A DNA stretch of 47,931 bases from an archaeon (GTDB lineage Archaea; Nanobdellota; Nanobdellia; Pacearchaeales; UBA284). The stretch lies in the NCBI GenBank assembly GCA_030612665.1, contig JAUWNL010000004.1, forward strand, positions 1-47,931, given 5' to 3'. Shown piece by piece: positions 1-47,931 of this stretch. Both the position numbers and the translations under genes were made by a program. The notes beneath the pieces were generated by a model. It was not told the origin of the DNA and did not search any database. It worked only from the letters and a program-made list of their open reading frames with translations. How positions within the stretch are numbered: position 1 is the first letter of the stretch; every line of letters begins with the position of its first letter.

Positions 1-15
1 AACTATTTCTAAGTA

Positions 16-120
16 TGGGACCGATGGGGCTCGAACCCACGACACCTTGGTATCCTCAAAGCTTAAGCTTTGACCTAAGCTTATAAAAGCCAAGTGCTCT
101 ACCAACTGAGCTACGGTCCC
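16..120 (-). tRNA. tRNA-Lys (anticodon TTT) with a ~32-nt intron at the canonical 37/38 position
   Basis: Minus strand GGGACCG-TA-GCTC-AGTTGGTA-GAGC-A-CTTGG-CTTTTA[intron]-CCAAG-GTGTC-GTGGG-TTCGAGC-CCCAT-CGGTCCC; the intron contains the perfect palindrome TCAAAGCTTAAGCTTTGA. Confidence 0.93.
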
Positions 121-171
121 GTAACTCAGAAAAGAAAAATGAATTTAAAAATTTATCTTTCTATGTTTCTA

Positions 172-852
172 CTATTTCCAATAGTCAATTTCTCTATAGA
201 CTTTCAATGTTAAGTCTTCGAGGACTGGCATTAAATTTCCATCAAAATTGCTTCCATATTCTGGATCAATTGTAAATACAAAGTTATGCCTGCGACATAA
301 AGCAGTGTAGTCGTTATAGACAATACAATCATCTTCTATCTTTTTACCAGCATTGTACATTGAATTAAAGTAAGCTTCAGCGCCACCAACTTCATGGAAT
401 CTTGACAAAGTCACCATCAACTTGGCTGCTTTGATAGGTGTTCCCCACCATTTCACTTTACATTCATCTACTCCAATACATAATGACCTTCTTGCTCCGT
501 TATCAACACCTGCTGATGCAATAAGATATGGTTCTGTACCAGAATATTGCCATCCCTCATATGCGTTTTGCTCATTCATAAAAGACAAAATTTCTTTTGC
601 TTCTGTTATAATAACCCGGTCTTCTGGTTCTTGTTCAAGTGATTCTTGTTCTTCAATGACCCTTCCGTCTGTTGGACTTGGTGGACTCATTGTTAAGGCC
701 ATAATAACTATAGCTACAACAATAATAGCCACTACTCCAAGAATAAGTAAGGTTATTGGAAGACTGCTTTTTGCTTCTACTTCTCTGGCTTCAATTTTAG
801 GTTTTTCAGTATTTGTTTTTGTTTTTTTCCTCTTAGCCTTTGGTTTTACCAT
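172..852 (-). CDS. Hypothetical membrane-anchored protein with one N-terminal TM helix
   Basis: 226-aa ORF; basic N-terminus, hydrophobic segment ITLLILGVVAIIVVAIVIMAL, then a soluble domain. Confidence 0.7.
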   Translation of the reverse strand: MVKPKAKRKKTKTNTEKPKIEAREVEAKSSLPITLLILGVVAIIVVAIVIMALTMSPPSPTDGRVIEEQESLEQEPEDRVIITEAKEILSFMNEQNAYEGWQYSGTEPYLIASAGVDNGARRSLCIGVDECKVKWWGTPIKAAKLMVTLSRFHEVGGAEAYFNSMYNAGKKIEDDCIVYNDYTALCRRHNFVFTIDPEYGSNFDGNLMPVLEDLTLKVYREIDYWK

Positions 853-939
853 TAAAATCCATAAATACCCTAACTTTTAAAGCTTTCGAAAGTGTGAGTT
901 TTTAGTAAGTTTTTTATATACTATGATATATATAATCTT

Positions 940-1161
940 ATGAAAAATAAAAAAGCCATAACTATGTTTGGAATAGCAGTTATCTTATTCATTGTTTTCA
1001 TATTGTTCTGGAACAACTTTAGTTTTGAGGCAGTTGGTGTTAACCTTCCAGCAGGTTTAGAAGGAGTAATACAGATAGTGACTTACGTTCCCTCAATGAT
1101 CTTGATTCTTTTAGGCATAGTCAACCTTGAAGGAAAAAAGAAAAAGAAAAGGGGAAAGTAA
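940..1161 (+). CDS. Small two-TM hypothetical protein
   Basis: 73-aa ORF, two hydrophobic helices, lysine-rich C-terminus. Confidence 0.6.
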   Translation: MKNKKAITMFGIAVILFIVFILFWNNFSFEAVGVNLPAGLEGVIQIVTYVPSMILILLGIVNLEGKKKKKRGK

Positions 1162-1284
1162 AAACCCACATTTGTTAATAAATGCCAAGATAAGAGCTTT
1201 TTGAGAGTTATTATTACTATTATTATCTTTTATTGTTATCTTTTATTATTATTTTTGATTATTTTTTCTTGCCTAATGAGACCT

Positions 1285-1307
1285 AGACATATGTCCTGAA
1301 ACTATAC
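1285..1307 (+). promoter_or_regulatory. Shared motif GACATATGTCCYGAAMCTATAC, copy 1
   Basis: Matches 30535-30556 with 2 differences; upstream of the TATA-like element of the SPFH gene. Confidence 0.45.
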
Positions 1308-1357
1308 AATAAAATATTAGGAGTAACCTTTATTAAGGTTGATTTTAGTTTATTTAT

Positions 1358-2128
1358 ATGGCAATATTTTCAAGTTGGATAACTTATATTATAATATTAA
1401 TAATTCTATATTTACTATCAGCATTAAAAGTTGTTAAAGAATATCAGAGGGGAGTTAAATTTACTTTAGGAAAATTTAGTGGCGTCATGAATCCTGGTTT
1501 GAAATTAGTTTTTCCTATATTCCAAAGCTGGCAAAGAGTTGATATAAGGATTAAAGCAATTGATGTTCCTGACCAAGATGCTATCACAAGAGATAATGTT
1601 TCTCTTAAAGTTAATGCAGTTCTTTATTACAAGGTTGCAGATTCAAAAAAAGCTATTATTGAAGTAGAGACATTTAATTATGCTGTATCTCAATTAGCTC
1701 AAACAACAATGAGGGATGTTGTTGGAGAAGTAACTTTAGATGAATTATTAAGTAAAAGAGATGCTGTATCTAAAAAAATAAGGGAAATTGTTGATAAAGC
1801 GACAGACCCTTGGGGAATAAAAGTAGAGTCTGTTGAATTAAAGCATGTTGAGTTGCCAGAGCAATTAAAGAGAACAATAGGCAAGGAAGCAGAAGCAGAA
1901 AGAGAAAAAAGAGCAGTTATTATTAAAGCCCGTGGTGAAGTTATGGCTGCTGATAACATGGCAAAAGCAGCAACAACATTAGCAAAGGCTCCTGGGGCAC
2001 TACACTTAAGAACTTTGCAGACTTTAAATGATTTAAGTTCTGATAAAAGCAATACTATTGTTCTGGGTCTTCCTTTAGAAATCTTAAGAGCTTTCGAGGG
2101 TAAAAAGGCAGATAAAAATAAAAAATAA
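1358..2128 (+). CDS. SPFH/Band 7 (stomatin-like) protein
   Basis: N-terminal TM followed by VVKEYQRGVKFTLGKFSGVMNPGLKLVFPIFQSWQRVDIR...VDIRIKAIDVPDQDAITRDNVSLKVNAVLYYKV. Confidence 0.95.
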   Translation: MAIFSSWITYIIILIILYLLSALKVVKEYQRGVKFTLGKFSGVMNPGLKLVFPIFQSWQRVDIRIKAIDVPDQDAITRDNVSLKVNAVLYYKVADSKKAIIEVETFNYAVSQLAQTTMRDVVGEVTLDELLSKRDAVSKKIREIVDKATDPWGIKVESVELKHVELPEQLKRTIGKEAEAEREKRAVIIKARGEVMAADNMAKAATTLAKAPGALHLRTLQTLNDLSSDKSNTIVLGLPLEILRAFEGKKADKNKK

Positions 2129-2353
2129 TTATTTCTTTTTCTTGCCTAATCTTATCTTTAAAACAAACTTGCTTAGATAGAACAAGATAAAAGCAACCAT
2201 TATGCTTGTAAATGTTACAAAGCCTGCTGCCAATATTTCTATTTGCTTTGCAGTTTCAAGTAAATTGAGATAATGCAGGCTTCCATAAATCCCTCCAGCA
2301 AGAAATAAAAAAATCAGTACAATGAATAATTCAATTTTATATATTTTTTCCAT
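2129..2353 (-). CDS. Small two-TM hypothetical protein
   Basis: 74-aa ORF; its 5' end is duplicated at 3841-3920. Confidence 0.6.
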   Translation of the reverse strand: MEKIYKIELFIVLIFLFLAGGIYGSLHYLNLLETAKQIEILAAGFVTFTSIMVAFILFYLSKFVLKIRLGKKKK

Positions 2354-2558
2354 TTTTTAAAGTAAAATGCCCTAGCCTAACGGTTAGGAAAAGTTAAACG
2401 CTCTTACTAAGTTATGGATTAAAAGTAGTTGAACTTTATAAAATTTGCCTCCTTAGAAAATTTTAAAATAGTCTCTATTTAGGACTAAATATAGAAAAAA
2501 GTTCTATAAATGATACTAAATAGGAAAGATTTATAAACCCCAAATACTTAAAAATAAT

Positions 2559-3803
2559 ATGGTCACAAAATATGATGTTTTTGAACTGGTATATAAAAAA
2601 CAGGCTCCTTTAAAAACAATTGAAGTGGTTAGAAATCTCAATAAAACCAAATCCGAATATAAAAATATCCATAGGATTTTAATGGAATTAGAAAAAAATA
2701 AGTTTTTAATTAAGAGTAAAGAAGGTTTTGAGGTAAAGAGAACAGATAAAACCAGATTATTATATAATCTAATTTATTATTGTGTACACAATAACATAAA
2801 TTATAATCTTTTGTTAGATGAAAAATTAGTGGGATTTGTTAATAAAGCTTTGAAAAAGAAAGAATTTCATCAAAAAGATATTAAAATTGATCCTAAAACT
2901 TTTAAGAAATATATTGAGATATTGAACAAATATGGCTTATTATTAATAATCTCTAGAAAACCCTTAAAAGTAAGGATATTTTATAACACCTTGATTAATA
3001 ATCTCTTAGTTTACTTTGATTTCAAATGCAGACTGATAAGAGAATTTATAATTAATTATTTAGATGAGATAGAAAAAGAGTTAATAATACATAAAAGATT
3101 GAGAAAAAAGAATGAAGCTGGCTATCAAAAAATTGTTAATGAATTTGAAATATCTTTTGTTCACCACAGTCTTGCTTTAGAAGGAAATCCTATTACATTG
3201 CCTGATACTATCAAAATCCTGAAAGACAAGATTATTCCTAGAAATCTTAAAATAGAAGATATCGATGAAGTCAAGAATTATCAAAATGCTATTCTTAAAA
3301 TGCTTAGAGATGCTCAGCAGAAAAAACCTCTTACAAAAGAGAGTATTTTAGAGTACCACAGATTAGCTATGTTGCACAGACCAAATATAGCTGGAAAAAT
3401 AAGGAAAATTCCAGTCCATATCAAGAAAAATCTTTATTTTAAAGTTGTTAAGGTATCTGAAATTAGACCAAAACTTAATCAGTTATTAGAAAGATACAGT
3501 AATTTCCTTAAAAAGAAAAAAAGCTCCATTAGAGAAATAATTAATTTTTCAGCTTACTTTCATAACGAATTCCAGCATATACATCCTTTTGAAGATGGAA
3601 ATAGTAGAATTACAAGACTTATTACTTTTCATTTACTTCACTCTAAAGGAATTCCAATGTTAGATATCCCATTTGGACTTCTAGATGAGTATCTTAGTTA
3701 TACTAAAGGTTCTAAGAAAAGAAATGATAAAAAGCTTTTTGAAAATTTACAACGGATAATTTTGTTTAATCTTAAAAAAATAAATGAGAAATTAACTTCT
3801 TAA
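2559..3803 (+). CDS. Fic-family protein with N-terminal winged-helix-like region, apparently catalytically intact
   Basis: Fic motif HIHPFEDGNSRITR; inhibitory-helix-like motif HHSLALEGN upstream. Confidence 0.92.
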   Translation: MVTKYDVFELVYKKQAPLKTIEVVRNLNKTKSEYKNIHRILMELEKNKFLIKSKEGFEVKRTDKTRLLYNLIYYCVHNNINYNLLLDEKLVGFVNKALKKKEFHQKDIKIDPKTFKKYIEILNKYGLLLIISRKPLKVRIFYNTLINNLLVYFDFKCRLIREFIINYLDEIEKELIIHKRLRKKNEAGYQKIVNEFEISFVHHSLALEGNPITLPDTIKILKDKIIPRNLKIEDIDEVKNYQNAILKMLRDAQQKKPLTKESILEYHRLAMLHRPNIAGKIRKIPVHIKKNLYFKVVKVSEIRPKLNQLLERYSNFLKKKKSSIREIINFSAYFHNEFQHIHPFEDGNSRITRLITFHLLHSKGIPMLDIPFGLLDEYLSYTKGSKKRNDKKLFENLQRIILFNLKKINEKLTS

Positions 3804-3835
3804 TATAAAATTTTCAATAGAACTCATTATTAATG

Positions 3836-3913
3836 AAAACTTCCGATAATCCCGACTGCAAGAAATATAAAAATCGGTACAATGAACAATTCAATTTTAT
3901 ATATTTTTTTCAT
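3836..3913 (-). pseudogene. Truncated copy of the 5' part of the 2129..2353 gene
   Basis: 3841-3920 aligns without gaps to 2281-2360 (10 mismatches in 80 by eye); encodes MKKIYKIELFIVPIFIFLAVGIIGSFH* versus MEKIYKIELFIVLIFLFLAGGIYGSLHYLN... Confidence 0.75.
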
Positions 3914-3942
3914 TTTTTAAATAATTTTTTTATTTTTCAAAA

Positions 3943-4356
3943 TTATTCTTCAAAAGGTATATTCGGATATCTGCAATTCCAAATGCATTCTCTCAATTCA
4001 TCAAGAATCCAAGAATGATATTCGGGATAATCCTTTTCATTGAGATAAGAAGTCATAGAACATTGGGAAATACATAAGTCCAAATGACTATGTTCGGTGT
4101 ATTCCTCTAGCCAGTCTTCAGAATTGCTTATAGCTAAATCATGATAACCTATTGTTGTCAATAACAATATACCTGCAATAACACTTACTACGAACAATGC
4201 AATTTTCCATTTTGTTGTTTTATTTTTCATCTCTTTATTCAAGAATTCTATTTTTTTAAAGTTATCTTTTATTAAGTCCAAGCAGGACATAGAACTACTG
4301 ACAGGGGTATTTTTATTCAACCAAACCAAACACTCTGGCCTCGCTTTATAGCCCAC
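3943..4356 (-). CDS. Hypothetical single-TM protein (start codon uncertain; GTG or internal ATG)
   Basis: 137-aa ORF with TM KIALFVVSVIAGILLLTTIGY. Confidence 0.5.
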   Translation of the reverse strand: MGYKARPECLVWLNKNTPVSSSMSCLDLIKDNFKKIEFLNKEMKNKTTKWKIALFVVSVIAGILLLTTIGYHDLAISNSEDWLEEYTEHSHLDLCISQCSMTSYLNEKDYPEYHSWILDELRECIWNCRYPNIPFEE

Positions 4357-4496
4357 AATATCACTAAAAAAAGAACAAATAATAAAAAATAAACAATAGA
4401 AGCACAGACATCTTTAGCAAAAAGATGCATTATTATAAAGAATAAACAAATTAGAGTGAGAAATATTGCTAAGATATTTATTAATTTTAAGATCAT
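4317..4496 (-). CDS. Small membrane protein (59 aa, below ORF-track cutoff), start overlapping the HNH stop codon (ATGA)
   Basis: Reads MILKLINILAIFLTLICLFFIIMHLFAKDVCASIVYFLLFVLFLVILWAIKRGQSVWFG*; ATGA overlap with the upstream ORF suggests translational coupling. Confidence 0.5.
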   Translation of the reverse strand: MILKLINILAIFLTLICLFFIIMHLFAKDVCASIVYFLLFVLFLVILWAIKRGQSVWFG

Positions 4497-4981
4497 TTTG
4501 TCTTTATTTTTTCATATGCTTGTCCATCTTTCCCTATAAAAATATCTCTTGTAACTCCCTTCTTTATTCTTCTTGGTTTTAATGCTTTAATACACATCTT
4601 AAAAAAAGTATCTATATCTTTTTTATCTAACAATTTTACAGCATATCTTATAAAATTAATGATGTGTTTTTTATCTTCATCATTATAGGCCTCTAAAAAA
4701 ACATTTCTAAATATTCTTTTATTTTTTAATAATTCTTCAAACCTTATTTTCCTATGAATATAGTTATGTTTTTCTTTAGTTAGAATTTGAAGATTAGAAA
4801 TTTCATTATTGACCTTAACTCCATCAATATGATGAACAACATACTTATTGAACTTCAAAGGATATCTATTTCTATTCTTTAGATAAATCTCATTAAAAGC
4901 AATTTGTCTATGGATCAAAAGAGAATGAGCTGGTGTTTCTTCAAGATATCCATTCTTATTTTTATAAGTCCTCTTAGCCAT
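4493..4981 (-). CDS. HNH endonuclease-like protein
   Basis: YVVHHIDGVKVNNEISNLQILTKEKHNYIHR matches the HNH core. Confidence 0.88.
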   Translation of the reverse strand: MAKRTYKNKNGYLEETPAHSLLIHRQIAFNEIYLKNRNRYPLKFNKYVVHHIDGVKVNNEISNLQILTKEKHNYIHRKIRFEELLKNKRIFRNVFLEAYNDEDKKHIINFIRYAVKLLDKKDIDTFFKMCIKALKPRRIKKGVTRDIFIGKDGQAYEKIKTK

Positions 4982-5071
4982 ATCTCTATTGAGAAATCTC
5001 TTTTTTTAAAGGTTTTTGTTTATAAATTTTGTACTGAAAGAGATGTTTTTTGTTTGGTGCTCCCGAGATTA

Positions 5072-5371
5072 TTAGATCAGACGAGTGATTAAATAAAATA
5101 CTACAATAAGGATTATGTAGAAATTAATCTTCTTTTGAATATTTTTCTTATCTATTTCATTTTTATTTTTTGAATTGATTATACTAGCAATACAAAGTCC
5201 AACAAACGAACCTCCAAATAAACCATAATTTGCCCAAAAAAGAAGTCCCCACCAAGAGCCATAAAGTAAAAATCCAATTATCCCTGCTATAAGTATTCCA
5301 GAAATTGCTCCCCCTATTAAGGCAGTTTCTGCAGGATATTTGGAAAGAAAAGATTCAACAGTTTTTTCCAT
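5072..5371 (-). CDS. Small membrane protein
   Basis: 99-aa ORF with several hydrophobic, glycine-rich helices. Confidence 0.6.
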   Translation of the reverse strand: MEKTVESFLSKYPAETALIGGAISGILIAGIIGFLLYGSWWGLLFWANYGLFGGSFVGLCIASIINSKNKNEIDKKNIQKKINFYIILIVVFYLITRLI

Positions 5372-5532
5372 GTTCTATAGAAAGCAAAGCACTATAAAAA
5401 TATTTTGTACTGAAATAGGGGTTTTATCAGGGTTTTGACGATTTTATTTAAATCCTCAAAAAACTTTAATTAGATATCCGTTATCCGTGTAACACCGAAA
5501 GATTTAAATACATCTAACGTCTATATTTTAAC

Positions 5533-6093
5533 ATGCAAATAGAAAGATTAGATGAAAAAGTAAAAGAAGCCAAAGAAGCAGTTAAAGATTTAGAAGAGCC
5601 CTTAAAGACAGAAGCTTTTAAAAAGATTTTAGATAAGCTTCTTGAAAGTCCTGCACAGGTTCAAAGGCCCAAAGCTTCACAACCCCTCGATAAAAGAAAA
5701 AAGAAAAAAAGAAGTACCAGTGGAAATCTTGGAAAAGCAGGAGTAAAAGCAAAAGAAAAATCAGAGAAAAAGAAAAGAGAACTTGCAACCAAGTTAAATA
5801 GAAGTCATTATCCAGATATTTACGATCTAAAGAAGATTCTTCCACAAGCGTTATATGTGCTTAATATTATGAAGAAAAAAGAGATCGGGGGTCTAACGCC
5901 ACCAGAGATTCGGTTTATATTGAAAGAAGTGTTTGGAATTAATCACAGTCCAGAATCAATAAGTGTATCTTTAAACAGAAGAGAAGCTAAAAAGTATACT
6001 GCTAGAAAGAGAATTGTTATTGGTAGAACTGTGGCGTATGTATATGAAATAATGAAGGCTGGAGAAGATTACTTAGATAAGATCAAGCAATAA
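5533..6093 (+). CDS. Hypothetical lysine-rich protein with possible C-terminal helix-turn-helix region
   Basis: 186-aa ORF preceded by BRE/TATA ACCGAAAGATTTAAATA (5495-5511). Confidence 0.65.
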   Translation: MQIERLDEKVKEAKEAVKDLEEPLKTEAFKKILDKLLESPAQVQRPKASQPLDKRKKKKRSTSGNLGKAGVKAKEKSEKKKRELATKLNRSHYPDIYDLKKILPQALYVLNIMKKKEIGGLTPPEIRFILKEVFGINHSPESISVSLNRREAKKYTARKRIVIGRTVAYVYEIMKAGEDYLDKIKQ

Positions 6094-6159
6094 TAATCAT
6101 GAAGATAAAACAGATGATGGAGAAGAACCAGACTTGTCTTGATGTTTTAGAACGTGGTC

Positions 6160-6216
6160 GTGAGGTGGTCGCCGTGCAGGTAGATTTACAGGCTCCACAC
6201 CTGAAATTTCCACCTC
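6160..6216. ncRNA. Candidate structured RNA (GC-rich nested hairpin; strand and class unresolved)
   Basis: TGAGGTGG (6160-6167) pairs with CCACCTCA (6209-6216); inner CAGGT (6176-6180) pairs with ACCTG (6198-6202); GC-rich island in AT-rich intergenic DNA. Confidence 0.45.
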
Positions 6217-6398
6217 ATGTAAAACACAATTAATATTACCTTAATCATAAATTAAACATATTTATAAAATTAACCTTTTTGTGGACAATTTTCGGACAGA
6301 GTATATCTTTTCTTGGACATTAAGAAATTATTCGGACTTAGTTACAAAAAGAAAAAACTATAAAAATTTTTCCATTATGAGATGGGTTCAAAGATCAA

Positions 6399-6521
6399 TT
6401 ACTTCTCGTCGTCTTTTTGATTTAGAAATTCCCAGAACTTGGTTAAATCTGGAAATTCTTTTCTAAAAAAATCTGGAATTGTGTCTTCCTCTTTTTCTTG
6501 CTCTTTTTTTGGATTTTCCAT
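6399..6521 (-). CDS. Candidate small acidic protein (40 aa)
   Basis: MENPKKEQEKEEDTIPDFFRKEFPDLTKFWEFLNQKDDEK*; TATA-like TTTAAAA at 6544-6550, about 25 nt upstream of the ATG, suggests a leaderless mRNA. Confidence 0.4.
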   Translation of the reverse strand: MENPKKEQEKEEDTIPDFFRKEFPDLTKFWEFLNQKDDEK

Positions 6522-6569
6522 CCAACGGGTTCAAAAACACCCTTTTTAAATGTTGTACTGAAAGAAAGG

Positions 6570-6642
6570 CGCCCCAGCCGAGATTCGAACTCGGATCGGA
6601 GCCTCGACAGGGCTCAATGCTAAACCATTACACTACTAGGGC
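6570..6642 (-). tRNA. tRNA-Asp (GTC)
   Basis: GCCCTAG...GAGCC-CTGTCGA-GGCTC...CTGGGGC-G cloverleaf. Confidence 0.95.
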
Positions 6643-6678
6643 ATATAAGAGACAAATGATTTTTATTTTTAAACCTTT

Positions 6679-7182
6679 TTAATATTTGAAGGGCCTTGTT
6701 CTCAGGAGCTTATCCATTTTATAAAGAAAGATTGGAACATCAAGCTCAGCTCTTTTGTATTCTGTCCATTGTTTGATTGGGAATTTTATAGTCACAATTC
6801 TTGCTGTCTTTTTTAGTTCTTCTTTGAACTTTCTTCTTAGTTTAGAATGATACATTGGGGAAAGAAATATGTAGACTAAATCAACTTCAGTGAGGTCAGC
6901 TTGAAAAAGGTCTTTACAATGAAATCTTAGCATATTATCAAGACCTTTTTGTTTAGCATTTTGCCTTGATTCAAGAACAAGACCTGGACTCCATTCATAA
7001 CCATCTCCAAAAGCATCAAACCTCTCAGCTCCCCTAATCAAAACCTCGCCCCATGAAGAACCAAGATCACAGAGTGTTTCTCCAGACTTAAGGTTTCCAA
7101 GTTTCAAGGCTTCATCAATTGTATCTGTTGTACTATACAAAACATTCGCGCCTTTTAATTCAAAATGATCAAATCCTAACAT
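6679..7182 (-). CDS. Class I SAM-dependent methyltransferase-like protein
   Basis: ETLCDLGSSWGEVLIRGAERF...GYEWSPGLVLESRQNAKQKGL Rossmann-type motifs. Confidence 0.8.
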   Translation of the reverse strand: MLGFDHFELKGANVLYSTTDTIDEALKLGNLKSGETLCDLGSSWGEVLIRGAERFDAFGDGYEWSPGLVLESRQNAKQKGLDNMLRFHCKDLFQADLTEVDLVYIFLSPMYHSKLRRKFKEELKKTARIVTIKFPIKQWTEYKRAELDVPIFLYKMDKLLRTRPFKY

Positions 7183-7423
7183 TTTATAATTTATTATCTT
7201 TGTTTATCTCCCTTTTTAAGAAGAAAGTGTTTTAAAAAGATTGTTATAATAAAAGAGACAAGAGACAAAAAAGACATAAGAGAAAGGTTTATAAAACAAA
7301 AAAAATTGGTTTATAAATCATAAGAGTTAGCATATAGATAGTATATGCAAAATATATAAGATATAGCTAGTTCTTAGAAAATTTAATAAGTTAAATAATA
7401 GAAATATAGGAGAAAAATATAAT

Positions 7424-7753
7424 ATGGCATACGGCGGATATAATAAGCGTAGAGGAGGCGGCGGAGGCTTTAATAAACGAAGAAGTTTCGGCGGTCCAAG
7501 AGAAATGCATAAGATAACATGTAGTGACTGTGGAAAGGAAGCAGAAGTTCCTTTCAAGCCAAGAGAAGGTACTCCAGTTTACTGTAGAGAGTGTTTCTTT
7601 AAAAGAAAAGGAATAACTCCAAGAGAACCAGAAGCTGAAGAGAAAACTGAAGAAGAAACTACAGAGGAAGAAACAAAAGAAGAACCTCAAGAAGAAGCTG
7701 AAGAAGAAAAGGTTGAAGAAGAAGCTGAAGAAAAAGAAAAGAAAGAAGAATAA
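7424..7753 (+). CDS. RGG-containing zinc-ribbon protein with Glu/Lys-rich tail
   Basis: MAYGGYNKRRGGGGGFNKRR...CSDCGKEAEVPF...YCRECFFKRKG then a Glu-rich tail. Confidence 0.8.
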   Translation: MAYGGYNKRRGGGGGFNKRRSFGGPREMHKITCSDCGKEAEVPFKPREGTPVYCRECFFKRKGITPREPEAEEKTEEETTEEETKEEPQEEAEEEKVEEEAEEKEKKEE

Positions 7754-7854
7754 ATATATACAATATATAATTTAATCTCTAGATTTTTTTAATTTTTTTT
7801 ATTTTATTTTTTTTTATTTTTTTTATTTATTGATTTTATTTTTTATTTATTTTA

Positions 7855-8355
7855 CTATGGCCTTATTAGAGGATCTATTATTACTTCGATGCCAGCCTCA
7901 CGAATCAATTTTTCTGCCATCTCAAAATTATATGGCTGATTACGCAATTTTTCTATAAGGGTGTGTTTCTTTTTATCTTCATAAAATTCATCTGGTGTTA
8001 CAAGTGTTGTGATTCCTGCTTCAACTATAGCCTTAGCGCAATTATCACATGGAAACCATTCATTCAAGTAAATTGTGCTTTCATGTAAAGATGTTCCTGT
8101 TTGTGCAGCATGACAAATAGCTTTTATCTCGGCATGAACAGTTGGGCAAATTTCCATACCTTTACCAGAAGGATAACCTTTCCTAAGACATTCATTATGT
8201 TCTATGCCTTTTGTTGGCGGACCATTCCAACCAAAAATATATACTCCATCAGTTGTTTCTATCAATGCTCCTATTGGATGTTTATCACAAACTTTCTTAG
8301 ATAAAGAATGTTGCAATAATTCTCTTATTTTTTCTGATTCATATTCTGGCCTCAT
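7855..8355 (-). CDS. Cytidine/deoxycytidylate deaminase family protein
   Basis: TVHAEIKAICHAA and FPCDNCAKAIVEAGI zinc-binding motifs. Confidence 0.92.
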   Translation of the reverse strand: MRPEYESEKIRELLQHSLSKKVCDKHPIGALIETTDGVYIFGWNGPPTKGIEHNECLRKGYPSGKGMEICPTVHAEIKAICHAAQTGTSLHESTIYLNEWFPCDNCAKAIVEAGITTLVTPDEFYEDKKKHTLIEKLRNQPYNFEMAEKLIREAGIEVIIDPLIRP

Positions 8356-8523
8356 TTTAAAATAATGTAAGAAGTTTGGATTATAAAAAGATTATTGTAA
8401 AACAAAATATTTTTTGAAAGATGATTTTTCAAAAAGACTTTCTTGTTCATTATAATGATTTTTCTATTTTAATATATATTTTAAAAATAATATCCTAAGG
8501 GGATTATGCAATCTTATCTATTT

Positions 8524-8787
8524 TCATTTTTTCTTTTTCATTATACTTTGAACATCCCATTTCCCACTTTTTTTTAATTTCCCGACTACTAACATTTTTG
8601 TTAAAGATATCTTTTTTATACGAAATTCGGAAAATTTTTCTGGTTCTTGTTGTCTGTATCTGAGCCAATTTTTTGTCTTCCTTGGATATTCGCCCTGTTT
8701 CTTAAATTTTTCAATCTGTTTTTTTGTTGGCTTTGTATCTGTTGATTTTGTTTGTATTGTATTTTTAGTCTTTTTTTTCATTTTCAT
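8524..8787 (-). CDS. Small basic hypothetical protein
   Basis: 87-aa ORF overlapping the end of the 8784..9005 ORF. Confidence 0.4.
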   Translation of the reverse strand: MKMKKKTKNTIQTKSTDTKPTKKQIEKFKKQGEYPRKTKNWLRYRQQEPEKFSEFRIKKISLTKMLVVGKLKKSGKWDVQSIMKKKK

Positions 8788-9005
8788 TTTTTTGCATGTT
8801 TAAAAAATTCTATTTGTCTAAATCTTTTCATAACTTTTTTATAAGGACCCTTTTCAACAAGAATTTTTGTCTTTTTTTCATTTAAAAGTCTGAAATCATA
8901 CTTACTTACAGAATATTTTAATTTATTTTTTCCAGCATAATCCTTCCATCTCTTTTGGATTTTCAGTTTATATTGTAAAACCATAACAATAGAAAGAAAA
9001 AGCAA
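8784..9005 (-). CDS. Small basic hypothetical protein (internal MVLQ start possible)
   Basis: 73-aa ORF, coupled with the 8524..8787 ORF. Confidence 0.4.
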   Translation of the reverse strand: MLFLSIVMVLQYKLKIQKRWKDYAGKNKLKYSVSKYDFRLLNEKKTKILVEKGPYKKVMKRFRQIEFFKHAKK

Positions 9006-9039
9006 TTTTTAATCTTTTCTAAACAATTCAATAAGAGTA

Positions 9040-9209
9040 TCCCTGCGGGCGGATTCGAACCGCCAACACCCCGGGTTCTGCGAACACTTGCGAGTGTCCC
9101 GCACGCCCTCGTCTCATCTTTGGACGAGAAAGCACGAGGCTACAGCCGAGTGCTCTACCACTGCTCCCCTCCGTTGGTTTTCCCGACGAAAAGTTTGAGC
9201 TACACAGGG
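9040..9209 (-). tRNA. tRNA-Tyr (GTA) precursor with two candidate introns (D-loop ~9161-9194; anticodon loop ~9076-9139)
   Basis: CCCTGTG/CGCAGGG acceptor, GCTC/GAGC D-stem separated by a ~34-nt insertion, CTCGG-CTGTAG[intron]C-CCGGG anticodon arm, GGCGG-TTCGAAT-CCGCC T-arm; removing both insertions leaves 72 nt. Confidence 0.88.
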
Positions 9210-9285
9210 ATTACAGGGATAAAATAAAGAAGAACAAAGGTTTTAAAAGGTTTTCTTTTTTCTTTTTACTTTCATGGATTAAGAA

Positions 9286-10167
9286 TCAATATCCAAAGAG
9301 TTCTTTGTATTGTTCTGGGATTAAGACTTGAAAATTACTATGGTTTGAATGGAACTTGTTCATTCCCTTTTCAAGAGCTCTATTAAAATCCTTTTGCCCT
9401 ATCTCAGTTATATCTAGTGGAATCCAAGCGTGACCTTCCCAATCTACAACAAATTTTGATATATCGCACAAATCAAATTCTGAATCTTTAACTTTTAATA
9501 GAGAAAATTCGTGTCCATTAACATGAACAGGAGCACAAGGGATTCCTTTTGCTAACAAGCAGGAAGAGTAGAGTATTGAATGGTCTTCGCAATCACCCTC
9601 TTTCTCTTTTAAGGTTTGGTCAGGATGATTAATAATATCTTTCATAATATATCCTATTCCTGGAAAAAATGTTTTTAGAGATAGTAAGATGTATGGATTT
9701 TGACCTGGGTCATATTCATATCTTATGCCCTGAAATTTATAATGTTTCAGGACGTCAAAGACAGATTCAGCAATTTCAAGATTTGATTTTCCCGAGGTAT
9801 CGACATAAGATACAGCTGAAAGCACTTTTTCTGATGTAGGATCTACCATAGCAACATACTCCCATGGTTCAAATGAAAATGCTAAATTTATCTTCTTCCC
9901 ATCTACATCAAAAGAAACACTATCATTATAACAAGGATATTTTTTAATGTTTTTTTCATCAATAGATTGTCCAAGAAATTTATAAGAATTTATGACACTC
10001 TTCTTGTATAGTTCTTCGATTTCAGATAATTTTTTTGTTAAAATTATATATTCTTCCTTGATATTTTTATTTTCTTGAACTTCTTGATTTTGTCCTTGGG
10101 CACTAGCCAACGTGAAAAATGTTGCTCCTGCCATCAATAATTTTACTAAGTTTCCTAAGTTTTTCAT
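9286..10167 (-). CDS. Secreted transglutaminase-like (cysteine protease-fold) protein
   Basis: N-terminal signal peptide; KEGDCEDHSILYSSCLLAKGIPCAPVHVNGHEFSLLKV resembles a transglutaminase-like Cys/His core. Confidence 0.75.
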   Translation of the reverse strand: MKNLGNLVKLLMAGATFFTLASAQGQNQEVQENKNIKEEYIILTKKLSEIEELYKKSVINSYKFLGQSIDEKNIKKYPCYNDSVSFDVDGKKINLAFSFEPWEYVAMVDPTSEKVLSAVSYVDTSGKSNLEIAESVFDVLKHYKFQGIRYEYDPGQNPYILLSLKTFFPGIGYIMKDIINHPDQTLKEKEGDCEDHSILYSSCLLAKGIPCAPVHVNGHEFSLLKVKDSEFDLCDISKFVVDWEGHAWIPLDITEIGQKDFNRALEKGMNKFHSNHSNFQVLIPEQYKELFGY

Positions 10168-10268
10168 GTTATATAGAACAAGAACTTATTTTTATATCTT
10201 TGCATTTGTCGTTCCTATTTAGTGACGATAAGAGAAAGATTTATAAAGTTGTGAAATAATCTTTTTTT

Positions 10269-10751
10269 ATGTTAAAAAACGATAATAGCTCAATGAAAGA
10301 ATTTAGTGGAAAAGATTGGGATGCTTATGTTAATAAGATAATCCATCGAAGAAAAGAGGAAAAGGGGAAATATATGCCACATATTATTGTTTCTAGTCTT
10401 GTGTTGTCAGCATTTGTTTTAGGTATGATATTTGGAAAACCATCAAAACTTGAACGAGAAATAGCAGATTATGGCAAGGCTGCTCAAGAATGTCTTGTTG
10501 AGGGTGATACAACTGAAGCTGTTATAAACATTATAAAAGGAACAAATAAAGCAAGAAGCACTGGAAATTATAATCTTTTCAAACAACATATTTATCCAGA
10601 AATAGAGAAAATCTATAACACTGATTTTTATGATAAAAAGGATGGAAGTGTAATACATGGAAGAATTGAGGTAGACAAACCATCAGGAACAATAAAATAT
10701 CCTTTAGGATATAAACATGAATATTTTCCAAAAGAACATAAAAATAATTAA
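10269..10751 (+). CDS. Hypothetical single-TM protein
   Basis: 160-aa ORF, TM PHIIVSSLVLSAFVLGMIFG; TATA element AAAGATTTATAAA upstream. Confidence 0.6.
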   Translation: MLKNDNSSMKEFSGKDWDAYVNKIIHRRKEEKGKYMPHIIVSSLVLSAFVLGMIFGKPSKLEREIADYGKAAQECLVEGDTTEAVINIIKGTNKARSTGNYNLFKQHIYPEIEKIYNTDFYDKKDGSVIHGRIEVDKPSGTIKYPLGYKHEYFPKEHKNN

Positions 10752-12043
10752 GGCGTCAGCCTATCTCTATCTCTTGGAAACATACAAGCTTCTCTAATGT
10801 TTTCTAGGCCTAGAAGAGCCATTGTAAATCTCTCGAGACCTATGCTCCATCCACTATGGAATGGTGCTCCATATCTAAAGGCATTTATATAATGTTTAAA
10901 ATGCTCGGGATTGAGACCTTTTTCTCTGAGATTTTTTATGAGAATATCTGCTTTATGGATTCTCTGACCTCCACTTGATATTTCCATGCCTCCTAAAAGA
11001 GCATCAAAACCTCCACTAATTCCTTTTTTCTGGTCTTTTGGCCAGATGTAGAAAGGTTTTGCCTTGCTAGGATAAGAATGAATTATAATGAGTGTGTCAG
11101 GGAAAAGCTCGCAAAGTTTCTTTTCATGAACTGAATCAAATTCCTCATTTTCTTGGACTGACATGTGAATTTTCTTTAGCATCTTGGCTGTTTCATCATA
11201 TGAAAGGTATTTTACTTTTGGAACCATGATTTTTTTATTAAGAACATTGAGTTCTTCTTTACAATTCTCAATTACATTCTTGACAATATACTGAATAACA
11301 CTTTCAAGATACTTTAGAACTTGAATATCGTCGATAAAAGCAACTTCAATATCCATTTGTCTTGATTCATTTAAATGACGTGGGGTATTATGTTTCTCTG
11401 CTCTCCAAACTGGAACAATACATGTGACTTTTTCTAAGGCTATAGCTGCAAGTTGTTTGTAAAGTTGTGGACTTTGGGCAAGATATGCATCTCTCTCAAA
11501 ATATTTTACTGCGAATAATTCTGTTCCCCCTTCACTTGCTGATGCAATTATGCAAGGAGGTTGAATTTCTATGAAATCTTGTTTTGCAAAGAACTCCCGG
11601 AATGAACGCATAATCTCATTTTGGATTATGAAAATTGCTTTGACTTTTGGTTTTCTTAAGTCAATGCTTCGATTGTCAAGTCTTTTTGAAATGTCTGTAG
11701 TGATTGTTTTATCTTTTTCTGTAACAAGAATTGGCAATTGTTCTGCCTTGTTTATAATCTCTATGTTTGTAACTTCAACCTCAAGTTCTTTTTGTGTGAC
11801 TTCTGGACTTTTGACTATTGCTTTTTTTGCTTTTCCAGTTATTGAGATTACTGATTCAATTGTTAGTTCTGAGAATTTCTTGAATAATTTTTTGTCTTTG
11901 ATAATGCATTGAATAATTCCACTTATATCTCTCAAGAGAAGGAATTTTATTTTTGCCAAGTCTCTTAGATCATGAGTCCAACCTTGTAGAAAAACCTGGC
12001 CTTTTTTAATGTCTTTTATGTAAGTTCTTTTTTCTTTTTTCAT
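10748..12043 (-). CDS. aspS: Aspartyl-tRNA synthetase (archaeal type)
   Basis: OB-fold anticodon-binding N-terminus and class II motif 3 [34 protein letters not shown]. Confidence 0.96.
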
Positions 12044-12044
12044 C

Positions 12045-12464
12045 TTATTCTACTCCTACCCTCTTAACTAATAAAATAAGGAGAATGACAATTGTGACAA
12101 TAACTGCTAAAAAATATTCTCCTGCTCCTATAGCAAAACCAATTGCTGTTAAAGCCCAAATAGTTGCAGCACTTGTTAATCCATAAATCAATTTTCCTTG
12201 TTTTTGCTTCCAGATTATAGCTGCTCCTATAAAACCTATTCCTGCAGCTAATCCCTGAGCAACTCTTGATAAATTTGTATCACTAAAAACACTAGTACCT
12301 ACAATTGTAAATAAACATGCAGAAATACAGATTAACATTAACGTCCTTGAGGCTAATCCAAAATGTTTTTTTCTTCTTTCAAGACCAATTAAAAAACCAA
12401 TAACTGCTGCAAGAATTATCTTTATTAAAATCTCAACCTCCTTTGGACCTAAATTAAATATCAT
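12045..12464 (-). CDS. MgtC/SapB family membrane protein
   Basis: AAVIGFLIGLERRKKHFGLASRTLMLICISACLFTIVGT. Confidence 0.88.
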   Translation of the reverse strand: MIFNLGPKEVEILIKIILAAVIGFLIGLERRKKHFGLASRTLMLICISACLFTIVGTSVFSDTNLSRVAQGLAAGIGFIGAAIIWKQKQGKLIYGLTSAATIWALTAIGFAIGAGEYFLAVIVTIVILLILLVKRVGVE

Positions 12465-12580
12465 CTTGTCTTTTTTTATCTTTTTTATATTTTTTATATA
12501 AATCTAAACAATCTTATGTTTTTAAATATTTTTTTTATCTATTTTATTAGATATTTTTTATAATGTTTCATTTGATGAAA

Positions 12581-13480
12581 TTAATGCCTTTTTAAGATTA
12601 TTATTTTATCAAAAAATCCCTTGTATGTTTCAAATCTTTTTATTGTAACTTTAAATTCTTTTTGTTTTGCAATTCTCTTCGTTGAAAGGTTTTTTGAGAG
12701 AAGAGGCATCTTTTTTGCAACTCTATTAGGATATATTTGTGCAGAATAGGCGTAATAAAAAATTATTCCTTTTGGTGAAAGTTTTTTTCTTAGATTCAGA
12801 AGAATTTCTCTAAAAAAAGTCATTATTGGGTCTCTAGCATTTTCTCTTTCAAATTTGACTGTAAAATAATTTGGAACATTTGACAAATTGAGAATATTAA
12901 ATTTTTCATTAATTAATCTTTTATTCGTATAGATATCTTTGACATTTCCTTGAACAAATTTAAATTTTATATTTTTTAATATATGCCTTAATTTTAGATA
13001 AGTTCTTTCATTTTTTAAATAAAGATTTATTTTTTTAATGTCTAATCTAACATCCTCCCTCTGTCTAAAATATTCGGATTTTACTAATTTTTTACCTTTA
13101 AAATTACATTTTTTATAAAGAGAATTAAAGAATGCGATGGTCTTTTTATCTAAATTTTTTTGTATTTTCCTATAGAGGCCATAATCCAAACTAGCGCTTG
13201 TATAGTTTTTTCCAAAGAATTTTAAAAATTCTTTGTAGTTAAGCTCTTTGATAGCTGCAATTTTAATCCTGGTGATAAATTCTGATCTTTTATTTAAATC
13301 AAAGCCCACAACCTCTTTCGCACCAAAAAAGTATGCATTCAAAACTTGATCACCTGACCCACAGATTGTTAGGATTTTTTTATTATTTATTTTTAATATT
13401 GAATAATAAGAACTTACTCCTTCTGTAGCGTAAATATACATGGGAGCTTCTTCAGACATTTCAATTTCTCTTTTTGCCAT
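12581..13480 (-). CDS. DUF3419-like (BtaA-like) putative SAM-dependent transferase
   Basis: MYIYATEGVSSYYSILKINNKKILTICGSGDQVLNAYFFGAKEVVGFDLN. Confidence 0.7.
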   Translation of the reverse strand: MAKREIEMSEEAPMYIYATEGVSSYYSILKINNKKILTICGSGDQVLNAYFFGAKEVVGFDLNKRSEFITRIKIAAIKELNYKEFLKFFGKNYTSASLDYGLYRKIQKNLDKKTIAFFNSLYKKCNFKGKKLVKSEYFRQREDVRLDIKKINLYLKNERTYLKLRHILKNIKFKFVQGNVKDIYTNKRLINEKFNILNLSNVPNYFTVKFERENARDPIMTFFREILLNLRKKLSPKGIIFYYAYSAQIYPNRVAKKMPLLSKNLSTKRIAKQKEFKVTIKRFETYKGFFDKIIILKRH

Positions 13481-13481
13481 T

Positions 13482-14921
13482 TTAAATATATTTTTTAATT
13501 ATCTTTGAGACTTTAACAGCATCAATCTTTCCTTTATATTTTTTCATAATGAGCCCCATGTAAGCATTAATGCTGAGAGCTGGCTTGTTTTTAATAAGCT
13601 TTTTGATTTCATCATCAAGCTTTGAAACATCAGTTACTTCCTCTTTTGTGACTTCTTTGATAGTTTTTCCTCTGGCTAGGCCTTCTATTGCCTTCTTTAC
13701 TCTTGACTCTTCAAGTTTTCCCTTACTTAGATAATCACAAATTGTTTCAAGAACATCGAGAGATAATTTTTCATAAACTTTATCAATTTCAATTTTTTCA
13801 TGACTTGCAATTTCTTTTGGCCAGATTGCAAGCATCTTAGCAATGAAACCAGGTTTGTTGTAGATGTTTATGAGAATTTTATATTCATCAAGCTTGTTTT
13901 CTTTAAGCAATGCTTGTGCAAGCTCACTATGCATTTTTTCTTCAAGCTCAGCTTTAATTTCATGTTTAAGTCTTGGAAGAGTCTTTTTTATATTATCAAT
14001 CATGTCTTTTGAAATCTTGATTAGGGGGATATCTGTTTCAGGATACATACGCGCAGCTCCTGGCAATGGCCTCAAGAAAGTTGTTGTGCCATCAATCTCA
14101 GCGCGTCTGACTTCAGGCAATGCCTTTTTCTTTTTTTCTTTTTTTAATTCTAGTTGCCGTATGATTTCAGTTTCAATAGTTTTTGAGATAAGGGTAGGAT
14201 CTTGAACTCCCTTAATCTCTATTCTAGGACCATCTTTAATTGACATGTTAACATCCTGCCTGATTGTTCCAAGGCCTCGCTTAACTTTACAGCTTCGAAG
14301 AATTTCCCCAATCTTTAAGGCTACTTGCTTTGCTTCTTCTGGACTTGATATATCTGGACTTGTTGCTATTTCAACAAGTGGAATTCCAAGCCTATCAAGA
14401 CGAAATATTTTTTGATGTTCTGTTTGTTTGATTATTCTTGCTGCATCCTCCTCAAGACAGATATTTTGGATTCCTATTTTTTTCCCAGAATCTGTTTCTA
14501 TATAGCCGTCTGTTGCAAGAAGTAAAGTTCTTTGAAATCCTGAGGTGTTTGAGCCATCAACAACAGTTTTGCGCATGACCTGGGTTGTTGTGATGGGGGT
14601 TGCATTGAGAAGTAAGGAAATTTGTAAGGCAATTCTGAGTGCTTCTTGGTTAATAAGATGTGGAGGTTCTTCATCCAATTCAACAAGACAAGTTGAATCA
14701 GAATAAGCTTGATAAACAAATTCTTTTTTCTTTGATTGTTCATAAGCTGCAGCAACGTCTATTTTTCCAGTTTCACCAGCAAGAGCATAAAGTCTTCTTC
14801 TGACTTCAATATCTGGATTTTCTTTTCTCAAGATGCTTGGACATTTACAGAAAAGCTTGTGGGTCTCAAGCTGTTGATGAATTTCAATTCCTGACTTAAG
14901 ACCTATCTTTTTATAATCCAT
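13482..14921 (-). CDS. gatE: Glutamyl-tRNA(Gln) amidotransferase subunit E-like protein lacking the GAD insertion domain
   Basis: IEIHQQLETHKLFCKCPSILRKENPDIEVRRRLYALAGETGKIDVAAAYEQ and CLVELDEEPPH are GatE-like; QLELKKEKKKKALPEVRRAEIDGTTTFLRPLPGAARMYPETDIP runs on without the usual insertion. Confidence 0.9.
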   Translation of the reverse strand: MDYKKIGLKSGIEIHQQLETHKLFCKCPSILRKENPDIEVRRRLYALAGETGKIDVAAAYEQSKKKEFVYQAYSDSTCLVELDEEPPHLINQEALRIALQISLLLNATPITTTQVMRKTVVDGSNTSGFQRTLLLATDGYIETDSGKKIGIQNICLEEDAARIIKQTEHQKIFRLDRLGIPLVEIATSPDISSPEEAKQVALKIGEILRSCKVKRGLGTIRQDVNMSIKDGPRIEIKGVQDPTLISKTIETEIIRQLELKKEKKKKALPEVRRAEIDGTTTFLRPLPGAARMYPETDIPLIKISKDMIDNIKKTLPRLKHEIKAELEEKMHSELAQALLKENKLDEYKILINIYNKPGFIAKMLAIWPKEIASHEKIEIDKVYEKLSLDVLETICDYLSKGKLEESRVKKAIEGLARGKTIKEVTKEEVTDVSKLDDEIKKLIKNKPALSINAYMGLIMKKYKGKIDAVKVSKIIKKYI

Positions 14922-14953
14922 GATAGAATTAAAGTGATGTGGCTTATAAATTT

Positions 14954-15883
14954 TTATTTTTTGGCAGTCTGGACGCGTATTAATTTTTTGGACACTTTCT
15001 TTCCCAAATCTATTTCATCTGCTGTTCTTTCAGCATCATCAACTATAATTTGATCTAGGAATTTTCTAGTTTTGGATCCATTTCTATAGTCTGGAGGACC
15101 AATTTCATCGAATCTGCCTTCCTTCTTTAATTCAGGTGCTTCTTTAAAAAATTCTTCATTACTAGGTTTGATTATCCCATATCTTTTCCCGCCCATTTTC
15201 CGAACTGTGGTGCTGCAAGGAACATCACTTTGACCATCTCCAATGTGGTTTATATTCTTCTTGGTTATTCTTCTTAAATGATGGGGGACATAAGCATTTT
15301 CATTAAATTCTGGGCCTTTATTTATTTGATAAAGATATTTTGTTTTTTCAGTATAACTCATTTTATGGATTGCTAAGCTAATACCTTTTTCATTCTCAAT
15401 AAATTCTGTTGCAAAAAGTCCTGTAAGATATTCAGCTATCTTACTGCCAGCAATCATCTCCCTTATAGCACAACTTATCACATAGAATTCTAAGCCAATA
15501 TTATATTCCTTCCATCTTTTATTATTTTTTACTAATTCTTTTGATTCTTTGAAAAATTCTAACACTCCTGGATGAAATTCAATTTTACTGCCCAATTCCC
15601 CCAATTTGTCGAGAGTTAACCCAGGAAAGATTCCTCTCTGTACAAAGTCAACTAAAACATCTGCGTAAGTAGTTTCATAACACAAAGTCTGTCTTGGGCC
15701 AAAAATTCCTACTTGTGGTCTTTCTTCTAATTTTTTGATTCTTCTTTTATATTCTTTGTTTGTAGTGCCCCAAAATTTTCTTGGAACATAATTATAAAAT
15801 TCGAAAATAGGTGTCTGAGAATAATCTTTAGTTAATGTCAAATCAAAGTCAAAAACAAGAGCAATATTATTAGTTCTAGCCAT
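14954..15883 (-). CDS. HAD-superfamily hydrolase
   Basis: IALVFDFDLTLTKDYS motif I; NHIGDGQSDVPC motif IV-like. Confidence 0.85.
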   Translation of the reverse strand: MARTNNIALVFDFDLTLTKDYSQTPIFEFYNYVPRKFWGTTNKEYKRRIKKLEERPQVGIFGPRQTLCYETTYADVLVDFVQRGIFPGLTLDKLGELGSKIEFHPGVLEFFKESKELVKNNKRWKEYNIGLEFYVISCAIREMIAGSKIAEYLTGLFATEFIENEKGISLAIHKMSYTEKTKYLYQINKGPEFNENAYVPHHLRRITKKNINHIGDGQSDVPCSTTVRKMGGKRYGIIKPSNEEFFKEAPELKKEGRFDEIGPPDYRNGSKTRKFLDQIIVDDAERTADEIDLGKKVSKKLIRVQTAKK

Positions 15884-15942
15884 AAAAAAACAAGCTGACT
15901 TGGTTTTAAAATGATTCTTGCAATAAGAAATATATAATAAAA

Positions 15943-16015
15943 TGCTCCCACCGGGAGTTGAACCCGGGTCTGGGCCTCGAGAGGGCCCGATGCTTGGCCA
16001 CTACACCATGGGAGC
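15943..16015 (-). tRNA. tRNA-Glu (CTC)
   Basis: GCTCCCA...GGGCC-CTCTCGA-GGCCC...TGGGAGC-A. Confidence 0.95.
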
Positions 16016-16075
16016 TTAGATTAAGTAAATAAAAAAAAGAAAAATTCTTTATAAAGTTGTTTATTTGTCTTCTTA

Positions 16076-16324
16076 TTATATCTTGTAGACTTTGTTACCC
16101 TTGTGAACACTTTCTGGAACAATGAGCCCTACCTCATCTCCTTTCTTAGCTTTCTCAATATCTTTTCTATCAATTTGCAAACTGTCCACAGTGACTTCAA
16201 TTTCCTTTTCGCCGCCCTTTATCTTGATCTTATCTCCTTTCTTAAGAGGAGCTGTAAGTTTGATTGAAGCAGCTTTTACATTCTTAAAGTAGTTTGTAAC
16301 TTCTCCGATTTCTTTTTCTGCCAT
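16076..16324 (-). CDS. Translation elongation factor domain 2-like beta-barrel protein
   Basis: 82 aa: IKLTAPLKKGDKIKIKGG...DSLQIDRKDIEKAKKGDEVGLIVPESVHKGNKVYKI. Confidence 0.8.
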   Translation of the reverse strand: MAEKEIGEVTNYFKNVKAASIKLTAPLKKGDKIKIKGGEKEIEVTVDSLQIDRKDIEKAKKGDEVGLIVPESVHKGNKVYKI

Positions 16325-16365
16325 ATTTTACTATATATTATGTCATATTTAAAACTTATTGAAAA

Positions 16366-16438
16366 TAGCCCTGCCAGGATTCGAACCCGGGTCACAAGGT
16401 CCAGGGCCTTGGATGCTTGACCACTACACTACAGGGCT
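16366..16438 (-). tRNA. tRNA-Gln (CTG) with C at position 33
   Basis: AGCCCTG...CAAGG-CCCTGGA-CCTTG...CAGGGCT-A; loop bases give anticodon CTG preceded by C33. Confidence 0.9.
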
Positions 16439-16485
16439 ATGGATATACTATAAAAGTTTGATTTAAAAACATTATTTTTTATAGA

Positions 16486-16974
16486 TTATAAGATGTAGCC
16501 ACCAATATGATGAATAGAAACATCTAGTTCATAGGTTTCGAGTTTCTTCTTAATTTTTTCTATTTTTTTCTTAAATTTAGAATCTCCATAAGAAATAGCT
16601 ACTCTACCTTTTGCTTTATTTAAATCACTAGAATAAGGATTTAAAGTTATTGTAAAACCTTCTTTTGTATAGGGTTTTTTAGCTATATTCCATGTAATGT
16701 TTTCAAAAAGAATTCTCTTATGTTCATATAGTTCCAGTATTTTTTCTTTTTTTATGTTATAAAATGTTTGTTTTATTACTTTTTGTTCTGGTTCTAGATT
16801 AAAATGTTTCTGAAAATATTTTTTTATGCATTTGTTAATTTCATCTGCAAAAATTTTAACTTCTATTGAATTAGCTTTTCCTAATTCAGTTAAGATTTTT
16901 TCCAAATCTTTTTTAGGCATCTGGCTTATTTGTTGCAGAGTCATTTCTATAGCCATAATATAAATAGAGGACAA
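16486..16974 (-). CDS. Hypothetical protein
   Basis: 162-aa ORF, tightly packed in intergenic context. Confidence 0.6.
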   Translation of the reverse strand: MSSIYIMAIEMTLQQISQMPKKDLEKILTELGKANSIEVKIFADEINKCIKKYFQKHFNLEPEQKVIKQTFYNIKKEKILELYEHKRILFENITWNIAKKPYTKEGFTITLNPYSSDLNKAKGRVAISYGDSKFKKKIEKIKKKLETYELDVSIHHIGGYIL

Positions 16975-17054
16975 GATTATATAAAATTACCCCATACAAT
17001 CTCAACTAATTGCAGCAAAAAACTTAAATATTCTATAATCTAAAAAAGGTTTAT

Positions 17055-17127
<73 letters not shown>

Positions 17128-17180
17128 TTTTGTCATTTTAGCACATAAATTTTTATATATTATTCTTTAGTAAATTTTTT

Positions 17181-17864
17181 ATGGCATTACATTATCTTTT
17201 CCCGCATGCATATAAATTTGAAAGAAAGGATCTTGAACTAGAATGGCTTCTTCAATTAGAAGGAAATGGTATTTTAGAGATAGTTGATTTCAATACTTTT
17301 GGATTAAAACAATTATTTGGTATAGTAGGGAATCAAATAAGAGATATGGCATTTATTAGACTTGAAAAAGGTGAAAAAGAATTATATGAGGATATTATAA
17401 AAATCTTGGGTCTGCAGGAAGAAGAAGGAAATGATCAGGAAAGGAAAATTGTAAATCTTGTTGGAGAAATAATTAAGAATAAAGAGCAATTTTCAATATA
17501 TAATGAATTAAAAACACTTCTCGCAAAATTTGATTGGGGCATAGGAAGTGAACCATTATGTGAAAAATACGAGAGAGAAAATTTTGTAAATTATTTTGCT
17601 GATTTAACAAGATTGAAAATAAATTATAAGGCTTATTTTTATAGTATAAAACAACCAATAAGAGAATTTTTAAAATTTTATCTTGTTAAAGAACCTGTTG
17701 AACTTACTGGGAAGTTTATCTTTGATGTACATAAAAGAATGGAAAAATTAGAAAAAGAGGAGAAAAAGAAAGCAGATGAAAAGAAAAGAACACAATGGAG
17801 CGAAACTCTTGAGAGAAGAGGTTATGTTAAAGTAAATGGGATGTACAGAAAAAAGAGGGCTTAG
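17181..17864 (+). CDS. Hypothetical protein
   Basis: 227-aa ORF immediately downstream of tRNA-Thr. Confidence 0.65.
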   Translation: MALHYLFPHAYKFERKDLELEWLLQLEGNGILEIVDFNTFGLKQLFGIVGNQIRDMAFIRLEKGEKELYEDIIKILGLQEEEGNDQERKIVNLVGEIIKNKEQFSIYNELKTLLAKFDWGIGSEPLCEKYERENFVNYFADLTRLKINYKAYFYSIKQPIREFLKFYLVKEPVELTGKFIFDVHKRMEKLEKEEKKKADEKKRTQWSETLERRGYVKVNGMYRKKRA

Positions 17865-17924
17865 TTGCTACTATCAAATAATTACAATAGAAAAGTTTAT
17901 ATATAATTCTGAGGTGATTTTTTT

Positions 17925-18494
17925 ATGGTATTCGGCCTTGGCAAGAAGAAAAAACCTAAGAAAGAAATTCCAGTATATTCCGGAGAATGTTCAAAAAAAT
18001 CTGAACAGCCAGATGATCTAATAACTACACTACAATCATTCATGATTAATTATTTAGAAATAGAGTATAGGCTCAATGAAAAATTTGAATATTACCCTAT
18101 TTTTGAAATAAAAGACAAAGAGATAAAAAAAATGGCTTTTAGACCTAACAATTCATGCTCAGAAAAAAACCTAAAAATTGATAGAAAAGTAATAATGCCA
18201 AGGTTTTGTAAATCAATGGGGGCTGAATTTTTTGCATCTTATGTTCATGAGGCAATAAAGAATAACAGCAGATATAGATTATATAACCAAAAACCAGAGA
18301 TGAACTTTTATGAATTAAATAAACCAGTTAAGATAACTGATTTAATACTTAGATTAGAAGAATTTGCTCATCCAAAACCCTTGAAAGTAGAAGAAAGGGA
18401 AGAAAAAGGAGAATCTATAGATAAAAAGTTGGATGCTGCATTTGCAGAATTTATGGAAGGTGAAGGAGATAATTCTGAAAAGCCTTTTTTATAA
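17925..18494 (+). CDS. Hypothetical protein
   Basis: 189-aa ORF, upstream TATA-like AAAGTTTATATATAA. Confidence 0.6.
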   Translation: MVFGLGKKKKPKKEIPVYSGECSKKSEQPDDLITTLQSFMINYLEIEYRLNEKFEYYPIFEIKDKEIKKMAFRPNNSCSEKNLKIDRKVIMPRFCKSMGAEFFASYVHEAIKNNSRYRLYNQKPEMNFYELNKPVKITDLILRLEEFAHPKPLKVEEREEKGESIDKKLDAAFAEFMEGEGDNSEKPFL

Positions 18495-18531
18495 CAATAA
18501 AGTTTAAAAGAACTAGGTTCTGTGTAAATAG

Positions 18532-19026
18532 ATGAAAAAAACAAAAGGGGCTAAAATTCCTTTAGATGAATTAAAGAAACAATATGACCCCTTTAGAAAG
18601 AAGTATAAGTTGCCAAGTTTTTCTGAACTTAATGAAGATTTTGATATAGAAAAAGCACAAGATAAAGAAACAGAAGTTCTTCTTCGAGAATTTCGTCGGG
18701 AGATTACTGACAAAGTTGCTGCTTTTCTTCGTTTTTTTGAATTGTTTTTGAATCCACAAGCAGCTCCATTGTTTGTGCTTGGAATGATTAAAAACCTTAC
18801 GTTGCATGATAAAGAAAATATTGCCAGGATATACAAAGAGCTTGTTGCTCTTGAAATTGAAGCAGTAAACCTTGATATTAGATATGTTGAAAAACATGAG
18901 GCCTTGTTTATTAAAGATTCATTCAAAAGATGGCAGGCTCTCAAGCCTGATTTACAAAGGATATGTAACTCTTTAAGAAAAATGCAGGTTAATAAGACAA
19001 AAGTTAAGAAAAGTTATTATGGTTGA
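18532..19026 (+). CDS. Hypothetical protein
   Basis: 164-aa ORF without strong antisense competition. Confidence 0.65.
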   Translation: MKKTKGAKIPLDELKKQYDPFRKKYKLPSFSELNEDFDIEKAQDKETEVLLREFRREITDKVAAFLRFFELFLNPQAAPLFVLGMIKNLTLHDKENIARIYKELVALEIEAVNLDIRYVEKHEALFIKDSFKRWQALKPDLQRICNSLRKMQVNKTKVKKSYYG

Positions 19027-19056
19027 ATGATTAATTGAATGATTAAATTAGTTTAG

Positions 19057-20694
19057 TCATAAAAGATCAAAGATTTTTTCTAGATTGATTTCAAGAATAG
19101 ATATAGGCATCTTTATATGGAAATTTTTTAGGAAGGTGGGGTGAATCTCTCCTAATATTCCAACCTCTTTCTTGTTTATGAGGATTTTTGCTGTTCTTCC
19201 GTCGATAAATCCTTGTTTTGCTGTTTCTTCAATATTAAACTTGAGATTTAGCATTTTTTCAAAGTACTCGAGAATTTGTTTGATTTCTGTAAAATTAGAA
19301 GGGCCATATGCAATTATGAGGTGTTCTGATTCTTTAATCCCTGTTTCTTCTTTTCCCTTATCATTTATTTGGAAAACCTTTCCTATTTCAAAAATATGTT
19401 GAGGATATTCGGAATCAATATTATCTCCTAAGACTTTCATAATTGATGGAAATAAAGTCTGCCTTAAAAAATTATAATCTGTTTTGCTTTTTTCTACTTC
19501 AATCTTACTTCGTTGATTAGCTTTCTTGAGGTCTTGTTTTGTTAATAAATGATGTGTTGAAACTTCAAGCATATTCATGCCTGCAAGAATCTGAGAGATA
19601 TTTCTTTTGAGAATCTCTTTTCTGTTTTCTTGTCCTATTGTTGAGATTTTCGGAATTTCTGGTTTAAAATTTTCATAGCCATAAGCAATTGCAATGTCTT
19701 CTGCAATGTCTACCTCATGAAGAATATCTGTACGCCATGATGGTACAAGAACATTTTGATTTTTATAATCATATCCCATTTTTTCAATTAGTTTCTTGAA
19801 TTCTGGTTCTTGGATATTGAGTCCAAGAAGTTTGTTGATATTGTTTATGTTAATTTTTATTTTTTCTGGCTGTAAGTTTGGAGTTATTTCTGGATTCTTT
19901 TTATTATAAAACAATTTCATCTGATAAATTGTTCCCTGCATGTCAGCAAACATAGTAATGAGAATGTTGAGAGTCTTTTTTAGAATGTCAAGATTAAAAC
20001 CAGAACATTCAATGAAAATATCTTTTGTTTGTGTTGTTATCTTGCCTGTTTTATGTGAATTAATTATTGGAGGCATGCTAAGAATTTCATTATCTGCATC
20101 GATGAATATCGGGAATTTCTTTTTTCCTTGAAGAAGATATGCATATTCTCTGCCTGCTGGATGTTTCTGAAGAATTTCAATGCCTGTCATTTCTTTTGTT
20201 GCTTCCAGAGGCATGAAGTTTATGTCTTGAGGTTTTCTTGCTTCGTAACGAATTGGTAAAGTGATTTTTTCAAGAGGGTAAATCCCTATAGCTATTTTTT
20301 TTCTGTTTCTACCGAGAGTATTATGGATTTTTTCTTGAATATCCACAACTTCTTTTATTTTCTCATCGTCAAACTTAAGATCCTTAATTATAGCACAAAC
20401 AGTGTATGGTCTGACATCACTTACAGATTTATGAATCCTGACTTCATAATTTTTTAGTGGTTTGTTGAGGATGTATTGCTTGAGGCCAGGTTTTTTTCCA
20501 AGGAATGCAAGGAAAGAGCGAATATAGCCTTCAAGAGATAAGAGGTCTGGACGGTTTGGGAAAACTTCTATTATAACTTCATCTTTGCTTATTGATTCAA
20601 GAGGTGTTCCAAACATACTAATTTTCTCTTCAATCTGCTTTGTGAGTCTGATATGTTTTTCAAATTCTTTTTTGCTGAATTTTACAATTGCCAT
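19057..20694 (-). CDS. pheT: Phenylalanyl-tRNA synthetase beta subunit
   Basis: MAIVKFSKKEFEKHI...VEVFPNRPDLLSLEGYIRSF; VPSWRTDILHEVDIAEDIAIAYGY. Confidence 0.95.
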   Translation of the reverse strand: MAIVKFSKKEFEKHIRLTKQIEEKISMFGTPLESISKDEVIIEVFPNRPDLLSLEGYIRSFLAFLGKKPGLKQYILNKPLKNYEVRIHKSVSDVRPYTVCAIIKDLKFDDEKIKEVVDIQEKIHNTLGRNRKKIAIGIYPLEKITLPIRYEARKPQDINFMPLEATKEMTGIEILQKHPAGREYAYLLQGKKKFPIFIDADNEILSMPPIINSHKTGKITTQTKDIFIECSGFNLDILKKTLNILITMFADMQGTIYQMKLFYNKKNPEITPNLQPEKIKININNINKLLGLNIQEPEFKKLIEKMGYDYKNQNVLVPSWRTDILHEVDIAEDIAIAYGYENFKPEIPKISTIGQENRKEILKRNISQILAGMNMLEVSTHHLLTKQDLKKANQRSKIEVEKSKTDYNFLRQTLFPSIMKVLGDNIDSEYPQHIFEIGKVFQINDKGKEETGIKESEHLIIAYGPSNFTEIKQILEYFEKMLNLKFNIEETAKQGFIDGRTAKILINKKEVGILGEIHPTFLKNFHIKMPISILEINLEKIFDLL

Positions 20695-20695
20695 T

Positions 20696-20956
20696 TTACT
20701 CTCCTAATTGAATAACATAAAGTCCAAATTTAACCACATCTTTTGGATCATATTCAGATGGATTTAATTTAGTAACAAAATTTACTTTTTTCTTAATATT
20801 CCTTCCAGTATATTTTTGAGTTTTTGGATCATATTCTTCTAAAATTAAGATATCTCCTTCCTTAATATCAAAATCAGCTAATCTCATCTCAAATTTCTTC
20901 TCTCCATTGAGCATCTTTTCAAAATTTTCTGGCCATATTTTCTTTTTTATTTTCAT
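20696..20956 (-). CDS. DUF3850/ASCH-like small domain protein
   Basis: IWPENFEKMLNGEKKFEMRLADFDIKEGDILILEEYDPKTQKYTGRNI. Confidence 0.75.
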   Translation of the reverse strand: MKIKKKIWPENFEKMLNGEKKFEMRLADFDIKEGDILILEEYDPKTQKYTGRNIKKKVNFVTKLNPSEYDPKDVVKFGLYVIQLGE

Positions 20957-20959
20957 TTT

Positions 20960-21400
20960 TTATTTTATATAAAATTTATTTTGTTTATAATTTTCTAAGA
21001 CCTTTGCGCTTGGAAAATATATTTTTTCTAGTAAATTATTTAAATCAAACCATTTCCATTCAGTTATTTCATCTGGTTCCATAACTTGTGGTTCTCCTTC
21101 AAAATCATCTGAAAATAACCCTATTGTTACAAAATGAGCTGTGTCGACCATATCATTATTAACACAAATCACTTTTATGTTATTTAATTTCATCCCAGTT
21201 TCTTCTGTAACTTCCCTCTTAGCTCCTTCTTCGAAAGATTCTTGGAAATGTAATTTGCCTCCAGGCATTGTCCAAGTCCCTTCTCCCTTTAATTCAGAAT
21301 CTGCCTTATGTGCATCTTCATGTCTTTTTCCAAGCAATACTTTTCCTTCTTTATTTAATATCATTACTCCAAATCCAACTCCTACTTTTTTCTTATCCAT
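20960..21400 (-). CDS. NUDIX hydrolase
   Basis: Nudix box GGKLHFQESFEEGAKREVTEETGMKL. Confidence 0.95.
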   Translation of the reverse strand: MDKKKVGVGFGVMILNKEGKVLLGKRHEDAHKADSELKGEGTWTMPGGKLHFQESFEEGAKREVTEETGMKLNNIKVICVNNDMVDTAHFVTIGLFSDDFEGEPQVMEPDEITEWKWFDLNNLLEKIYFPSAKVLENYKQNKFYIK

Positions 21401-21401
21401 C

Positions 21402-22964
21402 TTATTTCAACCAAAATTTTATTTTTCTGAGTTTAGTTATGTTATTTTGATAAAGTTCTCTGAGATCCTTTATATGATAATAATCCATGATTGCTCTGTC
21501 AAATCCTGGTCCCCATGCAAGAACTGGAATAAATTCTCCTAAGAGGGGAATGACTACTTCTGGTCTGAATATGCCTGCTCCGCCGAGCTCGAGCCAAACT
21601 TTCTTTTTTTCGTTCCATGTAGATATTTCTACACTAGGCTCAGTGTAAGGGAAATATGCTGGAGCGAAACGGATTGTTTTGAAACCCATTTTGCTGTAAA
21701 ATTCTTTAAGGTATCCTAGAAGGTGACAGAAGTTTGCATTCTTGTCTATAACTATGCCTTCTGTCTGATTAAACTCAAAACCATGACTCCAATCAACTGT
21801 TTCATTTCTAAAACATTTTCCTAAGGCAAAGAATTTTCCTTGTTTATTTATTTTTTTATCTTTAAGCTTTGCAAGGGTTTTTGCTGATAAGCATGTTGTA
21901 TGAGTTCTTAGAATTATTTTTTTTGCTTCTTTTTCTTGCCATTGGTATTGCCAACCCTTGCTATCTTGGGTTCCTTGTTCATGTGCTTTCTTTACTTCCT
22001 TTACTATTTTTTTATCTGGAAGTTTGCCTTCTTTATCTTTGATATAAAAAGTGTCTTGCATTTCCCTGACTGGATGATCTTGTGCTGTGAATAATGCATC
22101 AAAATTCCAGAAAGCAGTCTGTGTGAATGGGCCTGTCATTTCCTGGAATCCAAGATCAAGCCAGATACGTCTTGCATAATCAATTGCCTGATTTGTGAAA
22201 TGACGCTTGCCTCCATGAATATCTGGGGCTTTGCTGTTAATATCATATTTTCTAAATTTCTTGCCTCGCCAAGAACTTTTTTTGATTATTTCTGGTGTAA
22301 GTTCTTCAATAAGATCAAGTTTCTTTATTTTGCTGAGAGACTGGAGAACTGTTGTTCCAAGGTCTGTGATATCAAAGGTGAGTGTTGTGACTTCATCGAT
22401 TTTTATTATTTGTTTTCTTAGTTTTAGATTCTGTAAGGATAATTTTTGTTCTGCTGTTAGTTTTTCCAAATCAATCGGCAATGCCTTTAGAAATTTTTCT
22501 TCAAGCATCATTTTTGAGGCTTGTTCTCTTATTCCTTTGAATGTAATTTTGCCTATTGCTATATTTATAAGAGCCTTCTTTTTGAGAACTCCAAGAGATA
22601 TAGTAAACTCGTCTTTGCTAAGATTTGATTGTTTTTGAGCTTCTTGGAAGCTCATGGGCTTGTTTCTAACAACAATATCAAGAAGTCTGCGTTCTGGTAA
22701 GTGGTTTTGGAGGTATATGACTCCATTATCATCAAGTTTCACAACTTTCTTCTTTTTTAGATGAAGGATAACAAGGTTCTTAGAAGAAAGAAACTGAAGA
22801 GCTCTCTTAACAGATGTAAGACTCTGTTGTGACTGGCTTGAAATCTTCATAGCATTTCTTAGCTCAAGGAATGGGAGGATTTCTCTTTCTAGAGGGCTAA
22901 GTCTTATCAGAAGATCTTGGATTTGTGCATCTCTTTTCTTCTCTCTCTTTTTCTCTTTTGTCAT
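21402..22964 (-). CDS. pheS: Phenylalanyl-tRNA synthetase alpha subunit
   Basis: Winged-helix N-terminus; RNETVDWSHGFEFNQTEGIVID; LELGGAGIFRPEVVIPLLG; WGPGFDRAIMDYYHIKDLRELY. Confidence 0.96.
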   Translation of the reverse strand: MTKEKKREKKRDAQIQDLLIRLSPLEREILPFLELRNAMKISSQSQQSLTSVKRALQFLSSKNLVILHLKKKKVVKLDDNGVIYLQNHLPERRLLDIVVRNKPMSFQEAQKQSNLSKDEFTISLGVLKKKALINIAIGKITFKGIREQASKMMLEEKFLKALPIDLEKLTAEQKLSLQNLKLRKQIIKIDEVTTLTFDITDLGTTVLQSLSKIKKLDLIEELTPEIIKKSSWRGKKFRKYDINSKAPDIHGGKRHFTNQAIDYARRIWLDLGFQEMTGPFTQTAFWNFDALFTAQDHPVREMQDTFYIKDKEGKLPDKKIVKEVKKAHEQGTQDSKGWQYQWQEKEAKKIILRTHTTCLSAKTLAKLKDKKINKQGKFFALGKCFRNETVDWSHGFEFNQTEGIVIDKNANFCHLLGYLKEFYSKMGFKTIRFAPAYFPYTEPSVEISTWNEKKKVWLELGGAGIFRPEVVIPLLGEFIPVLAWGPGFDRAIMDYYHIKDLRELYQNNITKLRKIKFWLK

Positions 22965-23179
22965 TTTGTTTTAATCTTTATTATTAATCTTTATTATCAT
23001 GAATAAAAAGCCTTACGACTTTTAAATTTTTGTTTTAAAGAGATATATAGATGATTATGGCTAGGATTAAGGGCATGATTAAGGAGATGATTATAAAGAT
23101 ATTTATAAATATAATTATAAAAAATAAAAAACAATAAAAAAGGAAAAAGGAAATTAAAAATAAAAAAATAAAAAACAAA

Positions 23180-25234
23180 TTATCTTTTCTTCTTTCTTGG
23201 TTTTCTTCTTGTTCTTGCTTTGGTTTTTTTTGCTGTTCTTGTTCTTGCTAAACTGATTTCAGTTGGTCCTTTTGCTCTAGCCATCCCTTTGCCTCCTACC
23301 ACATAAACATGTTTAGGTTTATGTCTGTGTCCTTTTGTCAATAAAAGGATAAAGAGGACAATTATTGCGATTGCAAGAGCTGCATTAACTAGAACCCATT
23401 CCCAGTTATGTTTTATTGTAAACCATGCTTGTTCAAACCAACCAGCTGCTTCTGATTTAGACATAACATTAACTGAAATGTCTTGTGTTTCTGTTTGGTC
23501 TTCGAATTCTACTCTGACTGTGAATTCTTGTGAGCCAGTTTCTGTTGGAGTAAGTTTTATGTATGTGTATCCTGCTTCGTCAGCTTCAAGTGTCAAGGTT
23601 TCTGGGTCGAGACTTTCAAGAGTTGCCCAACCACTATAACCTATGGCACTTATTGTGTATGTAGTTTCTTCTGTACCAGTGTTTGTCAATGTAACCTTAA
23701 CTGTGAATTCTTCATCAGGTTTAGCACCACTAAGTTGCTGGGTGCTTATGATTACATCATAGACAGGCACAATACAGTTTCCTTCAACAGTGAAAGTCAC
23801 TTCGCTATTACCAGATTCATCATACTCGTCGTCATCATCGTCATAATCATAGAACCATTCTATGTTTAAAACATATTCAGATTCTTCAGCATCTTCTGGG
23901 ACATGTAACAAGTTGAAATTAACAGTGTCATATTCATCTTCATCAATAGATGTAGTTTTTGTTTCATCAATTTCAAGGTTTGTATTGTATATTCTTACCT
24001 TGACTTTGTCTTCATCGTTTCTTCCAGCATTCCCAAATTTTAGTTGAACTGAGAATTCAGCATCACATTCCACTATTTCAGGAGTTACTGTTGCTTTGTC
24101 CAAAATAACCTTGTTCTTGTCTTTGTTTATATCAACAACAACAAAATCATCTGCACATTGGTCATCTTCATTACCATCTTCATATATCTTTATGATGACA
24201 ATATGAACATGACCTTCGTTGACATCCATTGGAATTTTAAGGTCAACTTTTAAAGTTCCTGTTTCATCTTCATCTATTGAAATTTCATCCTCGCCTTTAA
24301 CAACATACACATCATCAGAGATGTCAAAAAGCTGTGCTTCAAGAACTACGTCAAGATCCTCATCATAATCATTTCTTACATCTACTTCAACTGGAATTGT
24401 TGCAGGCAATGTAAAATCATCACCAGTATCTGGTTCTTCAATTTTGGTTATAACGAGTCTTGAGCCTTGTTGTCCTGAGTCACAATATTCTTTCTTAACT
24501 CTGATTGTAACGTGCATTGTTGCACTAACAGCAGTTGGTGAAAGTGTAGAAACCTCTACATCCGTACTATAAGTTCCATAATCCATGTCTGAGTCAATTG
24601 TTGCAGTTACTTCTACCTCTGAGTCATCTCCAGCAATTAAACTGGTAATAGTGCTTGGATCGAAACCTAAAGTAATAGTGTCATTGTCACCATCTGTCAA
24701 ATCATCTTGTTCATAATCAAAGACTATGTTAATCAAATCAACATTACCTGTATTTGTCACAGTAAAGTTCTCTGTATCATCATCTCCATCATATCCTTCC
24801 ATATCCACATCAGCAGTTATTGAAAGACCAGGAGAACTGGGTACAATTACTTGTAAATTTTGTGTGTGGTCTAATGCACCAGTTCCACTTATCCTTAATG
24901 TTATATCATAATAAGGAGAGGAAGGGGAGGTATATTGTGGTACTGCAACATTAAAGTTGACAGTGAAAACATCACCATCATTTAAAGCACTTGGGCAATT
25001 AGAAAATGTAACCCAAGATTTGTATGCTACTTCATCAACAATACAATCAATGTTAGTAACAGTTCCACCAGAGGTATTGTTTATCTCAAAGCTTCCTGAA
25101 CCAATTGTTCCATGTGCAATATTTAAAGGAGTAGTCAAACTTTGTATGACAAATGCTAAAGTTAGAGTTGTCACAAGTATTGCTATAAAAAAAACAGCAA
25201 AAATCAAACTTTTCTTCATTTTTCCCTTAGCCAT
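23180..25234 (-). CDS. Large secreted/cell-surface protein with Ig-like (CARDB-like) repeats, C-terminal TM and basic cytoplasmic tail
   Basis: N-terminal TM; repeated beta-rich acidic domains incl. YDYDDDDDEYDESGN; C-terminal TM NAALAIAIIVLFILLL then RTRRKPRKKKR. Confidence 0.75.
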   Translation of the reverse strand: MAKGKMKKSLIFAVFFIAILVTTLTLAFVIQSLTTPLNIAHGTIGSGSFEINNTSGGTVTNIDCIVDEVAYKSWVTFSNCPSALNDGDVFTVNFNVAVPQYTSPSSPYYDITLRISGTGALDHTQNLQVIVPSSPGLSITADVDMEGYDGDDDTENFTVTNTGNVDLINIVFDYEQDDLTDGDNDTITLGFDPSTITSLIAGDDSEVEVTATIDSDMDYGTYSTDVEVSTLSPTAVSATMHVTIRVKKEYCDSGQQGSRLVITKIEEPDTGDDFTLPATIPVEVDVRNDYDEDLDVVLEAQLFDISDDVYVVKGEDEISIDEDETGTLKVDLKIPMDVNEGHVHIVIIKIYEDGNEDDQCADDFVVVDINKDKNKVILDKATVTPEIVECDAEFSVQLKFGNAGRNDEDKVKVRIYNTNLEIDETKTTSIDEDEYDTVNFNLLHVPEDAEESEYVLNIEWFYDYDDDDDEYDESGNSEVTFTVEGNCIVPVYDVIISTQQLSGAKPDEEFTVKVTLTNTGTEETTYTISAIGYSGWATLESLDPETLTLEADEAGYTYIKLTPTETGSQEFTVRVEFEDQTETQDISVNVMSKSEAAGWFEQAWFTIKHNWEWVLVNAALAIAIIVLFILLLTKGHRHKPKHVYVVGGKGMARAKGPTEISLARTRTAKKTKARTRRKPRKKKR

Positions 25235-25410
25235 TTATTATTTAATTTTTAATTTTATTTGATTTTGAAATAATCAAAAAGTGTTATTATTTTCAAGTTA
25301 AGTCACTTTAAAAAGGTTTTGATATAGTTATACACAGTTATATATAAAGTTTATAAGAATTTTATAAAAGATATAAAAGGTTTTTTAAGTTTTATCATAT
25401 TAATCAAATC

Positions 25411-26016
25411 ATGAAAAAGATGATTAAAATTATCAAGAAAGTCAAAAAAGAGATAAGGATTCTGGGTATTGATGATGCTCCCTTTAATAAATTCAGAGAT
25501 AAAAAATGTATGATTGTTGGAACAGTCTTTAGAGGAGGAAATTATATGGATGCCTTGCTTTCAACCCAAGTCAGAGTTGATGGGGGTGATTCAACGAAAA
25601 AGATTGCAGATATGGCTAACAAAACAAGCCATAAAGATCAACTCAGTTGCATAATGACTGATGGTATTGCTGTGGCTGGTTTTAATGTTATAGATATCAA
25701 TAAGATTGCAGAAAAGACTGGGATGCCAGTCATAGTTGTCACAAGAAAAAAGCCTAATTTTAAGAAAATATCCGATGCACTAAAAAAAATCAAGCAAAAA
25801 AGTAAGATAAAGTTAATTGATAGAGCTGGCAAAGTCTATAAAATAAAAATTAAAAAAGGAAATGTTTATTTTCAATTCTCAAAAAACATAGATGAAAAAG
25901 AGGTAAGAAAAATTATCAGAATCAGCGCCACTCATTCTCTAATTCCTGAACCAATTAGAATTGCGCATATTATTGCTTCTGGAATAATTCTCGGAAAAAG
26001 TCACGGAAGGGCTTAA
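25411..26016 (+). CDS. DUF99 family protein (endonuclease V-like fold)
   Basis: KEIRILGIDDAPFNKFRDKKCMIVGTVFRGGNYMDALLSTQVRVDGGDST. Confidence 0.88.
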   Translation: MKKMIKIIKKVKKEIRILGIDDAPFNKFRDKKCMIVGTVFRGGNYMDALLSTQVRVDGGDSTKKIADMANKTSHKDQLSCIMTDGIAVAGFNVIDINKIAEKTGMPVIVVTRKKPNFKKISDALKKIKQKSKIKLIDRAGKVYKIKIKKGNVYFQFSKNIDEKEVRKIIRISATHSLIPEPIRIAHIIASGIILGKSHGRA

Positions 26017-26027
26017 GCAACATGATT

Positions 26028-26070
26028 TGTAGTGAATAACCGAAAGGTTTAAATAAGTGTAGTGAATAAC
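26028..26070 (+). promoter_or_regulatory. Direct repeats TGTAGTGAATAAC (26028-26040, 26058-26070) flanking BRE/TATA CGAAAGGTTTAAATA
   Basis: Two identical 13-mers exactly 30 bp apart around the core promoter of the degenerate Fic gene. Confidence 0.65.
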
Positions 26071-26985
26071 TTTAATATGGTATTTGTAAGGCAAGTAAAA
26101 AGCAAGAAAAAGGAATATTGGGTGCTTATTCATTCAATTAGAAAAGGAAAAAAGATAATTCAAAAAAGCAGATATATTGGCAAAACTCTCCCCAAGAAAG
26201 CAAGATTAGAACAATTAAAAAAAGAATTTTTAAGAGAATTAAGTGTTGGAAGATATAAATTTCTTTCAGTAGAAGACATTAAAAAAATAGAGAAGAAAAA
26301 ATCAGAATATAAAAAAAAGGTAGAAAGATTAAGCCCCTTGGAAAAAGAAGGAAGATTAAAGGAATTTTCTATAAGATATACTTATGATAGTAGCAAATTA
26401 TCTGGTTTAGATGTGACGTTGAGGCAGACTTTTTTAATATTAAAAAAAGGAGTTATGCCAAAAGGATTTAAGAGCTTAAGAACAGTAAAAGAACTCGAAA
26501 ATCATGAAAAGGGGATAATTGCAATAACAAAATATAAGGGAAAATTAGATTTAAAATTTATTAAAAAAATACATAAAATTTTATTCTCTGGGGTTGATGA
26601 TGCCTTGGCAGGAAAATTGAGAAGTGAATTAAAAAAAGATATTAAAATAGCTGGAACAGTCTATGTTCCTCCAAAATGGAATCAGCTCAATAAAGAAATC
26701 GAGAATTTCTTCAGATGGTATAAGGCAGAAAAAAGAAAATTACATACTTTGGAATTGGCTGCATTGATACATTTAAAAATAATCTCCTTACAGCTATTTA
26801 CAGACGGCAATTCAAGACTTTCAAGATTATTAATGAACTGGATTCTATGGAAAAAAGGATATCCGCTCATTGATATTCCAATTAAAGATTTAGAAAATTA
26901 TTATGATGTTCTAGATAAATATCAAATAGAAAAAAAAGAAAGACCCTTTCTTAACTATATTAAAAAAACATACTTAAAAGAATAA
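26062..26985 (+). CDS. Fic-fold protein with degenerate active site; true start probably ATG at 26077
   Basis: SLQLFTDGNSRLSR aligns to the Fic motif of 2559..3803 (HIHPFEDGNSRITR) with His replaced by Gln. Confidence 0.85.
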   Translation: MNNFNMVFVRQVKSKKKEYWVLIHSIRKGKKIIQKSRYIGKTLPKKARLEQLKKEFLRELSVGRYKFLSVEDIKKIEKKKSEYKKKVERLSPLEKEGRLKEFSIRYTYDSSKLSGLDVTLRQTFLILKKGVMPKGFKSLRTVKELENHEKGIIAITKYKGKLDLKFIKKIHKILFSGVDDALAGKLRSELKKDIKIAGTVYVPPKWNQLNKEIENFFRWYKAEKRKLHTLELAALIHLKIISLQLFTDGNSRLSRLLMNWILWKKGYPLIDIPIKDLENYYDVLDKYQIEKKERPFLNYIKKTYLKE

Positions 26986-26998
26986 ATTAAGGACGTGC

Positions 26999-27424
26999 TT
27001 AGAGATCTGGGAATTTTTCACTATTAATTGATAAGATATTTTCTTTTTTAAGATTTTTTGCCTTAATACATCCTGGACGTATATCTATTTTTTTAATTGC
27101 AATATCCACAGAATCTCCTTTCTCAATAAGAGCATCTATAGTTGAAGACTGATATCCACTAAAAATGAAAATTTTTGTTCCTTCTTCAGTTTTCAATACA
27201 AGAGTGTATCTCGCAGGAGTAATATAAGCTTCACCTTGAAAATTTTGCCCTGTAACCTGTCCAGAAAAATATACTAATCCCTTTTGTTCTTTTTTTGCTT
27301 CTTGATATGCTCTTGCTTCTTGATATACTTCACAACCAAAAGTTCCTGCTAAACCTGCTACCAACAGTGTTCCAGTTAGAATATTTTTTAATTTCATTTT
27401 CTTTATTAGATTAAAAATCACCAA
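26999..27424 (-). CDS. Putative lipoprotein
   Basis: MKLKNILTGTLLVAGLAGTFGC lipobox; signal peptide DNA identical to the neighbouring ORF. Confidence 0.65.
   Translation of the reverse strand: MVIFNLIKKMKLKNILTGTLLVAGLAGTFGCEVYQEARAYQEAKKEQKGLVYFSGQVTGQNFQGEAYITPARYTLVLKTEEGTKIFIFSGYQSSTIDALIEKGDSVDIAIKKIDIRPGCIKAKNLKKENILSINSEKFPDL
27332..27407 (-). repeat. 76-bp perfect direct repeat, copy 1 (signal-peptide cassette)
   Basis: Identical to 27712..27787. Confidence 0.95.
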
Positions 27425-27777
27425 TTAATTTCATGACCATTAACTTCTACTATATTCTCTTTGTTAATTTTAAACTCTTTATATGAAGGAGAGTTCCTGT
27501 AAAGGTTTATCATTCTTACTGTATCCCCCTTATCTATTAAAGCATCAATAGTTTCTGCATCAGAACCCGCACTTGTAAAAAAATAGGAAAAAGAAAGAGT
27601 TTTTCCTCCAAAAAGAATTGAAAATTTATGTTGACTATAATTACCAAAATGATAAAAGTTTTCTCCTTTTACTACCCCTTTTATCTGGGATACCTCTATT
27701 TGCTTATACTTACAACCAAAAGTTCCTGCTAAACCTGCTACCAACAGTGTTCCAGTTAGAATATTTTTTAATTTCAT
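27418..27777 (-). CDS. Putative lipoprotein, paralogue of 26999..27424
   Basis: Same signal peptide MKLKNILTGTLLVAGLAGTFGC; shared TIDALI(D/E)KGD(T/S)V. Confidence 0.65.
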   Translation of the reverse strand: MKLKNILTGTLLVAGLAGTFGCKYKQIEVSQIKGVVKGENFYHFGNYSQHKFSILFGGKTLSFSYFFTSAGSDAETIDALIDKGDTVRMINLYRNSPSYKEFKINKENIVEVNGHEINW

Positions 27778-27787
27778 TTTCTTTATT
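27712..27787 (-). repeat. 76-bp perfect direct repeat, copy 2 (signal-peptide cassette)
   Basis: Identical to 27332..27407, offset 380 bp. Confidence 0.95.
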
Positions 27788-28061
27788 TCAAAATTTTATA
27801 AAATTGAATAGCAAGGTAATAATTAACTTGTAAAGGTGTATCATGAAATGCACCACTTTGTTTTGTGATCTTAAATAGGTCGCTCATTATAAAAGCATCT
27901 ACTGATTGTGGCTTATACTTTTCTAAATCTTCTTCTAAATTATGGCCTGGCCTTGGGTATTGTTCTATTATTTTAGGTTTTTCTATTGGAACAACTCTTA
28001 CCTCTTCATGTTTAGAATTCAATATTATGTCTACTTTTATACTTAGTTTTTCTAATTTCAT
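27783..28061 (-). CDS. Hypothetical protein
   Basis: 92-aa ORF. Confidence 0.5.
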   Translation of the reverse strand: MKLEKLSIKVDIILNSKHEEVRVVPIEKPKIIEQYPRPGHNLEEDLEKYKPQSVDAFIMSDLFKITKQSGAFHDTPLQVNYYLAIQFYKILK

Positions 28062-28117
28062 TTGGATAAATTTCTATTTAGTTTTTTCCCTCAGCCTAAA
28101 TGATATGTGTTTAACTC

Positions 28118-28408
28118 TTAACTAAAAATTTCTCTTATCTTCTGGATATAGTCTGCAACGCTTTGGCCCTTGTTTGTCAACTTTATCAGTTTGATTCTTC
28201 CTTTCTTTTCAAAAGCTACTAAGCCGAATTTTTCTAGGCTTTGAAGAATCTTAACTGCATGACTATATGTACAATCCACTTCCTTTGCAAGAAGTGAGCC
28301 ATAACGTGCACGAGAAGTCTTTCGTAAAGCTATCAACATCATTGCTGGCTTTTTTCTAAAAAATATATTGAATGAATCTTTCATTTTTATTTGATTATTT
28401 TTTATCAT
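28118..28408 (-). CDS. Winged helix-turn-helix transcriptional regulator (MarR-like)
   Basis: YGSLLAKEVDCTYSHAVKILQSLEKFGLVAFEKKGRIKLIKLTNKGQSVADYI. Confidence 0.85.
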   Translation of the reverse strand: MIKNNQIKMKDSFNIFFRKKPAMMLIALRKTSRARYGSLLAKEVDCTYSHAVKILQSLEKFGLVAFEKKGRIKLIKLTNKGQSVADYIQKIREIFS

Positions 28409-28543
28409 TTATGTTCTATTCTCCCTTTAGCCATAACTCTTTACTTATAAATATTATGAATAATATATGTTGTATTATAATGATTATTTATAAATGTTTC
28501 GTTCGTAACTTTAGAATTAAAACTATTATCAAAACTATTTTCT

Positions 28544-29236
28544 TTATTTTACTTTTCCTTTAAATTCTGTATTTGATAGAAGAGGCACGAATGCATATCC
28601 TTCAAGCCTCTTAATTAATATAATTTGTTTGTTTTTTAATTGCCAAATTTCAAGAGCACCAGAATAATAAACTTCACTGGTTGGATATAAGATAAAACCA
28701 CCTTCTCTGAGGAGTTTTTTTGCCATCTCATGAACTTTTTTAATTTGTTTTTCATCAACTCCTGCTGTAAAATAAATCCTATCATATTTCTGTTTCCAGA
28801 TTGGTGTTTTCTTGTCAAGAGCATCTCCAGCAAAAACCTTTATGTTTAATTTTTTTGTTTGTTTAATTTTTTGTTTTAATTTAGCTATATTCTTTTTTGC
28901 TCCCTTAGCAAGATCAGGAAATATTTCAATCGTAGTAACTTTCCCTGGATAAACAAGAAAAGAAACAAGTGCAGCATGATATCCTGTATTAGTCCCTATC
29001 TCAAGAACATCAAGGGTTGGCTCAAGTTTTAACATTCTCAACATTCTTGCTATTGTTGTTGGCTGTGAGATTGTTTGGCCATGAGCAATATGTTGGGGCA
29101 TATCAGCATATGTATCTTTTTTAACAAAAAAAACTCTGTCACAAACTATAAAAGACTTGAGAATATTTTCTTCAAGGCCAGGATTATAAAACTGAATGCT
29201 TCTAAGCATTCCTTGCATCTCTTTTTTAATTGCCAT
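28544..29236 (-). CDS. pcm: Protein-L-isoaspartate O-methyltransferase
   Basis: HIAHGQTISQPTTIARMLRML...DVLEIGTNTGYHAALVSFL. Confidence 0.9.
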   Translation of the reverse strand: MAIKKEMQGMLRSIQFYNPGLEENILKSFIVCDRVFFVKKDTYADMPQHIAHGQTISQPTTIARMLRMLKLEPTLDVLEIGTNTGYHAALVSFLVYPGKVTTIEIFPDLAKGAKKNIAKLKQKIKQTKKLNIKVFAGDALDKKTPIWKQKYDRIYFTAGVDEKQIKKVHEMAKKLLREGGFILYPTSEVYYSGALEIWQLKNKQIILIKRLEGYAFVPLLSNTEFKGKVK

Positions 29237-30476
29237 TCTTTCTTTCTATTCTTGCTAACTCTTTTAATTTTACATCTCTTTCTTTGCCAAGAATCCCTGC
29301 TTTGATAAAAGGAATTTGAAAACCAACTGCAAGATGTGCTATTGTATTATCAAAAGTTTCTCCAGAACGATGGCTGATGATAGGAATAATATTATATTTT
29401 TTTGCAAGTTCTAAAGTTTCATACATTGTAATAAGTGAGCCAACTTGATTTGGTTTTATTATGATTGAGTTGATTGCTTTTTCTTTTATTGCTTTCTTTA
29501 GGCGTTTTGGATTTGTTGTTGTGAGGTCATCTCCACAGATGAGGCATTTTATTTTTGCTTTTTTTAGCTTTGCTAGGAGCTTTGAAAATGCTTTGAAATC
29601 TTCTTCATGAAAAGGATCTTCAATGTAGGAAAGTTTGTATTTTTTTATCAAGTCAAAGACATAATTGACTTGTTCCTCGCGTCTCATCACATTTCTGCCT
29701 GGAAAATTCTTGTAAATGTAACCCTTGCCTTTCCAAAAACTTGTTGCTGCTATATCAAGGCCTAATTCAAGCTTGATATCAAACTTTTCTTTTATCCTTT
29801 TTCTCAATTCATCAAGGATATCTAGGACCTGTGTATTAGTAAGGGTGGATGCTATTGCATTTTCTGCTGTGAGAAGGCCTTGCCATTCTTTATCACATGC
29901 CATGATTAATTTTTTTGCCTCTTTGTAAGCCTGGAGATTTATGAAATAAGAATCAAAAAAGTGTTTTGTTTTGGGAATGATAAGGAATTCCTGAAAATCT
30001 GTCTTTTTTTCTTTTTCGAGGTGCATGCCACCACCAATTGCATTTCCTAATAGTCTAGGAATCATTTTTTTTCTTTTTCCTAGGAGAAATTGCCAGAGTT
30101 CGTAGCCATGATATTTTGCTGTGGCTTTGAGAAGAGCTGCTTCAAGAGCATATAATGCATTTCCCCCAATTATATGCCAATCAGCACTTGAATCAACTTT
30201 CTTAATTAATTTCTCGATTTTTATGAGGTCATGAAAAGTATCTATTTCAATGTCCATCTGTGTAATTTTCTTGCCTAGGGCATTGAGGAATCGAATGCTA
30301 AAATCAATGCCACGGACAGAAAACTCCCTGACTTCATATTTTCCTTTACTAGTTCCTTGGGGAGCGCTAGCTTCGACTATTCCTTTTGAAGTCTTGACTA
30401 CAACAGCAATCGTGGGATTGCCTTTAGAAGTCCTAATCTTCGTAGCTGTTATGCTTTTTATCTCTTTTAAGTTCAT
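29226..30476 (-). CDS. eno: Enolase
   Basis: TKIRTSKGNPTIAV...GTSKGKYE; SYIEDPFHEED; IIIKPNQVGSLITMYE; ISHRSGETFDN. Confidence 0.95.
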   Translation of the reverse strand: MNLKEIKSITATKIRTSKGNPTIAVVVKTSKGIVEASAPQGTSKGKYEVREFSVRGIDFSIRFLNALGKKITQMDIEIDTFHDLIKIEKLIKKVDSSADWHIIGGNALYALEAALLKATAKYHGYELWQFLLGKRKKMIPRLLGNAIGGGMHLEKEKKTDFQEFLIIPKTKHFFDSYFINLQAYKEAKKLIMACDKEWQGLLTAENAIASTLTNTQVLDILDELRKRIKEKFDIKLELGLDIAATSFWKGKGYIYKNFPGRNVMRREEQVNYVFDLIKKYKLSYIEDPFHEEDFKAFSKLLAKLKKAKIKCLICGDDLTTTNPKRLKKAIKEKAINSIIIKPNQVGSLITMYETLELAKKYNIIPIISHRSGETFDNTIAHLAVGFQIPFIKAGILGKERDVKLKELARIERKNGN

Positions 30477-30533
30477 ATAAGAATAAATGAAATGAAATAT
30501 AAAAAGGTTGTTAAATATGGGTGTGTGAGATCA

Positions 30534-30556
30534 GGACATATGTCCCGAACCTATAC
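30534..30556 (+). promoter_or_regulatory. Shared motif GACATATGTCCYGAAMCTATAC, copy 2
   Basis: Matches the 1286-1307 element; upstream of BRE/TATA CCGAAACTTTTAAATA. Confidence 0.45.
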
Positions 30557-30696
30557 GCACAAGGACAACCGAAACTTTTAAATAGCAATTCCAATATTTA
30601 TGATTATATACTCCCTGTTTTTGCTTCGGTAAGGACAGGTTTTATTTTCTTATATTTTATAGTTAATTTTATTAAGTTCTTTTTTGTTTAGTAGAA

Positions 30697-31242
30697 ATGG
30701 AGCAATCTGAAAAAGTAATGATATTTATTGATGGAAGTAATTTTTATCATTTATTGAAAAATATATACAAAGATTCTAAAGATTTGGCTGATTTTAAGTT
30801 TGATAAACTTGCTAAATTTATAGTTGGAAAAAGAAAATTAATAAGAATATATTATTATAATGCTATCCTAGATCAACAAAAGAATGCTGAAAAATACAAA
30901 AAACAACAGCAATTCTTTGAAAAGTTGAAATTAATACCTGATTTTGAAGTTATAAAATGCAGGATGCAAAAAGATAAGGTTGATGGAGAGATAAGGTATT
31001 CAGTTAAAGAAGATGATATTCATATTGCTGTTGATCTGGTTAAATTAGCTTATAATGATGCTTATGACACAGCTATCTTAATTTCTAGTGATGGTGATTT
31101 TGTTCCTGCTATTAAAGCAGTTAAGGAAACAGGTAAAAAGGTTGAAAATGTAGGATTTAAAAATAAATTTTCATGGCATTTAAAACAAACTTGTGATAGA
31201 TTTTTTTCTCTAAGTAAAAAAGATTTAGATAAGATGTGGTAA
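30697..31242 (+). CDS. NYN domain (LabA/DUF88-like PIN-fold) protein
   Basis: VMIFIDGSNFYHLLKNIY ... DTAILISSDGDFVPAIKAVKETGKKVENVGF. Confidence 0.92.
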   Translation: MEQSEKVMIFIDGSNFYHLLKNIYKDSKDLADFKFDKLAKFIVGKRKLIRIYYYNAILDQQKNAEKYKKQQQFFEKLKLIPDFEVIKCRMQKDKVDGEIRYSVKEDDIHIAVDLVKLAYNDAYDTAILISSDGDFVPAIKAVKETGKKVENVGFKNKFSWHLKQTCDRFFSLSKKDLDKMW

Positions 31243-31350
31243 AGAATTAGAAAAGAATGATAGGTATTTCTGTGGTTTTATAAAGAAAGAGAGTGAAAGT
31301 TATAAATATATGATTTAGTATAAAAAAGATTATAAGGGGAAAAAGTTTTT

Positions 31351-32133
31351 ATGAAAGAGATGGAATTTAAAACAACATATAAATTCAATGAAACATTAAT
31401 AGATACTTTTCTTCATAGAGATAGAAAAGGGCACTCTTTTCTAGATAAAGATAAATTAGAAGAGATAATTAAAAAGCAGGAAAAATACAAATTGTTTTAT
31501 TTTGTAAGGAAAAGTAATTATGAAATATTGGATGATACTCCAGTATTGGGAGCAATGGCATTTAAATTTCTTGATTCTATTATTGAAGGTCCTTTCGCTT
31601 CATATCCAAAAATAAAAAAAACAGGTCAAGATGATGAATATAGTGAAAAAATTGTTAAAAGATTTATTCCTGTCAATAAAGTTCCTAATTTATTTGAAAA
31701 AATTGAACTTAGGGAATATGAAATAAATTCCATACATTTTCCTAGGGTGGGAGAGGTGGATGAAAGTAAAATAGAAAAATTTTGGAGAGATTCTTTAAAA
31801 ATATTAGAAGATGTTTCTTTAAATATCAAAAAAGGATACTATCGTGAAGGAGTACGAAACTATTACGGGTCAACAAATGAATGGGGGGTACATTTCCATT
31901 ATTCTAAATTGGGTAGGGCTTATTCTCCAAGGATGAACATAATGGTTTTGGGTAGAGAAAATAAGACTCAAAAGATATTTGAAAAACTTAGTTTAGACAA
32001 ACTAAGAGATGCATTTTCTTTTCGTGTTAGAGATCAATGTATGGACCGTTCTATGAGTAAAGGTTTAGCTTATAATTTATCTATTAAGGATGTAAAAAGT
32101 CTTTTTAAATTTCCAGAAAACATAATCTTTTAA
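31351..32133 (+). CDS. Hypothetical protein
   Basis: 260-aa ORF. Confidence 0.65.
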   Translation: MKEMEFKTTYKFNETLIDTFLHRDRKGHSFLDKDKLEEIIKKQEKYKLFYFVRKSNYEILDDTPVLGAMAFKFLDSIIEGPFASYPKIKKTGQDDEYSEKIVKRFIPVNKVPNLFEKIELREYEINSIHFPRVGEVDESKIEKFWRDSLKILEDVSLNIKKGYYREGVRNYYGSTNEWGVHFHYSKLGRAYSPRMNIMVLGRENKTQKIFEKLSLDKLRDAFSFRVRDQCMDRSMSKGLAYNLSIKDVKSLFKFPENIIF

Positions 32134-32144
32134 AAAACTTCTTA

Positions 32145-32684
32145 TTACTCTTCTTTTTCTTCTTCCTCTGCTTCTTCTTTTTCTGCGCTTTTTATCTCTT
32201 CAAGAAGTTTCTCTTCTTCGCTTTTTTCTTCGGTTTTATCTTTCTTTTTCTTTTTTTCTCTTGATTCTTTTCCTTCTATTGCCTTTTCTATCTCTTTTTC
32301 TACTTCTGTTGCTTCTTCTCCAACTTCTTCTTGAGCTTCTTTTTCTATTACTTTTTCTATCTTCTTTATTTCCTTGCCTTCTGTCTTTTCTGTCTCTGCT
32401 TCTGCTTTTTCAATCTTTTCGAGTTTGCCTATTTCCATTGATTCTTTAACGCGCTTCTTTTCAATTTTTCTTGGCAATGGCCTTTTAATTGAGATAGGTA
32501 AAATACCCTCATTAACTTCCATTTCTGCGATTTTCACAGGATCATATCTCATATCTTCAAGTTTTTCTTTACTAATTTTAATGAGGATAGGAGCATTGAA
32601 ACTTAATTGTAATGCACGGGCACCTAGAATTCTCGCAAGCTCGTATTTTGTGTATCCTTCTTTTGGGAAAGGCTTTTTTTCCAT
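32145..32684 (-). CDS. rpoK: RNA polymerase subunit K (Rpb6-like) with ~100-aa charged C-terminal extension
   Basis: YTKYELARILGARALQLSFNAPILIKI...IAEMEVNEGILPISIKRPLP then a Glu/Lys low-complexity tail. Confidence 0.92.
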   Translation of the reverse strand: MEKKPFPKEGYTKYELARILGARALQLSFNAPILIKISKEKLEDMRYDPVKIAEMEVNEGILPISIKRPLPRKIEKKRVKESMEIGKLEKIEKAEAETEKTEGKEIKKIEKVIEKEAQEEVGEEATEVEKEIEKAIEGKESREKKKKKDKTEEKSEEEKLLEEIKSAEKEEAEEEEKEE

Positions 32685-32720
32685 CTTGATTATTAGTTAT
32701 TAATTATCAATCTTTTCTTT

Positions 32721-33530
32721 TTATTTTCCAACTTTTTCAATTATATCAAAAAGTTTTTTTGATTCTTTGATAGAGGTTTCAATCATATCAATTATCTCGT
32801 CTTGTTTTAATGCTTCACCGCCTTTTTGAAGAGCATTAATATGAACTTCTTTGCTTTTTCCTTTTGATAATGCCATTGTTAATTTTGCAACAGCACTTTT
32901 TTCTTCGTCAGTTGAGGGATCAATGATAAATCTTTTAGTGAGTTTATAAGGAGTTATTGTTATTGGAATATTTTCTGTTAATGGAAGTGGCTTTGCTGAG
33001 AGATTGCCATAATCCACTTTATCTTTCTTTTCATTGAGTTTTGGAAGTTTTGCTGTTTTGAGTGCTAAGACTGCTGCTAAAGCACAAATATCAACGAGGT
33101 TTCCATCGTCATTTAAAGGATAAATATCAATAAATATATTCCACACAAATTCTCCTTTCTTTATACAGAGTTTTTTAAAATCAATAAAGCTGCTTTCTCT
33201 GATTCCTCTGTCTATAACTCTTGCAAGCTCAATAGCCCCGATTCTTGGTGGTCCTAACTCAAATTCTTCAGAGGAAAATGGAGTTAATTCTGCTGTTGTG
33301 ATTAATGTTCCTGCATCTGGCGAATCTGTATAAGGTTCACCAGCACCAAGTTTTACTCCAACAAGAACCTCAGTGTCTCCAAACTTAACTCTAGCGCTTC
33401 CTTCTGCGTTTTTAATAACATTGACTTTTGCTTCTATTTTTCTATGTTCAAAAAGACCGCGGCCATCTATTCTTCTTTCTTTGTCGAGTAATTCCCTGAT
33501 TTTTTTTGTTGTTATTTTTGATGTATACAT
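32721..33530 (-). CDS. rrp42: Exosome complex protein Rrp42
   Basis: RIDGRGLFEHRKIEAKVNVIKNAEGSARVKFGDTEVLVGVKL. Confidence 0.94.
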   Translation of the reverse strand: MYTSKITTKKIRELLDKERRIDGRGLFEHRKIEAKVNVIKNAEGSARVKFGDTEVLVGVKLGAGEPYTDSPDAGTLITTAELTPFSSEEFELGPPRIGAIELARVIDRGIRESSFIDFKKLCIKKGEFVWNIFIDIYPLNDDGNLVDICALAAVLALKTAKLPKLNEKKDKVDYGNLSAKPLPLTENIPITITPYKLTKRFIIDPSTDEEKSAVAKLTMALSKGKSKEVHINALQKGGEALKQDEIIDMIETSIKESKKLFDIIEKVGK

Positions 33531-33613
33531 TTTATATTTTATATTTTACCTTTGGTTTTTATATTTTTTTATTAAGTTTTTTATTATATTTTTTTATTAA
33601 CTTTTTTATTAAT

Positions 33614-34324
33614 TTAATCATTAACTTGTTTTAGTGCTTTAGTTTGAATTTCATTTATCTTGAGGCATGCTTTTTTTGCTGCTTCAATTGCTTTTTTTAA
33701 TTCTTGGGGTTTTATTCTGCCATCAAGTTGCAATAATGAGATTTTGTCTAGTTTTGGGATGTATGCAATAGGAATGTCTGTTGTTTCCTTGACTTTGTCG
33801 TCATGGCCATAATCTTCTTCATCTTTTGATAAATCTGTAAGAATCTCTCCAGCTACTTTTCCAACTGAAACAGCACTAACAAGTCCTGTCATTGGTAATC
33901 CGGCATTTGCAAGTGCCATTGAAGCTGCATTTATTCCAGCACATCTAGTGCTTGCGTCTGCTTGAATTATCATGATAAATACATCAATAACTGTATTTGG
34001 AAAAGCATCAAGTTGTAAAACAGGTTCAAGAGCTTTACTTGTAACATAACTAATTTCAGTACTTCTCCTGCTAGGGCCTGGACGTTTTCTTTCTGTTACT
34101 GAAAAACTGATCATATCATAATGGCATCTAAGCAAGGCTTTTTCTGGATCTTGTTTATGTTTAGGAATCAATTCACGAGGACCATAAACTGCTGCAAGAG
34201 CAACACTATCTCCAAACTTGAACATAGCACTTCCGTCAGCTCTTTTGATTATTCCGATTTTTGCTTCTACTTCTCTAAGCTCATCAAATTTTCTCTTATC
34301 TGGTCTTTTAAATGTAGTTGCCAT
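33614..34324 (-). CDS. rrp41: Exosome complex exonuclease Rrp41
   Basis: ELREVEAKIGIIKRADGSAMFKFGDSVALAAVYGPRE...RSTEISYVTSKALEPVLQLDAFP. Confidence 0.95.
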   Translation of the reverse strand: MATTFKRPDKRKFDELREVEAKIGIIKRADGSAMFKFGDSVALAAVYGPRELIPKHKQDPEKALLRCHYDMISFSVTERKRPGPSRRSTEISYVTSKALEPVLQLDAFPNTVIDVFIMIIQADASTRCAGINAASMALANAGLPMTGLVSAVSVGKVAGEILTDLSKDEEDYGHDDKVKETTDIPIAYIPKLDKISLLQLDGRIKPQELKKAIEAAKKACLKINEIQTKALKQVND

Positions 34325-34345
34325 TTTATTTTTTGTTTTTTCTGT

Positions 34346-35179
34346 TTATTTCTTCTCCTTTTTTTCTGTTTTTTCTTCTTTTTTTATTTCTTTTATTTTT
34401 ATTTCTTTTTTTATTTCCTTTTTTCTTTTTTCAAGGAAATCTTTTATTTTATCAGTAAGTCCTTCTATGAAAGGCTTTTCTGCTATGAACTCAATTGCCT
34501 CTTTGGCAAGAAGTTCATCATTAACATTAATTCCTTTAATCCAAATTAATCCGTTTTGGCCTATAATAATATTGCATGCTGTTTCATCTTTAATTGTTTT
34601 AACCATGCTTCCACTTCTTCCTATAATCCTGGGAACTCTGCTAGCATTGACCTTAATAATTAAGCCTCCTGTAAGTTTATGTAACCCCCTATCACGCATA
34701 GACAAATCAACTGTTCTTGAATTAATTGATTTAACCTTAGAAACCATCATGTCTCCTATGTCATAAACATCAGCAAGCTCATTTTTATTTATTCTTCCAG
34801 GACATTCACTTAAAGGCAAGAATGATGACTGGGCAGAAAGAATATCAACAAACCATCCACTAAAACTAAAATCTGTTACTTTTCCTATGACTGTGTTTCC
34901 TACTCTTGGGACATATGCCCCTGAAAGAGAAATTATTTTGACGAACCTTTCATTTTTATCAAGAAGTCCAAATTTTATTGCAATAACTTCTGAACCTTCT
35001 CGTTTTGTTCCTTCGCCAGGCAAGTATTCGAAGCCCTTAGCAACAACTTCCCCAGGAACAACTATCTTTCTTTTCTCTTCTTTTTTCTTTTCTTGTTTCT
35101 TTATTTCTTCCTTCTCTTCTTTCTTTTCTTTTGTTTCTTTTGTTGTTTCTTTTGTTGTTTCTTTTATTGTTTCTGTCAT
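34346..35179 (-). CDS. rrp4: Exosome RNA-binding protein Rrp4 (S1/KH) with Lys/Glu-rich terminal extensions
   Basis: VVPGEVVAKGFEYLPGEGTKREGSEVIAIKFGLLD...VPRIIGRSGSMVKTI. Confidence 0.94.
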   Translation of the reverse strand: MTETIKETTKETTKETKEKKEEKEEIKKQEKKKEEKRKIVVPGEVVAKGFEYLPGEGTKREGSEVIAIKFGLLDKNERFVKIISLSGAYVPRVGNTVIGKVTDFSFSGWFVDILSAQSSFLPLSECPGRINKNELADVYDIGDMMVSKVKSINSRTVDLSMRDRGLHKLTGGLIIKVNASRVPRIIGRSGSMVKTIKDETACNIIIGQNGLIWIKGINVNDELLAKEAIEFIAEKPFIEGLTDKIKDFLEKRKKEIKKEIKIKEIKKEEKTEKKEKK

Positions 35180-35190
35180 TTTATTCTTGT

Positions 35191-35874
35191 TTATTCTTGT
35201 TTAATTTCCTGTGTCATGGCTGCGCCATGAGTCATGTTATTTAATTTATCATAAAAATCAAGTTGCATTCCTGCAGGAAGATTAATTCTGACTTTAAGTG
35301 AGCCATCATTTAACCATTCTTCTTTTTCAGGATTAAAACTTTTTAGAAGACCATAAACCTGGCCAGTATGAGTTGCTGGAACAGTTATCTCAATTCTTTT
35401 GGTTTCAATTTTAATCGGAAGAATTTTCGCAATATCTTTAATTATTTGAATTGCTTGTTCTGATGCTTTTCTCTCATCAACCTTTGCTCCTGCTTTTTCC
35501 ATTGCTTCTTCAATTCTTTGAGGAGTGTAGGGAGCTCCTGTTCTAGGATCAACACAATTCTTACTAAGGAATTCAATAATCTGCTTCATCTTTTCTTCTC
35601 GTTTTTTGTCTCTATATTCTTGTGAAAGTTGTACTTCCCCGTTCATTACAATCTTTTCTGCAATAGCATAATGATCTTCTGTGTTAAAAGCATCTTTGAG
35701 ATCTGAAGTTGAAGGTTTAAGACCTTTTTTAAAATCATTAAAAATAGTATCTACTGCAAGAAAGTCTCGGCTTGAGCCTTGTTTTTTATGCTTAAACTCT
35801 AAAGCCTTGTCTAAGTCAACACGGATTTCAAATAATTTTCCTTTTACTTTAATTCTCGCAATAACTTCGGTCAT
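35191..35874 (-). CDS. SBDS/Sdo1 family ribosome maturation protein
   Basis: DLKDAFNTEDHYAIAEKIVMNGEVQLSQEYRDKKREEKMKQIIEFLSKNCVDPRTGAPYTPQRIEEAM. Confidence 0.95.
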   Translation of the reverse strand: MTEVIARIKVKGKLFEIRVDLDKALEFKHKKQGSSRDFLAVDTIFNDFKKGLKPSTSDLKDAFNTEDHYAIAEKIVMNGEVQLSQEYRDKKREEKMKQIIEFLSKNCVDPRTGAPYTPQRIEEAMEKAGAKVDERKASEQAIQIIKDIAKILPIKIETKRIEITVPATHTGQVYGLLKSFNPEKEEWLNDGSLKVRINLPAGMQLDFYDKLNNMTHGAAMTQEIKQE

Positions 35875-35997
35875 CTTTACATATATTTATATAATCTAAT
35901 CTTCGTTGTTTTTGTTTAATCTATCACCTTAGAAATGCATATGCATAATCTAATCATATAATGGTGTATGTTTTTTCTTAAAAATTATTATGGATTG

Positions 35998-36714
35998 TTA
36001 CTTTAAAAACCTTACTAATTGATCTCCCATTAATCTTTTTGCTTTTCTTGTTTCTTTTTTTATGAAGACGCATTCAAATCTTTTTAAGTCAAAATTCTTA
36101 GCAAGGACATTCTTGAAAATACTCAATGAGAGTTTAATGCCTTGGTCCACAGACATTGATTCTTTAAACTGTTTCCTTAGAAGAGCTTTTATTTGATCAT
36201 CATTTTCACCAATTGCAGCAGCTTTATAACCAAAATAATTTCCTGTCACATCACTAACATAAAGTCTACCACTTCCATCAAGATTAATACCATTAATCAT
36301 AACTTCAACTCCAAAGGGTCTTGCTCCACCATATTGTGTATATGCCTGTTTGAGATTGGATATTTCTTTAACAATAGTTTCAGTATCAACAGTTGTATCA
36401 AAAGTAACTCGATGTTGTTGAGCTATAACCTGTGCTTTTTCCATTAATATGCGGGCATCACTAAGAATTCCTGCTGCTGTTCCAATAATGTGTTCATCAA
36501 TTTCATAAATCTTTATAGATGAATCTGGAATAACAAGTTCATCAACAAGCCTTTTGTCTGCCAAAATCAAGACACCATCAGAACAAACAAGTCCTATGCT
36601 TGCAGAACCCAAACGAACAGTTTTCTCAGCATATTCTACCTGAAGCAATCTGCCATCAGGACTAAACATTGTAGCTGTTCTATCATAACCCATAACCTGA
36701 TGTTGCATTTCCAT
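35998..36714 (-). CDS. psmA: Proteasome alpha subunit
   Basis: MGYDRTATMFSPDGRLLQVEYAEKTVRLGSASIGLVCSDGVLILADKR. Confidence 0.96.
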   Translation of the reverse strand: MEMQHQVMGYDRTATMFSPDGRLLQVEYAEKTVRLGSASIGLVCSDGVLILADKRLVDELVIPDSSIKIYEIDEHIIGTAAGILSDARILMEKAQVIAQQHRVTFDTTVDTETIVKEISNLKQAYTQYGGARPFGVEVMINGINLDGSGRLYVSDVTGNYFGYKAAAIGENDDQIKALLRKQFKESMSVDQGIKLSLSIFKNVLAKNFDLKRFECVFIKKETRKAKRLMGDQLVRFLK

Positions 36715-36843
36715 TTTTTTCCTTGCCTTTTTATTTTTGTCTTCGTTCCTTCTTTTATGAATTTAGATTGATTGATAATTTATAAAGGTTTCTACAGAGT
36801 CCATAAATATTTATAAGTAATCCCCTTTTTTAATAAGATAAAA

Positions 36844-38160
36844 GTGGTAAAGAACAAGGTTTTAGTTAGAATTTTATTTTTATTTATTATTTTTTTAGGA
36901 ATAAATATGTTAATTATAAATTCTTCTTTAGGTCAGTTCTTTGGTAATTTTGATATAACTGGGATGGTCATCGGAGGAGGAGAGCAAGAGCAGATAATAA
37001 GAATAATAAATTGGAGTTTTGAAAACAGTTCAAATTATTACTATGAAAATGTCACAATCAATAATAGCGTTGAATTAAAAAAATTTATCAATCTGGTGGA
37101 ATGGCAAGAAAAGAATATCTCTGAACAAAAAATAAAAAAAGCAACTTATAATGGAGAGGATAAAACAGAAAAATTGAACAGGATTAGCCACGGAAATCTT
37201 AAAGTAAATAAAAATAATTTGCTGTACCTTGAGTTTTACGAGAATTTGATTGACGAAGATATAATTTTATTATATATTCTTGGTCCTGAAGAAGCAAATA
37301 TAACAATTGAATTATGTGCTGGAAATGGGTCTGGGTCTTGTGAGGTTGTTAATGGAAAAATACATTTTAATGGAACAGAAGAATTACAACCATATAATAT
37401 TACGATAGAAAATCTTGAAAATCAATCAAGTTTATTTATAATAAACATCTCTACAGATGAATCACCAAAATTCATAAAAATAGATTATGTCAAGGCCATA
37501 AAGACAGAAACAATAAAGCATGAAATTATTGAAGAAAGTTATGCTGAATACGGTTTTATTGAAACTACCTTTGTTGAAGATGATATCGAAAAATGGCTTT
37601 ATTTTGAAAAACAAAGTCTAGTTGATATAAATAATTCTAATCAAAAAATAGATTATTATTACAATAATGATATTGATATTAACGGAAGCAGTAATGAATG
37701 GGATCTCATGAATTTAACCAACAACAATAGTTTTAATTTGAGTAATGTAAGTGGCAATAAAATCAAATTTAAAATTGAATTATTTTCTGACAATAGCTCT
37801 ACACCTGTCTTAGAATTTATGAGTTTAGAATATAAAATAAAGAGTAAAAATGAAAGTGAGAGTAATGAAACCGAAGAATTTGGGTCAGGCAATGGAGCCT
37901 CCGGAGGCGGTGGAGGCAGTGGAGGCGGTGGCAGTTTTACGAGTATAATAGAAAAGACAGAAATAAAAGAAGAACAAGGCAAACAGCAAGAAACAGAAGA
38001 AGAAAGAATAATAAGAATAATAAAAAAACCAATAGAAGAAACTCCTCCTTCATCTTCTAGAAAAAATTTAGACTTAATTATAGATTCCACAATTATCTTT
38101 TTATTCCTTGCAGTAACAATCTATTTCGTGGACAAGAAAGAAAGAAAGAGAAAAAATTAG
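36844..38160 (+). CDS. Cell-surface protein with N- and C-terminal TM segments and many NxS/T sequons (GTG start)
   Basis: 438 aa; GASGGGGGSGGGGSF linker; C-terminal TM LDLIIDSTIIFLFLAVTIYFV. Confidence 0.7.
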   Translation: MVKNKVLVRILFLFIIFLGINMLIINSSLGQFFGNFDITGMVIGGGEQEQIIRIINWSFENSSNYYYENVTINNSVELKKFINLVEWQEKNISEQKIKKATYNGEDKTEKLNRISHGNLKVNKNNLLYLEFYENLIDEDIILLYILGPEEANITIELCAGNGSGSCEVVNGKIHFNGTEELQPYNITIENLENQSSLFIINISTDESPKFIKIDYVKAIKTETIKHEIIEESYAEYGFIETTFVEDDIEKWLYFEKQSLVDINNSNQKIDYYYNNDIDINGSSNEWDLMNLTNNNSFNLSNVSGNKIKFKIELFSDNSSTPVLEFMSLEYKIKSKNESESNETEEFGSGNGASGGGGGSGGGGSFTSIIEKTEIKEEQGKQQETEEERIIRIIKKPIEETPPSSSRKNLDLIIDSTIIFLFLAVTIYFVDKKERKRKN

Positions 38161-38172
38161 AAAAATCATAGA

Positions 38173-38490
38173 TTATATATTCTTATCGAGCCACTCTTTG
38201 ATTGTTTGTTCTGGCATGGCTCCTGTAAATTCATCGACAATTTCTCCATTCTTGAAAAATTTTACACTTGGGATTCCCATGACTCCATATTTTGTTGCTT
38301 GCTCTTTATTTTCTTCAACATTGACCTTTGCTAGAATAAACTTTCCTTCATAATCTTTTTCAAGTTTCTCAAGTATTGGCCCCAACATTTGACAAGGAGC
38401 ACACCAACTTGCCCCAAAATCAACTACAACTGGAACTTTTTTTGATTTTTCAATAACTTCTTTTTCAAATTGTTCATCTGTTATATCCAT
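38173..38490 (-). CDS. trxA: Thioredoxin
   Basis: VVDFGASWCAPCQMLGPILEKL...VMGIPSVKFFKNGE. Confidence 0.96.
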   Translation of the reverse strand: MDITDEQFEKEVIEKSKKVPVVVDFGASWCAPCQMLGPILEKLEKDYEGKFILAKVNVEENKEQATKYGVMGIPSVKFFKNGEIVDEFTGAMPEQTIKEWLDKNI

Positions 38491-38845
38491 TTTTTATTGC
38501 AATAAGATTTTCTTTTAAGAATTTATTTGGAAGATGTTGTTTAAATTCTTTTTCATTGAACTTAATATCCAGTTTCTTAAGTATTTTTCCTAGTAATAAC
38601 ATGTTATTGAATGATTTTTCATTAGAAACATTATATTCAATGTCTGCTTCCCCTGCTTCGATAAGAGGATTTTCTATTTCTTGTTTTGAAAACATAAGAT
38701 AGGCGTTGCTCTCTCCAAAACGCATTAATGGAGAATATTTGAGAGTCAGAGCAACATTAAATGAATTATCTGTTAATATTCTTGCAAGCATCTTAGCAAT
38801 TAATTGAATTCCTTGCCCTGCTTTTCCCCTTATTATTATTTTCAT
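38474..38845 (-). CDS. 2-oxoacid:ferredoxin oxidoreductase gamma subunit (short)
   Basis: MKIIIRGKAGQGIQLIAKMLARIL...YSPLMRFGESNAYLMFS. Confidence 0.82.
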   Translation of the reverse strand: MKIIIRGKAGQGIQLIAKMLARILTDNSFNVALTLKYSPLMRFGESNAYLMFSKQEIENPLIEAGEADIEYNVSNEKSFNNMLLLGKILKKLDIKFNEKEFKQHLPNKFLKENLIAIKNGYNR

Positions 38846-39558
38846 TTTTTCACAATTCCTAACTCATTATCATTTAATGGATGATTTTGATTTGTAATCT
38901 TGTACTTGAGACGGATTTCCTTGAAAGCTTCACTTGCTCCTTTGCCAGTTTGTCTTTTATAATTGATTATGCAAGGAGAGATTATTTCAATGAATGAAAA
39001 TCCTTGGTGTTTTATTGCTTCTCTTATACATTTTTTTAGATGATCTCTAAAGATTGGACTTGTTCTTGCGTAAAAATATTTTTTATTTGAAAGAATAATT
39101 TTTTGTGTGTTTATTGGTTGTATTGTGCTTCCTCTTGGAGTAGTTGTTGTGAATGAACCAAGTTTTGTTGTTGGTGATAGCTGTCCTCCAGTCATTCCAA
39201 AAACTTCATTATCATTACAAATAACTGTAATATTATCATTTCTTCTTGCTGCATGGATAAGGTGGCTGATTCCAATGCTAAGAATATCTCCATCACCTGA
39301 AAAAACTATGACATTTAATTTTGGATTTCCTCTCTTGATACCAACAGCAAGAGGAATTGCTCTTCCATGTATTCCATGCACAGAATCAAGATTAAAATAT
39401 GCTGCACCACGAGCAGTACATCCTATCCCAGAAACAATAACTGGATTGATTTTTAATTCAGCAAGAACTTCACGAGTAGTTTGAAAAAGGAGGTGTAATC
39501 CACATCCTAAACACCATTGTGGTCTTATATTTTTATTAGATAAATCTTCTGAGTTCAT
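38842..39558 (-). CDS. 2-oxoacid:ferredoxin oxidoreductase beta subunit (TPP-binding)
   Basis: WCLGCGLHLL...HGIHGRAIPLAVGIKRGNPKLNVIVFSGDGDILSIGISHLIHAARRNDNITVICNDNEVFGMTGGQLSPTT. Confidence 0.95.
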   Translation of the reverse strand: MNSEDLSNKNIRPQWCLGCGLHLLFQTTREVLAELKINPVIVSGIGCTARGAAYFNLDSVHGIHGRAIPLAVGIKRGNPKLNVIVFSGDGDILSIGISHLIHAARRNDNITVICNDNEVFGMTGGQLSPTTKLGSFTTTTPRGSTIQPINTQKIILSNKKYFYARTSPIFRDHLKKCIREAIKHQGFSFIEIISPCIINYKRQTGKGASEAFKEIRLKYKITNQNHPLNDNELGIVKK

Positions 39559-40570
39559 TTTTTATTTCTCTTAGAGAAATTTTTCCTCCAAGTTGGCTGA
39601 CAAGTTTAATATCTCTTTTTAGGAAAGCTTTGATTTCATGGCAGTATTGGCCATCATTCATCTCAATAACAATAATCTTTTTGTATTTCTTTGAGATTTG
39701 TTTGAGATCTTCAATGATTGGAAATAATCTTATTGGCCTGAAGATTGAATATTTTTCTTTTAGTGGAAGAATGACGCGGGAGGTTATACCATATGCAATG
39801 AGTAAAGTATCTGCTTTTTTATTTTCAATATATTCGAAAAAATTATATTTTTTTGCTATACCAAGAATTTCTTTTTTTCTTTTGCTATACCATATTCTAT
39901 ATGCTTGAGAATCCCGGGTTGCTGGAATATTATTTTTAGAAGTAAGTCCAGTAAAATGTCTTTTGGTCTTACTTTTAGTTTTTCCTAAAGCCTCGAATTT
40001 TCTTTTTTTGAGATTGTATTTTATCTTCTTGAGTTCTGTAGTTTCATACATCTTGTTTATAATTCCGTCTGTGAGAAGGATAACTGGGTTTAGAGATTCT
40101 TCTGCAGCATTAAATGCTTCAATTGTGTATTTGAAACATTCTTCAACAGAATTAGGAGTAAAAACAATAATTGTGTAATCTCCATGGCTGCCATATTTTG
40201 CTTGAAGAATATCTTGTTGAGAACCTAGTGTTGGCATTCCTGTTGATGGTCCTACTCTCTGGGCATCTACAATAACAACTGGAACAGCTAGTTTAAAAGC
40301 CAAGCCTATTGATTCTTGCATTAATGAAAATCCTGGACCACTCGTGGCTGTCATTGATTTTTTTCCAGCAAGAGACGAGCCAATACACATGTTTAAGCTT
40401 GCCATCTCATCTTCAGCTTGTAGAAAGTTAATTTTTATTGTTGCAATTTTTTCCATAATCTCTGATGCTGGAGTGATTGGATAAGATGAAAAAAAACCTA
40501 TTCCTGCTGCCATGGCTCCTTCAACAATTGCTTCATTTCCTGATAATAATCTTTTTGCCACTTTTTTCAT
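39536..40570 (-). CDS. 2-oxoacid:ferredoxin oxidoreductase alpha subunit
   Basis: RLLSGNEAIVEGAMAAGIGFFSSYPITPASEIMEKIA...ATSGPGFSLMQESIGLAF. Confidence 0.95.
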   Translation of the reverse strand: MKKVAKRLLSGNEAIVEGAMAAGIGFFSSYPITPASEIMEKIATIKINFLQAEDEMASLNMCIGSSLAGKKSMTATSGPGFSLMQESIGLAFKLAVPVVIVDAQRVGPSTGMPTLGSQQDILQAKYGSHGDYTIIVFTPNSVEECFKYTIEAFNAAEESLNPVILLTDGIINKMYETTELKKIKYNLKKRKFEALGKTKSKTKRHFTGLTSKNNIPATRDSQAYRIWYSKRKKEILGIAKKYNFFEYIENKKADTLLIAYGITSRVILPLKEKYSIFRPIRLFPIIEDLKQISKKYKKIIVIEMNDGQYCHEIKAFLKRDIKLVSQLGGKISLREIKNELRRFI

Positions 40571-40693
40571 TTTCTATTAAGATAGTTTCTGTTTAAAAAG
40601 CTTATTAAACACTATTACAAATCATAAAAATCTTAGGAACCACATTAATCTTGGGTCAATAAGAATATAGGAATATAAGTTATTGGCAACATT

Positions 40694-41566
40694 TTAAATT
40701 TCAATTATTTTTCCAACTCCATTCTCAATAAAATCATCTTTATATTCCTGTTCAAAAAGTTCTCTGCATCTGTCACCTGAACAATGACAAGGAGCTGCTT
40801 TTTTAACACCAATTTCTTTGAATGAATTTATTATTCTTTTTATATCAGAATCATCTGTTCCAGATAGATGAAAACCACCAATAACAAGATAAACTTCTTG
40901 ATTTGTTATTTCTTTTGCTTTCTTTACAATATTAACAATACCAGGATGAGCACAGCCTGTCAAAACAACAATACCCTTACTTGTATTGATAACTAGAGAC
41001 TGTTCTTTTATCCATGTTCCTAGTTCTCCTGTTGAATAAATTCCTTTTTCTATTTCTTTTTCTTTGCTTACTTCTACAACTGTTGCTTCTGTTTGCTTGA
41101 TTTCTTCTTTAAATGATCTAGAAAAACTGGCTGGAATAAAAACTGTAACATTAGAATTTTTTTCAAGAAAACCAGATAAACCGCCTATATGATCTCCATG
41201 GACGTGAGACAATACAACTATGTCAATTTCCTCTGGTTTGATATTCATTTTTTCCATATTGCTAAGTAAAGTTTCAGAATCAGATCCAGTATCAAACAAA
41301 ATATTTTTATTTTTAGTTTTAATAATACATCCAAAACCCCATCCTGTTTTTAGTTCTGGGTCATGCTGATAATTATCAAAGACAGTAATTAAGGTTACAT
41401 TATTTATCTTTGTTAAATTTGTTTCATTAATTTTCATTTCCTCCTTCTTTTTTTCTTCTATTTTTTCAATACTTTTTTCTTTATTTATTTTTCTAATACT
41501 GAAAAATAAAATTAAAACTATGAAGATTACTAAGATTATTAAAATTACTAATCTAAGTCTTTCCAT
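40694..41566 (-). CDS. MBL-fold metallo-hydrolase (membrane-anchored)
   Basis: VVLSHVHGDHIGGLSGF; ILFDTGSDSETL; VVLTGCAHPGIVNIV; N-terminal TM. Confidence 0.92.
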   Translation of the reverse strand: MERLRLVILIILVIFIVLILFFSIRKINKEKSIEKIEEKKKEEMKINETNLTKINNVTLITVFDNYQHDPELKTGWGFGCIIKTKNKNILFDTGSDSETLLSNMEKMNIKPEEIDIVVLSHVHGDHIGGLSGFLEKNSNVTVFIPASFSRSFKEEIKQTEATVVEVSKEKEIEKGIYSTGELGTWIKEQSLVINTSKGIVVLTGCAHPGIVNIVKKAKEITNQEVYLVIGGFHLSGTDDSDIKRIINSFKEIGVKKAAPCHCSGDRCRELFEQEYKDDFIENGVGKIIEI

Positions 41567-42397
41567 TTAAACTCCTATTAAAAATAAAAACAGACCAATT
41601 GTAAGCCCAAATATAACATTAAAAATTTTAACTTTTATCGTATCTTTAACAGAATACGAAAGTAAAGGCAATAAACCATGACCATCTTGTACAATTGAAC
41701 TTGTCAAAAGAACTGAAAAGGGAATCAAACCTTCAGCAAACAAAGTAAGAAAAATCAAATGAGGTCCTGATTCAGGAATTATTCCAATTAAAGCAGCTAA
41801 CAAAATTAATAATAAAACATTTTTTGGCAAAATCGCAACTAAATCAAATCTCTGCAGTAAAATCTCAACAATTAACAAGGAAAAAAATATCCATAAGAAA
41901 AGTTTTGGTATATGTTTTTTAATAATATGGCCCCAAACATGTTTTTTTAAAAAGTGTTTTGTATTAAACTCCACTTTTTTATGAGTTTCAATAACACATG
42001 GTTTTGCTCTTTTTAATTTTATTTTTTTTGCAATTTTATCTGCAAGAAAACCCCCGATAATTCCAACTACAAAACAAATACCAAAGATTAAAAAAGCGGT
42101 TTTTGGCATCATCGCAAGCATAACAAATGCTTCATCTCCAGCTGTTGCAAGCATTATAGCTACTAAAGCTCCAAATCCCATGAGACCATGAGAATAAAGA
42201 TTTACCGCAAAAAAAGTAGTAATGCATCCAGGAATAATGCCAAGAAAAGAACCCCCAATTATCTGATTTTTTTTATTTTTTGTGATTACTCTTTTTATTT
42301 TATCCTTAAATTTTATTTGGAGCCACTCAACAAAAATCATCAGAAATGTAACTATTAAGATTATTTTTAATGCTTCAAAAAATACTTGTTGAATCAT
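41567..42397 (-). CDS. ArsP_2/putative manganese-transporter-like membrane protein
   Basis: LGIIPGCITTFFAVNLYSHGLMGFGALVAIMLATAGDEAFVMLAMMP and IGIIPESGPHLIFLTLFAEGLIPFSVLLTSSIVQDGHGLLPLLSYS. Confidence 0.8.
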   Translation of the reverse strand: MIQQVFFEALKIILIVTFLMIFVEWLQIKFKDKIKRVITKNKKNQIIGGSFLGIIPGCITTFFAVNLYSHGLMGFGALVAIMLATAGDEAFVMLAMMPKTAFLIFGICFVVGIIGGFLADKIAKKIKLKRAKPCVIETHKKVEFNTKHFLKKHVWGHIIKKHIPKLFLWIFFSLLIVEILLQRFDLVAILPKNVLLLILLAALIGIIPESGPHLIFLTLFAEGLIPFSVLLTSSIVQDGHGLLPLLSYSVKDTIKVKIFNVIFGLTIGLFLFLIGV

Positions 42398-42424
42398 TCC
42401 TGTCTCTTTTTTGTTCTCTTGTTA

Positions 42425-43306
42425 TTAAAATATGCCTTGGATATTTTTTAAGATATTCAAAAATAATTTTTTATATTTTTTATCATAAACAATTATTGGT
42501 TTTAGACTGACCAGTGCCTCAACAAATCTTTTATCATAAGGTATTTTTTTCAATATAGGAATTTTATATTTATTAGCAAAATTTTCTATTTTTTTACTAA
42601 ATTTCTTATTTAAGTCATATTTATTTATAACGATTCCATAAGGAATTCTAAAATGTTCAACAACTTGTAAAACTCTTTGAAGATCATTTAATGCAGCTGG
42701 ACTTGGTTCTGTAATTGCAATAATGTAATCAGAACCCTGAATAGAAGCAATTACTGGGCAACCAATTCCAGGAGAAGAATCTACAAGAATTATTTCTGCT
42801 TTTTCTTTTTTAGCCAATTGTTCTGCCTTATTTTTTACTTCAGTTACAATTTTTCCACTTCCGCTTTCTCCTATTTTGAGCTGACCAGAAACAATATTGA
42901 AGCCATAAACTGTTTTTCCTGTATTGATGAAGCCGTTTTGAACTTTTGTAAGTTTTATATTCTTTGGGTAAAGTAACTGGCAAGAGCCACATCCTTCACA
43001 TAAAAAGCGATCGAAAACCAATTTTTTCTTTTTGTTATCCCAACTTATTGCTCCAAAATTACAGACCTCAACACATTTTTTAGGATCAATACCCTTCATA
43101 GAAATTAACCTTGCTTTTTCATTTGTTTGAATTTTTTTCTGATGACTGAATTTTTTTAGACCTAGAACTAAAGCTAGATTAGGAGCATCAACATCACAAT
43201 CAACTGCAATGATTTTGTGTTTTTTGGCTAGTAAAACTGCAAGCGAAGCTGTAATGGAGCTTTTTCCTACTCCTCCTTTTCCTGATAAAATTGTTATTGT
43301 TTTCAT
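42425..43306 (-). CDS. MinD/Mrp-like ATPase with inserted ferredoxin-type cysteines
   Basis: ITILSGKGGVGKSSITASLAVLL deviant Walker A; Cys-containing insert KKCVEVCNFGAI...FLCEGCGSCQLLYPKN. Confidence 0.9.
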   Translation of the reverse strand: MKTITILSGKGGVGKSSITASLAVLLAKKHKIIAVDCDVDAPNLALVLGLKKFSHQKKIQTNEKARLISMKGIDPKKCVEVCNFGAISWDNKKKKLVFDRFLCEGCGSCQLLYPKNIKLTKVQNGFINTGKTVYGFNIVSGQLKIGESGSGKIVTEVKNKAEQLAKKEKAEIILVDSSPGIGCPVIASIQGSDYIIAITEPSPAALNDLQRVLQVVEHFRIPYGIVINKYDLNKKFSKKIENFANKYKIPILKKIPYDKRFVEALVSLKPIIVYDKKYKKLFLNILKNIQGIF

Positions 43307-43307
43307 T

Positions 43308-44150
43308 TTACTTTTTTATAAAATTAGCAATCTTTTTTATGCTTTCATCTTTTATTGGTTTGCCTCTTGAAAAAGCCTCAAGAATTTTTTTCTTATAAAG
43401 GATTTCTGTAATTATATCTGTTTTGTATTTCTTTGCAATTTTTTTTATTAGATTTTTATTTCCAACATTTGATCTATTTAGGATAATCTTTGTTGGGATA
43501 TTCAATAATTTAGTTAACTCTAAAATTAAATCTAAATCAGTAGCTCCTAAAGGTGTTGGTTCTGTAACAGCAAAAGCAAGATCACAGCCTAACAAAGCAG
43601 AAATAACATTGCAATGCGTGCCTGCTCCTGTATCAATCAAAATATAATCATATTTATTTTCTATTTTTGCTATAAATTTCTTTAAAGCATTGATTATAGG
43701 TGATGATTCTTCATAGCCTATTGCCATTTCACCAGTTATCAAATTAATGTCATGACCTTTTCCAGAATAAATTGTTCCAATTTGTTTTTTTGTTTTGCTT
43801 ATTGCTCCTACTGGACAGATTATTGAACAAGCATTACACCCTATACATAAGTCTGAAACAAAAATTGGATATTTTTCTTTTACAAAAAGAATGGCATTTT
43901 CTTTACATACTTTAGCGCATTTACCACATTTAATACATTTTTTAAAATTCCATTTTGGAATTGATTGATAAATAGCTTGCTTTTTTTTTCTTTTAATTGA
44001 AAGAATTATATAATCATTAGGACAATCAACATCAGCATCTATTAATAAGATTTTCTTTTTTCTTTTAGCAAGTTCAACAGCAAGCGCTGTAGCTACAGTA
44101 CTTTTCCCTGTTCCTCCCTTACCTCCGGTTATTGCAATTCTCATTTTCAT
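43308..44150 (-). CDS. MinD/Mrp-like ATPase with inserted 2x[4Fe-4S] ferredoxin domain
   Basis: ITGGKGGTGKSTVATALAVELAKRKKKILLIDADVDCPN; KCIKCGKCAKVCKENAI...LCIGCNACSIICPVGAI. Confidence 0.93.
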   Translation of the reverse strand: MKMRIAITGGKGGTGKSTVATALAVELAKRKKKILLIDADVDCPNDYIILSIKRKKKQAIYQSIPKWNFKKCIKCGKCAKVCKENAILFVKEKYPIFVSDLCIGCNACSIICPVGAISKTKKQIGTIYSGKGHDINLITGEMAIGYEESSPIINALKKFIAKIENKYDYILIDTGAGTHCNVISALLGCDLAFAVTEPTPLGATDLDLILELTKLLNIPTKIILNRSNVGNKNLIKKIAKKYKTDIITEILYKKKILEAFSRGKPIKDESIKKIANFIKK

Positions 44151-44348
44151 TTATTTTCTACACATTGGACAAGATTTTATTTTAGGAGCTTCTTTAACTC
44201 TCTTTTTGTAAAGTTCTACATGCTCTTTACTGCAAAATGCTCGGAGACGAATTCCTGTAAATTCTGGAACTTTTACCTCTTCCCAAACTTCCTCCCCCTT
44301 GTTTATCTTTTTATTGCAATATGTGCACTTTTTTTTGAATAAACCCAT
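44151..44348 (-). CDS. Small zinc-ribbon protein
   Basis: CTYCNKKINKGEEVWEEVKVP...FCSKEHVELYKKRVKEAPKIKSCPMCRK. Confidence 0.75.
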   Translation of the reverse strand: MGLFKKKCTYCNKKINKGEEVWEEVKVPEFTGIRLRAFCSKEHVELYKKRVKEAPKIKSCPMCRK

Positions 44349-44497
44349 TTTTTACTTGTTCTCTTTTATCTTTCTTTAATTTAATTATTATTTATTTAAT
44401 GAAATAAATCTGCCACTTTTAGCCTGTCTCGGATTGTATATTTATCATAAAAAATAACTAAAGTTATGAGAACATTCTAATCATTGAATTTGCTTTT

Positions 44498-44896
44498 CTA
44501 AAATTTCTTCTCTTTTTCTTTACCAGTTCCAGCACCCATAAACATGGGGCCTGTCGCTGTATTTATCTTCTTTAAATTTCCATTTATCAATTGCTGCACA
44601 ACATTTTTTATCCTACCACTTCCTTGATACATCTCAATGCTTAACTGTTGTAGAACTCCGAATGCTCTAGGACCTAGATTCTGAGTAATAACTGCATCTA
44701 CTTTTTCATTTGCAACAATTTCTCCGGCACTTATTCCAGCTCCTCTCATTTGCTGTGTTGCTGTATTTTCAACTGTTTTTATGTTTTTTATTTTTTTGTT
44801 TTCAATCTCAACAATAACAAAATAAGGACAACGGCCAAATCTTGCATCAACCTGACTTTCTATTCCTTTTCCTGTTGAACTTATAGCTATTTTCAT
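44498..44896 (-). CDS. NifX/NifB-like dinitrogenase Fe-Mo cofactor domain protein (ORP-like)
   Basis: MKIAISSTGKGIESQVDARFGRCPYFVIVEIEN...VITQNLGPRAFGVLQQL. Confidence 0.92.
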   Translation of the reverse strand: MKIAISSTGKGIESQVDARFGRCPYFVIVEIENKKIKNIKTVENTATQQMRGAGISAGEIVANEKVDAVITQNLGPRAFGVLQQLSIEMYQGSGRIKNVVQQLINGNLKKINTATGPMFMGAGTGKEKEKKF

Positions 44897-44949
44897 TTTT
44901 TCTTTTTTCTCTTTCTTTTATTAAAGAATTCTTGTTTAAAAATTTTGCC

Positions 44950-45468
44950 TTATTCTCTGACCATCAAGGTTTTGCATTTCTTACACTTCATTTCAGTACA
45001 AGGTTTTCCTATGACTTTTTTTTCTTTATAGCCACAATTAGGACATATGCAATATCCTCCAGGACCTACACCTAATCCTAAACCAGGACCAAGACCAGGA
45101 CCAGGACCAAATCCTCTTCCTTGTCCTCGGCCAAAACCTCTGCCTCTTCCTAAACCTCTTGGCGCAACACGTGGTTCTACCATTTCATAACTTCCTCCTT
45201 CAATTTTAATTATTTTATTATTAACAAGAGCATCTGCAATCTTCTTTCTTGCTGATAAGATTAATCTATGAAAAGTAGGCTGAGAAACTTCCATCTCTTC
45301 TGCTGCTTTTTGCTGATCAAGTCCTTGGAAATCCTTCAAACGAATAGCTTCTAATTCACTATAAGTCAAAGAAGTTTCTTCGAGATTAATAATTCCAGGA
45401 CCGGTTGGTGTAAGATGAGTAAATCTACACTTCCATCTTATTCTTCTTCTTAATCTAGGTCTAGGCAT
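44950..45468 (-). CDS. DUF134 family HTH protein with Gly-rich region and C-terminal zinc ribbon
   Basis: MPRPRLRRRIRWKCRFTHLTPTG...LTYSELEAIRLKDFQGLDQQKAAEEMEVSQPTFHRLILSARKKIADALV; CPNCGYKEKKVIGKPCTEMKCKKC. Confidence 0.93.
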   Translation of the reverse strand: MPRPRLRRRIRWKCRFTHLTPTGPGIINLEETSLTYSELEAIRLKDFQGLDQQKAAEEMEVSQPTFHRLILSARKKIADALVNNKIIKIEGGSYEMVEPRVAPRGLGRGRGFGRGQGRGFGPGPGLGPGLGLGVGPGGYCICPNCGYKEKKVIGKPCTEMKCKKCKTLMVRE

Positions 45469-45763
45469 TTTCTATTGCTTCTTTAACAGTTTTTCCAGTT
45501 TCTATTTTTACTTTAATATTTTTTTCTCTAAGAGCATTCAACATATTTGGCCCAAAATTTCCACTAATCACAAGATCAACTTTCTCATTAATTAATATTC
45601 TAGCAACACTAAATCCTGCCCCGCCTCCCCCTATACGAAAAGGATTTGATATCACTTTCACTAATTTATTGTTTTCAAAGATTAAATAAAAAGGTGCTCT
45701 ACCCCCTGCTGGGCTTACTTGCGAGTCAGATGTTTTGCCTGTTGAAGCTATGGCTATTTTCAT
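45461..45763 (-). CDS. NifX-like dinitrogenase Fe-Mo cofactor domain protein (second copy)
   Basis: MKIAIASTGKTSDSQVSPAGGRAPFYLIFENNKLVKVISNP...DLVISGNFGPNMLNALREKNIKV. Confidence 0.9.
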   Translation of the reverse strand: MKIAIASTGKTSDSQVSPAGGRAPFYLIFENNKLVKVISNPFRIGGGGAGFSVARILINEKVDLVISGNFGPNMLNALREKNIKVKIETGKTVKEAIENA

Positions 45764-46314
45764 TTTTTCTTTTTCTTACCTCCTAAAATTTTATCTATAA
45801 TTAAACCCTGAAAAACAGAGGTTATAATCATTACAATAGTTAAGACAATTGTAAAAGCAAGTCCAAAATAAAAAATAATAAGTGGGAGTAATGCTGGTTT
45901 TATTGCCCTATTATAAAGAAAAGTTGCAATAAAGCTATTTTTTACTCCTTTTTTTTGTAAATCATTAAGTAAAGGATACCACATATAAATTGGGCCTGTT
46001 GAGATTATCCCAGCTATTACCACTACTGGCCATGCAATTATTGATTTTGATTTTTTACCAAGATATTTTACAAGTTGTTTTGGAGTGACAAAGAAATTTA
46101 TTAAAAACATAAGGACAAAAATAAGACAAATGATTGGAATGATTTTTTTAAGAAAGGAATAAAAGAATTGAATACTGGGAGTAATAGCATCTGGTTTAAA
46201 TAAAAAAATAATAATAGCAATAACAAAGACTCCAGCAAGAAAATACCATTGATTATGACTCATTTCAACTTTGCCTTCAATTTTTCCTTGTTTTTTTCTT
46301 TGTTTTTTTTTCAT
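45760..46314 (-). CDS. Permease (ArsP/DUF318-like), half 2
   Basis: NFFVTPKQLVKYLGKKSKSIIAWPVVVIAGIISTGPIYMWYPLLNDLQKKGVKNSFIATFLYNRAIKPALLPL. Confidence 0.8.
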   Translation of the reverse strand: MKKKQRKKQGKIEGKVEMSHNQWYFLAGVFVIAIIIFLFKPDAITPSIQFFYSFLKKIIPIICLIFVLMFLINFFVTPKQLVKYLGKKSKSIIAWPVVVIAGIISTGPIYMWYPLLNDLQKKGVKNSFIATFLYNRAIKPALLPLIIFYFGLAFTIVLTIVMIITSVFQGLIIDKILGGKKKKK

Positions 46315-46331
46315 TTTGTCTTTTTTTCATT

Positions 46332-46760
46332 TTATAATATTGAAAGTATTGTAACAGTAACTATAGCAACTATTATTGATAAAATAAAAGCTGTGACATT
46401 ACGGATTATAGCAAATTTTTTTCCTAGAAGCATCATTTCAGCTGGTAATTGTATTATTCCAACAGTAACCCATGAAACTATGAAAGCTGTTACAGCAATA
46501 AGACTAATACCTTGTTTAAGTAATTCTCCACTGATAACATAACTAGTTATCGGAGTTCCAGCAAGAATACTGCCAAGAACACTACCAATAAAAGAATCAA
46601 ATAAAAGATTTCCTTGAAATAAAGTAGTGAAAAAAGTCTTTGGTACTAAGACATTCATCAAACTTATTAGTATAATGACCCCAAAGATAATTGGTAAACT
46701 TCTGTACATTGCTCTCAAACTCTTGACTACTGATTCTTTGAATCTCTCATTCATTTTCAC
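46332..46760 (-). CDS. Permease (ArsP/DUF318-like), half 1
   Basis: SLPIIFGVIILISLMNVLVPKTFFTTLFQGNLLFDSFIGSVLGSILAGTPITSYVISGELLKQGIS. Confidence 0.8.
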   Translation of the reverse strand: MKMNERFKESVVKSLRAMYRSLPIIFGVIILISLMNVLVPKTFFTTLFQGNLLFDSFIGSVLGSILAGTPITSYVISGELLKQGISLIAVTAFIVSWVTVGIIQLPAEMMLLGKKFAIIRNVTAFILSIIVAIVTVTILSIL

Positions 46761-46782
46761 TTTTCTTCTCTTTCAATATATC

Positions 46783-47139
46783 TTATTTAGATTCTATAGA
46801 TTCTAGAGTTTTTATTCTTCCTTTGATCCTTTTAAGTTCAGCTTCTAGTCCACGTGCTTCTACTCCAAGTATTTCTTTCTCTTCTTCTTGGGTAATTGGT
46901 TCTTCATAATAAGGGTCATAATCCGAATTTATGAAAAATCTTTGTCCTCGACCTCTGCCGAATCCTCTACCAAATCTACGACCTCTACCAAATCTAGGAC
47001 CAAATCCAGGACCAAATCCAGGACCAAATCTAGGATTCATAAATCTAGGTCTAACATATCCTACACAATATCCCATTCCCCTTCCAGTCATGGGACCTAA
47101 ACCTCTAGGACCTGTTCCATCTCCACCAGGCATTTTCAT
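46783..47139 (-). CDS. DUF5320-like protein
   Basis: MPGGDGTGPRGLGPMTGRGMGYCVGY...Gly/Arg/Phe-rich...EEEKEILGVEARGLEAELKRIKGRIKTLE. Confidence 0.85.
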   Translation of the reverse strand: MKMPGGDGTGPRGLGPMTGRGMGYCVGYVRPRFMNPRFGPGFGPGFGPRFGRGRRFGRGFGRGRGQRFFINSDYDPYYEEPITQEEEKEILGVEARGLEAELKRIKGRIKTLESIESK

Positions 47140-47178
47140 TTACCTCCAATTTGTTTATTTATTTGTTTAATTGTCATA

Positions 47179-47194
47179 ATGAATATATATTCAT
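47179..47194. promoter_or_regulatory. Palindromic operator candidate, copy 1 (ATGAATATATATTCAT)
   Basis: Perfect 16-bp palindrome between the TATA-like TTTAAATA and the DUF5320 start. Confidence 0.55.
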
Positions 47195-47216
47195 ATACTA
47201 TTTAAATGTTTTGTTT

Positions 47217-47230
47217 TGAATAAATATTCA
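47217..47230. promoter_or_regulatory. Palindromic operator candidate, copy 2 (TGAATAAATATTCA)
   Basis: One base different from the core of copy 1; on the upstream side of the TATA-like element. Confidence 0.5.
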
Positions 47231-47303
47231 TAATTAATTTTTGGGTGGTAACAATCTTGGATGAATTAGAAATATTTATAAATCAACAAATACTGACATT
47301 TTT

Positions 47304-47660
47304 GGGTAACCAATTAGCTAACAGTCTTAAGGTTTTTCTGACGAAAAACCCGGAGAGGAAGGTCCATCCACCCCTCACAACTCATGTGAGGAAGTAGCCA
47401 GCATTGATAGATGTATGCTGAGAGGCATGGCCCTGGCACAGAAACGACACAGCTCTTGTGGAGTTATGATCCTTGCGAGGAACTGAGAAACAAGATGCTT
47501 CAAAACTTTGGTTTTGGGCACGCCGGAAATCTTTGATTTCCGAGCGGATTTGATGAAACGGCTAACCTGGCTGGTGCAAGTCTTCGAGACGCTAAGTTTG
47601 ATGTTAGCAAGTTCTGTCCATGATGGAGAACTACAGAAGATGGCCTATGGTTGGTTACCC
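47304..47660 (+). ncRNA. rnpB: RNase P RNA (archaeal)
   Basis: P1 GGGTAACCAA / TTGGTTACCC; CR-I-like GGAGAGGAAGGTCC; CR-V-like ACAGAAGATGGCCTATGG. Confidence 0.93.
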
Positions 47661-47700
47661 TAACCATTAAATATAAAAATAGAAAAAGACAGAATAAAAG

Positions 47701-47859
47701 ATGGCAAATGGCGGAGAAACAATGAGGATGCCTTCAGGTGCTGGAGGCCTTGTAAGATATTTTGATGAATACAAAAGTAAGATACAACTAAAGCCAGAGC
47801 ATGTTGTCTTGTTAATCATTCTCGTTATAGTCTTTGAAATAGTTATAAGGATTATTTAG
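47701..47859 (+). CDS. Preprotein translocase subunit Sec61beta (52 aa, below ORF-track cutoff)
   Basis: MANGGETMRMPSGAGGLVRYFDEYKSKIQLKPEHVVLLIILVIVFEIVIRII*. Confidence 0.92.
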   Translation: MANGGETMRMPSGAGGLVRYFDEYKSKIQLKPEHVVLLIILVIVFEIVIRII

Positions 47860-47916
47860 GATAGTCGAATCATTTTCAAAGATAAAATTTATAAGTTCTT
47901 TTATGCTATCTTTTTC

Positions 47917-47931
47917 ATGAAAAGAGGGAGA
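47917..47931 (+). CDS. Possible 5' end of a CDS running off the window
   Basis: ATGAAAAGAGGGAGA, about 25 nt downstream of the TATA-like AATTTATAAG; leaderless spacing. Confidence 0.3.

Follow-up and report, generated by a model that had tools for sequence, protein, structure and literature searches.

An exact 11-bp element at three neighbouring promoters of a small archaeal genome, possibly a locus-private operator

Background

The locus described here raises the question of whether three neighbouring minus-strand transcription units share a regulatory site of their own, or whether what they share is a general variant of the archaeal BRE. The first-pass annotation of the window (the whole stretch of 47,931 nucleotides that was analysed) had proposed a common element in the BRE position ahead of an HNH nuclease gene, a membrane protein gene and a small acidic ORF, and had read the three as a local regulon that would suit a small defence or stress module.

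The host, an archaeon with AT-rich DNA (30% GC), has a 668-kb genome assembly in 41 contigs that is 83.6% complete and includes an archaeal RNase P RNA recognised by Rfam. In this genome promoters most often, by a wide margin, have a TATA box that begins 29 bp ahead of the start codon, so most recognisable host promoters look leaderless. Promoters were scored with a matrix trained on 110 promoters of the same genome, and 237 host promoters with leaderless geometry made up the set for promoter-level tests.

Distribution of the element

The 11-mer TTTCAGTACAA is present as an exact match on the minus strand at 5029..5039, ahead of the HNH gene (copy 1), at 5405..5415, ahead of the gene for a 99-aa membrane protein (copy 2), and at 6553..6563, ahead of a 40-aa ORF (copy 3). 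Copy 3 begins 4 nt past the 3' end of a tRNA-Asp(GTC) gene (6568..6642, minus strand; ARAGORN and Rfam). The proposal of a shared element at three nearby promoters was thus borne out at all three; the longer strings first reported there are correct in sequence, their coordinates being 1-2 bases off. A fourth exact copy in the window (44991-45001, plus strand) lies within a coding ORF (44950-45468, minus strand), and a fifth, the last in the 668-kb genome (C27:11157), lies within a 569-codon ORF, so that both copies outside the locus are inside ORFs.

A genome-wide screen for 11-mers present three times within 2 kb, which is independent of the fact that TTTCAGTACAA was picked after inspection, returned it as the only triplet word at separate promoters under a strict complexity filter (1.8 bits), a setting at which order-3 Markov shuffled genomes gave 0.04 triplets of any kind per genome. 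A laxer filter gave 18 triplet words versus about 0.8 per shuffled genome, and those with mainly non-coding copies fell in three places: the HNH locus, an array on contig C22 and a promoter repeat on contig C41. The C22 array (14810-14918) is non-coding, its repeat words (TGTAATACCTA) recurring at intervals of about 32 nt. On C41, AGCGAGCCCATTAGGGCGAGCGATA, a potential GCCC..GGGC hairpin, occurs three times within 1.3 kb (56822, 57822 and 58094, plus strand), its first two copies sharing about 50 nt that extend into the TATA box. Another repeat, within the window at 26027-26067, belongs to the promoter of a Fic-domain gene (26062-26985), where TAGTGAATAAC stands twice, flanking the TATA box (minus strand GTTATTCACTA).

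At the promoter level, TTTCAGTACAA is found at exactly three of the 237 leaderless-type promoters, all in one locus, while letter-permuted words reached a mean of 0.01 on the same promoters and none of 100 reached three. The three promoter-linked copies are non-random. The genome-wide motif scan thus confines the promoter copies to this locus, and the promoter form did not occur in any of 278 further genomes from the phylum; a word common at housekeeping promoters, as expected of a general BRE variant, is not what was found, and the element stands as a shared, locus-specific, promoter-linked feature distinct from such a variant. Allowing two mismatches added five further promoters, for eight in all against a mean of 1.7 and a maximum of 5 for permuted words, a weak excess. 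The genes behind the 2-mismatch promoters, judged by eye, include a tRNA synthetase, PCNA, an RNA polymerase subunit and an HTH protein, and this mixed, partly housekeeping set was rejected as a wider regulon. Among 2.9 million viral contigs, TTTCAGTACAA followed by a TATA box was seen in 13 stretches, one match each, which we took as chance, and the string matched only unrelated papers in the literature.

Promoter geometry and flanking sequence

The three promoters differ in how the element is placed. At the 99-aa gene, a weak TATA-like box, TTTTTATA, lies at -29 (5393..5400, minus strand; 4.4 bits), and at the 40-aa ORF the box TTTAAAAA lies at -29 (6543..6550, minus strand; 8.7 bits); in both cases the TATA box directly follows TTTCAGTACAA, which overlaps its BRE. 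The HNH gene has its best-scoring TATA box, also TTTAAAAA, at -29 (5003..5010, minus strand; 14.2 bits), 29 bp downstream of the element, and a second TATA-like box, TTTATAAA, at -45 (5019..5026, minus strand; 9.5 bits) that directly follows copy 1 and would imply a leader of about 16 nt. The claim that the element occupies the BRE position at each promoter therefore holds for the 99-aa and 40-aa genes and is ambiguous at best for the HNH gene, where the better TATA box is elsewhere (14.2 versus 9.5 bits). Overall, the spacing from element to best TATA box varies among 13, 15 and 29 bp.

Like a BRE bound by TFB, TTTCAGTACAA places its A-rich part (ACAA) directly upstream of the TATA box at two genes; unlike a BRE, it is 11 bp long, is absent from other host promoters and carries two disfavoured letters. 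The host consensus usually has A at -7 and -5; the element has T (8% of the training set) at the first of these positions and C (8%) at the second, a mismatch that applies to the 40-aa promoter and to the HNH box linked to the element. Given these off-consensus positions, TFB preference alone does not explain the element.

Identity beyond the 11-mer has different borders in each pair. Copies 1 and 2 agree at 21/24 nt, including an upstream AAAAC, and copies 1 and 3 at 21/23 nt, including the TATA region, so that similarity extends upstream in one pair and downstream in the other while the 11-mer is invariant throughout. Two of the three pairwise comparisons of upstream flanks are near random (4-5 of 20 nt identical versus about 5.8 expected), and the flanks of copies 1 and 2 are above chance (10/20). 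Copy 3 adjoins the tRNA-Asp gene and has no other shared flank. That the 11-mer stays invariant while most of its flanks are unrelated speaks for a shared site with a function.

Genes of the locus

The HNH-domain protein (162 aa; 4493..4981, minus strand) has a Pfam HNH_3 match (1.5e-7) and a coding score of 0.69, and its gene is followed on the same strand by membrane-type ORFs of 59 aa (4317-4496) and 137 aa (3943-4356). The 99-aa membrane protein (5072..5371, minus strand) has a coding score of 0.51, and the 40-aa acidic ORF (6399..6521, minus strand) scores 0.64, higher than 99% of spurious ORFs of about its length. All three of these ORFs look coding.

Many genes of the locus are orphans. 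Matches to the HNH protein were partial and weak and came from four of 38 other genomes; no relatives of the 99-aa protein were found among 54 other genomes of the order, and the 40-aa protein gave chance-level matches and no convincing homologue across 280 other genomes, its best-looking candidate being discounted for an unconvincing reading frame. A viral collection held no relatives of the HNH, 99-aa or winged-helix proteins. An orthologous locus was sought in relatives and not found, the flanking methyltransferase giving distant matches only; one locus that came up in the search was unrelated.

The suggested defence or stress module is unsupported, no gene that carries the element having a family-level match to a defence system. 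The HNH protein resembles the Zorya type II HNH nuclease ZorE in an HNH core of about 28 residues; unlike ZorE, it scores 17.6 bits where the cut-off is 600, the rest of the protein being unrelated, and the 99-aa and 40-aa proteins had no convincing match to any family, PADLOC families included. A different Fic-domain gene, near the locus (2559-3803, plus strand) matches PADLOC PDC-S04 (1.1e-26) and SoFic (1.8e-21); it lies on the strand opposite the element genes and has its own strong promoter without TTTCAGTACAA. It is flanked by 91-nt direct repeats (2271-2361 and 3831-3921; 86% identical) in which a small membrane protein begins (MEKIYKIELF...), truncated in the second copy, as if the Fic gene had been inserted or the segment duplicated.

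Between copies 2 and 3 is the gene for a 186-aa protein (5533..6093, plus strand) in which AlphaFold2 predicts a winged helix at residues 100-186 (pLDDT ~90). Its predicted fold is like that of PadR/MarR-type regulators, the nearest folds returned by Foldseek; unlike them it has no sequence family match, and the best Foldseek E value is only 0.012. Its strong promoter is its own and lacks TTTCAGTACAA. Homologues were found in three of 108 other genomes of the order, and their neighbourhoods showed no comparable repeated word; in one (L096, 498-1364) the homologue is directly downstream of a REase_II-like gene with an HTH/excisionase-type N-terminus. The non-coding region between the winged-helix gene and the 40-aa ORF (6110-6235) has a stable predicted fold (about -30 kcal/mol on either strand) with no Rfam match, and is possibly a small RNA.

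Alternative explanations

Local copying of promoter DNA could also account for the three promoters: a segment of 23-30 bp may have spread to neighbouring genes by short duplication or gene conversion, the word then being common to the three through recent descent, with no dedicated regulator. We consider this explanation, the main rival, possible but doubtful. It would account for the identity beyond the 11-mer that copy 1 shares with copies 2 and 3, as noted above, and other repeats lend it plausibility, namely the local promoter repeat on C41, where two promoters 1 kb apart have about 50 nt in common and a third copy is partial, and the 91-nt direct repeat around the nearby Fic gene. Weighing against copying are the pairwise borders, which differ while the 11-mer does not, and the position of copy 3 against tRNA-Asp without any other shared flank.

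A small promoter class read by an alternative TFB would also predict the overlap of TTTCAGTACAA with the BRE seen at two promoters of the three, and TFB paralogues can confer promoter specificity in archaea (PMC7289017). We found a single TFB gene in the genome, with both TFIIB domains within one 335-aa frame, although at 83.6% completeness a second could be missing, and the HNH promoter does not fit; a dedicated TFB is accordingly very improbable. Much the same low probability attaches to a functionless chance word arising from an A-rich BRE and T-rich upstream composition, which would agree with the lack of any excess of approximate matches (up to two mismatches) across the window (32 observed versus 36.7 expected) but is disfavoured by the exact-match and promoter-level tests. 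The closeness of copy 3 to the tRNA-Asp 3' end, in an orphan-rich locus, recalls the attachment-type or recombination repeat of a mobile element, of which the copies would be remnants; yet the window has no repeat of the tRNA 3' end of 10 nt or longer, no integrase was seen among the ORFs and the copies sit at promoters, all of which makes such an origin highly unlikely.

A possible operator

We give about even odds to TTTCAGTACAA being a locus-private cis operator that co-regulates three minus-strand transcription units, the 40-aa ORF, the 99-aa membrane protein gene and the HNH operon. Supporting this reading are the exact word at three promoters where permuted words average 0.01, the excess of triplets, the absence from the phylum genomes, the off-consensus BRE, the invariance of the word in near-random flanks, the coding-like ORFs and the DNA-binding-type protein encoded between copies 2 and 3. 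Against it are the non-palindromic word, its variable spacing from the TATA box, a winged-helix promoter that lacks it, homologues without repeated words, the failure to find an orthologous locus and the above-chance upstream flank of copies 1 and 2, which duplication would also give.

Co-regulation, protein binding and the direction of any effect we infer from sequence. A sequence-specific DNA-binding protein would most likely bind TTTCAGTACAA; at the 40-aa and 99-aa genes it might repress, in competition with TFB/TBP for the BRE and TATA box, or might help their recruitment, and at the HNH gene it could act on the upstream TATA box or from a point 29 bp ahead of the one at -29. Such a site would be like the archaeal operators that overlap the BRE and TATA box, as the SurR site overlaps the TATA box in Thermococcus kodakarensis (PMC4247193), in that two of the three genes have a short word overlapping their core promoter; unlike SurR-type operators, it is limited to one 1.5-kb locus and lies further upstream at the HNH gene.

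The nearest candidate for the regulator is the protein with the winged helix (5533-6093); we assign it this role only tentatively and with considerable doubt, its link to the element being one of position only. Most dimeric winged-helix regulators bind palindromic sites, and TTTCAGTACAA is not palindromic. One further reading, which we hold very improbable, is a regulon confined to this lineage and to a single locus: an undescribed winged-helix repressor would keep the HNH nuclease, the membrane protein and the small acidic protein silent by binding a non-palindromic operator that overlaps the BRE, much as toxic or antiviral modules are held under control.

Operators that overlap archaeal core promoters are already known, so the general picture of archaeal regulation is unchanged by this element. 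Very little is known, however, of gene-specific regulation in archaea with genomes as tiny as this one, and the element, if real, would be an operator that can be tested, its targets a compact group of three and its candidate regulator close at hand.
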